Assembly (NCBI GenBank): GCA_018655525.1
Contig: JABIJM010000007.1
Span: 25,766-89,765, forward strand
DNA: 64,000 nt
DNA from: Candidatus Woesearchaeota archaeon
GTDB lineage: Archaea > Nanobdellota > Nanobdellia > Woesearchaeales > GW2011-AR9
Reading direction: 5' to 3'
Shown: one piece after another, positions 1 to 64,000 of the stretch
How the letters are laid out: every line of letters begins with the position of its first letter
Position numbering within the stretch: the first letter of the stretch is position 1
The notes under the pieces: model-generated
What the model was told of the DNA's origin: nothing
What the model saw: the letters and a program-made list of their open reading frames with translations, nothing else
The model's database searches: none
Program-made: the position numbers and the translations under genes

Positions 1-264
1 CAATTGTTTGTGCTTATTATTAGGGGATTAGTTTAATAAAATTTGATTTTTTTCCAAAAATCACAAATTGTACAAAATAAAATAATTTTGCAACTATTTT
101 TGAAAAACTAATCATGTAAACATTGTCGTACCATACTCAAAATTTGTATGAATAATAGACCCCACCAAAAACGTAAATAATTCACCCCCTCTGAAATCGT
201 TATAAAAAAAGAAAAATGGGGTCACTTATTCAAAAATAAAAAAATGACCCCTGAAAAACTATTT

Positions 265-855
265 TTAGACCCCCTCATTTGTTTGCATAATTGTGGGGGT
301 GGTTTGTTTAGGTACATTTTGTGCAGCTAGTTGTTGTATGGTTTTTCTTTTCTCCCATGTTGCTAAGTAACCAGTTCTCCGTCTTCTAACCTTATCTTTA
401 CTACCTTTAGGTCTACCTAATTTAATCCCTTTTTTCTGCAGATATCGTAGCTTTGCTATTGTTCTCTCTCTAATGAGTTGTCTTTCCAATTCTGCTACTG
501 CACCCATTATCTGAAAGAAAAACATCCCTTGAGCCGATTCAGTGTCAACTTCAGGACTTAAACAGATAAACTGTACTTTTCTGTTCCTGAACTCTTCTAC
601 CAATTGGATCAAATGCTTCAAACTTCTTCCCAGTCTGTCTAATTTCAATACTAACACCATATCAAATTCATTGTTCCGGATTTTCTGCATTAAAATGTCA
701 AGCATTGTCCGAGAAGATTTTGAACCACTTATCTTCTCTTCAAAGACAGTGTATGCCCAGTTCTCCTTCTTACACTTTTCAATTAGTACAGCTTTTTGGT
801 GTTCTAGACTTTGGTCTTCAGTACTTACCCTACAATATATTGCTACACGTTTCAT
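265..855 (-). CDS. Serine recombinase (resolvase/invertase family)
   Basis: N-terminal YCRVSTEDQ, LDRLGRSLKHL and ELERQLIRERT motifs; GRPKGSKDK before the C-terminal region. Confidence 0.9.
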   Translation of the reverse strand: MKRVAIYCRVSTEDQSLEHQKAVLIEKCKKENWAYTVFEEKISGSKSSRTMLDILMQKIRNNEFDMVLVLKLDRLGRSLKHLIQLVEEFRNRKVQFICLSPEVDTESAQGMFFFQIMGAVAELERQLIRERTIAKLRYLQKKGIKLGRPKGSKDKVRRRRTGYLATWEKRKTIQQLAAQNVPKQTTPTIMQTNEGV

Positions 856-933
856 TTATTTACCCCCAACATCTATGACCTCTTGAGTGTCTTGGTTCAA
901 AGGTGCAATTATTGTACGACTTATACCGGGCAT
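856..933 (-). CDS. Possible 25-aa leader/remnant ORF (MPGISRTIIAPLNQDTQEVIDVGGK) whose stop directly abuts the recombinase start
   Basis: Read directly: ATG(933)...TAA(856) followed immediately by ATG of the recombinase; may be only a decayed remnant. Confidence 0.3.
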   Translation of the reverse strand: MPGISRTIIAPLNQDTQEVIDVGGK

Positions 934-1238
934 GTTTTGAACCTCGGTTCCATTAAATTCGGAGGTTTAAGCAACTGAAACTGCCAAATTTGAAACCGCG
1001 TAATTAACCATTTTTGAATTGTTTTGTGGTTCAAAGGTTCAACCATATTACAACCTATTAGCCCTTGATTTTGAAACTCGTATGCCGTAAAATTTGCCAT
1101 TTTAGCCTCCCTATCCTTAATATTTGAAACTAGGTTCAAAGGTTAAATCAGATTACGACTTAGTAGAGGGGCTGTTTGAACCTCGGTTTCCGCAAATTTA
1201 GGCATTTTAACCTCTGAAACTGCAAAATTTGAAACTTG
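893..1238. repeat. Three imperfect tandem copies of a ~105-138 bp unit
   Basis: Units start at GGTTCAAAGGT (about 894, 1029, 1133); shared TTTGAACCTCGGTT, TGAAACTGC(C/A)AAATTTGAAAC and TTACGACTTA-like blocks. Confidence 0.7.
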
Positions 1239-1300
1239 AGAAAAATTGCTTTTTTCAATCATTTTATTCTTTGAAGTAATGCTTTTTTCTAATGTTAAAG

Positions 1301-1335
1301 CAACCAAACCTTTTTTGGAAATTTAGGTTTGGTTG
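1301..1335. other. Perfect 11-bp inverted repeat (CAACCAAACCT...AGGTTTGGTTG), hairpin downstream of the integrase gene
   Basis: Read directly; lies between the repeat block and the integrase stop. Confidence 0.6.
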
Positions 1336-1367
1336 TTGATTTCATTATTTTTTTTGCTTATAATAAT

Positions 1368-2591
1368 TTAGAATGGTAAACTAATCCCAGGTATCTCACG
1401 TAACTTCTCCATCAACAGATGTTGCACATCTTTATCTTTAAGAAGCGTGGTCATAAGATCATTTGATAATCCTTGTTGTGCATAAACACTTCTTTTCTTA
1501 TCTTCAATTTCCATGGCTTGTTTAAGATCTAAGTATCCACCACATTTCCGACAATGTGCACTATCAAAGGTATTAATAGAATCACAACGAGAACACACAC
1601 GTGGTTTACGGATAGATTCTTTCTTATCTTCATGCTGAAGTCCATTCATTTTAAAGATGGCATTATCAACTTCTTTTCCACTCATGTGAACATACGTTGC
1701 AGGCATATCTGATCCTTGAATCCATCCGAAATATTGATTCATTTGGAACTCTGTTAAATGGTTTGCCATGAAGGTTGCACGTGAATGTCTAAATGTATGG
1801 GGATTCACTCTTTTGTTAATAGATGATCTCTTAGCAAGTTCAATCAGAATTCTTCTTACGTTTCGATAATCCATTTGTTTCAAGTGATTTCGTGAACCAA
1901 TGTTAATCCATAAAGGAGAATCTTTTTGTAATTTTAATGGATGGGAATCCATCCATGTAGATAAATATGGTGTTGATGAAATCAACCTAATTTTTCTTGA
2001 ACCTGTTTTTCCTTGTACTACAATAACCGTTCCGTAATCATCAAACACAACATTCTTGAATAAAAGATTTCCAATTTCTCCGATTCTTGCTCCTGATTCC
2101 CATAAAACTGATAGAAAAGCTTTATCCCTTGGATGATAGGCTTTAGAAATCATTTTATTGACATCTTCTTCATTAAGCATATCTTCAGAAGAAGGAAGTC
2201 TCTGTTCAGATCTTTTAATTTTTGTTGGAATCCAATCTACAATTTCAGGATACTTATTTTTTCCTTTAACTCCTTTTAATAATTTATAGAAACGACGTAT
2301 CATCATTTTGTATGTTTTCTTCGTCCATGGAGAATATTTTGAATTCTGTTGAATATTGGCTACAAGGATTTTGATATCATTAATATCCGCTTTGTCAAAA
2401 TCTTTATTTAAATTTCTTGCAAACATGGTTAAGGCATAATAATATTTTAAAATTCTTGCCTTTGATAAATTTTCTAGAAGTAAATCATTTCCAAAGGAAA
2501 GAATAATTTCTTTGTTTCTTGCCGAAATATGCGAATTATTGACGTTCTTTATTGAAGTTTCATACATCTTTTCAAAGTTGTGTAAGCTCAT
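1368..2591 (-). CDS. Tyrosine recombinase/integrase with C-terminal zinc ribbon
   Basis: LWESGARIGEIGNL, NPHTFRHSRATFMAN and YVHMSGK motifs (Arg, His-x-x-Arg, Tyr); C-terminal CSRCDSINTFDSAHCRKCGGYLD. Confidence 0.9.
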   Translation of the reverse strand: MSLHNFEKMYETSIKNVNNSHISARNKEIILSFGNDLLLENLSKARILKYYYALTMFARNLNKDFDKADINDIKILVANIQQNSKYSPWTKKTYKMMIRRFYKLLKGVKGKNKYPEIVDWIPTKIKRSEQRLPSSEDMLNEEDVNKMISKAYHPRDKAFLSVLWESGARIGEIGNLLFKNVVFDDYGTVIVVQGKTGSRKIRLISSTPYLSTWMDSHPLKLQKDSPLWINIGSRNHLKQMDYRNVRRILIELAKRSSINKRVNPHTFRHSRATFMANHLTEFQMNQYFGWIQGSDMPATYVHMSGKEVDNAIFKMNGLQHEDKKESIRKPRVCSRCDSINTFDSAHCRKCGGYLDLKQAMEIEDKKRSVYAQQGLSNDLMTTLLKDKDVQHLLMEKLREIPGISLPF

Positions 2592-2668
2592 GTTATATCC
2601 TCCAAGAAATAATGTTTATAAATTTTGTAGCCCTTTCTGGGGTACAGAGCTTTCCATTTAAAATAAAG

Positions 2669-2786
2669 AGCCCCAGGCGAGAGTTGAACTCGCGACCTCC
2701 TGATCTCTTAATGTGCAATGTACACACCAGAGTGAGTCTGTGCACCAAGTACAAGTCAGGTGCTATAGCCACTAAGCCACTGGGGC
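2669..2786 (-). tRNA. tRNA-Thr(UGU) with 45-nt intron at 37/38 (intron 2705..2749)
   Basis: Acceptor GCCCCAG/CTGGGGC+T, anticodon stem CCTGA/TCAGG, loop CTTGTA|intron|A, T arm GCGAG-TTCAACT-CTCGC; mature 73 nt. Confidence 0.9.
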
Positions 2787-2787
2787 A
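2767..2787. repeat. 21-bp repeat of tRNA-Thr 5' end (copy within tRNA)
   Basis: AGCCACTAAGCCACTGGGGCA, identical at 2865..2885; third partial copy ACTAAGCCACTTGG near 2904..2917. Confidence 0.8.
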
Positions 2788-2864
2788 GCTTTTTTATTTT
2801 CCTAGTGGGATTAAGTGAAACGCAAATCTCACGCATTATCAAATGTTGCTACATTTGTGCGAAG

Positions 2865-2885
2865 AGCCACTAAGCCACTGGGGCA
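2865..2885. repeat. 21-bp repeat of tRNA-Thr 5' end (external copy)
   Basis: Identical to 2767..2787. Confidence 0.8.
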
Positions 2886-2976
2886 TTACTTTCATGGCAG
2901 AATACTAAGCCACTTGGTAATATGACTCATTTCATCATGTCATTTATTAAGTTTTTGTAAAAATAAAGAAAAAGAC

Positions 2977-3603
2977 CTATTTCTGATGGCTTGGCCATGC
3001 TTGTGAAGGGAAGAATGTCTTTGTTTCATCATATGGTAAATACCGCTTCATTTTGAACCATTGCTTAATATAATTTTGTAGTGCATATGTCTCTTGATAC
3101 AATTCTTTCTTTCGTGTTTCTATAGTTTGATTATATACTCGTTTCTTGAATAAATCTAATACATGTTTAAGAACGCCATGTTTTGCAAATTCAGCTTCAT
3201 ATTTTGGCTCAATAAATGAATTGATTGTCATTTCAACTTCACCCTTATTAACCTTCATTTTTTGACCATCTTTAACAATTTCTGTGTCTCCTAATGCAAT
3301 AAAATGAAAATCCATATCTAAATAATAATGTAAGTATGGCGCATCTGGTGCAGGTTTCGTTAATCTCCACCAAACCCAAATCTCTTTAACAGGTCCAGTT
3401 ACACGTTCACCATAATACGTTTCCCATGTATCTGAAGGAACTTCAGGCGTTCCTAACTCTGTATCATTCCATCCCTGTTCTTGAAACCATTCGTGTAAAG
3501 ATTCATAGAATGCTTTAGCATCAAAAATATCTTTATATTTAACTCTAATGGGATTAAATTCTGGAAATATTGCAATTTTATTTGCAATTTTATGTTTTGG
3601 CAT
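2977..3603 (-). CDS. Conserved hypothetical protein (start likely at MPKHKIANK, internal to the given ORF)
   Basis: Upstream part of the 2977..3705 ORF overlaps the next gene; no domain recognised. Confidence 0.6.
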   Translation of the reverse strand: MPKHKIANKIAIFPEFNPIRVKYKDIFDAKAFYESLHEWFQEQGWNDTELGTPEVPSDTWETYYGERVTGPVKEIWVWWRLTKPAPDAPYLHYYLDMDFHFIALGDTEIVKDGQKMKVNKGEVEMTINSFIEPKYEAEFAKHGVLKHVLDLFKKRVYNQTIETRKKELYQETYALQNYIKQWFKMKRYLPYDETKTFFPSQAWPSHQK

Positions 3604-3637
3604 ATAAGATTGATTATTTGATTGTATATAAATTTTG

Positions 3638-4150
3638 TTAGAATTGAATTCTTTTTCTGAACCACAAATATCCAATCCACAACGTGCCAAGGCCCATATC
3701 AACAACCGCTAATTTCACAGATAATTTCAATTCTTCTAATGATCCGAAAGTTAATCCATTCAACACAGGTTGATACATATTTCCGAATGGTGAGAAATAT
3801 AATTGATATGGCCAAAATAATGCCACTCCTAATACAGAAAAATAATCTAGGAATAAATGCATCATAATCCCCGCAGCAATTGCGATTCCTATCTCTTTAT
3901 GTTCTTTCGTGAAATACTTTGCAATAAAAAACACTAAAAGACCAGTAACAATGACAAACAAAAAACTATGGCTGAATGTTCTATGTAGATTCGTTCCAAT
4001 AACCCAATCAATGACAAAATCAGCATCAGGAAGAATACTTCCTAGTAAAAGAAATCCCCAGGTTACATGAGATAATTTCTTTGATTTAACTTTTTCATAA
4101 ATCTTTCCAAGGATCCATGCTCCAATAAGATGTCCGAATGCGAATGTCAT
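3638..4150 (-). CDS. Membrane-bound metal-dependent hydrolase, YdjM/DUF457-like
   Basis: GSILPDADFVIDW, HRTFSHS, HLFLDYFS His/Asp motifs between TM segments. Confidence 0.75.
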   Translation of the reverse strand: MTFAFGHLIGAWILGKIYEKVKSKKLSHVTWGFLLLGSILPDADFVIDWVIGTNLHRTFSHSFLFVIVTGLLVFFIAKYFTKEHKEIGIAIAAGIMMHLFLDYFSVLGVALFWPYQLYFSPFGNMYQPVLNGLTFGSLEELKLSVKLAVVDMGLGTLWIGYLWFRKRIQF

Positions 4151-4201
4151 ACCCTCAAAACACGCACAATCTTTATATAAATACCGCTTTTCTAACGTAA
4201 T

Positions 4202-5398
4202 ATGTTAGTTGGAATAGTAGGAAAACCATCTGTTGGAAAAAGTACATTTTTTAGATCATCTTCATTAGCAGATGCAGAAATTGCAAACTATCCATTCACT
4301 ACAATCAAACCAAATGAAGGTGTTGGATACGTCAAAGTAAAAGATCCAGCTTTACCATTTGGAAAATCTTCTAATCCGCGTAATGGATTCGTTCTAAAAG
4401 ATTGGCGATTTGTTCCAGTTCAACTAATTGATGTTGCTGGATTAGTACCAGGAGCACATGAAGGAAAAGGAATGGGGAATCAATTCTTAGATGATCTGCG
4501 TCAAGCAGATGTATTAATTCATGTAATTGATATCTCTGGTTCAACAAACGAAAAAGGAGAATCTGTTGATCCATTATCTTACGATCCTGCAGGAGATGTC
4601 AAATTCTTGGAAGTAGAACTAGATATGTGGTATCTCCAAATATTAAAAAAAGGATGGGAAAAATTTGCACGTACAGTTGTGCAAGAAAAAGCAGCAATTC
4701 AAATTGCACTAGCAAAACAATTATCAGGATTAAAAGTAACTGAAGAACTAATTGATGAAGCGATTGTCAAATTAAGTTTAAACAAAGAAAAGCCTCATGA
4801 ATGGACTGAAGAAAATCTTAAAGAACTTGCAACTTATCTTAGAAGGAAAACAAAACCAATGGCAATTGCTTGTAATAAAATAGATGTACCAGGTGCAGAT
4901 AAAAATTTCACACGATTAAAAGACATGTTTCCAGATTATGCTTTTGTTGGTGTTAGTGCAGAATCAGAACTTGCATTACGTCAAGCAAGTAAAGCAGAAT
5001 TGATTGACTACATTCCTGGAGAAAATACATTTGAATTCAAAGATGAATCAAAATTAAATGAGAAACAAATACAAGCTTTACAATTCATAAAAGAGAATGT
5101 TCTTCAAAAATTTGGGTCAACAGGTGTACAAAATATCTTAGATGAAGCTGTATTTGACAAATTAGGATACCTTGCAATATTTCCAGGTGGATCAAAATTA
5201 GAAGATAAAGATGGAAACACTTTACCAGATTGCTTTTTAATGCCTCCACAATCAACAGCATTAGATTTTGCATATAAATTACACACAGATTTCGGAAAGA
5301 ATTTCATCCGAGCGATAGATATTCTTACAAAACGGACTGTTGGAAAAGAACATCCATTGAAGCATGGAGACATTGTAGAAATCGTTGCAGGAAGGTAA
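4202..5398 (+). CDS. OBG-family GTPase, YchF-like, with TGS domain
   Basis: G1 GKPSVGKSTFF, DVAGLVPGAHEGKGMGNQFLDDLRQAD, NKID; C-terminal TGS-like HGDIVEIVAGR. Confidence 0.9.
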   Translation: MLVGIVGKPSVGKSTFFRSSSLADAEIANYPFTTIKPNEGVGYVKVKDPALPFGKSSNPRNGFVLKDWRFVPVQLIDVAGLVPGAHEGKGMGNQFLDDLRQADVLIHVIDISGSTNEKGESVDPLSYDPAGDVKFLEVELDMWYLQILKKGWEKFARTVVQEKAAIQIALAKQLSGLKVTEELIDEAIVKLSLNKEKPHEWTEENLKELATYLRRKTKPMAIACNKIDVPGADKNFTRLKDMFPDYAFVGVSAESELALRQASKAELIDYIPGENTFEFKDESKLNEKQIQALQFIKENVLQKFGSTGVQNILDEAVFDKLGYLAIFPGGSKLEDKDGNTLPDCFLMPPQSTALDFAYKLHTDFGKNFIRAIDILTKRTVGKEHPLKHGDIVEIVAGR

Positions 5399-5465
5399 GA
5401 AATAACTTCGGAATTATTTTTTATAGTTTAAGTTTTGTGTTATATTTTTGAAAAACGAAGTTTAT

Positions 5466-5837
5466 TTAGAAAAGTGAAGCAAACCAGAACCACATTTTTT
5501 GGAGAAAGTTCATTTTTACACAGCTAGATGAGCCAAATGCTTGAGGGGCATACAACCCTTCACAACATTCACGAAACATTTTAAGTTCTCCTTTTTTGGC
5601 ACATGAAAGTTCTTTTTTATACTCTTCTCCACATTCTTCTATTAAAAAGCCCCCTAGTTCACACTTTTCACCATCATCAAAAATACAAAAACTCGTTTTT
5701 GGATCTTCAGTAAGCACCGCTTTATGTCCATGAACCTCACAAAACATTTTTGCCATACGACCAGGATCTATTTGAGCAGCTACTGTGGAAGTTAATAATA
5801 TAATAACAATCAGCAGAATCATAATTACCTTCTTCAT
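5466..5837 (-). CDS. Small secreted/membrane protein, DUF333-like
   Basis: Signal-like N-terminus MKKVIMILLIVIILL; FCEVHGHKA...CIFDDGEKCELGGFLIEECGEEY. Confidence 0.6.
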   Translation of the reverse strand: MKKVIMILLIVIILLTSTVAAQIDPGRMAKMFCEVHGHKAVLTEDPKTSFCIFDDGEKCELGGFLIEECGEEYKKELSCAKKGELKMFRECCEGLYAPQAFGSSSCVKMNFLQKMWFWFASLF

Positions 5838-5968
5838 CATAGTATGATAATAATTAAATAATATATAAAGATTTTTTGATTTATTCAAACAAATATATCT
5901 GTCTTCTATACAAACCATTGTACTCCTCAACATAAATCATTAAAAAACCTCATTCTTCCTAAACTTAA

Positions 5969-7267
5969 ATGGGTTGGGTAACGACATTAGTACAAAAACT
6001 TGGAAAAAAAGAAGAAGGGCTAGAAACACTTCCTTTCTCAGAAGCTCAAGAATGGTTAGAATCACAAGGAAAAAATCTTTCTATTACACATAATTTATAC
6101 AAAGAGTTAAGTGATTACGTTCAAAAATTAAAAGATGAACGATGGTTTCTAGAATGTAAATTAGACAAATGGGAAGAGAAAGCAAATCTATTATTTGATC
6201 CAAAAGAAAAACAGGAAGTCATCCTTTTCTTTGGTGAAACACGAACGTTCTTAGATTTTTTAACATTCGCAAAAAAAATGAATATTGAAAAAATGCTTGA
6301 AATTAATAAAATTCTAGAAAAGAAGGTAGAAAAACTTCTTACAAAAATTGAAAAAAGCTCATTTGCACATGAATTCTCCTTCATTTTCATAGAAAAAGGA
6401 ATAAAACAAGATGAAGAAGTCATTGTAAATCCTTTGATCCAAGTTTTAATTAGAATTAATGGATTACGAGAAGAATTTGAACAAAAAGTAAAAACTGCTG
6501 AAGTTCATAATATTATTGTCCTTCAAGAAAAACTTGTAAATCTTCAAAACTTGAGAAATAAAATACGTCAAATTCGTGAAAAAGTTCAAGAACGTAGAGA
6601 AAAGTTAGATGTTTCACTTGAAAAGAAAAATAATAAAGAGCAAGAATTAGCACTTCGTAAAAATACCCCTACCTATAGTAATCTTGCTCAAATTAAAGAT
6701 CAACGTCAAAATTTATTCAAAGAACGTCAAGAATTAGAAACGGAACTTCTAACCTTTTTTAGAGATTTAAAAAATGCTTTATTAAAATATAAAGATATTC
6801 AACCAGAAAATTATATTGTGCCAAGTTACATTAGTAATCCCTTAAAAACTTTTTTAGAAGATGAAGGCCTTGCAATTCAACATGTACTTCATCACCTGAA
6901 AGCATTAATTGAATCTGGAAAAATAGAACTCCTTCTAAAAGAAGAAATGTTTTTACGAAATTTATTGGGATCAAAAAGTAATGATTATCTTTCTAATGCA
7001 CATAAAAAATTGACGCATATAAAACAACAAATTGAAGGAATCACTCATGCTTTTCAAGATCGTGATTTTTTAGTTCGTGTAGAAGAGATAGAATATAGGT
7101 TAACTCATTATAACCAACAGGTAGAAATATTACAAGAAGAAGTTGTATTCCTAGAAGGTTTAGCGCGTGAGAAAGAAGATGATTGTGCGAAAGAACAATA
7201 CCTTTTCCAAAAAATTGCAAAAGAACAACTTGGCAAAAATATTCATCTTGTTTTAGAAAACTTCTGA
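5969..7267 (+). CDS. Coiled-coil hypothetical protein
   Basis: Long charged heptad-rich ORF. Confidence 0.6.
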   Translation: MGWVTTLVQKLGKKEEGLETLPFSEAQEWLESQGKNLSITHNLYKELSDYVQKLKDERWFLECKLDKWEEKANLLFDPKEKQEVILFFGETRTFLDFLTFAKKMNIEKMLEINKILEKKVEKLLTKIEKSSFAHEFSFIFIEKGIKQDEEVIVNPLIQVLIRINGLREEFEQKVKTAEVHNIIVLQEKLVNLQNLRNKIRQIREKVQERREKLDVSLEKKNNKEQELALRKNTPTYSNLAQIKDQRQNLFKERQELETELLTFFRDLKNALLKYKDIQPENYIVPSYISNPLKTFLEDEGLAIQHVLHHLKALIESGKIELLLKEEMFLRNLLGSKSNDYLSNAHKKLTHIKQQIEGITHAFQDRDFLVRVEEIEYRLTHYNQQVEILQEEVVFLEGLAREKEDDCAKEQYLFQKIAKEQLGKNIHLVLENF

Positions 7268-8442
7268 TAATTTTTTTCTAATGCTATAATCCCTTGCAGT
7301 TTTTTTCCAGATAAAAAAGAAAGAGTTGCACCACCACCTGTACTTACGTGATTCATTTTATCTCGTAAATGGAATCGGTTTATTGCATCAGAAGTTTCTC
7401 CCCCACCAATAATTGTGGTAGCGGTTAATTGTGCAATTGTTTTTCCAACTTCTTTTGTTGCAGTTGCAAATTGGTGCCATTCATAATATCCTAAAGGGCC
7501 ATTCCATACAATCGTTTTTCCTTTTCTCACATATCTCTTAAATAATGTGATTGATTCTGGTCCTAAATCTAATGCAATCTGGTTATTTTGGATGTTATTA
7601 TATTTAACAATCTCTGAAGTAGAACGTGATGAAAGGGCTTTTGAAACTTTATAATCTATAGGTAAGATTAATTTTTTTCGCCATCTCTTATTTTCCAAGA
7701 TTTGACGTGCAACATCAATTGTGCCACAATCAATTTTAGACATGCCTATGGGAATATTCATTGCACGTAAGAATGAAAATGGAAGTGCACCGCCAATTAA
7801 TACATATTCTGCTTTATCCAAAGCTTGTTTCATAAGGTCAATCTTCTGTAATTTTGCGCCTCCCATCACCCAAATTAATGGTTTTTCCGCTTTCAATACT
7901 TTTGATAAATGGAAAATCTCTTTCTCTAATTGAAATCCTGCAATACTAGGTAATATCGTTGTAATTGAATTTATAGATGCGTTTTTTCTATGGCATACGC
8001 CAAATGCCTCATTGATATACACCTCACAACCTTCTGCTAAGCTATGTGCAAATGCAAGATCATTTTCATTTTCTTCACAATAAAAACGTAAATTTTCTAG
8101 AAATAATATTTGTTGAGATTTCAAATTTTTGATCTCTTTTTTTACTTTTTTTCCAATGGTATCATTTGTTTTTGTAATTTTTACCTTTGGCAATAATTTT
8201 TTTAACTCTTTTACAAGTGGATTTACTTTTAATTCATCCACCACTTTTCCCTCAGGCCTTCCAAGATGGGTTGCCATTACAATTTTACATCCTTTTGAAA
8301 GAAGAAAATGAATCGTATCCAAAGAAGCTTTAATTCTTGTGTTATCTTTAACTTTGCCTTTTTCTAAAGGAACATTATAATCTACACGTAAAAAAATAGT
8401 TTTATTCTCTAAAGGAAATGTAGTGATTGTAAATCTTTTCAT
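7243..8442 (-). CDS. pgk: Phosphoglycerate kinase
   Basis: FLRVDYNVPLEKGKVKDNTRI, ATHLGRPEG, VMGGAKLQKI, WNGPLGYYE, GGGETSDAI, STGGGATLSFLSG. Confidence 0.95.
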   Translation of the reverse strand: MKRFTITTFPLENKTIFLRVDYNVPLEKGKVKDNTRIKASLDTIHFLLSKGCKIVMATHLGRPEGKVVDELKVNPLVKELKKLLPKVKITKTNDTIGKKVKKEIKNLKSQQILFLENLRFYCEENENDLAFAHSLAEGCEVYINEAFGVCHRKNASINSITTILPSIAGFQLEKEIFHLSKVLKAEKPLIWVMGGAKLQKIDLMKQALDKAEYVLIGGALPFSFLRAMNIPIGMSKIDCGTIDVARQILENKRWRKKLILPIDYKVSKALSSRSTSEIVKYNNIQNNQIALDLGPESITLFKRYVRKGKTIVWNGPLGYYEWHQFATATKEVGKTIAQLTATTIIGGGETSDAINRFHLRDKMNHVSTGGGATLSFLSGKKLQGIIALEKNYQKFSKTR

Positions 8443-8619
8443 AGAGTGGATTATTTTTTTGGTGTATATAAAATTTCGTATTTTGTTGTTGAATGCACTT
8501 GTTTTAACCTCTGTGTGACCACAACATATATAAACAAGATTATTATTCTAGAACTGAGTTCGCATTTTTGCAGTTATTATTATTATTATTATGTTATGAA
8601 AAAGAGGGTGATGTTTAAA

Positions 8620-10923
8620 ATGAATAAAAAAAGATATAGTGAATTATTGTTTTTAGTAATATTAATTGGGGTACTTGCAGTATTTGCATATGCAGAATTT
8701 GCGGATCAAAGTATAAGTGTAGTTAGTCCAGCGGCTGATACAAATTATTCGGGAAGCCTTGTATTAAATGTTACCTTAAACAATACTTATGAAAGTAATG
8801 CAACAAATGTGACGTTCTTCTTTTATAATGCTGATTCTGGCACCTTAGTTTATAATGTGACCTTTGAAAATTCTACAACTAATCAAACAATTTTTAATTC
8901 TACTGTTGCTACAGCTACTTTCCTTACTGATGGAACCTATAACTTAACTGTAAATGCAACAAATAGTTCAGATATTAATATTTTTAATGACACAATTGCA
9001 ACAATTCAAATTGATAATACAGCGCCTTTAGTTACAATAAATACAGCAAACAATACTTTTATTGGAACTAGTCCAACTTCTTTAGTTTTTAATGTGACAG
9101 TAACTGATTCAGGTTCAGGAGTTTTAACAACAATTGATTTACAAAATAATTCTGCATCAAATGAAAGTGCATCTCAAGTAGGATCTGCTTCTGAGAGAGA
9201 ATTTAACAGAACAGTTGTTGTTGCTGAATTAGCAGAAGGAAGTAACACATTAACTGTAGTTGCTAATGATACAATTACTGCAGCTAATGGTGGAATTAAT
9301 TCAAATAACTCTGAATCAATTATTGTTTGGTTAGATACAACTGCTCCAACAATAGGATTGGTTAGTCCTCCAAATGCAACATGGGTGGGTACTTTAGGTC
9401 AATACACTTTTAATTTTTCAGATGGTTCCTCACCTAATGCATCTTGTGAGTTGTTTATTGATGAGGCTTCATATGGAATAAATTCAACAACGTTGAATGA
9501 TACAAATACAGTATTAACTCCAAATGCATCTATTGCAGCGGGGATACACAATTGGTATGTGAACTGTACTGATTTGGGTGCTAATGTTGGAACAAACATA
9601 AACATTGACGCATACGATGTTCTCGATGTAAATGTAACGGCACCAACGAATGCATCTTATACCTCATCAACAGATGCAGGAAATGTTTCGTTTCAGTTTA
9701 ATTATTTGAGTTCATTAAATATTACAAGTGATTTATTGAACAATAATGTTTCATGCGAATTATTTGTAACAAATAGTTCTGGTGATTATTTAGCAATGGG
9801 TGTAAATGAAACAGCATTAAATAACACTGTAATGACCATTACAAACAATCAGTCTTTATTATCTGATTTAACTCCGAATGGGGCATCTGCAAATTGGACA
9901 GCTAATTGTACTTACAATAGTACAACTATTGGTGTTAATACAGGATTTTATACTTTGTTTGTGGATAATGTTACTCCTACGGTGACAGCAAGTTCTTCTT
10001 CAGTTACGACAACAAGTGCAACTTTAACTGCAACAACGTCAGAAGCAGCAACTTGTCGTTATGGGACAACTGATAGTTGGGGAAGTATGAGTACATTTAC
10101 AACCACAAGTGGAACTTCTCACACTACAAGTGCAGGTAGTTTATCAAGTGGAACTACATATACGCAATATGTAAGATGTCAAGATAGTGCTTTAAATGAA
10201 GGATCGGCTTCAACATCTTTTACTACAACATCTTCCAGCAGTGGTACTGGAGCAGGAGGGGCTAGTAGCGGAATATCTACAGGAGTAACGGGTACATCTG
10301 GAAAGAGGGTCTGGACATCTTTGAATAAAGGTGAAACAGCAAAAGTTCCAATAAAGAATGGTGCTCTTGGTGTGACAAATGTAGAATTTGATATTAGTGA
10401 AACTGTTTATGGTGTGTGGTTTCGTGTTGCTAAGATTGATAGCTTTCCTTCATCTGTAAAAGGATTTGAAAAGAATATCTATCGGAAAATTGATGTGTCT
10501 AAGAGTACAAACTTGAAAGATGACTTAATTAGCAAAGGTAATATAGATTTCAAAGTTGAGAAAGCGTGGTTAACTGAAAAAGGTCTTACAAAAGAAAACA
10601 TAGCTTTATTCCGTTACAACAATGATGTATGGAATCAATTAAATACTGTTCTTGGAACAGATGATGGTCAGTATATCCATTTCTCTGCGAAGACACCAGG
10701 ATTTAGTTATTTCCTAATTGGTGAACGTGTTGAAGGAAATGTACCAGAAACTGTTGGTCAAGCTGCAGGTACCGAACCAGCAGTTGAGAAACCAGTTCCT
10801 GGAGCAACAACAGAACCAGTAACGGAAGCACCAGTTAGATCTCAACCAGTATGGCCTTGGGCAGTACTTGCTTTGATTGTAATTGTTGCAGGAGTATGGT
10901 TCTGGATGTCTAAGAAGAAGTAA
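8620..10923 (+). CDS. Cell-surface protein with Ig-like regions, PGF-pre-PGF-type domain and C-terminal TM
   Basis: N-terminal TM; WTSLNKGETAKVPIKNGALGVTNVEFDI...FSYFLIGERV; VWPWAVLALIVIVAGVWFW; start chosen by GGTGATG Shine-Dalgarno. Confidence 0.8.
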   Translation: MNKKRYSELLFLVILIGVLAVFAYAEFADQSISVVSPAADTNYSGSLVLNVTLNNTYESNATNVTFFFYNADSGTLVYNVTFENSTTNQTIFNSTVATATFLTDGTYNLTVNATNSSDINIFNDTIATIQIDNTAPLVTINTANNTFIGTSPTSLVFNVTVTDSGSGVLTTIDLQNNSASNESASQVGSASEREFNRTVVVAELAEGSNTLTVVANDTITAANGGINSNNSESIIVWLDTTAPTIGLVSPPNATWVGTLGQYTFNFSDGSSPNASCELFIDEASYGINSTTLNDTNTVLTPNASIAAGIHNWYVNCTDLGANVGTNINIDAYDVLDVNVTAPTNASYTSSTDAGNVSFQFNYLSSLNITSDLLNNNVSCELFVTNSSGDYLAMGVNETALNNTVMTITNNQSLLSDLTPNGASANWTANCTYNSTTIGVNTGFYTLFVDNVTPTVTASSSSVTTTSATLTATTSEAATCRYGTTDSWGSMSTFTTTSGTSHTTSAGSLSSGTTYTQYVRCQDSALNEGSASTSFTTTSSSSGTGAGGASSGISTGVTGTSGKRVWTSLNKGETAKVPIKNGALGVTNVEFDISETVYGVWFRVAKIDSFPSSVKGFEKNIYRKIDVSKSTNLKDDLISKGNIDFKVEKAWLTEKGLTKENIALFRYNNDVWNQLNTVLGTDDGQYIHFSAKTPGFSYFLIGERVEGNVPETVGQAAGTEPAVEKPVPGATTEPVTEAPVRSQPVWPWAVLALIVIVAGVWFWMSKKK

Positions 10924-10993
10924 TTCTTTTTTTTTTTATTTTTTAAATTATATTGTTTTTTTTATTGTATAGGGAGTATACACTAAAAAATCA

Positions 10994-12193
10994 TCAAATG
11001 GATTTTTTAATTTCTTCAATTACTCTCTTATTATAATCAGAAACTTTTTCACCTTCTTTTTTTGTAGTGTTTAAAGTAGAAATTAATTGTTTGGTTAATT
11101 CAAATTCTTTTTCTTTATCAAATAAATCTTGCTGTTGTAAATGTTTTTTAATAATTTCTTCTTCAACAAATTCGGGATCTGTATTAGATATCTTCATTTC
11201 TTGAAAATTTTCAGATTGTAATTTGTTTGTATTTTTCATGACAAAATATGCTCCTTGGTTGTAAAGTTGCTCAAAAATGTGTTTGAAATTAATATCTGAA
11301 ACATTTCCATTTTGAATTTTTCCTTTTAATTTGATTGTAATTAATGTATCCTTTAAATCTAAATTGTTGAAATTGTTTAGGATTTCAAATGTAATCATTT
11401 CAGGTGATTTGTTAGCACAATTTAAACTTAAACCTTGATGCTTCATGGGTTCTAATGCCTTCCATGTTACTTCTTGATGATTGTTTTCGTAAGTAATGAT
11501 GTAATATCCTCCTCTTCCAAATTTTTCTAATTCGTGAAAATTCACCGGAAACAATGAACCCGTGTAACTTGCAACATAATCTTCTGTTTCAACAAGGTTT
11601 GGGTGATGAATATGGCCACCTGCATAATAATGACATCCTTTAGGAAATGTGGAAAGGGGTTGTGATTCAACCATCTCTAAATCAATTGGCATCAGCTCTG
11701 TTACAGAAGTATGGAACATGAAAATCTTGTAACTCTCAGTTTCTTCTAAAACAAGATTTTCGTAATAATTTCTGTCAAGCATACCTCGTCTTCCTAAAAT
11801 GCCTGTGATTTTAGCTCCTGTTTTCTGATCTGTTGTAAATTTAAGATGAAGTGATTTGTCAATCACTTCTCCTTTATGGACGTTTATTAACAAACCTGCA
11901 TTCTCTAATACATCAATCATTGTTTTTCCAGAAGGCGAGAAATCATGTGATCCTGGAATCACATAAAGAGGAATTTGTTTATCATGAAGTTCTTTCAATT
12001 TTTTCGTTACAATTTTCAATGTATCTAATGCTGGGAGTGATGTATTAAATAAATCGCCTGCAAATAGGATAAAATCTACATTTTCTTCTATACATTGATC
12101 AATTGCAATAAGGAATGCATTTGTAGAAAGTGTACGCATTTTTTCATCTCTCCATGAACCAAGATGTAAATCTGCGAGATGTGCGTATTTCAT
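10994..12193 (-). CDS. Mre11/SbcD-like metallophosphoesterase (DNA repair exonuclease family)
   Basis: HLADLHLGSW, FAGDLFNTSLP, PGSHDFSP, FMFHTSV, YYAGGHIHHPN. Confidence 0.85.
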   Translation of the reverse strand: MKYAHLADLHLGSWRDEKMRTLSTNAFLIAIDQCIEENVDFILFAGDLFNTSLPALDTLKIVTKKLKELHDKQIPLYVIPGSHDFSPSGKTMIDVLENAGLLINVHKGEVIDKSLHLKFTTDQKTGAKITGILGRRGMLDRNYYENLVLEETESYKIFMFHTSVTELMPIDLEMVESQPLSTFPKGCHYYAGGHIHHPNLVETEDYVASYTGSLFPVNFHELEKFGRGGYYIITYENNHQEVTWKALEPMKHQGLSLNCANKSPEMITFEILNNFNNLDLKDTLITIKLKGKIQNGNVSDINFKHIFEQLYNQGAYFVMKNTNKLQSENFQEMKISNTDPEFVEEEIIKKHLQQQDLFDKEKEFELTKQLISTLNTTKKEGEKVSDYNKRVIEEIKKSI

Positions 12194-12338
12194 ATCAAGA
12201 TTTGGAATTTCATGCTTTATATTTATTATTGTAATTAAAAAGAGGTGGGTCTATTGTTCTTCCTATGGCATATCAAAACTTCATTTTGGACTTTTCTACG
12301 TAAAGTTTTTAAATAACCTCTAGTTCAGCTAAGATACT

Positions 12339-12428
12339 GGTCCCGTGGCTTAGCTTGGTATAGCGCACGACTGATATACCTATTAAGCAGTTATCGTGAG
12401 GTCCGGAGTTCAAATCTCCGCGGGACCA
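12339..12428 (+). tRNA. tRNA-Ile(GAU) with 16-nt intron at 37/38 (intron 12377..12392)
   Basis: Acceptor GGTCCCG/CGGGACC+A; CACGA/TCGTG stem; loop CTGATA|intron|A; T arm CGGAG-TTCAAAT-CTCCG; mature 74 nt. Confidence 0.88.
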
Positions 12429-12538
12429 CTTTTCTTTATTAAAATGACCACTCAAGAATATACTCTAATCTCTATAAATCTTTAAATACCCGTTAGTACT
12501 CAAGAATACTCAATAGTATCACTTGGGGGTGTATTTAT

Positions 12539-13525
12539 ATGAAAAAAAGTTTATTAATTACGGTTGCATTATTACTTATGGTATTTCTAGTAGGTTGTCT
12601 AGATTACAAAGCTTATGAAGCTCCAGCGGGAGATGACGCAGAGCTTCTCTCAGAAATTGAACAGCTAGAAAAAGAATTAGCTGCAGAACCAGAAACAGTT
12701 GAAGAAGATGTTGTTCTTCCAGAATTAACAGAAGAAACACCTGAAACAATTTCAGAAGTACCAAGCGAATTAAAAATTGTTACAATTAAAGAAAATGAAC
12801 TTCTTAAGTTAAATGTTAAAGCAAATGATCCAGATAATGATCAAGTTACCTTAACTTTCAGCAAACCACTTGATGTTAATGGACAATGGAAAACAACTTA
12901 TGGAGATGCTGGAGAATATCAAGTTACAATAACAGCAACAGATGGAAAATTAAACACAGAACAAAAGGTTAAAATTGTTGTTGAACGTGTAAATGTTCCT
13001 CCGGTGATTGGAGATGTTGTTAACATCGCAGTAAAAGAAGGAGAAGTTGTAAACTTTGAACCTGTTGTTACTGATCCAAACGGAGACCCGGTAAATGTAG
13101 ATGTTTCTGAACCATTAACCTCAGGAACGTTCGCAACAGACCATACAAGTGCAGGTGAATATAGTATTATTGTTTCCGCAAGCGATGGTGAATTAAACGC
13201 AGAAAAAACGTTTATCTTAGCAGTAACTGATGTTAATGAAAAACCAGTAATTGTTGGTGTTGAAAATCTAAATGTCAAAGAAGGAGATAAAGTAGAAATT
13301 AAACCTACGGTTACAGATTTAGATAACGATAACCTTGTGATTACAATTAGTGATCCAGTAGGTGACGATGGTGTTTGGTTAACCGAATTTACTGACCATG
13401 GTGAATATCAAATTACTGTAACAGTAGACGATGGCAAAGATGTCGTAACTAAAAAAATAACTTTAGTTATTGAAGATGTGAACATGCCACCACAGATTAT
13501 TGAAATTGGATTAGCGTCCAATTAA
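12539..13525 (+). CDS. Lipoprotein with tandem cadherin/Ig-like repeats
   Basis: Lipobox FLVGC; repeats of the KEGD...TDPDNDxV...GEYxITVxAxDG type. Confidence 0.75.
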   Translation: MKKSLLITVALLLMVFLVGCLDYKAYEAPAGDDAELLSEIEQLEKELAAEPETVEEDVVLPELTEETPETISEVPSELKIVTIKENELLKLNVKANDPDNDQVTLTFSKPLDVNGQWKTTYGDAGEYQVTITATDGKLNTEQKVKIVVERVNVPPVIGDVVNIAVKEGEVVNFEPVVTDPNGDPVNVDVSEPLTSGTFATDHTSAGEYSIIVSASDGELNAEKTFILAVTDVNEKPVIVGVENLNVKEGDKVEIKPTVTDLDNDNLVITISDPVGDDGVWLTEFTDHGEYQITVTVDDGKDVVTKKITLVIEDVNMPPQIIEIGLASN

Positions 13526-13552
13526 TTTTATTTTTTTATATTTATAATTTAT

Positions 13553-15883
13553 ATGTTGAGGGGAAGAATCATGCGACGTCAAACATTTATTGTACTATTT
13601 GTATTGCTTCTTTTAGTAACTAGTGTATTTGCTGCAACACGTGTATTTCGTGTTCAAGAAACAGATTTTGTAAAAGTAAACGTTAATGCCGTAGATCCCG
13701 ATCAAGATAGAGTAACATATGCTTTCTCCAGTCCTTTAGATGAAAAAGGAGAATGGCAAACAGATTTTGGAGATGCAGGAGAATATTTCATTAATATTAC
13801 TGCTTCTGATGGAAATAGTACTTCAGTTGAGCAAGTAAAAATTCTTGTTGCAAAAAAAAATCGTGCTCCTTACATTAAAGAAAAAAAAATTACAATCAAA
13901 GAAAATGAAGTTGTTGATTTAAAGAAAGTTGTTGAAGATCATGAGAATGACCCTTTACGATTCTTATTCTCTGGCCCATTTGATAAAGAAGGAATTTGGA
14001 AACCAAGTTATTCCGATGCTGGTACTTATGTTTTTACATTTACTGTAGATGATGGCGAATATAAAGTTCCAGCAAGAGTAGAAATCATTGTCACACAACA
14101 AAATCAACCGCCTGAAATCATCTCAGTTTTTTCTGATACAAACATCATAACTGCAAAAGAAGGAGAAAATCTGAAATTCTTTGTAACGTCACAAGACGGC
14201 GATGGTGATGATATTAAGACAATTTGGAAATTTGATGGAAGATTAATTAGTCAAGAATCAAAAGATTCTTACGCCTTAGATTTTGATAGCGCAGGAAAAC
14301 ATGAATTGGAATTAACCTTAGATGACGGCGATGATTCAATTGATCGGAAATGGGAGCTCATGGTTGATAATACCAACAGAAAACCAGAATTTGGAGTTGG
14401 AGAATACACTGTAAAAGAAGGTGAAAAAGTATTTTTAAAATTACCTTCAAAAGATCAAGATGGAGATACTTTGTCTTATACTTTTGGAACTCCCTTTGAT
14501 GAGAATGGAATGTGGGCAACAAATTATGATGATGCAGGAAATCTTAAAGTCACAATCATTGCAAAAGATCAAGAATTCACAGTAAAAAAAGAAGCAATCA
14601 TAACAGTTCTTGATGTAGATAGGAAACCAGAACTATTGTTGCCAGAAAGTTTAACTGTACGGGAAGGTGAACAATTAAATTGGAATATTAATACTACGGA
14701 CCTAGATGGAGATGCTGTAACTTTGACCATTGAAGGTGCGCCAGAAGGTGCAACATTATATTCAAACAACAAAATCTTTGTCTATGAACCAGGATTTGAT
14801 ATTCTTGTTCGGAAAGGGGGATTTTTTAGTAATATTTTAAATTCATTACGATTAGAAAAATATTTTATTAAAAATCAAAAACATAAATTAACTGTGAAGG
14901 CATGTGGAAAAGATCTTTGTAGTAGTGGCACAACAAACCTTTACATCAAAAATGTAAATCGTGCTCCTTCGTTTGATCAATTACCTAAATCTGTTACAGT
15001 TACAGAAACAGAATTATTAACCTTATTACCAACTGCTATTGATCCAGATGGAGATGTTGTACATTTCTCATTTTCAGAACCTCTTGATTTAAGAACTGGA
15101 AAATGGATCCCAATGTATGGGGAGCATGGTGTGTATGAAGTGTACATTGCAGCAGAAGATGGCGAATTAACAACAACAACGCCTGTAGAGATACGTGTTC
15201 TTAAAAAGAATAGAGAACCTTCATTGAATGTACGAGATGAAGTTCTTGTGAATGAAGGTAAACCATTTTCCTTTTTAGTTGGAGGAAGTGATGAAGATCA
15301 CGATAACTTAACCTTAGTATTGAAAAATTTACCCAAAGGAGCATCATTTAATGATGGACGTTTTGAATGGACTGCACCTGCAACATTTGTTGTAAATAAA
15401 ACAGATTCTTGGTGGAATAATCTTGTAAGCAGAGGGTCCTATAGTAATAAAAAATTAAATTCAGAAAAAAACATCATGTGGTTAGAATTTGCAGCATATG
15501 ATGGGATTGCAGAAACAATTCATCCTGTGAAACTAACTGTAAAAAACGTGAATCAAAAACCAACAATTGTAGATTACAGTCCAAATCAAACACTTCAAGT
15601 AAATGTGGGTGAACCAGTTGTCTTTACGATTCTTGGTGAAGATCAAGATGGCGATGAATTGCATTACAGTTGGGATTTCGGATTACGACAAGGACAAATT
15701 AAAGGTTCAAACGCAGTAGAGCGAACATTTGTTGCTTCTGGGAACAAGAAAGTTTCTGTAGAAGTAAGTGATGGACGAGATTCTGTAGGATTTGAATGGT
15801 CAATTGATGTTGTAGAAACCTCTCAAGTTGTACTTCCTTCATCTGATCCTGGATTGTTTAAGGTTTATGTGATTGAGGGATGA
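13553..15883 (+). CDS. Secreted protein with multiple cadherin/PKD-like repeats, paralogous to the upstream lipoprotein
   Basis: Signal peptide, repeated ENExV...DxDGDxxxxxFSxPxDxxGxWxxxxxDAGxY units. Confidence 0.75.
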   Translation: MLRGRIMRRQTFIVLFVLLLLVTSVFAATRVFRVQETDFVKVNVNAVDPDQDRVTYAFSSPLDEKGEWQTDFGDAGEYFINITASDGNSTSVEQVKILVAKKNRAPYIKEKKITIKENEVVDLKKVVEDHENDPLRFLFSGPFDKEGIWKPSYSDAGTYVFTFTVDDGEYKVPARVEIIVTQQNQPPEIISVFSDTNIITAKEGENLKFFVTSQDGDGDDIKTIWKFDGRLISQESKDSYALDFDSAGKHELELTLDDGDDSIDRKWELMVDNTNRKPEFGVGEYTVKEGEKVFLKLPSKDQDGDTLSYTFGTPFDENGMWATNYDDAGNLKVTIIAKDQEFTVKKEAIITVLDVDRKPELLLPESLTVREGEQLNWNINTTDLDGDAVTLTIEGAPEGATLYSNNKIFVYEPGFDILVRKGGFFSNILNSLRLEKYFIKNQKHKLTVKACGKDLCSSGTTNLYIKNVNRAPSFDQLPKSVTVTETELLTLLPTAIDPDGDVVHFSFSEPLDLRTGKWIPMYGEHGVYEVYIAAEDGELTTTTPVEIRVLKKNREPSLNVRDEVLVNEGKPFSFLVGGSDEDHDNLTLVLKNLPKGASFNDGRFEWTAPATFVVNKTDSWWNNLVSRGSYSNKKLNSEKNIMWLEFAAYDGIAETIHPVKLTVKNVNQKPTIVDYSPNQTLQVNVGEPVVFTILGEDQDGDELHYSWDFGLRQGQIKGSNAVERTFVASGNKKVSVEVSDGRDSVGFEWSIDVVETSQVVLPSSDPGLFKVYVIEG

Positions 15884-15928
15884 ATTTCCTCCACAACCTT
15901 AATAAAACCTCAATCTCCCTGACGTATT

Positions 15929-17461
15929 ATGGATGAAATTCAATTTCTCGCAATAGAAACGATTAATAAAGGAAAACAAGCAATCGTGTTTGTACCGAGT
16001 CGTGCATCTGCAGAAAAGACCTCTGAAGATATTTCTAAGCTTGTTGATGCACATCATTTAGATCTAGAATCAGAAGTTCTCAGAGCAGCATCAACACCAA
16101 CGAAACAATGTAAAAGACTTTCTAAAATAATTCGGAAAGGAGTTGCATTTCATCATGCTGGTCTTCTTCAGAAACAAAAAGATTTGATAGAAGAAGAATT
16201 CAAACAAGGAAAAATTAAAATCATCTGTGCAACACCAACACTTGCAGCAGGTTTAAGTTTACCTGTTTTTCGTGTCATAATAAAATCTTTAAAACGATTC
16301 TCTGGAAGATGGGGAATGGATTGGATTCCAGTTTTAGAATATCTTCAAATGGCGGGACGTGCAGGAAGACCAGAATACGAAGCGTATGGAGAATCTATTG
16401 TCATTGCAAAAGATGAAGCACATAAAACAGAAATCTATGAGAAATATGTTTGTGGTAAACCTGAAGAAATATATTCTAAACTTGCAGTAGAACCGGTTTT
16501 ACGAACTTATTTGTTATCTCTAATCTCGTCTGGTATCATTAGAGATGAAGAATCCATGAAACAATTCTTTGCAAAAACGTTCTGGGCACATCAGTATAAA
16601 GACATGGATAAATTAGAAATGATTATGGATAAAATGCTTGATCTTCTTGATGGGTGGGAATTTGTAAATGTGATTGGACAAACAGAAAAGAAAGATGATT
16701 TTCAATTTGCAAGTTCCATAGGAAAGAAAACAAACAAATTAATGAAACCAACATTAATTGGAAAACGTATTTCTGAACTTTATTTAGATCCATTAACAGC
16801 AAATCATCTTATTGAATGCTTGAAAGAATATAATGCAGAGAAAGAAGTATTCTCATTATTACAAATGGTAGCCCATACACTAGAAATGCGTCCTCTCTTA
16901 AGATTAAAAGTGAAAGACGACTTTGTTCAAGAAGAATTGACACAACGATTTGATCAATTGCTTAAAGAAGAGCCAAGTGAATTTGATTTAGATTACGACG
17001 ATTTTTTGAAATCAATCAAAACAACCTTATTCTTTGAAGATTGGATTAATGAAAAAAATGAAGATTTTCTTATGGAAAAATTTGGTATCCGTCCAGGAGA
17101 AATTCGGATGAAATTAGAATCAGCAGATTGGTTACTATATGCAGCATCTGAATTAGCAAAGATAGAGGGTTATAATGAACTCATTAAAGACATTCACAAA
17201 CTACGAATTAGAGTTAAAAATGGAGTCAAAGAAGAATTGTTACCCCTTCTGAAGTTAAAAGGAATCGGTCGTATGCGTGCACGAAAGATGTATATGAATG
17301 GATTAAAAGATCTTGGAGATTTGAAAAAAATAGATTTGGTAAGTTTATCACAGATTCTTGGAAAAGCAGTTTCAACCAGTATCAAGAAACAGTTAGGGGA
17401 AGATGTGGTTGTTGTTCCAGCTGGGAAACTAAAAGGGCAATTGAGTTTAGAGAAATTCTGA
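15929..17461 (+). CDS. Hel308/Ski2-like helicase C-terminal half (RecA2 onward); RecA1 domain absent
   Basis: Motif IV-like AIVFVPSRASAEKT, motif V ATPTLAAGLSLP, motif VI QMAGRAGRPEYE, C-terminal HhH-like LLKLKGIGRMRARKMY; no Walker A or DExH. Confidence 0.85.
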   Translation: MDEIQFLAIETINKGKQAIVFVPSRASAEKTSEDISKLVDAHHLDLESEVLRAASTPTKQCKRLSKIIRKGVAFHHAGLLQKQKDLIEEEFKQGKIKIICATPTLAAGLSLPVFRVIIKSLKRFSGRWGMDWIPVLEYLQMAGRAGRPEYEAYGESIVIAKDEAHKTEIYEKYVCGKPEEIYSKLAVEPVLRTYLLSLISSGIIRDEESMKQFFAKTFWAHQYKDMDKLEMIMDKMLDLLDGWEFVNVIGQTEKKDDFQFASSIGKKTNKLMKPTLIGKRISELYLDPLTANHLIECLKEYNAEKEVFSLLQMVAHTLEMRPLLRLKVKDDFVQEELTQRFDQLLKEEPSEFDLDYDDFLKSIKTTLFFEDWINEKNEDFLMEKFGIRPGEIRMKLESADWLLYAASELAKIEGYNELIKDIHKLRIRVKNGVKEELLPLLKLKGIGRMRARKMYMNGLKDLGDLKKIDLVSLSQILGKAVSTSIKKQLGEDVVVVPAGKLKGQLSLEKF

Positions 17462-17494
17462 ATATTTATATATGACTACTTCTTATCATTTATT

Positions 17495-18109
17495 ATGGAA
17501 GGAAATACTTCAAAAACATTAACAATTATGTTCATAGATCTCGTAGGTTACACTTCTAAAACACAAACCTTAACACGTGAACAATTTCATCAATTACATG
17601 ATCTTTTTGATGATATTGCGAAAAAAACTATTCAAAAATTCCAAGGAAAAATTGTAAAGAAAATTGGTGATGCATATCTTTTTTACTTTGAATCGCCAAC
17701 CGATGCCGTTCATTGTGGTGTTGACCTACAGAAAAAATTTCATGATTACAATGAATCTCACAAACAGAATCCTCTTTCTATTAGGGTAGCATTGGATCAA
17801 GGTGAAGTAATAATACGTGAAGGGGATGTTTATGGGTCATCCGTAAACCTTGCATCTCGGATAGAAAGTATCACACCTGCAAATCACATTTATTTTAGTG
17901 AAGCTGTTCAAGATGCAATGAATAAAAATGAAATTCCCTATATGGATATGGGGTATCATGAATTCAAAGGGTTCTCTGAACCACGAAGAGTTTTTCGTGT
18001 TACTTGGGATTATGAAATCCCAAAATGGTATCAACACCCTTCAGTCCATGTTGCATCTGCTTTTGTTGTAGTTGTAATCATCTATCTTATTGCCAAAAAA
18101 ATATTTTAA
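17495..18109 (+). CDS. Class III adenylate/guanylate cyclase with C-terminal tail anchor
   Basis: MFIDLVGYT, KKIGDAYLFYF, GDVYGSSVNLASRIES; hydrophobic VASAFVVVVIIYLIA at C-terminus. Confidence 0.85.
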   Translation: MEGNTSKTLTIMFIDLVGYTSKTQTLTREQFHQLHDLFDDIAKKTIQKFQGKIVKKIGDAYLFYFESPTDAVHCGVDLQKKFHDYNESHKQNPLSIRVALDQGEVIIREGDVYGSSVNLASRIESITPANHIYFSEAVQDAMNKNEIPYMDMGYHEFKGFSEPRRVFRVTWDYEIPKWYQHPSVHVASAFVVVVIIYLIAKKIF

Positions 18110-18110
18110 A

Positions 18111-18752
18111 ATGGTCTTAAACATTGCACATCGCGGAATTCCTGTACTTGAAGCAGAGAATACTCTTGCTTCTTTTAAGAAAGCGATTGAATTAGGTGCA
18201 GATATGATTGAATGTGATGTCCATCTGTCAAAGGATGATAAAATAGTTGTTATTCATGATAATACTGTTAATAGAACAACTTCTGGGAAAGGAAAAGTTT
18301 CTCATTATACCTCCATTGAATTATGGGGGTTAGGAGTTCCTTTACTTGATGATATCTTAAAGCTAGGTTGTAAATTCAATGTTGAAATTAAAGACTATAG
18401 AGCTCTTAATGTAATGGAATTAAATGAGAATGTTTTGTATTCTTCAGATAAAGCACGAATTTTAATGAACATCAAGAAAAAAAATCCTAAAGTTAAAACA
18501 TCCTTGGTTTTTTCTTCAAGATTACTGAAATGGTTATTACTTCATTTTGCTGATGTGGCGAAGGTCGATGCGGTTTCTTTACATGATAAACTAGCTTCTC
18601 AAAAATTAATTAAAAAACTTCAGAGAAATAATCTTAAAGTCTATGTTTATACTGTTAATTCTAAGGAGCGTATTGAAAAATTGATTTCTTTTGGTGTGGA
18701 TGGGATCTTTACAGATGATGTTCGTTTATTCAAAGAACAAAAAACAAAATGA
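18111..18752 (+). CDS. Glycerophosphodiester phosphodiesterase
   Basis: IAHRGIPVLEAENTLASFKKAIELGADMIECDVHLSKDDKIVVIHD; VDGIFTDDV. Confidence 0.88.
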   Translation: MVLNIAHRGIPVLEAENTLASFKKAIELGADMIECDVHLSKDDKIVVIHDNTVNRTTSGKGKVSHYTSIELWGLGVPLLDDILKLGCKFNVEIKDYRALNVMELNENVLYSSDKARILMNIKKKNPKVKTSLVFSSRLLKWLLLHFADVAKVDAVSLHDKLASQKLIKKLQRNNLKVYVYTVNSKERIEKLISFGVDGIFTDDVRLFKEQKTK

Positions 18753-19941
18753 CAGGCAGAATCAAACATCCCATTAAATGATTCTTACCAATGCCCCAAA
18801 TGGATGAAACTAACCCAATTGCCGTTGCGGTAAACAAGATTGTTAATCCAATCACGCCGTCAAAATAAAATGTTAAAAGTATAATAAACCCTAAGATTGA
18901 ATAAACAACCATCTTGTAATTGACTTTTACAATCACATTTGCAAATATTTTTGAAATTTTTAATGTTAAAATTGTCGCAATCCCTCCCACAACTAATGCT
19001 ACCCCTAAAAAAAGAATCATCTCTTCTAATCCTACACCTCCAAGAAGTGTTTTCACTGTTACAATTGCACCATTTCTCGCTTTGTCTAAAACGTAAGCAG
19101 TTCCAATACTGATTAACATGTTTGCAGTGTTTATTCCACCTACTAAAGAAAGAAAACCTTCATCCCCAATATCTCCGACAACATTTGTTGCAACGATTGC
19201 AGCTTGAGAAGACCCGAACCCTGGAAGAAACGCAGCGATAAACCCAACACCACTTGCAGCTGTAATAGCTTTCGTTGCATTCTTTTTAGATATGGTTAAT
19301 GGTTTTGAAAAATCCTGTTCCGGGATGGAAGAATTTTGTGCAAGGCTCATTATGAGGATAGAAAATCCAAATAGTCCTGATAACATTGGAAATAATGGTT
19401 GTTCTAAATTTGGAATTGCGGTTAAGACAATTAGACCAAGAACTCCTGCTAACATAAAAGCAAGAAAACTTTTGATTCTTTTTCCTTTATCTTTTCCAAT
19501 CATAAAAATCATAATTCCAGATAAAATGTATCCAATACTTCCTTTAAGGATTGGTGCAAGTATTCCCATACTAACAATAAAAATAGGAAACAACAAGATT
19601 CCAAGAAGCAAGCAACCCAAAGATCCAATCACCGTATATGTAATTGCATTATGTCCTTCTCCATTGTGTAATAAGCGGTGACCCGGTAATACGTTAAGCT
19701 CTTGGCCAGCATCAGGAGCTCCAAGATAAATAGAAGGAATGGAATCTAGGAATGAATGGGTGATTGCTAATGAGATTATGTAAATTGCTAGTGTAATTGG
19801 AGAAGTGATTGACAGCAAGACAGCAGAGAAAGATATCATGATTACTGAGAGTAAGTTTACATGGATTCCTGGGACTAATCCTGTGATAATGCCTGAACTC
19901 ACGCCAAGGATAATTGCAAATATTACTTCTACAAAACTCAT
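18730..19941 (-). CDS. TctA/DUF112-like integral membrane protein
   Basis: GIITGLVPGIHVN, SIYLGAPDAGQELNVLPGHRLL, GFGSSQAA; multiple TMs. Confidence 0.75.
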   Translation of the reverse strand: MSFVEVIFAIILGVSSGIITGLVPGIHVNLLSVIMISFSAVLLSITSPITLAIYIISLAITHSFLDSIPSIYLGAPDAGQELNVLPGHRLLHNGEGHNAITYTVIGSLGCLLLGILLFPIFIVSMGILAPILKGSIGYILSGIMIFMIGKDKGKRIKSFLAFMLAGVLGLIVLTAIPNLEQPLFPMLSGLFGFSILIMSLAQNSSIPEQDFSKPLTISKKNATKAITAASGVGFIAAFLPGFGSSQAAIVATNVVGDIGDEGFLSLVGGINTANMLISIGTAYVLDKARNGAIVTVKTLLGGVGLEEMILFLGVALVVGGIATILTLKISKIFANVIVKVNYKMVVYSILGFIILLTFYFDGVIGLTILFTATAIGLVSSIWGIGKNHLMGCLILPVILFFVL

Positions 19942-20051
19942 GGCATTCTGACAAACTGTTTTCTTTTAACTATATCTTTACATTAAAAACTATATTCTAA
20001 ACCCTACATCACCACACAATCTTTATAAACGTCAAATATTTCCTATTCTTT

Positions 20052-21761
20052 ATGGTAGGTGTAGATGTTGGCCTTTTCCTAGAGTTAGGTATAATTATTA
20101 TTGTTGCAGCTCTAGCAGCATTTATTTTACGTCTTCTAAGACAACCACAAATTCTTGCTTATGTTCTTGTTGGTGTGCTTATTACTCCTGTATTTGGTCT
20201 GATTGTAGATACAAGTTTAATTGAATCTATGTCTCTTATTGGTATTGCATTCTTGTTATTCATTGTAGGGATAGAAATGGATTTAAAATCCTTAAAAAGT
20301 GTTCTTCTTGTTTCAACGTTAGGGAGTGTACTTCAAACAGTCATTCTTTTTGTAACGGGATACCTTGTTGCACTTCTATTAGGATTCTTAAGTTTGGAAG
20401 CAGCATACATTGGATTGATGCTTGCATTTTCTTCAACAATGGTTGTGATGAAATTACTTTCCGATAGAAAAGAACTTGCAACCCTCCATGGAAGAATTGC
20501 AATTGGAACTCTCTTAACACAAGATATTGTTGCTATTTTTGCACTTTCTATAATGACATCTATTAATGGAGTGAACACGGCATTATTAGCAATTGCATTT
20601 GTTAAATTTCTGATTCTTTTTGGAATTGCATATCTTGCAAGCAGATTCTTATTTCCTGAAATGTTCAAATTTGCAGCAAAAAATCAAGAACTTCTTTTAA
20701 TTTTATCCTTAGCCGTTTGCTTTACATTTTCATTATCCTTCTCTTACATTGGTTTTCCCGTTGCAATCGGTGCATTTTTAGCTGGAATTTCATTAGGTAA
20801 TCTTGAATATCATATAGAAATCATTGCAAAAATGAAAAGTCTTAAAGATTTTTTTGCATTATTATTTTTCGTCTCTTTAGGGATGGGTCTTTCACTTGGT
20901 GTGATTCAAAAAATGTGGTTCCCCTTAATAATCATTTTAGTTCTTGTTATGTTTGTGAAACCCCTTGTAATTATGACAATTACTTCATTATTCAAATACA
21001 CTAAAAAACCCTCCTTTTTAACTGCAAATTCTCTTGCTCAAGTAGGTGAGTTTTCATTAATACTTGCTGCGCAAGGTTTGCTTTTGAAACATATCACCCA
21101 AGATTTGTTTTCATTAATTGTAATCACAGTTTTATTTACGATCACTACTACCTCCTATTATGTTGAATATAATCAATTTTTCTTCCGTTTACTTAAGAAA
21201 CCGTTATCTATTTTTGATAGATTTACAACTCAGGGGTTGGAATATCTTCCTTCTGAGGTAAGACCGAAAATAGTCTTATGTGGTCACGATCGTGTTGGAT
21301 ATAGTATTCTTCGAAGTCTACATAAAAAGAAAAATAAAGTTCTTGTGATAGATTATAATCCTGAAGTTATTAATCACGTTGTGAGCGAAGGATATCATTC
21401 AATTTATGGGGATGTTACAGATGATGAAATCATGGATAAGATGAACTTAAAAGAACTTTCTATGTTTATTTCAACAATCCCTCGTGTTAAAGATAACATT
21501 CATTTATTGCGTAAACTTAGAGAAGTTAATAAACGTGCAAAAGTAATCATGACTGCAAATGATATTGATGAATCTTTTAAATTGTACGAGTTGGGCGCAG
21601 ATTATGTAGTGCTTCCACATTTCTTAGGTGGAGAGCATGTTTCAAATCTTATTGATAAAATCCATAAGAAAAAGATAAATCTTAAAGACCATAAAGAGAA
21701 GCATATTAAGCATTTACATCATCGGAAGAAGATGGGTCATGCACATCCTACACATCATTAG
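20052..21761 (+). CDS. CPA2-type cation:proton antiporter with TrkA-N domain
   Basis: Na/H exchanger-like TMs; VLCGHDRVGYSILRSLHKKKNKVLVIDYNPE...YGDVTDDEIM. Confidence 0.9.
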   Translation: MVGVDVGLFLELGIIIIVAALAAFILRLLRQPQILAYVLVGVLITPVFGLIVDTSLIESMSLIGIAFLLFIVGIEMDLKSLKSVLLVSTLGSVLQTVILFVTGYLVALLLGFLSLEAAYIGLMLAFSSTMVVMKLLSDRKELATLHGRIAIGTLLTQDIVAIFALSIMTSINGVNTALLAIAFVKFLILFGIAYLASRFLFPEMFKFAAKNQELLLILSLAVCFTFSLSFSYIGFPVAIGAFLAGISLGNLEYHIEIIAKMKSLKDFFALLFFVSLGMGLSLGVIQKMWFPLIIILVLVMFVKPLVIMTITSLFKYTKKPSFLTANSLAQVGEFSLILAAQGLLLKHITQDLFSLIVITVLFTITTTSYYVEYNQFFFRLLKKPLSIFDRFTTQGLEYLPSEVRPKIVLCGHDRVGYSILRSLHKKKNKVLVIDYNPEVINHVVSEGYHSIYGDVTDDEIMDKMNLKELSMFISTIPRVKDNIHLLRKLREVNKRAKVIMTANDIDESFKLYELGADYVVLPHFLGGEHVSNLIDKIHKKKINLKDHKEKHIKHLHHRKKMGHAHPTHH

Positions 21762-21906
21762 GTTTTTTCTAAATCAAAAAGATAGGTCAATTAATTAGAA
21801 ACATTTAATAAAAAACAGGCTATTTTCTACTTATTAACATAACCTACGAAATGAACCAACAAAAAACAATCCTGTTTTTTGAGATTCATTCATCATTACA
21901 TTCCTC

Positions 21907-22845
21907 ATGAACTTCCAAAAACTAACACCTGTACCTCAAAAGAAAGAATTACTAGATCTAGCGTTTAGAAAAGCACGTCTGAAAGGAGTTCAAAAGAAGT
22001 TTGTAGGTAATTGGCTGCAAAAGATTCGGTACAAAGAAAACTTGAAATTAGATATTGTGAAGGATACCTTAGTTACAAGATTAATGAAAGTTCTCCAAGA
22101 ATTTCCAAATACCATGGATTTAAATGATTTTTACGTAGAATTAATCAAACTAACTTTAGATTATGTGGAATTAAAAAAATCTTTTGGGGCTCTTGATTGG
22201 GCAATCAAACAGATTGGAAAAGTTCATCGTGTTCATATTGTGAAAGTAAATGAAGAGAAAGAAGGTGCAAAAGTTAAGAAAATTACGCTTCAATATTATG
22301 GGAGGATTGCGTCTATTTTAAAACAAATTAATCCTCAATTAAAATATTTAGAACAATCACGAAAAACATTACGAAAATTTCCTGCAATTAAAGAACTTTT
22401 TACTGTTTGCTTATATGGATTTCCAAATGTTGGAAAAACAACTATTTTGAACAAATTGACTGGTACTAAGGCAAAAGTTGCAGCATACTCGTTTACAACA
22501 AAAAGTATTAATGCAGGGTATATGAAACTCAATGATACGAAGGTTCAAGTTCTTGATGTACCTGGAACTTTAGCACGTAAAGATAAAATGAATGATATTG
22601 AATTGCAAGCAGAACTTGTCTTGAATGAAGTTGCAAATGTTGTGGTTTATATATTTGATTTAAGTGGTGCAAGTGGATATTCAATTAAAAATCAAGAACA
22701 ATTACTTCAGAATTTAGGAAAGAAAAGAAAAGTTTTTCCATTTGTGAATAAACAAGATATCACAGATGAATCTCTCTTAAAAGAATTCACTGTTAAACAT
22801 TACACTTTAGAGGAGATCAAGGCAGAAGTTGAAAAATTGATGTGA
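21907..22845 (+). CDS. NOG1-like GTP-binding protein
   Basis: GFPNVGKTTILNKLTGTKAKVAAYSFTTKSINAGYM, DVPGTLARKDKMNDIELQAELVL. Confidence 0.88.
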   Translation: MNFQKLTPVPQKKELLDLAFRKARLKGVQKKFVGNWLQKIRYKENLKLDIVKDTLVTRLMKVLQEFPNTMDLNDFYVELIKLTLDYVELKKSFGALDWAIKQIGKVHRVHIVKVNEEKEGAKVKKITLQYYGRIASILKQINPQLKYLEQSRKTLRKFPAIKELFTVCLYGFPNVGKTTILNKLTGTKAKVAAYSFTTKSINAGYMKLNDTKVQVLDVPGTLARKDKMNDIELQAELVLNEVANVVVYIFDLSGASGYSIKNQEQLLQNLGKKRKVFPFVNKQDITDESLLKEFTVKHYTLEEIKAEVEKLM

Positions 22846-22975
22846 TCTCTTTTTTTTGTGATCTTTAGTTTCTTTGTTGTGAAACTTCGTAAGTTCTTAG
22901 TTGTTCAAATAGGAAGCTTTATAAACGTTAAAATATTCCTTTTGTGAAGGTAGAAGACATCTCCGTGTTGCGTAT

Positions 22976-23034
22976 GTTAAAAACCGTAGGCACCTGTGTA
23001 ATTTCTACACCACCCCCCGTCTGCGGTTTTTAAC
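22976..23034 (+). ncRNA. Structured RNA/leader candidate A upstream of the HTH-giant surface protein pair
   Basis: 14-bp stem GTTAAAAACCGTAG/CTGCGGTTTTTAAC (one G-U), inner GTGTA/TACAC; TATA-like CTTTATAAAC upstream near 22918. Confidence 0.45.
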
Positions 23035-23050
23035 TGCCTCCCATAACAAA

Positions 23051-23323
23051 ATGAATCTCAATGAAGAAAAACTATCACGAGCTATAAGCGCGTATTCTAG
23101 ACGGCATATTCTCCGTTTACTTGCAGACAAAGAAATGAAAGTTAAAGATATTGCTGCTACAACTAAAATGTCAGTTTCACTAGCTTCTCGTCACTTAAAA
23201 TTTCTTCATGATCTTGGTTTTTTAACAGTTAAGAAAAAAAGTCCATTCAAATTTTATTCTTTAAAAATCAAAGAATTAAAAAACCTTTTGGCACTCTATG
23301 ATAAGGTGATAGATAAATTATGA
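23051..23323 (+). CDS. ArsR-type winged-helix regulator
   Basis: YSRRHILRLLADKEMKVKDIAATTKMSVSLASRHLKFLHDLGFLTVKK. Confidence 0.85.
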   Translation: MNLNEEKLSRAISAYSRRHILRLLADKEMKVKDIAATTKMSVSLASRHLKFLHDLGFLTVKKKSPFKFYSLKIKELKNLLALYDKVIDKL

Positions 23324-26300
23324 AAACAAAAAAAGGGGCAAGATGTGTACATAAAGAACGAATCATCCTACTCTGGGTAGTCTTTGCTGTAATCTTGTTA
23401 TTTGTGTTAGCTTCACCTATCTCTTCATTTGAAAATAAAAAAATTAGTTGGATTCAAGAATCTCTTAGTGGATTAGTTGGGCCTGGGAACTTATTAACAG
23501 GAGCAGTCATTGGGACGCAGGAGTATGGCACTTTTGCTGAGGGAGATGAGGATACTACTTTGTGGGATATTAATATCTCTTCTACAGGTAATAATCCAGA
23601 TTCTGCTGTTGATTTAGTAATAAATTCGGAGGATCACGTGTTTGTTGTAGGAAATGGAAGTAATTTACAAGGCATTACTACTGCTTCTGATTGGTGGATT
23701 AAATCTTTCCTTCCTGATGGGACTGAAAATACAACCTGGGATATTAATGTAAGTGAAGGTCTTCCAGGAACAGCTGAAAGTGCAACTGGTGTTACTCTTG
23801 ATTCAAATAATAACCTTTATGTTATTGGGTATCTCAATGATTTTGTTGATTTACCAAGTCAAAAAGATTGGGTAGTTAAAAAATATTTTTCCAATGCTAC
23901 TGAAGACTTAAATTGGGATCTTGGATTTTCAAATGGAGATCCTCCAGCTGGTGATGACATCCCTTATGATGTTGCAAATGATTCTAATGATAATATTTTT
24001 GTTGTTGGAATGGGAACTAATTTAGATAGTGGAAGTAGTGGTGAGGATTGGTGGATCAAGAAAATGAATTCTAGTGGTGTAGAAAATACAAGTCATTGGG
24101 ATTTAAATTTTACTTCAGATGGTACTCAGAGTGATATTGCTTATGCTTTAGCTGTAGATTCAAGTGATAATGTTTTTGTTGTTGGAACTGGAAATGGTTT
24201 AAATGCTCCTCCCGCTACTGGTGCAGATTGGTGGATCAAGAAATTTGATTCTGATGGAACTGAAAATACAACTCATTGGGATCTTAATTATTCTAATGCT
24301 ATTGGAGGAGATGAAATTGCATATGATATTGCTATAGATTCTAATGGTAATGTTTTTGTTGTAGGGGTTGGTCAAAATTTAGCTGGTTTTACTTCTGGTT
24401 CTGATTGGTGGATCAAGAAATTTGATTCTGATGGAACTGAAAATACAACACATTGGGATAAGAATTTTTCTGGTAGTGATAGTGCTTATGAATCTGCTTA
24501 TGGAGTTACGGTAGATTCCAATGATGACGTTTATGTTGTTGGTGCATTTGTTGCTGGTAATAATGCTGCCAATACAGAATGGTTAATTAAGAAATTTTTA
24601 GCTAATGGAACGGAAGACACATCAAGTTGGAATTTAACTAATACTTCTGCACGATCTTTTGATGATACCGCTTATGCGGTTGCTGTTAACTCAGAAAATA
24701 ATGTAACTGTCGTTGGAGAAGTATATGACATTGATTTAGAAACAAAAGGTTATGATTGGTGGATAAAGAGTTATGAAGGAAATTTTACTGCTGCTGAATC
24801 TCCTTCTGCTCCTGTAGGAACGTTAGGAAACTTTTTTGATGATTTCACCAATAGTCCAAACGCCACACACTATCAGAATGAAACTCTTCAAGCTATAGAA
24901 ATGACTTTTGAACATGATTCAACAAATGAAGTGATAACTTTCAATGCTTCTGTTGTGGGTGGTCGTTCAACTCACGAATTGTTTACGCTTGAAAATATTA
25001 CGATGGCAGACTTTAACGCTACTGTAAATATTACTATTGAGAATACTTCTAGTTCACTTTCTGCTTCTACTTTTGTAACTGCATCTTTAGCTTTAATCAA
25101 CCAGAGTGATTCTGATTTTTTTAATGGTTGTCAAGTTAATATTGATGATACAGGAGAAACAACGTTATCAGCAGCAAATACAACAGGTGGATTTTCATCA
25201 AATCTTTCAGAAACAAATGTTGCTCCAAATGGTACGATGTATATGGAATTTTATAGTGATACAAATCTTTTAAACTGTACTTATGATGGACAAGAAGCTT
25301 CTATTCTTGTGGAAATGGATACAGAATTCGCTTTTGGGGTTCGTGCTGATATAGCACCAGGAACACCGACTGGTGATGTGAATATTACTTTTGATGAATT
25401 AAATTATTCTTTAGGGAAAATAGTGCCTGCTGAAAGTGTAGATTGTGGATTAATTGCAACTGATACAACTATGAATCAAGATGTTACTACTATTGATACT
25501 TGTTTCTCAATAATATCGGATGATATTTCCTTAGATTGTGCTGGTTACTCAATTGAATTTGCAACAACAAGTGAGGGACATGGAGTAAATATTACTGGAA
25601 GAGATAATGTAACTGTAGAAAATTGTGTGATTGAAGAAGGTGCTGCAAATGGTATTTCTGCTGTTCTTGTTGAATCTTCTGCGAATATAACCCTTCAAAA
25701 TAATAATATCACAACAATTGGTGATTCTGTAGTGGGGATTGAATCTGGTGATAATACAAATTTAAGTAATTATATTGATAATAATATTACCACCACAAAT
25801 AATGGTTATACTATTTACATCGCTGGTCAAGATAATAATATTACTGATAATATTTTAACAGCTACCACCGGTGCAGGTATACGAGTTCTTTGGGCAAATG
25901 GAGATCGTGGAATTTACCAAGGAAATACCATTGTTGGAAACCCAGCAAGTGCAATTGGAATTGAAATTGATGGACAAAATAATTCTATCCTTAATAATGA
26001 TATCTTTGTAGATGGAACAAGTGCGTGGTCAATAAGATTAAGTTCATCGGATTTTAATTTAATTGATTCAAATAATTTGACAGCAACAAATACAGGTGGG
26101 ATTGGAATTTATATGATTGGGACGTCTGATAATAATACATTAATTAATAATAATATTACTGCATCAACAGTAAATGAACTTGAACTTAGTGATGAAACTG
26201 GCGATTCTTATACTAATGTTTTAATTTATAATAATTCATTTGGTCAAATTAACTGGACAAAAACAAACTTAACGACAGCTCAAAATTTAAGTGTTGGTAT

Positions 26301-29300
26301 TACGGTTTTTCTAGAGGATAATAACATTGGTGTTTTAGATGATGAAACAAATATGCAGAATCTTAATACTTCTGCAGAAATTCAATTATTTGGACTAACC
26401 TCTTATACTTCCACTCCTCAATTATTGAAGAACGGTGTTAGATGTGATAATGGAGATTCTTGTAACATTAGTTTTGATGCTACAAATGATATCCTTTATG
26501 CTAATGTTAGCTCATTTAGTAATTATACCACTTTAACCAATGACGTAATCTGTGGAAATCTTACCTCTGATACGACTATGAGTCAAGATTTGACAAATGA
26601 TTCCTCTTGTTTTACCTTTGGTGCAAGTGATATCACGTTGGATTGTGCTGGGTACCAGGTTAATAGTACAGGCGAAATCTCTCTTAGTGCCGTATTTATG
26701 GATAATACTATTAATACTCCTACTTATGAAAATATAACTCTCCAAAATTGTGACTTTCGTCATTTCCCCAATAATATCATATTTCTTTCAGTTAATCACA
26801 GTCGTGTCTCTAATATCACTTTGGTAAATGGATCTTCCGGTTTTGACGTTTTTAATTCTACTATTGAAAATATAACTGCAATAAGTGGAAATATGGATAT
26901 TATTTTAGGAAATTTAAGCACTTTTGAAAATATTAATTTAACCAACGATAGCGTGTTCGGTGTATTTGAAAGTTACGAAAGTATCTTTCACAATATCACT
27001 GTTGTTCAAACAAGTGATAACGCAATATCTCTAACAAGTTTTGAAAATAATAATTTAACAGACATTACTATTTACAATGTTTCAGATACAGGTAATGATG
27101 GTGTTCTACTTGCTTCTTCTGGGGTTCATAGAAATAATTTTGAAAGAATTACAATTCAGAATAGTGCAGTTAAATCAGTAGGTCTTGCTTCTGGGGATAA
27201 TAATACCTTTTTCAATAGCACTTTTTCAAATATTACAGAAGGTTTTGTACTTACTGGTTCATCTGCTGGTAATATTTTCACTAATGTTGAAATTAATGTT
27301 TCCGGAATTGGTGTTTTAAGTATGGATGATACAAGTTCAGGAAACAACACCTTAATGTATAATAATTCTTTTGGTTTAATCAATTGGACAAAAACGAGCT
27401 TGGTTACACTTCAGAATTTAAGTGTTGGGACTACCATTTTCTTAGAAAATAATACAGTAGGAGTATTAGATGACGAAGATAATATGGATCAATTAAACAC
27501 TTCGTCTAAAATAGAATTACATCTTCTCAATTATTCCGAGACACCTCAATTATTGAAGAATGGTGTAAGATGTGATAATACCAATGCCTGTAATATTAGT
27601 TATAGTAGCATAACGAAAGTTCTTTCTGCTGACATCTCTTCCTTTAGTAATTATACCACTCAAGATGCAGTCCCAGACACTACAACTCCAACAATTACCG
27701 TAGAATATCCTACAAACAATTCCAAACAAAATGAAACCACCATTGCTTTAAACTTTACAGTAGCTGATGATGAATCAGTTGATGCTTGTTGGTACAGTTT
27801 AGATGATGGGGCAAATACAACAATTGCAAGTTGTGCTAACACAACAATTACACCAGGACGAGGACCACACAACCTTACTGTTTATGTCAATGATACCTCT
27901 AATAATATGAATAATTCTGGACGAATTAATTTTACAATTAATAATTTCCCTACATTAAGTAATTTAGTTCTTAACACGACTGACCAAACAACAAATAATA
28001 CAAACCAAAATCTTACTGCCTCTTGGACAAGTAGTGATGAAGATGGAGATAGTATTCGTAATATTACAAATTGGTTGTTGAATGGTTCTTCAATAGCAGT
28101 ACTTTATCTTCCATTTGAAGGTGGTTCAAACAGCACATTCACAAAAGATTATTCCACTTTTAGTAATAATGCAACAGTAAGTGGTGCAACCTATAATATC
28201 ACTGGTTTCAAGAACTCACATGGGTCCTACCAACTTGATGGAATTGATGATTACCTGAATGTAAGTCATAATGAAAGTCTTAACATCACTGAAGAAATTA
28301 CAATTATGTTCTGGGTACAAGATCCTGTTAGTGAATGGGGGGATAATTATACAGAAACAAGTCTTACTGCAACGTATGCTAATACCGGGTGTACTACGAC
28401 CGATTATTCGGGTTCTGATGATGCTATGAGAACAGCAACTTTAGGATTTGATTTTCCTTTCTTTGATAGAAACATAAGTGATACAGATACAGTTTATATG
28501 GATACTAATGGGCGTATAAGTTTTGATGATAGTACTTCTGATTTTGGTCCAGATGCTACTGAAATGCAAAATGAAGAAAACATCGCTGCAAATTGGCAGG
28601 ATTACGGTGGTGCTAGTGAGAATAATGAACATATTTGTACAAACCAAGGAGTTGCACCAAACAAATGGGCTTCTTTTGCATGGGATAGTTCATTTTATAA
28701 TGGTGCTGGCACTGTTCAGGCAGAGATTATTCTTTATCAAAATGGGACCATCGACATTATCTATGGTACTATTGCTGCTCACGCCGATACGTGGTATCGT
28801 GGGATCAGTAATGGAACTGGATCAGATTATGCTTACACTACTGATACTACATTAAGTGGAGCAGAAAGTAACACTGCTTTTAGATACACTCCTCCAGCTA
28901 TAGTTGCGGCTGAAGGATCTGAAACTTCTAATCGGACATTAGTAAGTAAAGCTGGGAGTTATACAATACAAATGAAAAATATGACGGTCTCTGCATATAT
29001 CAATGGAACTGATGAAGATAGTGTTACCTTAACCATTGATAAAAATTGGACACACCTAGCAATGACATATAATGGTAGCGATTTGAAATTATACAAAAAC
29101 GGTGCATTAGCAAATAACACGAGTTTCTCTGCTACAATTGAATCATCAATTAGCGATGTAATCATTGGAGATTTAATTAATGGATCTATGGATGAGGTTT
29201 ATATCTTCAATCGTAGCCTCTCTGCTAATCAAATTTCTGCAATGTACAATAACCAAACAGATATAATTGTTTCTCAAGAAACTTCAGAGGATGATAATTG

Positions 29301-31323
29301 GACTGTTGAAGTTACACCTAATGATGGTTTTGCAGATGGAGAAACAAGCAGTTCTGGTGAACTAATTGTTCTTGCTGATAATAACCCTACAATTCTTGAT
29401 CTTATTCCAGCACTTAATTCACAATATAACACATTAGAAACTATTGAAATTGCAGTAAATGTTACTGATGATGTAAGTGTTTCGCAAGTGTATGCAAACG
29501 TAAGTCTTTCTAATGGAACTATTGAAGAGGTAGAATTAAGTTTTGATAGTAACAACAGGTACAATAACACCTATACAATTCCAGTTTCAGTAGGTGGAAT
29601 ATATAATATAACATTTATTGCAAATGATACGGCAGGAAATTATAATACGACAAACATTACAAATTTTACAGTTGTTTTTACAGATACAGACAGTGATGGG
29701 TCTGATGACCTTGCAGACACATTAATTGGAAATGAATCAGATATTTTAACACAAGGAATTTCTGGATTGAATATTACGGTTGGTGGAAATCAATCAAACG
29801 GAACTTTCACAGGTGTTCATGAAGTCTTGTTCTATAATGAAACTACTTTATTCATCAACTTTACGCATAACTTTAGTTCTTCAGGATTGAATTTAAGTAA
29901 CTTTACAATAAACTTTACTTCAACTTCATTAGTAATGAACTTTAGTGAACAAATTCAATCTGAATATAATAAAACTTTTTATTTTCCAGATAATGGTTAT
30001 ACTTCCATTTGTGTAGAGAACGCAGAAATCAATTCAGATGCAGATATTAGTTCCGGTTGTAATGGAGATGATGAAACTAATTTTGATACTTGTCTTGGAG
30101 TTAGCACGGGAACTACAATTAATAGTATTACGTGTTATGATAATGGTACTACCATTACAATTCAAAACTTAAGTTTTTCTGGAATCAGGGGAACTACAAC
30201 TTCCGCTGCAGTTACTCCGCCTGCAGCTGATTCTGGAAGTCCTGGTGGGTCTCCAGGTAGTAGTTTACCACCTTCAACTGATGCTAGCGAATCTTCTGAT
30301 TCTACCGATACAGAAGGTTCTAATTCAGAAACCTCTGATGCTACAGATTCGTCTGGACCAACAGGTGCAGCTGTTACACCTCAAGGATCTTCAAATCTTG
30401 CAGGACGTGCATTCTTTGGTGACTTTGGTGAATATTCCGAACAATTTGGACGTTATATCTTAACAGGAATATTAGCAGTTCTAGCACTTGGAACATTCAC
30501 TTATGGTGGAAGAAAAATTCATCATAAAATCAAACATCGACACACTTTAATTCATAAACCTATGGAACGTGCTCCCGAAATGGACTTAAGATTAGTACCA
30601 ATGACATTAATTGATTCCAAAGAACCAATGGGTGACAAAATTAATAATATTAACAAACAACTTGCAGCATTACAGATTGATGAAGTCCCAATACCTAAGA
30701 ATAAAAAACGATCTTTAAGATTATTCAAGAATAATACCAAAGAAGTTGTTCTTGCAAATGAACTTCAAAATTTAAATAACGAAATCCACGGTTATGATAA
30801 ACCTCAAGTTATTGATGAACCTTTAGGAAAACAGGAATGGGATAATCAATTAGAAGAAATTGAAATTAAACTTGATAATGTTAATCAAAAATCTTCAGTA
30901 AAACCAAAAAAGAAAAAATCTTTTTCAAGATTCTTTCAACGAAATACGAAAGAAGTCGTTTTAGCTAATGAACTTCAAAAATTAGATAACGAGATTCATG
31001 GTTATGAAAAATCTAAAGTAATTAATGAACCTCAGGTGAAACAAGAATGGGATACGCGTTTAGAACAAATTGAAAAAGAACTTGGAACAGTCAATGTTGA
31101 TTTTGGTAAAGGAAGAGTTGTTACAAAAATCGCTGAATCTAAAGATGATTTTGGAGATACTCAAAATGCTCTCTTGAATAAAGAATTAGACCATATCTCT
31201 CAGAAATTACAAGGGAAAGAACCATTCCCTTCAAAATTTAATAATCCTAAAACTCAAGAAAATGCTGGGGGATCTGAACTTGAAGAACTTGAGCGAGAAA
31301 TTAAAAAGTTAAAAGAGATGTAA
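23320..31323 (+). CDS. Giant (2667 aa) surface protein: beta-propeller-like repeats, parallel beta-helix (NosD-like) regions, LamG-like region, C-terminal TM and cytoplasmic repeat tail
   Basis: Repeated DWWIKKFDSDGTENTTHWDLN/DSNxNVFVVG; NITxxNNNITxT series; YQLDGIDDYLNVSH...GSMDEVYIFNRSLS; TM ILTGILAVLALGTFTYGG. Confidence 0.85.
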   Translation: MKTKKGARCVHKERIILLWVVFAVILLFVLASPISSFENKKISWIQESLSGLVGPGNLLTGAVIGTQEYGTFAEGDEDTTLWDINISSTGNNPDSAVDLVINSEDHVFVVGNGSNLQGITTASDWWIKSFLPDGTENTTWDINVSEGLPGTAESATGVTLDSNNNLYVIGYLNDFVDLPSQKDWVVKKYFSNATEDLNWDLGFSNGDPPAGDDIPYDVANDSNDNIFVVGMGTNLDSGSSGEDWWIKKMNSSGVENTSHWDLNFTSDGTQSDIAYALAVDSSDNVFVVGTGNGLNAPPATGADWWIKKFDSDGTENTTHWDLNYSNAIGGDEIAYDIAIDSNGNVFVVGVGQNLAGFTSGSDWWIKKFDSDGTENTTHWDKNFSGSDSAYESAYGVTVDSNDDVYVVGAFVAGNNAANTEWLIKKFLANGTEDTSSWNLTNTSARSFDDTAYAVAVNSENNVTVVGEVYDIDLETKGYDWWIKSYEGNFTAAESPSAPVGTLGNFFDDFTNSPNATHYQNETLQAIEMTFEHDSTNEVITFNASVVGGRSTHELFTLENITMADFNATVNITIENTSSSLSASTFVTASLALINQSDSDFFNGCQVNIDDTGETTLSAANTTGGFSSNLSETNVAPNGTMYMEFYSDTNLLNCTYDGQEASILVEMDTEFAFGVRADIAPGTPTGDVNITFDELNYSLGKIVPAESVDCGLIATDTTMNQDVTTIDTCFSIISDDISLDCAGYSIEFATTSEGHGVNITGRDNVTVENCVIEEGAANGISAVLVESSANITLQNNNITTIGDSVVGIESGDNTNLSNYIDNNITTTNNGYTIYIAGQDNNITDNILTATTGAGIRVLWANGDRGIYQGNTIVGNPASAIGIEIDGQNNSILNNDIFVDGTSAWSIRLSSSDFNLIDSNNLTATNTGGIGIYMIGTSDNNTLINNNITASTVNELELSDETGDSYTNVLIYNNSFGQINWTKTNLTTAQNLSVGITVFLEDNNIGVLDDETNMQNLNTSAEIQLFGLTSYTSTPQLLKNGVRCDNGDSCNISFDATNDILYANVSSFSNYTTLTNDVICGNLTSDTTMSQDLTNDSSCFTFGASDITLDCAGYQVNSTGEISLSAVFMDNTINTPTYENITLQNCDFRHFPNNIIFLSVNHSRVSNITLVNGSSGFDVFNSTIENITAISGNMDIILGNLSTFENINLTNDSVFGVFESYESIFHNITVVQTSDNAISLTSFENNNLTDITIYNVSDTGNDGVLLASSGVHRNNFERITIQNSAVKSVGLASGDNNTFFNSTFSNITEGFVLTGSSAGNIFTNVEINVSGIGVLSMDDTSSGNNTLMYNNSFGLINWTKTSLVTLQNLSVGTTIFLENNTVGVLDDEDNMDQLNTSSKIELHLLNYSETPQLLKNGVRCDNTNACNISYSSITKVLSADISSFSNYTTQDAVPDTTTPTITVEYPTNNSKQNETTIALNFTVADDESVDACWYSLDDGANTTIASCANTTITPGRGPHNLTVYVNDTSNNMNNSGRINFTINNFPTLSNLVLNTTDQTTNNTNQNLTASWTSSDEDGDSIRNITNWLLNGSSIAVLYLPFEGGSNSTFTKDYSTFSNNATVSGATYNITGFKNSHGSYQLDGIDDYLNVSHNESLNITEEITIMFWVQDPVSEWGDNYTETSLTATYANTGCTTTDYSGSDDAMRTATLGFDFPFFDRNISDTDTVYMDTNGRISFDDSTSDFGPDATEMQNEENIAANWQDYGGASENNEHICTNQGVAPNKWASFAWDSSFYNGAGTVQAEIILYQNGTIDIIYGTIAAHADTWYRGISNGTGSDYAYTTDTTLSGAESNTAFRYTPPAIVAAEGSETSNRTLVSKAGSYTIQMKNMTVSAYINGTDEDSVTLTIDKNWTHLAMTYNGSDLKLYKNGALANNTSFSATIESSISDVIIGDLINGSMDEVYIFNRSLSANQISAMYNNQTDIIVSQETSEDDNWTVEVTPNDGFADGETSSSGELIVLADNNPTILDLIPALNSQYNTLETIEIAVNVTDDVSVSQVYANVSLSNGTIEEVELSFDSNNRYNNTYTIPVSVGGIYNITFIANDTAGNYNTTNITNFTVVFTDTDSDGSDDLADTLIGNESDILTQGISGLNITVGGNQSNGTFTGVHEVLFYNETTLFINFTHNFSSSGLNLSNFTINFTSTSLVMNFSEQIQSEYNKTFYFPDNGYTSICVENAEINSDADISSGCNGDDETNFDTCLGVSTGTTINSITCYDNGTTITIQNLSFSGIRGTTTSAAVTPPAADSGSPGGSPGSSLPPSTDASESSDSTDTEGSNSETSDATDSSGPTGAAVTPQGSSNLAGRAFFGDFGEYSEQFGRYILTGILAVLALGTFTYGGRKIHHKIKHRHTLIHKPMERAPEMDLRLVPMTLIDSKEPMGDKINNINKQLAALQIDEVPIPKNKKRSLRLFKNNTKEVVLANELQNLNNEIHGYDKPQVIDEPLGKQEWDNQLEEIEIKLDNVNQKSSVKPKKKKSFSRFFQRNTKEVVLANELQKLDNEIHGYEKSKVINEPQVKQEWDTRLEQIEKELGTVNVDFGKGRVVTKIAESKDDFGDTQNALLNKELDHISQKLQGKEPFPSKFNNPKTQENAGGSELEELEREIKKLKEM
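24225..24475 (+). repeat. Near-identical DNA repeat within the giant gene encoding WWIKKFDSDGTENTTHWD
   Basis: GATTGGTGGATCAAGAAATTTGATTCTGATGGAACTGAAAATACAAC occurs twice (about 24227 and 24406). Confidence 0.75.
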
Positions 31324-31346
31324 TTTTAAGAATATTTCTAAAAAAA

Positions 31347-31874
31347 TTAATTTAATCCAACAACATTAATTTTGCAACTACAAGGAAACTTCTTAGAAGC
31401 ACGAGACATAGCTTCTTTTCCTACTTTTGTATTTGCTTTGTTAACACGTACTTCAACTAATACTTGACCTTCTTTTACACGTGCAGCACAACCAATGGAT
31501 TTACCATAAGATTTCTTCATACCTGTGGATAAACGGTCAGCACCTGCTCCTGAAGCTAATGCATTTTCTCTAAGAACGTGATGAGGATATACTTTAATAC
31601 GTAAATGATATTCTTTTTTACCAAGAGTCCTTTCTAATAACCTGTTTGAAGTCATCCTAGATGATTCAAGAGCGTTACTTCGTATGTTCATAGCTCTTGT
31701 AGATTTTAATTGTATTACGGTATCAAATTCTTTACTGGGATCACCCATATCAAACTTAATTACATTCATATGAGGAAATCCACCACGTACGAAGTTTTTA
31801 GTTGTATATTTACTAACTCTTGTATAAGGTCGTTCAAGTTTCTGATATGCTGCGAATTTACGTAATTTAGCCAT
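31347..31874 (-). CDS. rpl10e: Ribosomal protein L10e (uL16 family)
   Basis: MAKLRKFAAYQKLERPYTRVS...KVYPHHVLRENALASGAGADRLSTGM. Confidence 0.92.
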   Translation of the reverse strand: MAKLRKFAAYQKLERPYTRVSKYTTKNFVRGGFPHMNVIKFDMGDPSKEFDTVIQLKSTRAMNIRSNALESSRMTSNRLLERTLGKKEYHLRIKVYPHHVLRENALASGAGADRLSTGMKKSYGKSIGCAARVKEGQVLVEVRVNKANTKVGKEAMSRASKKFPCSCKINVVGLN

Positions 31875-32029
31875 ATTTAGGCTTAATAAGATGGGTCCTT
31901 TATAAATATTTTGGCATATAGTGTGTTAATTCACTAATTGGTGTGTTTATTACAAATATTAAGCAAATTTTATACATCTGTGAATTAGCCAAACAAAAGA
32001 AATATATAACCTCATAAAATAGGTTCTTT

Positions 32030-32410
32030 ATGCAGAAAAACAAATATTTACAATTTTACCTATTATTTGTGTTATTACTTGCAATTTTAGAATTGGTTGA
32101 TAATTCTGCAGATTTCATAAATTATAATCTTCCTTTATTCTCAGTAGGTATTACCGTATTATTTTTTGTTTTCTTTTTTGTTAATATTTTAGCTTTTCTT
32201 TACTTTAGACATTCTAATCTTTCAAAACTAACCTTAATTCTTCCCTTATATTACATATTTGGAGGCCTATTTACATTAGGTATAGGTTTCTTTTTATCAT
32301 TAAATAATTTGTCAACAAGTTCCATTCTTCAAGGTTTAACTATATCTAGTATTACTTTTTCTTTATTAGAAATCATTTTCGCTTCTTACCTTTACAAAAA
32401 GTTATTGTGA
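32030..32410 (+). CDS. Hypothetical membrane protein
   Basis: Four hydrophobic segments. Confidence 0.5.
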   Translation: MQKNKYLQFYLLFVLLLAILELVDNSADFINYNLPLFSVGITVLFFVFFFVNILAFLYFRHSNLSKLTLILPLYYIFGGLFTLGIGFFLSLNNLSTSSILQGLTISSITFSLLEIIFASYLYKKLL

Positions 32411-32851
32411 ATAAAATTCATTAAGTAACTTTTCATTTACCATTCCCATTGAATATGAAAGGTGATCTAATTTTTTTGATTCAATAAATTTGATGAATTT
32501 TTCTTGCTTTTCTTGTTTCCATGTTTCAAATAATTTAGCAGTCGGACACATGTAATTCAACTCGCAATGGCCGACTCGCAAATCCTTTCCATCATTTAAT
32601 GCAGGATGTAATGGACAAAGTAATTGTTTGTTACTTTCAATTAAATTCCTACATACACCATAACGTAAATCATATGCCGGCATTCTATCTCTAAAGGCAT
32701 GTAAACTAATTTCTTTATGAGGATCAACTGTTTTGAATTCTGTTGTGTTTAATTCAATTGCTTTCTGGATCATTTTTTTAGAAAGAAAATCGTGGCCACA
32801 ACATCCCATGCATCCACCATTTAATTGACACAATTTTGATGATGTGCTCAT
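32402..32851 (-). CDS. Cys-rich hypothetical protein
   Basis: CQLNGGCMGCCGHDFL and further Cys/His clusters. Confidence 0.6.
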   Translation of the reverse strand: MSTSSKLCQLNGGCMGCCGHDFLSKKMIQKAIELNTTEFKTVDPHKEISLHAFRDRMPAYDLRYGVCRNLIESNKQLLCPLHPALNDGKDLRVGHCELNYMCPTAKLFETWKQEKQEKFIKFIESKKLDHLSYSMGMVNEKLLNEFYSQ

Positions 32852-33402
32852 TGATGATTCTCCTTATTGTGAGTTTGTAAAAAATCTTTTAATTTTTTTA
32901 ATGCAATATCTCTATGACTCACTTGATTTTTTTCAGAAATTTCCATCTCTGCAAATGTTTGATTATGGTCCTGTGGTTGAAAAATAGGGTCAAATCCAAA
33001 ACCTTCCTTTCCTCGTGGTGAAACAATTTTACCTTTGATTTCTCCAGTGAAAAAATGAGTGTCTTTACCGTTAGAATATCCAATTACCGCCTTTACTGAA
33101 GCATTGTGATTTTTATGGTGTAATACTAAATCTGCAATCCCTTCTCTTCCAATTGATTCTAACATCCATTTTACTAAAGGACCTGGAAACCCATTCATAC
33201 ATTCAAGATATAAAGAAACATCTTCAATAAAAAATTCTCCCTCATTATTTTTACACGCTTCCTTAAGTTTCGCTTCAATAATCTTTTGAGGATCTAAAGA
33301 TTGAATCTCTGGAAGATCCAACTCTACGCTATTAATGTCTGGAAGAATTAATCTTGCTTCAGCAAGTTTGTGTTTGTTTCCTGTAATAAAGTAGATTGTC
33401 AT
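32848..33402 (-). CDS. Non-canonical purine NTP pyrophosphatase (RdgB/HAM1)
   Basis: YFITGNKHKLAEA, FIEDVSLYLECMNGFPGPLVKW, GFGFDPIFQP, SHRDIALKKL. Confidence 0.9.
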   Translation of the reverse strand: MTIYFITGNKHKLAEARLILPDINSVELDLPEIQSLDPQKIIEAKLKEACKNNEGEFFIEDVSLYLECMNGFPGPLVKWMLESIGREGIADLVLHHKNHNASVKAVIGYSNGKDTHFFTGEIKGKIVSPRGKEGFGFDPIFQPQDHNQTFAEMEISEKNQVSHRDIALKKLKDFLQTHNKENHQ

Positions 33403-33409
33403 TTAATGT

Positions 33410-35095
33410 TTACATCTCCTCAGGTGCATGGATCCCTAATACCTTTAATCCATTTGCAAGAACTTGTTTCGTTGCAGCTACTAACACCACACGTGCTTCC
33501 ATTAACTTTTTATCCTCAGAAATAACATGGCATGCATGATAAAACTCATTAAATGCCTGCGCAAGATCTAATAAATATCTACATATAATGTGAGGTTTAT
33601 AATGTCTTGCAGTTTCTTCTACCTTTGTTGGAAATTTTGAAAGGAGTGAAATTAATGCTTGTTCCTTCGGTTCTTGTAACAAATTGTAATTTACTTTTGT
33701 AATTTTCACATCAGCTTTCTTTAAAATAGAATTTGCTCGTGCATGCGTGTATTGGATATAAGGTCCGGTTTCTCCTTCAAAACTTAAAGATGCTTTAGGA
33801 TCAAACACCATATCCTTACTTGCATCACTTCGTAACATAAAGAACTTAATAGCAGCAAGTGAGATGAATTCTCCTCTTCGTTTTCTTTCTTTTTTTGAAA
33901 GATTTTTATATCGTTTTTCAACTTCTTTTTGAGCAAGTTCTGAGATTTCATCCATGATGTCGTCTGCATCAACAACCGTTCCTTCCCTAGATTTCATTCT
34001 CCCAGTAGGAAGGTGAACCATTCCATAACTTAAATGATGAAGATTCTTTGCAAACTTCCTTTTTAATAATTCAAGGATTTTGAATAGTTGTTTAAAATGC
34101 ATACTTTGTTCAGATGCAACAACATATAACAATTTATCAAATTTATAATCTTCATATCTTTGTTGAGCAAGGAACATATCTTGCGTAATGTATACAGAAG
34201 TTCCATCTCCTCTAAGGACTACTTTATTTGTCATTCCAAATTTTTCTAAAGGTGCTGTGATTGATTTGTCATCATTCTTTTCAAAGACTCCTTTCTTCAA
34301 ACCTTCAAATGCAACTTCTTTTCCTTGTTTATAAATTTCAGATTCAAAATATTCTTTCTCAAACGCAATGCCAAATCTATCGTATGTCTCTTGAAACCCT
34401 TGAAGAACCCATGTGTTCATTTTTCTCCAAAGTTTATGTGTTTCTGGATCTTCTTCTTCCCACTTTAATAATAAGGATTTTGCTTCAAGGTCTAAATTTG
34501 GATCTTCCTTTGATTTCTTTGAAAATAATACATAATAATCTCCTACAAAATGGTCTCCTTTTTTGTTTGGTTTCTGTTTCTTACCCCATTTTTGATATGC
34601 AACCATAGATTGACAAATATGGATTCCCCTATCATTAATAATATTTACAGGAATGACCTTATTCCCTTGAAACTCTAGAATTCTTACAACTGCATTTCCT
34701 AACGCCATATTCCTTACATGACCAAGATGTAATGGTTTATTTGTATTCGGACCACAATATTCTACAAGAATTTTCTTTTTTTCTCTCCCTTTTCCGTAAT
34801 TTTTTGTTTCTTTTTGGATATTTGTTAAAATTTTTTCTGTGAAATTAGCTTTGTCTAAATAGAAATTTAAGTATGGACCTTTTGTTTCAATTTTTTCTAA
34901 AAAATCTGGAATCTTTATTTTGTCTTTTAGTTTGTTTGCAGATTCTACTGGATTCTTTCCTAACTTGAAACAAGGAAATGCAAAATCTCCTAAATCCGGA
35001 TTTGGAGGAACTGAAAGAAGGTTTGAGATTTCATCTGTTTTAAGCTTGGTATTCTTCTTTATTAGTTCTATAATCTTCTGTTTAAAATCCATCAT
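33410..35095 (-). CDS. argS: Arginyl-tRNA synthetase
   Basis: VEYCGPNTNKPLHLGHVRNMALG; GMVHLPTGRMKSREGTVV; C-terminal DALR-like region. Confidence 0.93.
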   Translation of the reverse strand: MMDFKQKIIELIKKNTKLKTDEISNLLSVPPNPDLGDFAFPCFKLGKNPVESANKLKDKIKIPDFLEKIETKGPYLNFYLDKANFTEKILTNIQKETKNYGKGREKKKILVEYCGPNTNKPLHLGHVRNMALGNAVVRILEFQGNKVIPVNIINDRGIHICQSMVAYQKWGKKQKPNKKGDHFVGDYYVLFSKKSKEDPNLDLEAKSLLLKWEEEDPETHKLWRKMNTWVLQGFQETYDRFGIAFEKEYFESEIYKQGKEVAFEGLKKGVFEKNDDKSITAPLEKFGMTNKVVLRGDGTSVYITQDMFLAQQRYEDYKFDKLLYVVASEQSMHFKQLFKILELLKRKFAKNLHHLSYGMVHLPTGRMKSREGTVVDADDIMDEISELAQKEVEKRYKNLSKKERKRRGEFISLAAIKFFMLRSDASKDMVFDPKASLSFEGETGPYIQYTHARANSILKKADVKITKVNYNLLQEPKEQALISLLSKFPTKVEETARHYKPHIICRYLLDLAQAFNEFYHACHVISEDKKLMEARVVLVAATKQVLANGLKVLGIHAPEEM

Positions 35096-35191
35096 TGTAA
35101 GAAGGGAGAAATGTCTATATAAATTTACCGTCTACGTGTAAGGTTTGTTGACATACTATGTTAGAATAAGGAGATTTATTTAAATGTTTTC

Positions 35192-35878
35192 TCAAAAACT
35201 AATAGAATTCTTTCTTTTACTCAACACAAACGATTTGATTTTTCCACCACAACTTCCTTTAATCAAGTATTTTGCTTCTGCAAGAATCTGTTGTTCCTTC
35301 TCTTTTGTGATTGGAGGAAGAAATTCAAAATGAACAAGGGCATGTGCCGTGTGGCTCTTAACTTTTGTTTTATCAGATTTCCAATAATCTAATTTTGTCC
35401 CAAGAATTTGTGAATCATCTTGATAATAAATGTCTCCTTTCTTTAAGGATTTTAAGATCCCTTTACGTTCTTTCCCGGATGCAATTTTGAATGTCAGGTT
35501 GTTATGAACTTTATGGATATCATCGGCACCAAAAGGAACGATGTGACGTAAAGAGAGGTGAGAAAGAATATTTGACATTGTATCATTTCTTGTTACTTTC
35601 TTTCCTTTTAACACATTTTGAATTAACTTCTCAACGGATGTATGATAATGCCTTGCCTTTTTTCCAAAATGAGCTTTTGCAACATCCCAAGGTTTAATCA
35701 AATCGTGATTTTTAATAGTATCTTTATGGAATATTAATTTCGTTAATTTTACAGAATCATTCAAAAGATGTTGGGTCTTTTTAAGATTAGCTTTATTATC
35801 AATATCTTCTACAAGAATGAATGCTAATCGCAATTTTGGATAAGCATTAAATACCTTTTTTTCAATGGATATTTTCAT
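35192..35878 (-). CDS. B3/B4 tRNA-binding-domain protein
   Basis: Resembles stand-alone PheT B3/4 proteins (FGADDIHKVHNNLTFKIASGKE). Confidence 0.65.
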   Translation of the reverse strand: MKISIEKKVFNAYPKLRLAFILVEDIDNKANLKKTQHLLNDSVKLTKLIFHKDTIKNHDLIKPWDVAKAHFGKKARHYHTSVEKLIQNVLKGKKVTRNDTMSNILSHLSLRHIVPFGADDIHKVHNNLTFKIASGKERKGILKSLKKGDIYYQDDSQILGTKLDYWKSDKTKVKSHTAHALVHFEFLPPITKEKEQQILAEAKYLIKGSCGGKIKSFVLSKRKNSISF

Positions 35879-36237
35879 CTTTTAAGTTTAGATTTAATTT
35901 TTTTCTTTAAATCACTTTTCATTCTAGAAGCAACAAAAAGATCTTTAATTTTCCTTCCAGTTCTTATTAAAAGGTTAGGTTTACGCATGGTATATCGTAA
36001 TCCATAATGCTTGTTTAATTGCATTTGGTTATAACGAATGTCTTTAAGCAAACTTACTTTCTCACGTTCATAATACACTCTGACAAGAATAAGAATGAGG
36101 TAGAGTAAACCAACTCCTCCAAGAAATACGCCTACTTTTACAAGAGCAGGCCCAATACCTTCAGCTAACGCTTCAAAAATATTTGCTCCCGAAGTTGCAT
36201 TTAATGCAATTGTATCCAACACCTCTTCTATCGCCAT
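35875..36237 (-). CDS. Hypothetical small membrane protein
   Basis: Single TM LVKVGVFLGGVGLLYLILILV; overlaps next gene by ATGA. Confidence 0.5.
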   Translation of the reverse strand: MAIEEVLDTIALNATSGANIFEALAEGIGPALVKVGVFLGGVGLLYLILILVRVYYEREKVSLLKDIRYNQMQLNKHYGLRYTMRKPNLLIRTGRKIKDLFVASRMKSDLKKKIKSKLKR

Positions 36238-36315
36238 ATTGGAATGATTATTTTAGGGTTTTTATGTGTTTTGGTTGGATTGGGCACTGGACAGATTAAA
36301 TAAGAACAAATACGA

Positions 36316-36356
36316 AGCACTAGACAACTAGACAAGTACGGGTAGGAGTTATAAAG
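36316..36356 (+). promoter_or_regulatory. Upstream element of LAGLIDADG gene 1 (shared with gene 2)
   Basis: AGCACTAGACAACTAGACAAGTACGGGTAGGAGTTATAAAG; compare reverse complement of 60752..60793. Confidence 0.6.
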
Positions 36357-36396
36357 TTATTTTCAAATTTATTCTAAACCTTTTGTTTTAATTTCA

Positions 36397-37104
36397 ATGA
36401 AAAACAAAGAGGTTAATCAAAAAATGAAAATAAATGAAGAACTTGCAGAACTAATTGGTATTATATTGGGTGATGGTCATATGCATACGAAACATAATTT
36501 ATTTACAATTGTAGGGAGCTTAGAAGATTACTATTATTATCAAGATTATGTTATGCCTCTTTTTGAAAAAATATCAGGAAAAATACCTTCAATAAGAAAA
36601 AGAAATGATAGAAATGCATATTATTTAATGCTTACTTCAAAAGATTTGATGTCCTACTTAACAAATAAAATTGGTATGACTCGTGGATCAAAAATTAATG
36701 CTTCAATCCCTAAAATTATCTTCTCAAACAAAAAATTTGCTCGTGCATTTTTGAGAGGTATATTTGATACAGATGGATGTCTCAAATTTTCAAAACAAAC
36801 TAAAAAAATTAATTATTATCCGAGAGTTCAAATAGCACTACAAAAATCTCATTTAGCTACAGAAATAGGAACATTACTCAAACTTGTTGGTTTCTCGTAT
36901 GGATCTTGGGAAGATTCTAGATTTAATGGGGCGATATATTATAACATCTCTGGGAAAAAGAACACTGAAAAATGGATTAAAGAAATTTCACCTTCAAATC
37001 CCGTTCATATAAGTAAATTTCATTTTTGGAAAAGATTTGGTTATTATATCCCAAAATCAACTTTAAAGTCTAGACTAGCAAGTTTAAAGACAAAAACTTT
37101 ATAA
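36397..37104 (+). CDS. LAGLIDADG homing endonuclease, free-standing, directly upstream of tRNA-Gln
   Basis: Two motifs: ELIGIILGDGH and FLRGIFDTDGCL. Confidence 0.9.
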   Translation: MKNKEVNQKMKINEELAELIGIILGDGHMHTKHNLFTIVGSLEDYYYYQDYVMPLFEKISGKIPSIRKRNDRNAYYLMLTSKDLMSYLTNKIGMTRGSKINASIPKIIFSNKKFARAFLRGIFDTDGCLKFSKQTKKINYYPRVQIALQKSHLATEIGTLLKLVGFSYGSWEDSRFNGAIYYNISGKKNTEKWIKEISPSNPVHISKFHFWKRFGYYIPKSTLKSRLASLKTKTL

Positions 37105-37151
37105 AGAAGTATTTGAGATTATGTAATAGCCCTGCTATGGTCTTAATTCAT

Positions 37152-37251
37152 AGCCCCGTGGAAGAGTGTATTTATGCATTCTGCGGAGTGTAGTGGACTA
37201 TCATCGTGCCCTTTGGAGGCATGGACCGCAGTTCGAATCTGCGCGGGGCTA
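37152..37251 (+). tRNA. tRNA-Gln(UUG) with 27-nt non-canonical intron at about 9/10 (37161..37187)
   Basis: AGCCCCG/CGGGGCT+A, anticodon arm GTGCC-CTTTGGA-GGCAT, T arm CGCAG-TTCGAAT-CTGCG; removing 27 nt gives 73-nt cloverleaf. Confidence 0.85.
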
Positions 37252-37258
37252 CTTTTTT

Positions 37259-37636
37259 CTAAACTAAAAAGAAATATTGCAATACAATAATCACAAACGA
37301 AACATTAAGCAGTATACTCGTTCCTTTTCTGCTTATCGGAAATCGCATATCTTCAAAAAATTCTGCAATAAATCCATGTTCATAATTACGTTTATCTTTT
37401 AGGTCATATCCACGTAAAAGTTGCATGACTGTTGTCATAGGACAGATAGATTGTAATTTTCTAAACATCAAAACTCCCCATGTTACTTGACCTCCAACTA
37501 ACCATAAGGCATACCAAAATTGAAAATCCATTCTATATGGCCAAATAGATGTTGGAACCACAAATAGTGCAAACCAGAAAATTGTAACTGGTATGTGTGT
37601 AACGTACAGAAATTTAATCCAAAAGTCTTTGTTCAT
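37259..37636 (-). CDS. Hypothetical membrane protein
   Basis: Several TM segments. Confidence 0.55.
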   Translation of the reverse strand: MNKDFWIKFLYVTHIPVTIFWFALFVVPTSIWPYRMDFQFWYALWLVGGQVTWGVLMFRKLQSICPMTTVMQLLRGYDLKDKRNYEHGFIAEFFEDMRFPISRKGTSILLNVSFVIIVLQYFFLV

Positions 37637-37780
37637 AATAAATTTAGAAATGGCTTATTTTTTAAGGTTTTTGTTGAAAATAAAGATTTTATGGTAATCT
37701 TGAACTATTTATAAACAAACTCAGAAAGATGAACTTTTGTATAACAATGTTTAAAAAGAATCCTTTAAAACTTCAGAGTA

Positions 37781-37891
37781 GTGGCAAAATTAAAATTTAA
37801 GAAAAAATGTAGGATATGCAATAAAGTCTGGGTGCTTGTAGTTCACCGACAACCTCTTCTCTGTGAAGATTGTAAAAAAGTACAAAAATAG
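37781..37891 (+). CDS. Small zinc-ribbon protein (36 aa), absent from the ORF track
   Basis: GTG start: VAKLKFKKKCRICNKVWVLVVHRQPLLCEDCKKVQK*; CxxC...CxxC. Confidence 0.6.
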   Translation: MAKLKFKKKCRICNKVWVLVVHRQPLLCEDCKKVQK

Positions 37892-37897
37892 ATGTTT

Positions 37898-37997
37898 GTT
37901 AAGTCATGTTTCTTGAGCAGGGCACGCCGCGGGTGATTTTTTTCACTGCGTTCTCAAAATGCGGCTCAATTGGCGCTGCTCATCCACTTGACTTAAC
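37898..37997. ncRNA. Structured RNA candidate B
   Basis: GTTAAGTCA/TGACTTAAC, GAGCAG..CGCC/GGCGCTGCTC, inner GGTGA/TCACT hairpin; GC-rich island in AT-rich intergenic DNA. Confidence 0.5.
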
Positions 37998-38052
37998 GTG
38001 AGGCAAGGTTTATTAATCAACCATGCTTTCTAAAATTAAAAGAGGTGGAAAA

Positions 38053-38820
38053 ATGGCAAATATCCTTATTAACCAATCAGTTGCAATCTTAATAGATGGT
38101 AACAACATAGAAAGAAGCATTCACGATGAAACACGTAATACGAATGCAATGATTAACTTTGATTCTTTAATTCCAAGATTATTAAATGGAAGAGGTTTGA
38201 ATCGTTTAATATATTTTAGAGAAGGAAGAAGTATATCTTCAAAACTTGCAGACCGATTATACAATCAATTCTATGGTTCTGTTGTTGCATGTCATAAAAC
38301 AGCAGATATTCCTTTATCCATTAAAGCAACGCAACTTGCATCTAAAGTTGATACCATTATTATTATGTCAGGAGATTCAGATTTTATAGATCTTGCAAAA
38401 CATCTCAAGGCAGAAGGAGTGCGTGTAGAAATTGCTGCCGTAAAAAAAACAACATCCAAATATCTTATTGAGGAAGTAGATCATTTTCATGAAATTACAA
38501 AAAATGATTGGTTTATGTATTCTGGTGGAAAACATTACAGTGGAAATAAATATCGTATGCAAGGTAAACCACAGACTAACAAACCAGTTGTCCATAAACC
38601 AGTAGAAACTCCAAAAGCAGTTCCTAAAGCTCCAGAAACAAAACCTGAAGTTGCAAAGAAACCTGTTTCAACAAAAGCTCCTGTGAAGAAACCAGCTGCA
38701 AAGAAACCCGCAACAAAGAAACCAGTTGCAAAACCAGCTTCAAAGAAACCAGCATCAAAGAAAAAACCAGCTGCGAAGAAACAGGAACAAGTTGTGCCGA
38801 GAGGCGCTGTAAAGAAGTAA
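38053..38820 (+). CDS. NYN-domain (LabA/DUF88-like) protein with Lys/Ala/Pro-rich C-terminal tail
   Basis: VAILIDGNNIERS, IIMSGDSDFIDLAKHLKAEGVRVEI; tail KKPAAKKPATKKPVAKPASKKPASKKKPAAKK; SD AGAGGTGG. Confidence 0.85.
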   Translation: MANILINQSVAILIDGNNIERSIHDETRNTNAMINFDSLIPRLLNGRGLNRLIYFREGRSISSKLADRLYNQFYGSVVACHKTADIPLSIKATQLASKVDTIIIMSGDSDFIDLAKHLKAEGVRVEIAAVKKTTSKYLIEEVDHFHEITKNDWFMYSGGKHYSGNKYRMQGKPQTNKPVVHKPVETPKAVPKAPETKPEVAKKPVSTKAPVKKPAAKKPATKKPVAKPASKKPASKKKPAAKKQEQVVPRGAVKK

Positions 38821-39366
38821 ATGCAACATCCAGAAGACATTCCTGAAGAAGAACATCACGAGGAGTATTCTGAACCTAAATGGAAGAAGCCCTTAATCTG
38901 GTCAATGGGAGGATTCATGATTCTTTTAATGATTTCATTCGTGTTCGTCACATATCCAATTGGACCAATTCTTGAAGGAAAAATAGAATCTAATCTTATT
39001 CAGAATAATCAAATTGATGTTGGTGAATTTACAATATTCTTTGAAGGAAATTCTTATGATAAATTATTAGATGTCTATAATCCAGATTTAAAACACGAAA
39101 TCAGTCTATGCCTTCTTGGTGAGAAAAAAGGGGATGATTATGTCATCTCAAGTCTTTATGAACCAAAAATCTATGAACAAACATTTGATCATGTCTCTTT
39201 TCAATCATGTAATCAAGAAACAATCGTGATGTTACATTCACATCCCTATAAACGATGTGTTGCATCAGATACTGATATTAATACATTAGCGAGTACACAG
39301 AAGGTTAATCCAGATGTTTTAATGGTTGTCATGTGTGAACCAGATCGGTTCAGTGTTTATCGGTAG
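38821..39366 (+). CDS. Membrane-anchored JAMM/MPN-type metalloprotease-like protein
   Basis: TM near N-terminus; HSHPYKRCVASDTD matches HxHx7Sx2D; EISLCLLGE upstream Glu. Confidence 0.75.
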   Translation: MQHPEDIPEEEHHEEYSEPKWKKPLIWSMGGFMILLMISFVFVTYPIGPILEGKIESNLIQNNQIDVGEFTIFFEGNSYDKLLDVYNPDLKHEISLCLLGEKKGDDYVISSLYEPKIYEQTFDHVSFQSCNQETIVMLHSHPYKRCVASDTDINTLASTQKVNPDVLMVVMCEPDRFSVYR

Positions 39367-39396
39367 ATTTATTAATTACTTGTTCTTCACAATTCC

Positions 39397-39960
39397 ATGA
39401 AAAAAGTAGTTGTGGTTTTTGTAATATTATTACTATTCTTAGTTGCATGTACCGAAGTTGTTGAAGAATCTCCTGAAGCACCTGTAGGAAAAGCAATTGA
39501 AGTAGTTCCAGAACCAACACCTGAACCAGAACCAGTTGTAGAAAAACAAGTATTTCTTGGATGTAAAGATACAAGTGAATGTCAAGGAATAGAACAATGT
39601 ATTGAAGGAGAATGTAAAACAATTGCACAACTGTATAAAACAGATTGTGATGTCAAATGTAACTTCAAATCTATTCTTGTAGAAACAAGTGATGGTGAAT
39701 CAACCACAATCAACAGAGGTCAAGGAAGTTATTCCTATGCAGGCGCATTAGCATGGACATTACAAAGTGGTCCAGATTACTGTAAAGAAGATAAAGTCAT
39801 TGTCCCAATCAAACTAGAGAAAAATTCTTATGGAAAAATTCTTGAAACACAAACCATTATTTTATCTCCTGGAGAAACTTCAGATATTATTACACATCCA
39901 ACTGTAAAAAGCATGTCTTTTACTGCGAAAATTGTAAGTGTAGATGAGAGTTGTAACTAA
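39397..39960 (+). CDS. Putative lipoprotein, hypothetical
   Basis: Lipobox FLVAC; Cys-rich body. Confidence 0.65.
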   Translation: MKKVVVVFVILLLFLVACTEVVEESPEAPVGKAIEVVPEPTPEPEPVVEKQVFLGCKDTSECQGIEQCIEGECKTIAQLYKTDCDVKCNFKSILVETSDGESTTINRGQGSYSYAGALAWTLQSGPDYCKEDKVIVPIKLEKNSYGKILETQTIILSPGETSDIITHPTVKSMSFTAKIVSVDESCN

Positions 39961-40919
39961 ACCCAATTCTTTCGTTCTTCACGATTCTCAGGTTCAACAT
40001 ACTTCAATCCAAGTTTCTTAAAAATAGCTTTCTCAGTTTTAGAAGCAATAATTTTCTTTGTTCCAACTTCAGATAAAGAATATTCATTCAACGTCCACCC
40101 TTTCTTTAGAGCCAACTTTCTTAAATAAATATTAAAATCCTTTGTACCTGTGAAATACATCAATGCAGCACCCCATTGGCTTGCTTTGACAACACGTAAA
40201 TCAATGTTCAATCCATTCTCCAATCGTACAACACTTTTCGTCATACCTCTTGCAAGTACCTTAGAAATTCCTTTCATAGATGTAAACGCCTTCATCACAG
40301 CATCAGGATTCTTTGATACAATTAATACATCTAAATCTTTGACTGTTTTCTTCTTCCTTCTAAAAGATCCTGCGATTTCAATCTTCCAAACGGATTTATA
40401 TCTTTTCAAAGAACGTAGGATCTTATTTGCGATAGGGATGATATTCTCAATCGGATATCGTTTAGGTTTTGTTTTCATAACCGCAATCCCATCAAGAAAT
40501 GTTTCTTCTGTTTTTATTCCAAATCCAGGTAATTCTCTTACCCTCTTTTTTTTTATAGCTTTCTCTAAATCTTTTATAGAACGAATATTCAATATTTTAT
40601 ACAATACCTTAATTTTCTTCGGACCTAAGAACGGAATTTGACGTAGAGATTCCACATCAACTTTCACTTCCTTTTTTAATGTATTATAATATGATGACTT
40701 TCCTGTTTCCAACATCTCTTCAATTTTCTCACCAATATGTTCGCCCACACCTGGGATTTCATACAACCTACCTGCTTTATATTCATCAAAAACTTCTTCT
40801 ATCATTCCTTCAATTGCTCTCGCAACTCGCCGGTACGATTCTGGTTTATATTTTACTTCTTGGATATCTAATAAATCTGCAATGGCGTTCAGAATACGAA
40901 TTAATTCTTCGTTTTTCAT
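39957..40919 (-). CDS. Family X DNA polymerase (no PHP domain visible)
   Basis: HhH regions IPGVGEHIGEKI and IPFLGPKKI; AGSFRRKKKTVKDLDVLIV. Confidence 0.88.
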   Translation of the reverse strand: MKNEELIRILNAIADLLDIQEVKYKPESYRRVARAIEGMIEEVFDEYKAGRLYEIPGVGEHIGEKIEEMLETGKSSYYNTLKKEVKVDVESLRQIPFLGPKKIKVLYKILNIRSIKDLEKAIKKKRVRELPGFGIKTEETFLDGIAVMKTKPKRYPIENIIPIANKILRSLKRYKSVWKIEIAGSFRRKKKTVKDLDVLIVSKNPDAVMKAFTSMKGISKVLARGMTKSVVRLENGLNIDLRVVKASQWGAALMYFTGTKDFNIYLRKLALKKGWTLNEYSLSEVGTKKIIASKTEKAIFKKLGLKYVEPENREERKNWV

Positions 40920-41011
40920 ATCAGGAGTATATTTTTGGAAGTTTTATACTTTTCCATATTCTCTGAAACAATAAGGCATATAAATGATTCTTCAGTTATA
41001 ATCTTTGATAG

Positions 41012-41755
41012 ATGTTACAACAAACGTTCCTACACATTCCTGGAATCAGTAAAGAGGTGGAGTCACATATCTGGAAGAACGATATTCTTAATTGGCATGA
41101 GTTTCATCAACAAGGTCATTCTTTAGACTTGCCAACATCTAAAATATTTAAAATAAAAGAACACGTAGAAAAATCAATTCATGCACTCCAACATAAAAAT
41201 CATCAATTTTTTAATTTACCAAGCAAAGAGGAATGGAGATTATATCAAGATTTTAAAGAACATTGTTGCTTCTTAGACATTGAAACCACAGGTCTAAGTA
41301 AACATTACAATTACATTACCACCATAGGACTTTATGATGGAGAAAGCAGTCGTGTGTTTGTCAAAGATCAAGATTTACATGAATTTGCACAAGAAATTGC
41401 AAAGTATAAAGTAATTGTCACATTTAATGGAAAATGTTTTGATCTCCCATTCTTACGTTCTTCTTTTCCAGATATTGATTTTCACCACATCCATTTAGAC
41501 TTACGTTATTTGATGAAAGATTTAGGATATTCTGGTGGATTGAAACGGATTGAGAAAGAAGTAGGGATCAATCGTGATGATGAATTAGCAGAAGTAGATG
41601 GATTTGAAGCTGTACGTCTATGGCGGCGTTATAAAAAAGGAGATTTACAATCCTTAGAATTATTGAAGAAGTATAATGAAGCAGATGTTGTGAATCTTAA
41701 AACATTAATGGAATTTACATATGGAAAGTTGAAAGAGAAGACGTTGTTCAATTAG
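41012..41755 (+). CDS. RNase H-like/YprB-type exonuclease domain protein
   Basis: FLDIETTGLSKHYNYITTIGLYDG, VTFNGKCFDLPFLRSSF, YNEADVVNLKTLMEF. Confidence 0.8.
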   Translation: MLQQTFLHIPGISKEVESHIWKNDILNWHEFHQQGHSLDLPTSKIFKIKEHVEKSIHALQHKNHQFFNLPSKEEWRLYQDFKEHCCFLDIETTGLSKHYNYITTIGLYDGESSRVFVKDQDLHEFAQEIAKYKVIVTFNGKCFDLPFLRSSFPDIDFHHIHLDLRYLMKDLGYSGGLKRIEKEVGINRDDELAEVDGFEAVRLWRRYKKGDLQSLELLKKYNEADVVNLKTLMEFTYGKLKEKTLFN

Positions 41756-42164
41756 TAATCTTCTCATCAACATCATACTGTTCCCATCTCACTTTTTTTT
41801 CTCTGATTGCATCTCTGAGAATTCTCTCGTGTTTAGATAATTGTTTGGCAGATCCAGACTTCACTTCTACAAACACAACTTCTTCAATTTCCTTTTCATC
41901 CATTCCCTTAAACACAATAAAATCAATTGGTTTTCCCATAAATCTCACTTCAGAAGGCTTGTAAGGAAAATTTGGAAGATAGGGCGCAAGTTGCTCAGAA
42001 AACTGCCCACCAATCACACTACGAGAAGTTTTCAATCTAGATTTCACAATTGGTTCAAGTTTATGCAACTTCCACATATGATCTTCAATCTTTCTTCCGA
42101 TGGTATAACCTACGTAAAGAAAGATCAAAATAATTCCGATGAGGAAGATGGTGTTAAGGTTCAT
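41748..42164 (-). CDS. Membrane-anchored endonuclease related to archaeal Holliday junction resolvase
   Basis: N-terminal TM; GKPIDFIVFKG...EVVFVEVKSG PD-(D/E)xK-like signature. Confidence 0.7.
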   Translation of the reverse strand: MNLNTIFLIGIILIFLYVGYTIGRKIEDHMWKLHKLEPIVKSRLKTSRSVIGGQFSEQLAPYLPNFPYKPSEVRFMGKPIDFIVFKGMDEKEIEEVVFVEVKSGSAKQLSKHERILRDAIREKKVRWEQYDVDEKITN

Positions 42165-42236
42165 TTTGTATCGTAAATCTAGAAACTCTAAAAATCTTTC
42201 CCAAATCTATATAAATAACATTCCAATATCCCTAAC

Positions 42237-45032
42237 ATGACAATCAATTGGCTGCAAATCCAAGATAAATGGCAGAAGAAATGGGCAGACGCGAAACTAG
42301 GTGAAGCAAAAGTCTCCGACAAACCTAAATTCTATATGATCTTTGCATACCCAGGACCTTCTGGTTATCCTCACGTAGGCCATATGCGTGGGTATTCTTA
42401 TACAGATATGATTACACGTTATGAAAGGCTTCAAGGAAAAGAAGTATTATTTCCATTAGGAATGCATGCTTCTGGGAATTTAGCATCTGGATTCGCAAAC
42501 AAAATCAAAAATAAGGATGAAAAATGGATCACATATCTTAGAAAAAATGGTTGTCCAGAAGAAACAATTCCGACATTAGTAACCCCAGAAGCAGTGATTG
42601 AATATTTTAATGAAGTCTATGTAGAAGACTATTTCAAAAAATTTGGATTTCTATGTGATTGGGATAGATACACGTGTAGTACGTGGAAGGATTATGAAAA
42701 ATTTATCCAATGGCAATTTCTTAAATTACAAAAGAAAAATTTACTAACTCAGAAACCATACTTTGCAACAGCATGTGTTGTGCATGGACCAGTTGCAGTA
42801 GACCCTTCAGAAACAGATATTTCAAAAGGAGGAAAAGCAGAGAAACAAGAATACACATTATTAAAATTCAAATTTGGAAAAGATTTCTTAGTTGCAGCAA
42901 CACTTAGACCAGAAACAGTTTATGGACAAACAAATCTTTGGGTAAATCCATCCATAAAATACGTGAAAGTAGAAGTTAATGGCGAAAACTGGATCATGTC
43001 AGAACAAGCATCTCAAAAACTTAAATTTCAAAAAGACGACATAATTCTCAAAGAAGAAATTGATCCTAAATATTTAATTGGCAAAACAGCGATTGCACCA
43101 GGTATAGAAAAAGAAATTCCAATTTATCCAGCATCCTTCGTAGATGCAGATGTAGGTTCCGGAATTGTAACCTGTGTTCCATCAGATGCGCCGTATGATT
43201 ACGTTGCATTAAAAACATTAGAAGGAAATCAAACCTTACAATCACAATACAACATCAACGTAAACGTTTCTTTAATTCCAATCATTGAATCAAAAGGCTA
43301 TGGAGAATTTCCAGCTCAAGAAATTGTGCAGAAAATGAACATTACATCTCTTGAAGATCCAAAATTAAAAGATGCAACTACAGAAATCTATAAAGTAGGA
43401 CATCATACAGGTGTCATGCGAAAAAACTGTGGTATCTACGCAGGTAAAAGAGTAGAAGAAGCAAAAGAATTAGTGAAAAAAGATCTCTTGAAAAAACATA
43501 AAGCAGACATATTCTACGATTTATCTGAAGAAGTAATTTGCAGATGTGGAGAACCAGTTGTCATTAAACGGATTGATGACCAATGGTTCATTAAATATTC
43601 TGATAAGGAATTAACAAACAGCTCAAAGAAGCATCTTGAATCCATGAACATTTATCCTAAAGACTATAAAGAACGTCTTCCCGGTATTTTAGATTGGTTC
43701 CATGACAGGGCATGTGTGAGATTAGGAAATTGGCAAGGAAGTAAATTACCTTTTGACGAAAAATGGATTGTAGAACCAATTGCAGATTCAACACTTTATC
43801 CTGTCTATTATATCGTCTCTAAATTCACCAAGAATGGCACATTAAACGTAGATGATTTAACAGAAGAATTCTTTGACTATGTGTTCTTAGGAGAAGGATC
43901 AGGTAAAAAAAAATGGGAACCTATCAAAGCAGAATTTGATTACTTCTATCCATTAGATATTAACCTAGGAGGAAAAGAACATCAAACTGTTCACTTCCCC
44001 GTTTTTATCATGAATCATGTTGGCATCTTAAAAAAAGAAGATTGGCCAAAAGGAATATTCATTAACCATTGGGTTATAGGAAAAGGAAGCAAAATTTCAA
44101 AAAGTAAAGGTGGCGCGGAACCAATCCCTCAAGCAATGGAAAAATACGGTGTAGATGCAATGCGACTTTATTATGCACACATCGGTTCACCACATGTAGA
44201 TGTTGTTTGGGACGAACCTGTTGTATTAAATTATAAAAATCAACTTGAAAAACTCCATCTATTGGTTGAAAAATTACAAGAATTAAAAGGGACAGAAAAA
44301 CTTATCGATACCTGGCTGATTTCACGTATGCAGAAACACCTTAAAGAAATCAACGAATCAATGAGTGATTATTCCTTAAGGGAATTAGGATCAACTGTGT
44401 ATTTCACAATTCATGAAGATCTACGATGGTATCTAAGAAGAGGTGGAGAAAATAAAAGCGTAATAGAAAACATCATTTCAATCTGGTTACGATTAATGAA
44501 TCCAATCACACCTCATCTAAGTGAAGAACTAAATCCTACAAAAGATCTTATTTCTTCATCAGCATGGCCACAATTAGATGACTCAAAAATAAATGCTACT
44601 TCTGAAGCAGGAGAAGAACTCATCAAAACAACAATGGATGGCATGCGTAATGTAATGAAACTTGCAAAACTAGAGAAACCCTCTAAATTCACGTTATTTG
44701 TATCAGAAGCATGGAAATACGGATTATTTGCAACATTAAAAGAAAAGATTCAAGAAACGAGAAACGTTGGAGATATTATGAAAACTATTCTTGCAGATGA
44801 ATCCTTGAAACAACATGGAAAAGATGTAAGTAAAATTGTACAATCCACATTAAAAGATGTTTCTAGACTTCCTTCTATAGTTACAAGTAGAGGGGAAGAA
44901 TTAGATGTAATCAAAGATGCACAAGATTTTTTATCTAAAGAATTTGATTGCACAATTGAAATTATGGAAAAATCTGATCATCCAAAAGCAAAATCAGCTT
45001 CACCTGGAAAGATTGGTGTGTTAGTAGAGTGA
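42237..45032 (+). CDS. leuS: Leucyl-tRNA synthetase
   Basis: YPGPSGYPHVGHMRGYSYTDMITRYERLQG; KISKSKGGAEP; archaeal/eukaryal LeuRS editing region. Confidence 0.93.
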   Translation: MTINWLQIQDKWQKKWADAKLGEAKVSDKPKFYMIFAYPGPSGYPHVGHMRGYSYTDMITRYERLQGKEVLFPLGMHASGNLASGFANKIKNKDEKWITYLRKNGCPEETIPTLVTPEAVIEYFNEVYVEDYFKKFGFLCDWDRYTCSTWKDYEKFIQWQFLKLQKKNLLTQKPYFATACVVHGPVAVDPSETDISKGGKAEKQEYTLLKFKFGKDFLVAATLRPETVYGQTNLWVNPSIKYVKVEVNGENWIMSEQASQKLKFQKDDIILKEEIDPKYLIGKTAIAPGIEKEIPIYPASFVDADVGSGIVTCVPSDAPYDYVALKTLEGNQTLQSQYNINVNVSLIPIIESKGYGEFPAQEIVQKMNITSLEDPKLKDATTEIYKVGHHTGVMRKNCGIYAGKRVEEAKELVKKDLLKKHKADIFYDLSEEVICRCGEPVVIKRIDDQWFIKYSDKELTNSSKKHLESMNIYPKDYKERLPGILDWFHDRACVRLGNWQGSKLPFDEKWIVEPIADSTLYPVYYIVSKFTKNGTLNVDDLTEEFFDYVFLGEGSGKKKWEPIKAEFDYFYPLDINLGGKEHQTVHFPVFIMNHVGILKKEDWPKGIFINHWVIGKGSKISKSKGGAEPIPQAMEKYGVDAMRLYYAHIGSPHVDVVWDEPVVLNYKNQLEKLHLLVEKLQELKGTEKLIDTWLISRMQKHLKEINESMSDYSLRELGSTVYFTIHEDLRWYLRRGGENKSVIENIISIWLRLMNPITPHLSEELNPTKDLISSSAWPQLDDSKINATSEAGEELIKTTMDGMRNVMKLAKLEKPSKFTLFVSEAWKYGLFATLKEKIQETRNVGDIMKTILADESLKQHGKDVSKIVQSTLKDVSRLPSIVTSRGEELDVIKDAQDFLSKEFDCTIEIMEKSDHPKAKSASPGKIGVLVE

Positions 45033-46424
45033 TTAATTTGTTATTAAAACCGGTCTTCTTGATTTAGGCAATGCACGTGTACTTTGCAAAAGAGGCGTAC
45101 TTTTTTCTTCAACATGAAAACCTTGACTTTCAAAAGAACCAGTATCAGCATATTCAGAAGAACTACCAGAAGTAACTGTTGTTAAAACAGGATATTCCGA
45201 AACTGTATCTTCTTTAGATTCTATACCGTATTCTTGGTTTCCAAATATCTTATTTCCTGCAACATAAACTCTTACATTTCTTTGTAAAGGTATTTTACCT
45301 TCAATAGCTCTTTCCGTAATTTCAATTACCTCACTGATCTCTCTTTTTTTAGGATTAGGATGACACAAGGAAACTAATGGTCTTAAAATATCACCATTAT
45401 AGTCAGTTCTTGAAAGTACTTTTTGAAATAATCTTTCAAAGTCGTTTGAATTTACATCTTGAATGCCTAAATAAAACATTTCTTTTTTTGAATAATCTAA
45501 GTAAGGTAACTCTCCAACAAGTCCTTGAATATACATTGCTCCTGCAGAATATGCGTCTGAACGATGAGTAGCTAAAGCTCCTTGTAATATTTCTGGTGCT
45601 AATAAACCTAATGTGCCTGTTATATCATCACTAATTCTTTCATTCATTAATCTCATTGTATCCTTTGGAAGGCCTAGATTCTCTATCTCATTCCGATAAA
45701 ATTCTGCATTTCCAAAATCAATTAATTTAGAATTATTATCACTTAAAAGAATATTCTCGGGTTTAATATCTCCATGAATTATTCTTTTCTTTCTAAGAAT
45801 CTTTTGAGCTTTTGAAATATCATGGACAACTCTCATTAATTGACTCGGATTAATTAATCCAGTTTGAGCGACAGAATGACTACCTCTTTTTATTAAAGGC
45901 ATTTTACTTCTTAACGTTTCTCCCGGAAGATATTCGGCTGAAAATTCTACATAAAAATTACTATCAAGGAAAAAAAATTGTCGGTCCATCTTTGTTTCTG
46001 GATTATTAATGATTTGTTGAAAATTTCGTTCTCCTCTTAATTTTCTTAATGCTTCATATTGTGACACTCCTTTTTGTAGTCGTGAAGCGTCACGTCTATT
46101 AGTAATAGAAATGTCTTTTACATTTCCACTATAATCCTCACATATTAAATGATATTCTGGTCCTTTCTTACCTTGTTTTAATTCATATTCTACTGATTTA
46201 AATAACTTGAAATCATCTCCTCCTTCGATTGGATTTGAAGAAATTTTGTCTATTTTCCTTACAATTCTTCTTCCTTCTTCAGTAATATATCCAGAATCAA
46301 ATATAGCGCCAAAACCACCACTTCCAATCACTCCTAAATTATGAAGATGATAACTAGCTGGAAGAATTTGTTCTAATTCTTGTGTTTTTTGAGATAGTTC
46401 ACCACATAATCTGTTGTTATTATT
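45033..46424 (-). CDS. Eukaryotic-like Ser/Thr protein kinase
   Basis: IIHGDIKPENILLSDNNSKLIDFGNAEF; GLLAPEILQGALATHRSDAYSAG; start likely at MNNNNRL. Confidence 0.88.
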   Translation of the reverse strand, partial: NNNNRLCGELSQKTQELEQILPASYHLHNLGVIGSGGFGAIFDSGYITEEGRRIVRKIDKISSNPIEGGDDFKLFKSVEYELKQGKKGPEYHLICEDYSGNVKDISITNRRDASRLQKGVSQYEALRKLRGERNFQQIINNPETKMDRQFFFLDSNFYVEFSAEYLPGETLRSKMPLIKRGSHSVAQTGLINPSQLMRVVHDISKAQKILRKKRIIHGDIKPENILLSDNNSKLIDFGNAEFYRNEIENLGLPKDTMRLMNERISDDITGTLGLLAPEILQGALATHRSDAYSAGAMYIQGLVGELPYLDYSKKEMFYLGIQDVNSNDFERLFQKVLSRTDYNGDILRPLVSLCHPNPKKREISEVIEITERAIEGKIPLQRNVRVYVAGNKIFGNQEYGIESKEDTVSEYPVLTTVTSGSSSEYADTGSFESQGFHVEEKSTPLLQSTRALPKSRRPVLITN

Positions 46425-46541
46425 CATGGAATTCCTATTTTGAAAAGATTTGTTTATAAAGCTTTCTCCTGATTTTTGCAACCCTTCGGAGACAACAGTT
46501 TTGCCATAACCTTTATAACTCTAAAAGTTAATATTTTCGTC

Positions 46542-47051
46542 ATGGGAAAGAAAAAATTAATTTTAACATTTGCAATCGCAATCATATTTGTATTTTTTAT
46601 TGGATATGGTATAGAAGTATTTCATGACACACCTGAGTACAAAGATTTCTGTCCAGAAGTGTATCATTTGGATAATGAAAAAGCATGCTTAGAAGCAGGA
46701 GGGGAATGGTTTGATGAAACAACAGAAGTTATTAAAGAACAAATCCCTCGTAAAGCTACACATTGCTCAAATAAATTAGACTGTCATCTTGGTTATCAAG
46801 AACTTCAAGATAAACATGATTTAGTTGTATTTGTTGTTGCAATCATATTAGGAGTTCTCGCAATCGTTGTTGGTGTATTACTAAAGAAAGATGCAATCAG
46901 TACAGGAATCCTTGCAGGCGGTGTATTATTGTTGTTGTATGGTACAATTCGTTATTGGAGACATGCAGATGACATTTTGAAATTCATATTACTAGGAATT
47001 GCTTTAGCAGTCTTAATCTGGCTAGGCTATAAAAAGTTTGATAAGAGGTAA
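46542..47051 (+). CDS. Hypothetical membrane protein
   Basis: N-terminal TM plus three C-terminal hydrophobic segments. Confidence 0.6.
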   Translation: MGKKKLILTFAIAIIFVFFIGYGIEVFHDTPEYKDFCPEVYHLDNEKACLEAGGEWFDETTEVIKEQIPRKATHCSNKLDCHLGYQELQDKHDLVVFVVAIILGVLAIVVGVLLKKDAISTGILAGGVLLLLYGTIRYWRHADDILKFILLGIALAVLIWLGYKKFDKR

Positions 47052-47056
47052 ATAAG

Positions 47057-47521
47057 ATGACACAAGTAATACCAATCTCACAACAAGGTGAAACAAAATT
47101 TAAGAAACCTTTTGGTTATCTACAAAGGAAAGCAGAATTAATTATGATAGGAAAAGGTGGGAGGAAATTTGTTTTTAAAATACGTAATAAACCTGTTTTA
47201 ATTGGGCGTGCAAATAATGTGGATTTAGAAATGTTTGGAAAACATCTTTCTTTAGGTCCTGTTTTTGATACAGAAACGAATGCTAGTTTTGATAGAATTA
47301 TTTTTCCAGATATCCCTTTAACACAAGATATTTCTACTTATGGTCATTGCAAATTGGTCTGGAAACTTGTTCCTGGTCGTCGTTTATGGGCACTTGAATT
47401 AGAAGATGCATCCACAAATGGAACAATTGTAAATGGTGAAAAAGTTCATAAACGAAAAAAATTTCTTTTAGATAAAACGAAAATCAATCTTTGGAAATAT
47501 AAACTTGAACTCCTCTACTAA
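47057..47521 (+). CDS. FHA-domain protein
   Basis: VLIGRANNVDLEM...YGHCKLVW...LEDASTNGTIVNGEKV. Confidence 0.8.
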   Translation: MTQVIPISQQGETKFKKPFGYLQRKAELIMIGKGGRKFVFKIRNKPVLIGRANNVDLEMFGKHLSLGPVFDTETNASFDRIIFPDIPLTQDISTYGHCKLVWKLVPGRRLWALELEDASTNGTIVNGEKVHKRKKFLLDKTKINLWKYKLELLY

Positions 47522-47961
47522 TGAAACAAACACGTTTGAAAGCAAAGGACGTTAATAAAGAATTAGGACTAGAACTTTCTAAAAAGGATCAATGCATCCT
47601 CAAAGAAGATTCACATAAAATTCTTTACATTAACAACGAACCTTCCTTCTTTTATTATAATGATAAACCAGTTCCAACATTAAAATATCTACAAACACAT
47701 GAACGATTGAAAAAAATAACTGTAGATATGGGCGCAGTAAAATTTGTGGTGAACGGGGCAGATATCATGCGACCAGGGATCACAGAGATTGAAGATGGAA
47801 TTCAAAGAGATGATTTCATTGTAATCATAGATCAAAATAATAAAAAACCATTGTCTGTAGGTATTGCACAACTAGGAACAGAAGAATTACGAGAGGCAAC
47901 ATCTGGAAAAGTAATCAAAAATATTCATTTTGTGGGAGATGATATCTGGAAAAATGATTAG
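47521..47961 (+). CDS. PUA-domain protein
   Basis: ITVDMGAVKFVVNGADIMRPGITEIEDGIQRDDFIVIIDQNNKKPLSVGIAQLG. Confidence 0.85.
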   Translation: MKQTRLKAKDVNKELGLELSKKDQCILKEDSHKILYINNEPSFFYYNDKPVPTLKYLQTHERLKKITVDMGAVKFVVNGADIMRPGITEIEDGIQRDDFIVIIDQNNKKPLSVGIAQLGTEELREATSGKVIKNIHFVGDDIWKND

Positions 47962-48238
47962 AATAGATAATCACATCATTTCAGAAAAAGAATTATACTG
48001 CACTTCTCTTTATTCGCAAGCTCGTGGGTTAATGTTTCGCAAGAAACAAAATCTCATCATGGAATTCTCCTCAGAAAGAAAAATCTCTTTACATAACTTC
48101 TTTGTCTTTTATCCTATTGATGTACTTATTTTAGATCAAAATAAAAAAATTGTAGATATAAAAAAAAACTTTAAACCATTCACATTTTGGACTTCTTCTG
48201 TAAAAGGAAAATATGTTGTTGAATTGGGTATTAAATAA
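47954..48238 (+). CDS. DUF192 family protein
   Basis: QARGLMFRKKQNLIMEF...FFVFYPIDVLILDQNKKIVDIKKNFKPF. Confidence 0.8.
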   Translation: MIRIDNHIISEKELYCTSLYSQARGLMFRKKQNLIMEFSSERKISLHNFFVFYPIDVLILDQNKKIVDIKKNFKPFTFWTSSVKGKYVVELGIK

Positions 48239-48262
48239 AAAAAATAAATAAAAAAATAAAAA

Positions 48263-50452
48263 CTAAGCTCCTAAATTACCAGAACTTAAACCTTTTCGTT
48301 GAACAATTTGGTTTCGGATTTTTTCCTGTAATTCTCCAGGAAGTTTCTCAAATGCTTGATCCACTAATGAAGAGTTACCACGTCCACCTGTTCCTGAACG
48401 TAAATCGTTACTCCATCCGAAAAGTTCTCCTACTGGAAGTTTTGCAACAACAACAGTAACATCACCTTCTTGGTTCATTTCTAATAATTGACCACGTCTT
48501 GACGTAACTAATTTAGAAACTTCTCCAACGTATTCATTTGGTGCTTCAATTCTCATTACTTGTAAAGGCTCATAAAGTACTGGACCAGCTTGCATAAGTG
48601 CAGATCTGATACCCTCTCTTACTGCAGGATACATTTGTGCAGGACCTCTATGAATTGCATCTTCATGTAAAGTACAATCCATTAAGCTAACTTTTACATT
48701 TAAACAAGGTTCTTTAGCTAAAGGACCAGCTTTCATAACATCTTCAAACATGTCAAGTACAAGTTCCATGATTTCGTTAATTTGAACAATTCCACGTGTT
48801 TTATCAACAAAAAGATTTCCGTTAATTTCACCTTTAACTTTAGCTGCGACTTTTGTGTCCCATCCTAATTCTCTGAAAACAGCAATAGCTTCATTATCTT
48901 TCTTCTTGTATCGTCCTTTAGGAAGTTTGTTCTCTTTAATCGCTTCAATGACACCTTCATCTAAAGGTTCAACTCTAAAGTACAATTTGTTGTGTTTGTT
49001 AGGTGATTTCCCTTCAATTTCAGGACTTTCTTTTGTAATTGTTTCACGATATACAACAATTGGAGGAGATGTTTTTACTTCAACACCTTTTTCCTTCTTA
49101 ATCCTGTTTTCAATAACTTCAAGATGTAATTCACCCATACCATGCATTAAATGTTCTCCAGTTTCTTCATTAATTTCAATGGTAATTGTAGGATCTTCTT
49201 TCTGTACTTGATGTAAAACTTCAATTAACTTCGGAAGGTCTCCAGGTTTCTTTGCTTCAATTGCTTTTGTTACAACCGGATCAAAGATGTGACTTAGTTT
49301 CTCAAAAGGTTCAGATTTTCCTTCAGTTGTGACAGTTTCACCAGGAATACCTGCTTTTAATCCACCAACACCAATAATGTTACCTGCAGGAACATTGTCA
49401 ACAATCTCCTTCTTTGCACCATTATAAATGTAAACTTGTTGGATTCTCCCAGCACAATTCGCCATGTTTAACCAGACTTCATCTCCTTTCTTCATTGTAC
49501 CTGAAAATAATCTACCTGCTGCAATTTCTCCTGCTTGAGGATCAACAACAACTTTTGTAATTACAAAGTACGTTCTTCCAGTAGGATCACAACTAATCAA
49601 AGATTTACCATCTTTACCTTCTAAATCTCCTTGCCATAATTTTGGAATTCTGTAAGCTTGAGCTTGTACAGGATCTGGATTATGTTCAATAACCATATCT
49701 AATACTACTTCATGTAAAGGAGCTTTCTTTGCTAACTCCTTATATGCTTCAGGGTTAGATTCATCATTATATGCATCAATGATATCTTTAAATCCAATGC
49801 TTTTCTTTTTCATATAAGATAAACTAATCGCCCAGTTATGAAACGCAGAACCAAATGCAACGGTTCCTTTTTCAATACTAACTTGCCAAGATTCTTTTAA
49901 TTCATCTGGTGCAACATTTCTGATAATTTTGTTTACAGCAGCAATATGTTTTACAAAACGTTCTTGCATCTGTTGCGGTGTTAATTTTAATTCTTTAATT
50001 AACCGATCAGTTTTGTTAATGAATAAAACAGGTCTTACCCGTTCCTTCAAAGCTTGACGTAATACAGTTTCAGTCTGAGGCATTGCTCCTTCTGATGCAC
50101 ATACTAATACAATCGCACCATCTACAGCTCTCATTGCTCGTGTAACGTCACCACCAAAATCTACGTGACCTGGTGTGTCAATTAAATTAATTAAATATTC
50201 TTCTTCTCCAATAGTGTGAACCATAGAAACTGAAGCGGAATCAATTGTAATTCCTCTTTCCTGCTCATCTTCATGGAAATCTAACTGTCTTGCTTTACCC
50301 GCAAGATGTTCACTCATCATTCCTGCTCCTGAAAGGAGGTTATCGGAAAAAGTTGTTTTACCATGATCAATATGGGCTGCAACACCGATATTTCTAATAT
50401 TTTTTGGTGACTTCATTAAACGAGTCACTTTATCAACCATTCTTTCTGCCAT
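48263..50452 (-). CDS. fusA: Translation elongation factor EF-2
   Basis: NIGVAAHIDHGKTTFSDNLL, DTPGHVDFGGDVTRAMR, FINKTDRLI, archaeal EF-2 length. Confidence 0.95.
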   Translation of the reverse strand: MAERMVDKVTRLMKSPKNIRNIGVAAHIDHGKTTFSDNLLSGAGMMSEHLAGKARQLDFHEDEQERGITIDSASVSMVHTIGEEEYLINLIDTPGHVDFGGDVTRAMRAVDGAIVLVCASEGAMPQTETVLRQALKERVRPVLFINKTDRLIKELKLTPQQMQERFVKHIAAVNKIIRNVAPDELKESWQVSIEKGTVAFGSAFHNWAISLSYMKKKSIGFKDIIDAYNDESNPEAYKELAKKAPLHEVVLDMVIEHNPDPVQAQAYRIPKLWQGDLEGKDGKSLISCDPTGRTYFVITKVVVDPQAGEIAAGRLFSGTMKKGDEVWLNMANCAGRIQQVYIYNGAKKEIVDNVPAGNIIGVGGLKAGIPGETVTTEGKSEPFEKLSHIFDPVVTKAIEAKKPGDLPKLIEVLHQVQKEDPTITIEINEETGEHLMHGMGELHLEVIENRIKKEKGVEVKTSPPIVVYRETITKESPEIEGKSPNKHNKLYFRVEPLDEGVIEAIKENKLPKGRYKKKDNEAIAVFRELGWDTKVAAKVKGEINGNLFVDKTRGIVQINEIMELVLDMFEDVMKAGPLAKEPCLNVKVSLMDCTLHEDAIHRGPAQMYPAVREGIRSALMQAGPVLYEPLQVMRIEAPNEYVGEVSKLVTSRRGQLLEMNQEGDVTVVVAKLPVGELFGWSNDLRSGTGGRGNSSLVDQAFEKLPGELQEKIRNQIVQRKGLSSGNLGA

Positions 50453-50471
50453 TTCTTATTTACCCCTAAAT

Positions 50472-50960
50472 CTAAAACGTATGCATCTCATGCACAGTTC
50501 TGTATGTATGTAATTCATTTGCACTAAACCATAATGCAACTTCTTGTTCTGCTTCTTTTGAATTTCCAGAAGCATGAATCAAATTTTTGATTGCTTTTCC
50601 TTCCTTGTCAGCATGTGCAAAACTAATGTGTGCAAAATCTCCTCGGATTGTTCCTGGAAGTGCTGATTTTGGTTCAGTTCCGCCAACCATCTTTCTCACA
50701 TTCTCAACAGCATTGACACCTTCAATACAAAGGGCCATTACAGGACCAGTTGTCATGAATCCAAGTAAAACTTCAAGAACTTTTTCTCCTCGTCGTTCAG
50801 CAACATCAAAATAATGTTTCTTTCCAAATTCTTGGTCAATCCACACCATTTTAGCTCCGATAGCTTTGAATCCAGCGTTTTCAAAACGAGAAATGATATT
50901 TCCCATTAATCCACGTTGAACTGCATCAGGTTTCAATAAAACAAGACTTCGCTCCATCAT
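50472..50960 (-). CDS. ndk: Nucleoside diphosphate kinase
   Basis: ERSLVLLKPDAVQRGLMG, GTIRGDFAHISFAHADKEGKAIKNLIHASGN. Confidence 0.93.
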   Translation of the reverse strand: MMERSLVLLKPDAVQRGLMGNIISRFENAGFKAIGAKMVWIDQEFGKKHYFDVAERRGEKVLEVLLGFMTTGPVMALCIEGVNAVENVRKMVGGTEPKSALPGTIRGDFAHISFAHADKEGKAIKNLIHASGNSKEAEQEVALWFSANELHTYRTVHEMHTF

Positions 50961-51220
50961 TTTGAACCACCCTTCAAAACTTTAGTTTTGGGGGTACTAG
51001 AAATCTCTGATTTCTGGGTGCCTTCAGCTTTGTAAGAACCTTTTTTGTTCTCTTTCTTGAAAGCTTCCGTCCACCTAGTTTTTACAGGTTTTCGTTTTAA
51101 TTGAATCAAATTCTTTTCACATTTGTTAGAACAAAAATTAGCAACTTTACCGCTAGCGTAAATATATAATTTTCCTGTTCCTTTTGTGAGTTCTTTTCCG
51201 CAAAATGTACATCGTGGCAT
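50957..51220 (-). CDS. rpl24e: Ribosomal protein L24e
   Basis: MPRCTFCGKELTKGTGKLYIYASGKVANFCSNKCEKN. Confidence 0.9.
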   Translation of the reverse strand: MPRCTFCGKELTKGTGKLYIYASGKVANFCSNKCEKNLIQLKRKPVKTRWTEAFKKENKKGSYKAEGTQKSEISSTPKTKVLKGGSK

Positions 51221-51223
51221 CTT

Positions 51224-51511
51224 CTACCTCCGTCCGCGTCGTCCACCGCCTAGGCGATGAGCTTCAATTTCTGTTTCTAGTAACATTAGAATATCTCCCA
51301 CTTGTACAGGACCTTTTACGTTTCTACGCATAACTTTACCTTTATCTCGGCCATCTTGTACAAGACACATAACTTGTGTTAATTCCCCACGACTTCCAGC
51401 TCGTCCAACGATTTCTTTAATTTCTGCAGGAATACCTGGTTTAAAGTCCACGATATTACTGTCAGCTTTTACGTTGGTTTTCCCTTTCTTTCTAAATTCT
51501 TCTTTTGCCAT
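51224..51511 (-). CDS. rps28e: Ribosomal protein S28e
   Basis: [58 protein letters not shown]. Confidence 0.92.
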
Positions 51512-51521
51512 TGGGAATCAC

Positions 51522-51839
51522 CTATTCAGCTTGTAATACATCAATATGTTTTTTAGCATCTCCTTCCTTTACAATTGCTACTGCAGCAGTTGCAACAGGT
51601 AAACCAGCCGCAGCTCCTAAATCTTCACGTTTAGAAATTTCAAAACACTTAATGCCTTTCTCTTTACATAATAAAGGGATGTGCATAATTACTTCTTTAG
51701 GATTAACGTCAGCAGCATACGCTACAAGTTTTGCTTCTCCTTTCTCAATTGCTTTTGTTGTTTCATTGGATCCTTTACGGATTTTACCGCTTGTTCGTGC
51801 GATTTCAATAATCTCTAATATTTTAGCTTCGTCTGCCAT
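51522..51839 (-). CDS. rpl7ae: Ribosomal protein L7Ae
   Basis: KIRKGSNETTKAIEKGEAKLVAYAADVNPKEVIMHIPLLCKEKGI. Confidence 0.93.
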   Translation of the reverse strand: MADEAKILEIIEIARTSGKIRKGSNETTKAIEKGEAKLVAYAADVNPKEVIMHIPLLCKEKGIKCFEISKREDLGAAAGLPVATAAVAIVKEGDAKKHIDVLQAE

Positions 51840-52014
51840 TTTATTTTTCCTCCAGTGTGGATAAGATCAAATAGATCTTTTTCTCCTCTTCTTAAGTAAC
51901 AATTAGAATTAATCGTTACCTCGTTTACTTTTTTAACCCTGTAAACTCATTGGTATACACTATTGGGAGATGGTTTGTTTATAAAGGTTACTGTTAGAAA
52001 TCTTGAAATGGTAA

Positions 52015-52713
52015 TTATTTTGGTTTTGGTGAGTTTGCATTAGAATCCAGAATCATCCGAAACACTTCCTCATGAAAATCAGGTTCCTGGGTCCAATCAA
52101 TGGATCCATCAACAGTAATGACTCTAGGTGCTTTTAATCCATATTTACCATAAGCTGTATCAATATTTCCAATAAATTTTTCATAAAGACCATTAATTCT
52201 TTCTAAATATCCTGCAGGAATAACTTCTCCCTTAAAATCTGGGCGTTGTCTTTGCCGTTCTTGAAGAACTTCAACATCTTTCACTTGTAAATACACAAGC
52301 GTTTGTTCTAACCATGTGGGTTGATTTGATTTTCCAAGACGATCAATTGCTCTTCGTAATATGGTATGGTAAAGATTAAACCCAATATCATCAAGATGTC
52401 CTTCATTAAAAGAATTTTTACAGAAAGTCTCAGCGCCACCAATTACGCCTCTATCAAAAACAATTGTTCCCTCTTTCCGTTGTGCCATTGTATGGCGTGC
52501 AATACGATTCATGAGACAACTAAGTTCATACATTTCAGTATTACGAGGAATGTCAGCATAAAATTCTTCTAAAGCAGGAGGATCAACAAATTCTAATACA
52601 ATGTCCCCACCATTTGACCCGTAAAGTTGGTTTTTATGTTGTTGGATGTATCTACACATAGAACTTTTTCCTGCACAAATGTTCCCTTCAATTAATATAA
52701 TCCGATCAGCCAT
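52015..52713 (-). CDS. Deoxynucleoside kinase-like P-loop kinase
   Basis: IILIEGNICAGKSSMCRYIQ; FDRGVIGGAETFCK; LVYLQVKDVEVLQERQRQR. Confidence 0.75.
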   Translation of the reverse strand: MADRIILIEGNICAGKSSMCRYIQQHKNQLYGSNGGDIVLEFVDPPALEEFYADIPRNTEMYELSCLMNRIARHTMAQRKEGTIVFDRGVIGGAETFCKNSFNEGHLDDIGFNLYHTILRRAIDRLGKSNQPTWLEQTLVYLQVKDVEVLQERQRQRPDFKGEVIPAGYLERINGLYEKFIGNIDTAYGKYGLKAPRVITVDGSIDWTQEPDFHEEVFRMILDSNANSPKPK

Positions 52714-52714
52714 T

Positions 52715-53299
52715 TTATCTTATATCTCTTATCGTATCATTTACAATGATTTCTACCCATTCTTGTCTGTATGTATCTTCTGGTTTTGGTATTGGAAGAA
52801 TTTTATGAGGTATCTCATATTTCAAAAAGAAATTGCGAATTTTTTCATCCATTGTCTCACGAAATTCTTGATCTAAATCTCGGGTGCCATTATCCTGAAT
52901 GTTGCCATTAATTCTTGGTAATAAATACATCGCATCATATGGAAAATGATGAATGTGTCCTAATACCATATTTAATGCATTAGGATTCTCACCAACCTTT
53001 TGTTCTAAATAACAATAATTATCTGGCCCTCTATCTGTGATTATAACTTGATAATTTGTTCCATGTTCAGAATTTCCAAAAAGTTCTAATTCGTTTGCAA
53101 ATTGTTGATAAAGAATCCACATTTGTGTTATAAGGTTGGTTCCTTTGTTAATTAATAATCCACGTTTTTTTGCTTCAGTAGAAATTTCAGGAAGTTTAAT
53201 TGCTTCTATACCTCTGCGTTTTAATTCACCTTCAGTCAATGCAGCTAATGAAGTCTTTCCAGTTCCGTGAGTCCCAACCAAACCAATCTTATACACCAT
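52715..53299 (-). CDS. P-loop ATP-binding protein, NadR/AAA-like kinase
   Basis: IGLVGTHGTGKTSLA; IITDRGPDNYCYLE. Confidence 0.7.
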   Translation of the reverse strand: MVYKIGLVGTHGTGKTSLAALTEGELKRRGIEAIKLPEISTEAKKRGLLINKGTNLITQMWILYQQFANELELFGNSEHGTNYQVIITDRGPDNYCYLEQKVGENPNALNMVLGHIHHFPYDAMYLLPRINGNIQDNGTRDLDQEFRETMDEKIRNFFLKYEIPHKILPIPKPEDTYRQEWVEIIVNDTIRDIR

Positions 53300-53401
53300 C
53301 TTTTATGATTTTTAAAGAATGTGATGTATTAAAAAGATTGTTGTTATCTTTCTTCTATTTTAGACCAAACATTCTTAAAGTTTAATCATAATATAACTCC
53401 T

Positions 53402-54859
53402 ATGCACATTACCATCATAGATTGTTATACAGATGAAGCGTCAGGATTAGGTGTACCTCCATATTTAGGAACATATCCCAGATATTTATTTGGAAAATAC
53501 AAAAAGGAAGGACATGAAGTCTCTTATCTAACTATAGATGACATGAGGTTATGGAAACAAAAAAAAGGAATCATTAAAGAACCAACTGAAAAAGAAAAAA
53601 CAAATATTTTTGTTTACAATTTAACAAAAAATAATGCTGAAAAAACAATCTCTAAAACACATAAAATAATTGTTGTACTTGGTGTTCATGTGCCTGGAAA
53701 ATATCTTACAGCAATGCCTGGAACATTGAAAGAAGTTGTATCATTATTAAAAGATATCAAACAACCAATTGAATTATCTGGACCAGCAGTGTTTGGAACA
53801 CAATTAGAAGGTGGAAAATTCTTTGAGAAAATAGATGTATCAAGGTTTGAAGAAATTAAACATTATGATGCACCATTTAATGAAATAGAAAAATACATTG
53901 AAGATTCTACAGAAATCATAAAACAAATTCCAGACAAACGTGTTATAGAAATAGAAACAGGACGTGGATGTAATGTCGGAAAATGCAGTTTCTGTACAGA
54001 ACCTTTGAAGAATCGTTTTGTCAATCGTAAGATGGAACATGTTGTCAAAGAAGTAGAATCATTCTACAAACATGGAGCAAGATTATTTAGATTAGGAAAA
54101 CAAGCAGATTTCTATGCCTCCGATAGACCTGTTGAATTATTAAAGAAAATCAACAAAAAATGTCCAAAGATAGAAGTTCTCCACATAGATAATGTCAATC
54201 CAAATTCTGTTGTCAAAGATAAAGATCATGAAATTACAAAAGCAATTGTCAAATATTGCACGCCTGGAAACATCGCAGCATTTGGAGTTGAATCATTTGA
54301 TTCAGAAGTTGTGAAAGCAAACTTATTGAATACAGCCCCTTTAATGGGATACAAAGCAATTCAGATCATCAATAAATATGGTGCAGTCCGTGGAAAAAAT
54401 GGCATGCATAAATTTCTTCCAGGAATCAACATTATATTTGGATTGTTGAAAGAAACAAAAACCACCCATGTAAAGAACATGGAAACGTTACAAAAAATAA
54501 TGGATGAAGGGTTACTATTACGTAGAATCAATGTACGTCAAGTGGCAGTACTTCCAGATACATTCTTAGAAAAACATGGCGGAAATAAATATCTCCGAAA
54601 AAATAAAAAATACTATTGGAAATGGAGAAATGAAATTCGTCAAAAAGTTGATTGGCCAATGTTAAAATTAATTTTACCAATAGGCACGATTATGGAAGAA
54701 GTCTACACAGAGATGTATGATGGAAAAACAACCTTCTGTAGACAATATGGAACCTATCCCCTAATCATAGGAATCAAAGGACGAATTCCATTAAAGAAAA
54801 AAATTAAGGTGAAGGTTGTAGGACATATGCTACGGAGCATTGTAGGTGAAGTCGTATGA
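53402..54859 (+). CDS. Radical SAM protein with CX4CX2C cluster motif
   Basis: IEIETGRGCNVGKCSFCTEPL; GVESFDSEVVKANLLNT; B12-binding-like N-terminal region. Confidence 0.8.
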   Translation: MHITIIDCYTDEASGLGVPPYLGTYPRYLFGKYKKEGHEVSYLTIDDMRLWKQKKGIIKEPTEKEKTNIFVYNLTKNNAEKTISKTHKIIVVLGVHVPGKYLTAMPGTLKEVVSLLKDIKQPIELSGPAVFGTQLEGGKFFEKIDVSRFEEIKHYDAPFNEIEKYIEDSTEIIKQIPDKRVIEIETGRGCNVGKCSFCTEPLKNRFVNRKMEHVVKEVESFYKHGARLFRLGKQADFYASDRPVELLKKINKKCPKIEVLHIDNVNPNSVVKDKDHEITKAIVKYCTPGNIAAFGVESFDSEVVKANLLNTAPLMGYKAIQIINKYGAVRGKNGMHKFLPGINIIFGLLKETKTTHVKNMETLQKIMDEGLLLRRINVRQVAVLPDTFLEKHGGNKYLRKNKKYYWKWRNEIRQKVDWPMLKLILPIGTIMEEVYTEMYDGKTTFCRQYGTYPLIIGIKGRIPLKKKIKVKVVGHMLRSIVGEVV

Positions 54860-55077
54860 GTGACTTAAGACTTGGTGTTTATCGTCATTACAAGGGAGAT
54901 TTGTATCATGTATTTGGAGAATCAATTCATACTGAAACAAGGGAAGTTTCAGTCTTATATCGTAAGTTAAACGATCCTTTTGATAAACGGGAAATATTTG
55001 CACATCCAAAGAAATTGTTTCTTGAACAGATTGTGCATGAAGGAAGACATGTATTACGATTTGAGCATAATGGATGA
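54856..55077 (+). CDS. DUF1653-like small protein
   Basis: LGVYRHYKGDLYHVFGESIHTETREVSVLYRKL. Confidence 0.75.
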   Translation: MSDLRLGVYRHYKGDLYHVFGESIHTETREVSVLYRKLNDPFDKREIFAHPKKLFLEQIVHEGRHVLRFEHNG

Positions 55078-55078
55078 C

Positions 55079-55393
55079 TTATTTTACATATCGGATAATA
55101 TCGTGATAAACTTGTTCCATTTCTTTATCACCTAGAATCTGTGCAACGTTTTGAGCATAACTAAATACACCTGCTTTCTCATATGCTAACATGGCTTGTC
55201 TATAATTAATACGTTCTTCCCTTTTATCTCCAAGCATTCCATGTTTTTTTGCAACTTCCATGAAATATTGTGCTCTACTCATTGAAGATTGAATAAGACT
55301 AACATCAATACTATCTCCAGATAATCTCAAGGAAGCTTGTCTTTTCCCTTCTGGTGTTTGAAGTTTGTCAATCATATCATCAAGATGTGTCAT
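55079..55393 (-). CDS. Hypothetical protein
   Basis: Intact ORF, no recognised domain. Confidence 0.5.
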   Translation of the reverse strand: MTHLDDMIDKLQTPEGKRQASLRLSGDSIDVSLIQSSMSRAQYFMEVAKKHGMLGDKREERINYRQAMLAYEKAGVFSYAQNVAQILGDKEMEQVYHDIIRYVK

Positions 55394-55479
55394 AAATGAA
55401 AATGAGAAGAATTTATTTAAGAGGTTTATGATTCTTGAACATAGGAATTAATTTAAAGTATCTTCTTCATTATATTCTC

Positions 55480-56142
55480 ATGGATAAACTAAAAGTAGGA
55501 GCAGGATTTGGTGTAATGTTGTTTAAGGAAGGAAAAATTCTTCTTGGTAGGCGACATGCAGATCCAGAGAAAGCAGATTCGGAATTAAATGGAGAAGGGA
55601 CATGGACCATGCCAGGTGGTAAACTACATTTTGGAGAAAGTTTTGAAGAAGGTGCAGCACGTGAAGTTCGTGAAGAGACGGGAATTAAAATCAGAAATGC
55701 AAAAGTCATATCTTTAACAAATGAAATCGTAGAAACTGCACATTTTGTAACTGTTGGTCTTTTTTGTGATCAATTTTCTGGAGATCCACAAATTTTAGAA
55801 CCAGACGAAATTGTAGAATGGCGATGGTTTGATTTAGATTATTTACCAACACCAATGTTTAAAGCATCTCAGGGATTTATTAATAATTATAAAGAGAAAA
55901 TATTTTATAAAAAAGAAAAATTAAAATTAGGAACCTACAAACATTATCGTAGGGGGTTATATCAATTAATCGGAGAAGCAAAAGATAGTGAAGATTTGAA
56001 AGATCTTGTTGTATATCAGGCACTTTATGATTCTGAAATTGGAAAAAAAGTAATGTGGGTTCGTCCAAAAGAAGAATTTTGTGGGTTTGTAGAAGTTGAC
56101 GGTGTAAGGAAGAAAAGATTTACCTTCATTGATAATTCTTAA
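55480..56142 (+). CDS. Nudix hydrolase fused to C-terminal DUF1653-like domain
   Basis: GGKLHFGESFEEGAAREVREETGI Nudix box; C-terminal LGTYKHYRRGLYQLIGEAKDSEDLKDLVVYQALY. Confidence 0.85.
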   Translation: MDKLKVGAGFGVMLFKEGKILLGRRHADPEKADSELNGEGTWTMPGGKLHFGESFEEGAAREVREETGIKIRNAKVISLTNEIVETAHFVTVGLFCDQFSGDPQILEPDEIVEWRWFDLDYLPTPMFKASQGFINNYKEKIFYKKEKLKLGTYKHYRRGLYQLIGEAKDSEDLKDLVVYQALYDSEIGKKVMWVRPKEEFCGFVEVDGVRKKRFTFIDNS

Positions 56143-56179
56143 TTGAATGGGTTATAAAAGAAACATATTTATCTCAAAA

Positions 56180-56659
56180 ATGAAAATTGAAACTTATGAT
56201 GGAAAAGAACAAAAAGAAATTGATTGCATAGGTTGTGCAATAGAATCTGGCAACACAAATCCTATGAAGGGGACAATCATTAAAACAAAGTTTTTTGATG
56301 TCCATCAAGATTTTGAAGTTCCAATTCCCGGATTTATTATTGTAACATCACGAAGACATTTTCTATCTATTTCAGATTTTACAGAAGAAGAACAAATAGA
56401 ATTTATTACATTAATTTCAAAAATACGTAAAGGAATGAAGGATGTTTTAAACATAGAAGAGGCTTATTTATTTCAAAATGAAGATTCTCGTCATCATTTT
56501 CATTTATGGATGTTTCCAAGATATGATTGGATGGAAAAATTTGGAAGAAAAATTGAATCCGTACGTCCAATTTTAAAATATGCTAAAGAAAACTTAAAAA
56601 CCAAAGAAAATTTGATTTTAGTTGAAGAAGCAGTTTTAAAAATGAAAAAATACATGTGA
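56180..56659 (+). CDS. HIT-like protein
   Basis: CIGCAIESGNTNP...PIPGFIIVTSRRHFLSISDF...HHFHLWMFPR. Confidence 0.7.
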   Translation: MKIETYDGKEQKEIDCIGCAIESGNTNPMKGTIIKTKFFDVHQDFEVPIPGFIIVTSRRHFLSISDFTEEEQIEFITLISKIRKGMKDVLNIEEAYLFQNEDSRHHFHLWMFPRYDWMEKFGRKIESVRPILKYAKENLKTKENLILVEEAVLKMKKYM

Positions 56660-56705
56660 TTTTCATACCCAAACTTATATAAAACTCAAAATATTCCTTC
56701 TCTCT

Positions 56706-57269
56706 ATGAAAGATGTTGTAAAAAGAGAAATTATTAAAGATCTCAATAAAGCAATTCAAATTCTACAGCAAAGAAAAAAAATGGATGTAGAAGAAATGAA
56801 ACAACTTTCTAACCAAGCTATTGAAGATGTTGCGTTACATAAAGATTTAGATGTGGTTTCCATAACAGTCCTATTCTATTCAATTTACAAAGTTGCAGAT
56901 TGTATTGATGACGAAGCATTTGATTATCTTATCAAAGGAATGGAAACTGCAAAAGATGCCCTACAAAGAAATAGTTTTGGAAGATATAGTAAAGCTATTA
57001 AAAATCTTTTTGTTACAGTACGTGGATGTAACGCTAAAATTAAAGAACATTTTCAAGACGTAATGGGTGCTGCACGTATCAAAAAAGGAGCTGTACTTCT
57101 TCAAAAAGGATTATCTTTAGGACAAGCAGCAGGATTAATGGGATTATCAAATTGGGATCTTCAAGCATATGCAGGAAAAACCGTGGTTCTTGGCGCACAT
57201 GTTGAAAAAGTTCAAGCAAAAAAACGTTTATCGTTAGCATTTAAATTATTTGGAGTGAAAAATGGATAA
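56706..57269 (+). CDS. Hypothetical helical protein with UPF0175-like C-terminal HTH (possible antitoxin)
   Basis: LLQKGLSLGQAAGLMGLSNWDLQAYAG resembles UPF0175 LSLGKAAELAGMSRWEF. Confidence 0.55.
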   Translation: MKDVVKREIIKDLNKAIQILQQRKKMDVEEMKQLSNQAIEDVALHKDLDVVSITVLFYSIYKVADCIDDEAFDYLIKGMETAKDALQRNSFGRYSKAIKNLFVTVRGCNAKIKEHFQDVMGAARIKKGAVLLQKGLSLGQAAGLMGLSNWDLQAYAGKTVVLGAHVEKVQAKKRLSLAFKLFGVKNG

Positions 57270-57327
57270 AGTACTTTTTTTTGATGCTTGTACTAAGGAC
57301 AAGCCCAAAAAAGAGGTGATGAAATGA
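57262..57327 (+). CDS. 21-aa overlapping mini-ORF MDKVLFFDACTKDKPKKEVMK
   Basis: Overlaps the upstream gene end and the downstream start (ATGA); MDKVLFFDA mirrors the PIN gene N-terminus MKVLFFDA. Confidence 0.35.
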   Translation: MDKVLFFDACTKDKPKKEVMK

Positions 57328-58007
57328 AAGTCCTCTTTTTTGATGCTGGACCAATCATTTCTTTAGTTATGAGTAGAACCTGGTGGGTTCTTCCACGATT
57401 GAAAAAAGAATTTGGTGGAAAATTCTACATTACACCTGCCGTAAAATTTGAACTTGTTGAACGTCCTCTTCAAACAAAACGTTTTGCATTTGAAGCATTA
57501 CAAGTAATGAAACTCATTCGTGAAGGAACTATTGAAGTTTATGACAAAGTTCCGCAGAAAAAAGTTAAAGAATTAATTAAAATTGCAAATAGTACATTTA
57601 GAATAAAAAATAAAACCATGGATATTATTCAAGAAGGAGAAATGGAATCAGTCGTTTCTGCATTAGAATTAAATGCTCCTGTCGTTATAGATGAACGAAC
57701 TTTACGTTTATTCATAGAAAATGGTAAAGAAATGAAAAGTTTGTTAGAACATAGGTTCCATAAAGATGTTACAGCAGATAATTCCAAAATCACATTATTT
57801 CAATCACGATTAAAGGGCATAAATATCATAAGATCAATTGAATTAGTTTCTGTTGCCTATAAATTGGGATTACTTGATTTGTACGTTCCTAAGAAAAAAG
57901 CTGGACGTTCTGTGTTGATAGATTCTATGTTGTGGGCTGTAAAATTTAGTGGTTGTGCAGTTACAGATCATGAAATTCAAGAGATTAAGACTGAATTATT
58001 ACGATAA
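57324..58007 (+). CDS. PIN-like nuclease domain protein
   Basis: KVLFFDAGPIISLV; TPAVKFELVERP; APVVIDERTLRLF; GCAVTDHEIQEI; SD AGAGGTGATG. Confidence 0.7.
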   Translation: MKVLFFDAGPIISLVMSRTWWVLPRLKKEFGGKFYITPAVKFELVERPLQTKRFAFEALQVMKLIREGTIEVYDKVPQKKVKELIKIANSTFRIKNKTMDIIQEGEMESVVSALELNAPVVIDERTLRLFIENGKEMKSLLEHRFHKDVTADNSKITLFQSRLKGINIIRSIELVSVAYKLGLLDLYVPKKKAGRSVLIDSMLWAVKFSGCAVTDHEIQEIKTELLR

Positions 58008-58040
58008 ATATTTATATGAGATTTTCTTCATGAACATAAA

Positions 58041-58244
58041 ATGGGTAAAAAATGTGTTGAATGTGATGAAGAAGCAAAATATAAAATTAAAGATTCTTCA
58101 GAATATTATTGCACAGAATGTGCCGAAGAACACTTCGGAGATTTAGATTTACTTGTTGTTCTTGAGGATGAAGCTCAGAGACTAAAAGATTTCGTGAATA
58201 AAAAGATTCTTTCACCTCAAGAAGAAGAGGAGTTGAATCAATAA
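58041..58244 (+). CDS. Small zinc-binding protein
   Basis: KKCVECDEEAKYKI...YYCTECAEEHF. Confidence 0.7.
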   Translation: MGKKCVECDEEAKYKIKDSSEYYCTECAEEHFGDLDLLVVLEDEAQRLKDFVNKKILSPQEEEELNQ

Positions 58245-58852
58245 CGCATAACAACTGAAACTTTCTTAACCTTCTTCAAATATAATCCAATTAATAATCC
58301 AGAAATCATTCCACCTAAATGTGCAATGTTTGCAACACCACCAATTCCATAACCAAATAATCCAGCGGTATCTAAAAGGAACCATAAGATTCCTGCAATC
58401 CATAAAGGCATAGGGATAAAGAAAAACAATAATAACTTCATTCTAGGTATTAAAATAATCATCACTCCTAACATTCCCATAATTGCACCACTAGCACCTA
58501 AATCAGTAAATGTTTGATTCAAAAAGATGTGGTAACTATTTGCAACAATCGCTGCAATCAATCCTGTTCCTAAATAAATTTGTAAAAATCTTTTTGGACC
58601 AACAACTTGTTGTACTAACGGACCAAAAATAAATAATGCATACATGTTAAATAAAATGTGGCTGATTGTAAACGGACTATGTAAAAACATATGTGTTAAT
58701 AATCTCCACGGTTGTGTAAAGAAATGTTGTGAAGATAACATTAAATTATTTGTAAACATGCTTCCAATAAAAAATTGTAATGCGAAAAAAACTAAGTTGA
58801 TTACAATTAACGGACGTACAACATCTTCGTCTAACATTTGTTTAAAATTCAT
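58238..58852 (-). CDS. Rhomboid family intramembrane serine protease
   Basis: GASGAIMGMLG (GxSG) and NIAHLGGMISG. Confidence 0.88.
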   Translation of the reverse strand: MNFKQMLDEDVVRPLIVINLVFFALQFFIGSMFTNNLMLSSQHFFTQPWRLLTHMFLHSPFTISHILFNMYALFIFGPLVQQVVGPKRFLQIYLGTGLIAAIVANSYHIFLNQTFTDLGASGAIMGMLGVMIILIPRMKLLLFFFIPMPLWIAGILWFLLDTAGLFGYGIGGVANIAHLGGMISGLLIGLYLKKVKKVSVVMRY

Positions 58853-58994
58853 ACTTTTTTAATTTTTTGTTGTAGTATATAAAACTTGTTAATTGTCCCA
58901 TTTAGGTCATATTTTACAAAACTTATAAATACTAGTTTACCTTTTTGTATACTCTTAGGTGTTTTTAATATAAAAAAAAGAAGGTGATGTCTCC

Positions 58995-59117
58995 GTGAAA
59001 CAACACGTTTTCCAAGAGGTAAAAAAATTTAAAATTCAGCGATGTTGCAAAGGCTGTGCAAAAAGAATTGTCGTTGAAAATGCAAACCGTTATTATTGCG
59101 ACGGGTGCAGAGCGTAA
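58995..59117 (+). CDS. Small zinc-ribbon protein (40 aa), absent from the ORF track
   Basis: GTG start after AAGGTGATG: MKQHVFQEVKKFKIQRCCKGCAKRIVVENANRYYCDGCRA*. Confidence 0.65.
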   Translation: MKQHVFQEVKKFKIQRCCKGCAKRIVVENANRYYCDGCRA

Positions 59118-59181
59118 ATTATTTTTTTCTTTTTTTTTTAATTTATTTTTTCTAAAGAATTAATTTTTTAAATGATATTGA

Positions 59182-59892
59182 TTATTCAAACAAACTTCTT
59201 ACCCAAGCAAAGAAACCAGACTCTTCTTCCTTAACTACTACAACTTCTTCTACAATAACTGTTTCTTCTACAACTGGCTCAACGACTACTTCTTTAACAA
59301 CAGGTGCTTTAATAATTACAACTTCTTCTTTACCAATTACAAAATCACCAAAGCTTGTAATAGTTGCAGTATAATACACAGTTCCATCTTTGACTTCACT
59401 CATTGTTGTTTCAATAGGATTTCCATCTTGAAATAATTGAACATCAAATTTTGATAAAGGAACCCGGTCTAATTTTGTTTGTTCTAGTCCTAAATTTAAT
59501 TTTAAAGATGCAATTTTATTCTCATCTTCAGAAGATATTGTAAATTTAGAATAAAATGGACGTGTGAATGGAATGTTTTTATTTTCTTCAAATTTAATAA
59601 CACCATTTCTTACATCTTCACTAAACGTTACAGTTCCATCATTCAATCCAGGGACACCTTGAACTTGAAAATCAAGTACACTACCTGCTTTTATGAATCC
59701 AACCGTTTGTACAGCGTTTCCTGTAAGGGACATCTCTTGTTCTTGTAAACTGATGATCGTCATCACAGATAAGAGAAAAAAGATTCCAATGATTGCCCAC
59801 GATTGTTTATGACGCATTTTCATTTTTCGTGGTGGTGCTACTTCTTTCTTCTTAGAAACTCTTTTACGTACACCTCTTTTTTTCTTAACCAT
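59182..59892 (-). CDS. Membrane-anchored hypothetical surface protein
   Basis: Basic N-terminus, TM SWAIIGIFFLLSVMTII, then MSLTGNAV. Confidence 0.6.
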   Translation of the reverse strand: MVKKKRGVRKRVSKKKEVAPPRKMKMRHKQSWAIIGIFFLLSVMTIISLQEQEMSLTGNAVQTVGFIKAGSVLDFQVQGVPGLNDGTVTFSEDVRNGVIKFEENKNIPFTRPFYSKFTISSEDENKIASLKLNLGLEQTKLDRVPLSKFDVQLFQDGNPIETTMSEVKDGTVYYTATITSFGDFVIGKEEVVIIKAPVVKEVVVEPVVEETVIVEEVVVVKEEESGFFAWVRSLFE

Positions 59893-59984
59893 CCTTAAAA
59901 TGATTTTTTTGGTGTATATAAATGTTATTCTTTCCCAAATACGTAGAAAACCTTATAAATAGGTGTTTTAATAAGATTTATGTC

Positions 59985-60105
59985 GGGCCTATAGCTCAAT
60001 CTGGGAGAGCACTAGTTGCTGAAAAGCAAGTGATACTGAAGTTTCCAGATACCTGATTTTGGAATAGAAATCTAGGTGTTCAGGGTTCAAATCCCTGTAG
60101 GCCCA
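59985..60105 (+). tRNA. tRNA-Phe(GAA) with two introns (60016..60034 at 30/31; 60042..60069 at 37/38)
   Basis: GGGCCTA/TAGGCCC+A; GCTC/GAGC; exons CTAG + ACTGAAG + ATCTAG give stem CTAGA/TCTAG and loop CTGAAGA; T arm CAGGG-TTCAAAT-CCCTG; mature 74 nt. Confidence 0.82.
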
Positions 60106-60737
60106 CTTTCTTTTAATTTTTGATATCTATCTATAATTCTTTTATTTGAAAAACCAATCTCTTTATGCCATCTATTTACCATTCTATCTCCATTAATAGA
60201 GATCCTATATATTCTATTATAATCAGCTTGTTTATAATTTCTAAATCCTATCCGAAAATCCTGTGATAGTTTATCATGTAATTGATTTGCAAGTCTTTTA
60301 CTTGTTGTACTAATTTCTATTGTTGGATAATCTTTTCGATATCCTTTGTTTGCTAAAAACAAAGAACCATCTGTATCGACTATTCCTCGAATACAACATT
60401 TTAATAATTTTTTATTCTGTAATATCTCTTCAGGGATAAATATATTTTGACATTTTTCTTTATTGCATGGCATTTTTAATTCATAAACTAAATATTCAAC
60501 AAAACTTTTAGAATAAACTTTAAGTCTTAATCCTCGTTCTCTTATTTTAATGTGGGTTTTTAATTTTAATTCATTCCAGAATATTTCTGTCAAATGTTTA
60601 AAATATTCTTTTTCTTGTTTTGGATCACCTACAATCTCAACATAATATTGTGATATCTTTGGTTTATACCTAATGCAGCCATCTCCAATAATAGCACCTA
60701 TTAATTCTGCTTTTTTATCATTAAGAACCATAATCAA
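60087..60737 (-). CDS. LAGLIDADG homing endonuclease, free-standing, 3' end overlapping tRNA-Phe on the opposite strand
   Basis: AELIGAIIGDGC and CIRGIVDTDGSL motifs. Confidence 0.9.
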   Translation of the reverse strand: MIMVLNDKKAELIGAIIGDGCIRYKPKISQYYVEIVGDPKQEKEYFKHLTEIFWNELKLKTHIKIRERGLRLKVYSKSFVEYLVYELKMPCNKEKCQNIFIPEEILQNKKLLKCCIRGIVDTDGSLFLANKGYRKDYPTIEISTTSKRLANQLHDKLSQDFRIGFRNYKQADYNRIYRISINGDRMVNRWHKEIGFSNKRIIDRYQKLKESGPTGI

Positions 60738-60751
60738 TCTATCTCTTTACA

Positions 60752-60793
60752 CTATATAAACTCTGTCCGTACCTGTCGAGTGTGGGTTGTGCT
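60752..60793 (-). promoter_or_regulatory. Upstream element of LAGLIDADG gene 2 (shared with gene 1)
   Basis: Reverse strand AGCACAACCCACACTCGACAGGTACGGACAGAGTTTATATAG. Confidence 0.6.
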
Positions 60794-62980
60794 CTATATA
60801 CTATTACCCAAGAAAGAACTTGCAAACAAATTAAACAACAACATCACAACAGCAGCAAGAACGCTATATAATAACACGCTGCTCACAACATTCTTTCCAA
60901 GCGCATAACGCTCTCCAAGTTTATCAGCACCATTTTCTACACCATTACTAAGAACTGTTAAGATGTACGCTAATTGGATGATGTAAATCCCAACAACAAT
61001 CTGGAAATGGAATGTAGGCATACCAATACCAAAAATTGCTAACATGTCGCCACCAACACCACCTGTACTTGCACCATCTCCAAAATCTCCTAACTTTGCT
61101 GCAAGTTTCGTAAGAATCGTAGAAATCATAGATGTGATTCCAATCACAATTCCCGCAATTGCGGGTGTTAAAAATTTAACTTGTGCTTTCATTGAAGAAA
61201 TAACATCACTCATTAAATCCTTCAAACGTTCTTCAACACGATGGATTTCTTTAATATAATTCGCCATAGATAAGAGTGCTTGAGCTGCAATTCGTGGACC
61301 TTTCTTTACACTCTCTACTAAAACTTTCATAGAGCTCTCAATCACTTTAGATGGAAATTGTGAAACAGCTCCTATCTTTGGATTAAATAATGCTTCATCT
61401 AATCCCATTCCTAATTTTGCAATGTTTCTTTCTGCAATATGAAAAAAATCTCCTGAAGTCGTACCTGACATTGTTGCCGACACTTTTGCTAACGCAATTT
61501 CAGCAGGTATACCATCACCCAACCTATTTCCAAGTTGAAATAATGCAGAAGAAAATTCTTCCTCCAACTCTTTTGTTCTTTGACGTACTTTAATGACATT
61601 TGTAGAACGTAACTTATAGAATAATCCTACTGCTAAACCTAATCCTGCAATCAAAAATACTGAGAGGATTGAAGACCCAATCCCGAATGGTCCAATTTTA
61701 TCTGCGTTAGCACAATCTTGTCCAACAGTTGGTGGACAAACATATCCTAACAATGAATGTTGCTTCGCTGTATCAAAGAAAATATCTGACGTGCCAACAG
61801 CATGCATAAATAAAGGAGAAAATCCTATTAAGATTGCAACAATTGCAATTCCGATTGAAAAGAACAAAGGATTGATACCAATGGAAAATTGTTTTGTGAT
61901 TGGAATATTCACATTCCGTAATTTTTTAACACCTTCTTTCTTACTAATGTCAACAGCACCATACCCTGCAGGACGTTTTGCAAGAATTTGTTTTCCAATA
62001 AGAAAAACAACCGTAGGAATACCAACATTATACATTAACGAAATATAAAACGCTAAAAGGAAAGGGTTGCTATCTCCAGCCATAAAAGAAACAACTAACG
62101 GTAAAATTACTAATCCTAAAATAGGAAGGATGATACCAAGCATATGTAACATCGTCATTGGCGATTTCAAATTATGAGCATAATGTAACATATTCTCGTA
62201 TGTACCATTAAGAATCACTTCTAAAGCTTTGTCTAAAAGTGTTAACCGCCTATCGTTATTTCCTTCTAACAATGAAGATTCTAATAAATGAAATGCTTCT
62301 ACAAATTCCTTATCAAATTCTTGCCATTGCTCAAGATATGCATTTGCAGAATCTCTGATTGTAGAATATTTCTGTGTTTCAACATCCCATAATATCTTTC
62401 TAAAATCTAAATTTAAAGGAGGTTCCAAATGTTGGGACGCGAATTCAATCGCACGTTCCATATTTGACGTATGTCTCATATATGTAACCATATAAAAAAT
62501 TGCTTGCACCATTTGATTGGAAGCCTTCATACGCCATGTCGTTGCCATGAAACTTGGCACCTTTTGAAGAATGAAAAATAAACCTCCTCCTGCCGCAAGC
62601 ATAAAAAATACAAGGATCATTTGTGGATCTAATCCAAAAATCTTAGGAAGAATGAATGCAACCACAGGTGCAAGAAGAATTGTAATTAACGCAACAATAA
62701 TCGCAAACCCCAAAACGCCAGCAGGCGTTGTGTTTAAATGAGCAGTTGCAAGATCTTTGTTTAATTTATTTTGAGTTTTCTCATCAGGTTTAATATTTAA
62801 CGTAGCAGCAAAATTACATGCTTTCTCATATAATGAGTATCGTGTAGGGTACAATTCTTCTTTAAATTCTGTATATTCTCTGGAAGAAATTTGAGCATTT
62901 GGTAAAGGAACAGCGCCAAACTCTTCCTTAATCTTAGATTTATAACGTTCTACTAACTGTTTGTATTCTTGATCTTCCAT
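60794..62980 (-). CDS. Type II secretion system F / TadC (FlaJ-like) membrane protein
   Basis: Two GspF-like TM modules; LGNRLGDGIPAEIALAKVSATM; LLSMANYIKEIHRVEERLKDLMSDVISSMKAQVKFLTPAIAGIVIGI. Confidence 0.8.
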   Translation of the reverse strand: MEDQEYKQLVERYKSKIKEEFGAVPLPNAQISSREYTEFKEELYPTRYSLYEKACNFAATLNIKPDEKTQNKLNKDLATAHLNTTPAGVLGFAIIVALITILLAPVVAFILPKIFGLDPQMILVFFMLAAGGGLFFILQKVPSFMATTWRMKASNQMVQAIFYMVTYMRHTSNMERAIEFASQHLEPPLNLDFRKILWDVETQKYSTIRDSANAYLEQWQEFDKEFVEAFHLLESSLLEGNNDRRLTLLDKALEVILNGTYENMLHYAHNLKSPMTMLHMLGIILPILGLVILPLVVSFMAGDSNPFLLAFYISLMYNVGIPTVVFLIGKQILAKRPAGYGAVDISKKEGVKKLRNVNIPITKQFSIGINPLFFSIGIAIVAILIGFSPLFMHAVGTSDIFFDTAKQHSLLGYVCPPTVGQDCANADKIGPFGIGSSILSVFLIAGLGLAVGLFYKLRSTNVIKVRQRTKELEEEFSSALFQLGNRLGDGIPAEIALAKVSATMSGTTSGDFFHIAERNIAKLGMGLDEALFNPKIGAVSQFPSKVIESSMKVLVESVKKGPRIAAQALLSMANYIKEIHRVEERLKDLMSDVISSMKAQVKFLTPAIAGIVIGITSMISTILTKLAAKLGDFGDGASTGGVGGDMLAIFGIGMPTFHFQIVVGIYIIQLAYILTVLSNGVENGADKLGERYALGKNVVSSVLLYSVLAAVVMLLFNLFASSFLGNSI

Positions 62981-63043
62981 CTATTCCTCGTAATAAAGAA
63001 AATTTAGAAGTTTAAAAATGTTAAGGTTTGGATGAGGGGGAGT

Positions 63044-63412
63044 TTAATAAATTACAACATCGGGATTAAGATCAATATTTTCGCTGAGACCCACATATTG
63101 GTTCTGTGGAAGACCAAACATTTCTCCTTGAACAATATGGACTTCTGTTCTTCCATCAAATGCTTCGCATGGAAAATAATCTAACCATGTGCCCATTTCT
63201 CTGTTTAATGCTGTTTGTAAAGTGCCCACATCGATTCGTTCACCATAACATCGTAATTTCTGTGATGCATTTGGTTTCGTAATGACTGCAACAACTTGAC
63301 CTAACACCCCTTTATCATCCAATCTATCTTCAAGAGCTTGGAATGGCGTAGGATTACGATCTAAGTAATCTTTTATTCCTGTTTCATCTTCTGGGTGTAA
63401 ATTAAATTTCAT
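63044..63412 (-). CDS. Hypothetical protein
   Basis: Intact ORF with clear upstream spacing. Confidence 0.5.
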   Translation of the reverse strand: MKFNLHPEDETGIKDYLDRNPTPFQALEDRLDDKGVLGQVVAVITKPNASQKLRCYGERIDVGTLQTALNREMGTWLDYFPCEAFDGRTEVHIVQGEMFGLPQNQYVGLSENIDLNPDVVIY

Positions 63413-63494
63413 TATAATCTCTCAAATTTTATTATTTGTTAATTTATACTTTTTTATATAAAGTTATTTAAAGAAAAAGGTCATTTTTACTCTT

Positions 63495-63854
63495 ATGAAA
63501 GTTTTAGTCGGATTACATGATGAATTAATTAGGAAACTTGCTGTACGTATCCTGAAAACAAAAGGTTATGAAGCAACTTCAGTGACTACCTTAGATGACA
63601 TGCTTTCTGAAATTCAAGCTCAAAATAAGGAAGGTGGGTATAATGCCCATATTATGGATGTTAATCTTGGAATTTGGGATGGTCAAACATGTGAACCTGC
63701 AGAAAGGGTTTACAATTTAATAGAAAGTAAAATAAATCAAGGAAAAACTTCTTTTATGTCTGTAACTGGCGGAAATGCTATCCATTATGCACAAGCAGCA
63801 GGGATTCCTTGTATTGAGAAACATGATTTTTTAAAATATTTAAGATCTCTCTAG
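63495..63854 (+). CDS. Response-regulator receiver-like protein
   Basis: NAHIMDVNLGIWDGQ, FMSVTGG, CIEKHDFLKYL (D/T/K receiver residues). Confidence 0.65.
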   Translation: MKVLVGLHDELIRKLAVRILKTKGYEATSVTTLDDMLSEIQAQNKEGGYNAHIMDVNLGIWDGQTCEPAERVYNLIESKINQGKTSFMSVTGGNAIHYAQAAGIPCIEKHDFLKYLRSL

Positions 63855-63914
63855 TTTCTGGCTCCGTAGAATTGCTTTATAAATGACTTCTTCAAGTGAA
63901 TTATTAGTATGTGG

Positions 63915-63983
63915 GTTAATAGTGCCAATGGAGGCGCATTTGTGAGTTTACGAACAAATCTACCGCGCCGTGCACTATTAACA
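63915..63983 (+). ncRNA. Structured RNA candidate C, possible H/ACA guide RNA
   Basis: GTTAATAGTGC/GCACTATTAAC, GGCGC/GCGCC, ATTTGT/ACAAAT closing loop GAGTTTACGA (K-loop-like), ACA at stem 3' end; TATA-like CTTTATAAAT upstream. Confidence 0.55.
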
Positions 63984-64000
63984 TAGAACATACAAATAAT

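Follow-up and report, generated by a model that had tools for sequence, protein, structure and literature searches.

The window, a 64,000-nucleotide stretch of a Candidatus Woesearchaeota genome, contains two free-standing LAGLIDADG genes, each paired with a tRNA gene that carries a noncanonical intron, and this pairing recurs with many tRNA isotypes in related archaea. These genes probably encode isotype-specific homing endonucleases that would cut intronless tRNA genes, with repair of the break co-delivering the intron, the tRNA end and the endonuclease gene.

A predicted endonuclease gene overlaps a tRNA-Phe gene with two introns

The features of the tRNA-Phe locus are the following:

59985–60105, + strand: tRNA-Phe(GAA) gene with two introns (Rfam RF00005, 49.4 bits; own splitter; intronless orthologue in G001)
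59985–60015, 60035–60041 and 60070–60105, + strand: tRNA-Phe exons (own splitter)
60016–60034, + strand: intron 1, 19 nt, noncanonical site 30/31, TTGCTGAAAAGCAAGTGAT (bulge-helix-bulge)
60042–60069, + strand: intron 2, 28 nt, canonical site 37/38 (relaxed bulge-helix-bulge)
60087–60731, − strand: predicted LAGLIDADG homing endonuclease gene, 214 aa (PF14528 LAGLIDADG_3, 2.5e-8)
60752–60761, − strand: TATA-like element GTTTATATAG, ~20 nt before the ATG of the endonuclease gene (read from sequence)
60763–60782, − strand: shared upstream element CACTCGACAGGTACGGACAG ahead of the endonuclease gene (motif search)

The sequence-only reading had described a LAGLIDADG gene that overlaps the 3′ end of an intron-bearing tRNA-Phe gene on the opposite strand, and this description is confirmed, as the final 19 bases of the open reading frame are antisense to the tRNA 3′ end and its TGA stop codon lies opposite T-loop bases. 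In the interval that it gave, 59985–60737, the coordinate 59985 is the 5′ end of the tRNA, and the open reading frame ends at 60087; the start in the list of open reading frames, 60737, is a TTG two codons upstream of the ATG at 60731. The gene is free-standing, as it has its own open reading frame and TATA-like element, the latter a putative promoter, outside the tRNA introns.

The tRNA gene reads GGGCCTATAGCTCAATCTGGGAGAGCACTAG, 19 nt of intron, ACTGAAG, 28 nt of intron and ATCTAGGTGTTCAGGGTTCAAATCCCTGTAGGCCCA. Intron 1 forms a bulge-helix-bulge with 4/4 central pairs (CACT/AGTG) and recurs at the identical site and with equal length in G010, and the bulge-helix-bulge of intron 2 is relaxed (score 2.5 of 4). 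ARAGORN run without introns did not detect the tRNA-Phe gene at 59985–60105, and with introns it detected the gene but named it Lys, which our splitter reassigned to Phe(GAA). Many of these tRNAs are overlooked or misnamed when ARAGORN and Rfam are used on their own, so we wrote our own splitter and scanner, and the resulting intron calls were checked against shuffled sequence (0 matches in 13 kb), Rfam hits and the intronless G001 locus. The splitter may fail or misplace introns in tRNAs with at least three introns (L034, L058), and it sometimes stretches intronless initiator-Met genes to a false far end, so initiator-Met genes were recounted by simpler rules, and L213 was read by eye as a gene with a 53/54 intron.

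The orthologous tRNA-Phe gene in a genome of the same genus (G001) is 96% identical over all 74 nt and has neither of the two introns nor an endonuclease gene. The 5′ flank with the promoter region is ~90% identical to its counterpart in the window, and the first bases past the tRNA also align. This empty site confirms the intron boundaries and identifies both introns and the gene as extra relative to G001.

By its modeled fold and conserved residues the Phe protein is predicted to work as a LAGLIDADG endonuclease. Its AlphaFold2 model (mean pLDDT 93.8) has the LAGLIDADG fold, and the residues of the two acidic motifs, G16 D17 G18 and D119 T120 D121, are invariant in 46 alignment rows. The nearest solved structure found by Foldseek is I-Tsp061I (2dch, E 2.9e-11), followed by inteins, E-DreI, I-DmoI and others, with the bI3 maturase and I-AniI among the fold matches. 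Searching the PDB with phmmer and the single protein gave no match, and a profile search matched I-DmoI and I-Tsp061I.

The second pair in the window consists of a related gene and a tRNA-Gln gene:

36326–36345, + strand: shared upstream element AACTAGACAAGTACGGGTAG ahead of the Gln endonuclease gene (motif search)
36397–37104, + strand: second LAGLIDADG gene, 235 aa, of a Gln-specific clade (PF14528, 1.9e-9; tree)
37152–37251, + strand: tRNA-Gln(TTG) gene with a D-stem intron (own splitter, ARAGORN)
37162–37188, + strand: tRNA-Gln D-stem intron, 27 nt (own splitter)

Here the endonuclease gene ends 47 bp ahead of the tRNA, and the D-stem intron site recurs beside related genes in G009, G031, G050, G095 and one named Woesearchaeota contig. 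The kinship that had been noticed between the two LAGLIDADG proteins was borne out when they were aligned (29% identity, E 1e-18).

Endonuclease genes accompany tRNA genes with noncanonical introns

Two pairings of endonuclease genes with noncanonically interrupted tRNAs had seemed hard to put down to chance, a judgement that the sequence-only reading staked on homologues being enriched next to tRNA genes. Both the genome itself and its relatives support it. An unbiased PF14528 search of the 964-kb genome (30 contigs) identified 11 free-standing genes and two probable inteins, and 8 of these 11 genes are tRNA-adjacent (Tyr, Leu-TAG, elongator Met, Gln, Asn, Phe, Trp and Ile-TAT), where chance would account for ~5% each (p 3e-9). 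Two further endonuclease genes, found by motif and Phe-protein searches, lie at initiator Met and between Arg and Cys. Noncanonical introns are present in 8/10 endonuclease-adjacent tRNAs of this genome as compared to 4/17 other tRNAs (p 0.007), with the adjacent Tyr and elongator-Met tRNAs having the 37/38 intron only.

A profile built from eight of the genome's own proteins matches in 97 of 155 genomes of the order; the genomes used here are mostly metagenome-assembled. When named genomes were scanned with the Phe protein no relative came up, but an alignment of the Gln clade did match. Among 192 distinct homologues, mostly from DPANN archaea, a tRNA gene lies within 130 bp of 139 (chance ~4%) and within 60 bp of 124, and it overlaps the endonuclease gene in 76. 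The tRNA is on the 3′ side of the gene in 127 of the 139 paired homologues, and the paired loci in named relatives belong mainly to Candidatus Woesearchaeota and also to Pacearchaeota, Aenigmatarchaeota, Diapherotrites and Micrarchaeota. The expected association with interrupted tRNAs is strong but incomplete, as noncanonical introns occur in 105/139 paired tRNAs versus 12/35 others in the same loci (Fisher 1e-5), while 18 of the 139 are intronless (the His clade, some Ala, some Arg-TCG and two Phe) and another 16 are interrupted only at the common 37/38 site.

The same association is seen when tRNA genes of one isotype are compared. In the order, an endonuclease gene lies beside 4/8 initiator-Met genes with the 53/54 intron (one of them a decayed remnant) and within 200 bp of 0/45 intronless ones, with one at 248 bp. 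For tRNA-Gln the gene is found at 4/10 with D-arm introns versus 0/30 intronless, and for tRNA-Phe in the family at 2/3 with the 30/31 intron versus 0/9 without it. A stratified exact test over these three isotypes gives p 2.5e-8 with kinship ignored, and shared ancestry inflates the pooled counts. Introns without a gene, together with decayed endonuclease genes (in G002 and at the initiator-Met locus L204), fit a cycle of gain, decay and loss.

Intron site follows the endonuclease clade, and gene side follows the intron

A tree of 128 endonucleases sorts by tRNA isotype (47 changes versus 96–107 in 100 shuffles), and the intron site tracks the endonuclease clade: it is mostly 53/54 for initiator Met and 30/31 for Leu-TAG, and of two separate Gln clades one has it at 9/10 and the other at 22/23. 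Orientation and flank differ within clades, for example in the Gln loci L009 and L061, indicating that gene and tRNA have been paired anew rather than preserved in a single fixed layout.

In 43/50 cases the gene is found at whichever end of the tRNA is closer to the noncanonical intron. With D-arm introns it is at the tRNA 5′ end in 18/21, and with variable-loop and T-arm introns at the 3′ end in 25/29 (p 4e-7; p 0.009 after collapsing by anticodon and site). For anticodon-stem introns the gene side divides 17 to 13. Having intron and gene on one side of the tRNA is as expected of a single inserted block, and the sequences suggest that the two invade the tRNA together.

Stranded tRNA ends lie beyond the endonuclease gene

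At seven loci (L277, L150, L158, L163, L095, L031 and L140) a second copy of the gene-side tRNA end is present past the far end of the gene. These stranded ends score 18–33 against a reverse-complement control maximum of 15; four weaker candidates (L038, L044, L145 and L148) score at or just above this maximum and are only possible cases. Four stranded ends are bounded within ~5 nt of the intron site. That of L095 (initiator Met) begins at the 53/54 intron site and that of L163 (Gln) terminates at its own intron site, and those of L150 (Gln-CTG) and L277 (Ser-GCT, in the complete genome CP010426.1 of archaeon GW2011_AR20) cross the site in intronless form and terminate 3 nt and 5 nt past it, respectively. 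In L158 the stranded end terminates 8 nt short of the intron site, and in L031 it begins ~22 nt beyond it. No stranded end was seen at the tRNA-Phe and tRNA-Gln loci of the window. Partial matches at L055 and L142 are neighbouring tRNA-Arg genes, and L051, L096, L099 and L111 are whole-tRNA neighbours; all six were left out of the count.

The four stranded ends bounded near the intron site look like what is left of an originally intronless gene that was broken there. An insertion flush with the tRNA, as first proposed, understates the event, since the displaced ends and the preferred gene side point inside the tRNA, to the intron site.

Proposed mechanism and alternatives

The association, the isotype specificity, the side preference, the empty sites and the stranded ends are read from sequence, and from them we infer cleavage, target position, repair route and splicing. 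A free-standing LAGLIDADG homing endonuclease specific to one tRNA isotype (tRNA-Phe for the overlapping gene of the window) would recognise that tRNA gene where it is intronless and cut it at the intron site or close by, and break repair templated by a carrier would bring in the noncanonical intron, the part of the tRNA past it and the endonuclease gene alongside. The intron would split the recognition site and thereby render the invaded tRNA gene immune (at the 18 loci with intronless paired tRNAs immunity needs some other cause), and the host tRNA-splicing endonuclease would excise the intron from the RNA so that the tRNA is still functional. Where the flanks of two relatives do not match, the far junction would be closed without homology, leaving the recipient's own tRNA end stranded beyond the gene. 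Later the endonuclease gene would be lost and the intron would stay. We lean towards the broader view that such minimal mobile elements, each combining a short intron spliced by protein with a replacement tRNA end and a LAGLIDADG gene specific to one isotype, invade tRNAs from inside throughout the DPANN archaea and are a main source of noncanonical introns, and perhaps also of stray tRNA fragments and split tRNAs.

Alternatively, conserved tRNA genes could be targets next to which the free-standing endonuclease genes insert, and the introns, a separate matter of host protection or drift, would only mark tolerant tRNAs. The 18 intronless paired tRNAs and the frequency of introns without a gene (such as 4/8 initiator-Met genes with the 53/54 intron) agree with this model, as does the idea of Randau and Soll, as cited in PMC3293823, that introns shield tRNA genes. 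However, three observations would not be expected under this model, which we consider unlikely: the position of the gene at the intron-proximal end of the tRNA, the agreement between intron site and endonuclease clade, and the intronless stranded ends that break off at the intron site.

Stranded tRNA ends also resemble attL/attR repeats, as would result from integrase-type insertion at tRNAs by a larger mobile element that happens to carry an endonuclease gene, and a recombinase element accompanied by an intron and a fragment of the tRNA 5′ end is described in Caldiarchaeum (PMC3293823). In the loci read in detail, however, the insert consists of the endonuclease gene and its upstream region only, and no tyrosine or serine recombinase was found between the tRNA and the stranded end. 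Together with stranded ends that stop at intron sites differing by isotype, and with an endonuclease phylogeny that tracks isotype, this makes a larger element very improbable. That the proteins act as maturases, or otherwise help to splice the noncanonical introns in the adjoining tRNA, is scarcely credible: LAGLIDADG maturases exist, the fold search matched the bI3 maturase and I-AniI, isotype specificity would suit an RNA partner and only one PF01974 splicing endonuclease was found, but many noncanonical introns have no gene, decayed gene copies occur (G002 and L204), the catalytic acidic residues are conserved, and stranded DNA ends require DNA breakage.

Relation to known systems

In collaborative homing, described for cyanophage psbA and another phage case, a free-standing endonuclease is combined with an ORF-less group I intron (PMC3984707). 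The proposed invasion by isotype-specific homing endonucleases is similar in that the endonuclease gene lies outside the intron and the intron site is the proposed target, so that the two would move jointly. The co-inheritance expected of collaborative homing is also observed, as the gene is found within 200 bp of 8/18 initiator-Met and Gln tRNAs with the relevant intron versus 0/75 intronless ones, and G001 provides an empty site. In contrast to collaborative homing, the introns here are protein-spliced archaeal tRNA introns of mostly 13–60 nt, many tRNA isotypes are targeted, and the endonuclease gene, which extends into the host RNA gene, moves together with a replacement tRNA end. The modeled fold is that of the LAGLIDADG endonucleases of archaeal rRNA introns (I-DmoI and I-Tsp061I, with I-Tsp061I 2dch the closest), but those enzymes are encoded inside the intron, whereas the present genes lie outside very short tRNA introns. 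Archaeal introns of such size have been noted as too short for encoding a nuclease (PMC2738675, on cbf5 introns). The disruption of a Caldiarchaeum tRNA-Thr gene by an integrating element (Sugahara et al. 2012, PMC3293823) likewise combines a gained intron with a stranded tRNA end beyond the inserted element; that case, however, was attributed to a recombinase element in one population, and the present one is attributed to endonucleases, in many isotypes and lineages.

Short introns spreading to noncanonical tRNA positions were reported in a 2010 study, as cited in PMC4090602 and PMC4033280; the citing passages make no link to an endonuclease. PMC4090602, a 2014 review, describes the mechanism of archaeal tRNA intron transposition as unknown. 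Our literature search, in which subscription journals were little covered, found no work that makes such a connection between archaeal tRNA introns and homing endonucleases. Should the pairing work as proposed, the missing enzyme adjoins the tRNA gene rather than residing in the intron, and intron gain becomes testable in vitro with dozens of isotype-specific enzymes with predicted cut sites, for which the empty sites in close relatives and the decayed intermediates are useful. The pairing would then offer a testable answer to how archaeal tRNA genes acquire introns, would make essential tRNA genes hosts for selfish DNA in very small genomes, and would yield many new sequence-specific nucleases.

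Upstream element and further observations

The element shared by the two endonuclease genes of the window has the consensus CACT(G/A/C)GACA, followed by a TATA-like box. It occurs at 13 sites in the genome (control 0), and a related motif precedes 58 of 139 homologous endonuclease genes (shuffled 1). The 13 sites also include genes with RadC (L028), ORF6N (L027) and Bro-N (L024) domains, and the element perhaps marks a regulon of mobile or DNA-damage genes.

One splicing endonuclease gene was found (PF01974, G000:C8:4224-4484, in an open frame of 208 aa) despite the many noncanonical introns; a second subunit may be too divergent to see. Two loci, L001 and L007 (G000:C8 and G000:C23), have LAGLIDADG domains within ATPase-like and helicase-like proteins and are probably inteins. 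At L288, L309, L314 and L323 an endonuclease clade is found at intronless tRNA-His, with open reading frames partly overlapping or running through the tRNA. T-loop introns occur together with others in L013, L058 and L043 (Trp and probably Gly), with two or three introns in each tRNA. Finally, another LAGLIDADG gene (L002:1198-1788; G000:C23, ~99.6–100.1 kb) was seen by eye directly ahead of an RtcB-like (tRNA-splicing ligase) gene.

Follow-up and report, generated by a model that had tools for sequence, protein, structure and literature searches.

Archaeal tRNA introns spliced at bulge-helix-bulge (BHB) sites are known at non-canonical positions, and as multiple introns in one gene, from the Thermoproteales and the Nanoarchaeota, with 30/31 among the listed positions (PMC4090602). 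That 2014 review calls it unknown how tRNA introns transpose, and homing is absent from the text (PMC4090602). Among archaeal rRNA introns, S1213 and S1205 of Pyrobaculum oguniense 16S rRNA form a pair in which one intron holds an endonuclease gene and a short hairpin intron adjoins it; the endonuclease cuts at the site of the short hairpin intron, and both introns are co-converted (PMC4496867). Collaborative or trans homing by free-standing endonucleases has been described in phages, including SegB near the tRNA genes of T4 (PMC2988022, PMC3984707). No report of free-standing endonucleases at archaeal tRNA introns was found in the open-access literature.

The locus described here lies in a window of 64,000 nt (the whole stretch of DNA analysed) and consists of a tRNA-Phe gene with two introns and an adjacent LAGLIDADG endonuclease gene, which is the unusual part of the locus and lay beyond the tRNA-only scope of the preliminary description. 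The locus resembles known archaeal BHB tRNA introns in its BHB splice sites, the 30/31 position and the combination with a canonical 37/38 intron, and differs from them in its Woesearchaeota-type host and in the flanking, tRNA-species-specific endonuclease gene (PMC4090602). Multi-intron tRNAs had been ascribed mainly to Thermoproteales-type archaea in the preliminary description; the Thermoproteales stand, and the word 'mainly' is refined by the addition of the Nanoarchaeota (PMC4090602). The nearest precedent is the P. oguniense arrangement of a short BHB intron with a nearby homing endonuclease gene (PMC4496867), although there the gene is inside the neighbouring rRNA intron, whereas in the window it is outside, beside the tRNA and on the opposite strand. 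As in phage collaborative homing, a free-standing endonuclease adjoins, and is proposed to mobilise, an intron or tRNA region that lacks an endonuclease of its own; the phage systems, however, involve group I introns and GIY-YIG or HNH enzymes, and the window has archaeal BHB introns, predicted to be spliced by EndA, and a LAGLIDADG enzyme. The proposed specificity for the tRNA anticodon region is shared with a group I intron-encoded endonuclease, which sits inside its self-splicing intron, whereas the gene in the window is free-standing.

The tRNA-Phe gene and its two introns

The tRNA-Phe(GAA) gene was placed at 59985-60105 on the + strand using orthologues and a match to the Rfam tRNA model RF00005 (49.4 bits; gathering score 29), in which all 71 model positions (1-71) were aligned and 56 nt were left unaligned in the anticodon region. 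ARAGORN, in its bacterial setting, did not detect the gene. Exon 1 (GGGCC...CACTAG, GGGCCTATAGCTCAATCTGGGAGAGCACTAG; tRNA positions 1-30) was set at 59985-60015 by alignment with the intronless tRNA-Phe of G001, a genome of the same genus, exon 2 (ACTGAAG; positions 31-37, anticodon GAA) at 60035-60041 from the sequence and the same alignment, and exon 3 (ATCTAG...CCCA; positions 38-73) at 60070-60105 from the sequence and the Rfam match, all on the + strand. The joined exons read as a 74-nt mature tRNA-Phe including the discriminator A, with U33 and a 7-bp acceptor stem, and its predicted sequence with the introns removed is CTAGACTGAAGATCTAG. A TATA-box-like TTATAAAT on the + strand at 59953-59960, 25-32 nt upstream of the gene and kept upstream of the G001 tRNA-Phe, is the probable promoter.

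Intron 1 (TTGCTGAAAAGCAAGTGAT, 19 nt) occupies 60016-60034 (+) at position 30/31 and was delimited by orthologues and its BHB fold; intron 2 (TTTCCAGATACCTGATTTTGGAATAGAA, 28 nt) occupies 60042-60069 (+) at the canonical position 37/38 and was delimited by orthologues. The G001 gene, with GAGCACTAGACTGAAGATCTAG at the corresponding place, agrees with the predicted mature tRNA of the window at 71 of 74 bases. Candidatus Woesearchaeota CG_4_10_14_0_2_um_filter_33_13 (G010) is interrupted at both places, by 19 nt at 30/31 and by 14 nt at 37/38. In G013 the gene is interrupted at 30/31 and in the D loop, but not at 37/38. An intron at 30/31 was also found in G096, G097 (host family f27) and G341 (f85). 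Both boundaries are fixed because intronless and partly introned orthologues were available. The proposal in the preliminary description of a 19-nt intron at 30/31 and a 28-nt intron at 37/38 is upheld by G001, G010 and G013 and by a covarying BHB at 30/31, and the perfect CTAGA-CTGAAGA-TCTAG arm that it obtained on removing both was reproduced from the sequence.

The extra bases form one block in the Rfam alignment of the anticodon region and could be read as one 47-nt intron or as the mark of a degenerate tRNA pseudogene. The single intron, dismissed in the preliminary description, was ruled out by comparison with orthologues that have none, one or both introns and so set both boundaries. 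Against a pseudogene, the acceptor, D and T arms and the promoter are intact, and a search for a functional copy elsewhere yielded no second tRNA-Phe in the genome of the window, either by two anticodon-arm patterns (assembly 93.6% complete) or among its 21 Rfam tRNA matches. Since no other tRNA-Phe was found, this gene is no spare pseudogene within the 93.6%-complete assembly, and we give this alternative almost no weight.

In the predicted BHB of intron 1, the central helix pairs CACU (60010-60013) with AGUG (60029-60032), flanked by bulges AG^U and AU^A, and the intron hairpin pairs 60017-60020 with 60025-60028. At 30/31, 6/6 genomes formed a central helix of 4 bp between two bulges of 3 nt, with all pairs standard: CACU of the exon is matched by AGUG of the intron (GGUG in G341), the bulges read AG^N and A(U/A)^A, and a hairpin of 4-5 bp, in which compensatory pair changes occur between genomes, closes the intron. 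The outer helix at 30/31 has 2 bp only. At 37/38 the exact motif is present in G010, and the fold is looser in the genome of the window than in G010 and G097, the central helix of the window (CUG/UAG) having 3 bp; of the BHB folds to be looked for at both sites of the window, the full motif was found at 30/31, and one with a shortened central helix at 37/38. The genome of the window has one recognisable gene for the splicing endonuclease EndA (200 aa, both the N- and the C-terminal domain present). Predicted splicing by EndA at both BHBs, followed by exon ligation, is strongly supported by these features of the sequence. Intron 1 interrupts the anticodon stem, which supplies the outer helix of the intron 2 BHB, so the simplest order is excision of intron 1 first; its early or independent excision is probable and would rebuild that helix.

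The flanking endonuclease gene and its relatives

The LAGLIDADG endonuclease gene is free-standing, encodes a 216-aa protein with two motifs and lies at 60087-60737 on the - strand, directly downstream of the tRNA-Phe and outside both introns. It is intact and was assigned by Pfam PF14528 (2.6e-8), by its motif aspartates and by homologues beside tRNAs. A PDB sequence search with the endonuclease returned no match. The endonuclease is probably active, since the aspartates of both motifs (D19 and D123) are invariant in the aligned homologues. Its C-terminus is encoded antisense to the 3' end of the tRNA-Phe, and its stop codon TGA comes from the antisense T-loop. In nine loci (including the window, 60087-60105) the overlap between the tRNA and a convergent endonuclease gene is exactly 18 nt, and because the antisense T-loop supplies the TGA in these nine loci, the conserved T-loop serves as a ready-made stop codon. 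Nine such LAGLIDADG genes are present in the genome of the window, and by manual count eight of them have a tRNA gene no more than 200 nt away.

A second pair is present in the window, where a LAGLIDADG gene at 36397-37104 (+; PF14528, 1.9e-9) ends 47 nt upstream of its partner, a tRNA-Gln(TTG) gene at 37152-37251 (+) with a probable D-stem intron of ~27 nt. The start at 37152 follows from the acceptor pairing AGCCCCG...CGGGGCT; the ARAGORN start at 37178 was rejected as a mis-set 5' end. G009 and G010 combine the tRNA-Gln intron with this endonuclease clade in the same way, and by eye the D-stem intron position is common to the Gln-clade members G000 (the genome of the window), G009 and G010.

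Relatives of the endonuclease were gathered by protein similarity in 352 genomes of the order, mostly incomplete assemblies, of which 179 were positive. A separate collection scan used a 4-sequence alignment of the endonuclease, a 16-sequence version being too divergent. tRNAs were located with an intron-tolerant script, and since the script misses some introned tRNAs, the counts of tRNA proximity are lower bounds. At 64 of 95 loci picked by endonuclease similarity alone, a tRNA was found within 200 nt, and in 61 of these 64 the tRNA exceeded 80 nt, an intron-type length; at about a third of the 95 loci no tRNA was detected nearby with this script. tRNA density was 0.65 per kb up to 200 nt from the endonuclease vs 0.07 per kb beyond, and 8% of random 720-bp window intervals had a tRNA at the same proximity.

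On a tree of 68 tRNA-flanking endonucleases, isotype changes numbered 22, compared with 46.9 on shuffling (0/200 shuffles as low); a script assigned isotypes to the introned tRNAs, with ~10 corrected by eye, which is a source of error in these numbers. Within an endonuclease clade the partner tends to be the same tRNA species, even in different host families. The clade of the window's enzyme (G000, G010, G097 and G237; support 100) adjoins tRNA-Phe throughout, in host families f1, f27 and f60, and a 48%-identical endonuclease in Nanoarchaeota BS150m-G60 (L300) also adjoins a tRNA-Phe with a 30/31 intron, which seems to hold two more introns besides. Outside the order, in Diapherotrites and Iainarchaeum (L301 and L302), two relatives flank intronless tRNA-Thr. 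The identity of the endonuclease, compared with that of RNA polymerase B, was 63% vs 64% between G000 and G097 and 55% vs 75% between G097 and G237; endonuclease identities that fail to track the host in this way are not what one would expect from descent alone.

Introns and endonucleases at tRNA-Phe genes

For a survey of tRNA-Phe, genes were found through anticodon-arm patterns or DNA similarity to the tRNA region, independently of the endonuclease. An endonuclease was present within 200 nt of 9/18 tRNA-Phe genes whose 5' anticodon stem holds an intron vs 4/126 without such an intron (one-sided Fisher P = 4.8e-7, a value that ignores the kinship of the related genomes), and the genes with both intron and endonuclease span at least four host families. 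G237 was excluded from the contingency table as it had been found through its endonuclease, and G175, a parsing artefact of the script, was counted as without a 5'-stem intron. The four genes with an endonuclease and no 5'-stem intron are G063, G075 and G212, which have introns at 37/38 or in the variable region, and G306. The last was dropped as an example of an intronless tRNA-Phe with an endonuclease, its acceptor stem reading by eye as GGGAA-intron-CA.

Half of the 5'-stem introns (9/18) have no endonuclease within 200 nt. The endonuclease beside the intron may be intact, stop-bearing (G060, G064) or absent (G013, G096, G341), and these three states are in line with the prediction of a homing life cycle. 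The clade does not correspond to one exact site, because the intron beside the G237 endonuclease, a close relative (58%) in the Phe clade, is near 28/29 and not at 30/31. The G001 locus is without both introns and without an endonuclease gene, on a short contig, and it is no clean empty site because its downstream flank diverges.

Several further intron arrangements were observed. Apparent acceptor-stem introns occur in tRNA-Phe at L300:3150-3330 and L198:1170-1290 (GGGA^...^CCG and GGGAA^...^CA), with an endonuclease gene on the 5' side. Long 37/38 introns of tRNA-Phe in several families (L122, L123, L125, L217, L223-L225) have an internal motif like AGATCTGATGAGGC...GCCGATGA, and an apparent T-loop intron (about 59/60) was seen in the tRNA-Phe of G016 and G008 (L043, L039), the former also having a D-loop intron. 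tRNA-Ile GAT genes (L239, L230, L076) have a 19-nt intron at 30/31 and adjoin a different endonuclease clade; these introns share, exactly or nearly, the ending GYGAA^ACTGA seen in tRNA-Phe, which suggests movement of introns between the two tRNAs.

Proposed homing, its alternatives and their meaning

Taken together as a sequence-based interpretation, the two BHB introns and the flanking LAGLIDADG gene probably form one selfish unit split in two, which would spread by collaborative or trans homing, and we infer that the endonuclease drives the homing. In cells or alleles that lack the intron, the endonuclease would recognise the anticodon region CACTAG^ACTGAAG of the tRNA-Phe gene and cut it; repair templated by the intron-bearing allele would co-convert the short intron and the adjacent endonuclease gene. 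Insertion of the intron would destroy the target site of the endonuclease, and the tRNA-Phe would still be functional because EndA removes the intron. Related endonuclease clades may act likewise at other tRNA species. On the broader generalisation we lean only slightly towards acceptance: that this free-standing LAGLIDADG family, in Woesearchaeota-like and some other DPANN archaea, consists of clade-wise tRNA specialists that drive the gain of minimal BHB introns (~14-35 nt) by co-conversion.

The endonuclease could instead be an unrelated selfish gene that inserts beside tRNA hot spots, the introns being ordinary ones that persist or spread independently, for example as protection against integration, as Randau and Soll reportedly proposed. 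tRNA genes are known integration sites (PMC3218864), and many 5'-stem introns are without an endonuclease. The intronless tRNA-Thr neighbours of the relatives in L301 and L302 make such simple insertion a live rival. At these two loci the endonuclease genes touch or overlap the tRNA-Thr (L301:2934-3005, L302:1065-1136), a pair that the intron-homing reading leaves unexplained. The rival nevertheless seems unlikely given the strong association of intron and endonuclease in tRNA-Phe, the grouping of endonuclease clades by tRNA species and the recurrence of the 30/31 intron with the same endonuclease clade in different host families; the sole apparent intronless exception in tRNA-Phe, G306, reads as an acceptor-stem intron.

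A host-defence role, in which the introns confer immunity to a tRNA-attacking endonuclease and are not its cargo, is similarly doubtful. It fits the introns that outlast the endonuclease in G013, G096 and G341 and the need for a carrier to be resistant itself, but a gene lying next to its intron is what co-conversion predicts, and defence does not need it. Some LAGLIDADG proteins act as maturases, and the protein could on that ground be a splicing helper for the introns; BHB introns are, however, cut by EndA, the gene for which is present, and introns exist where there is no LAGLIDADG gene, so that a maturase role is very improbable.

Under the preferred homing interpretation, a tRNA-species-specific endonuclease gene lying next to intron-bearing tRNA genes is a concrete, testable engine of archaeal tRNA intron movement, and it would help to explain the clustering of introns in the conserved anticodon region. 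For annotators, a flanking endonuclease is an aid in finding mis-called multi-intron tRNAs. The recurrence of the endonuclease-tRNA pairing at many tRNAs in related archaea suggests a possible route of intron spread; if true, intron and endonuclease would form a mobile system of two parts, archaeal tRNA introns would have a general mechanism of spread, and these tRNA genes would be arenas for selfish DNA within the very small, reduced genomes of such archaea.
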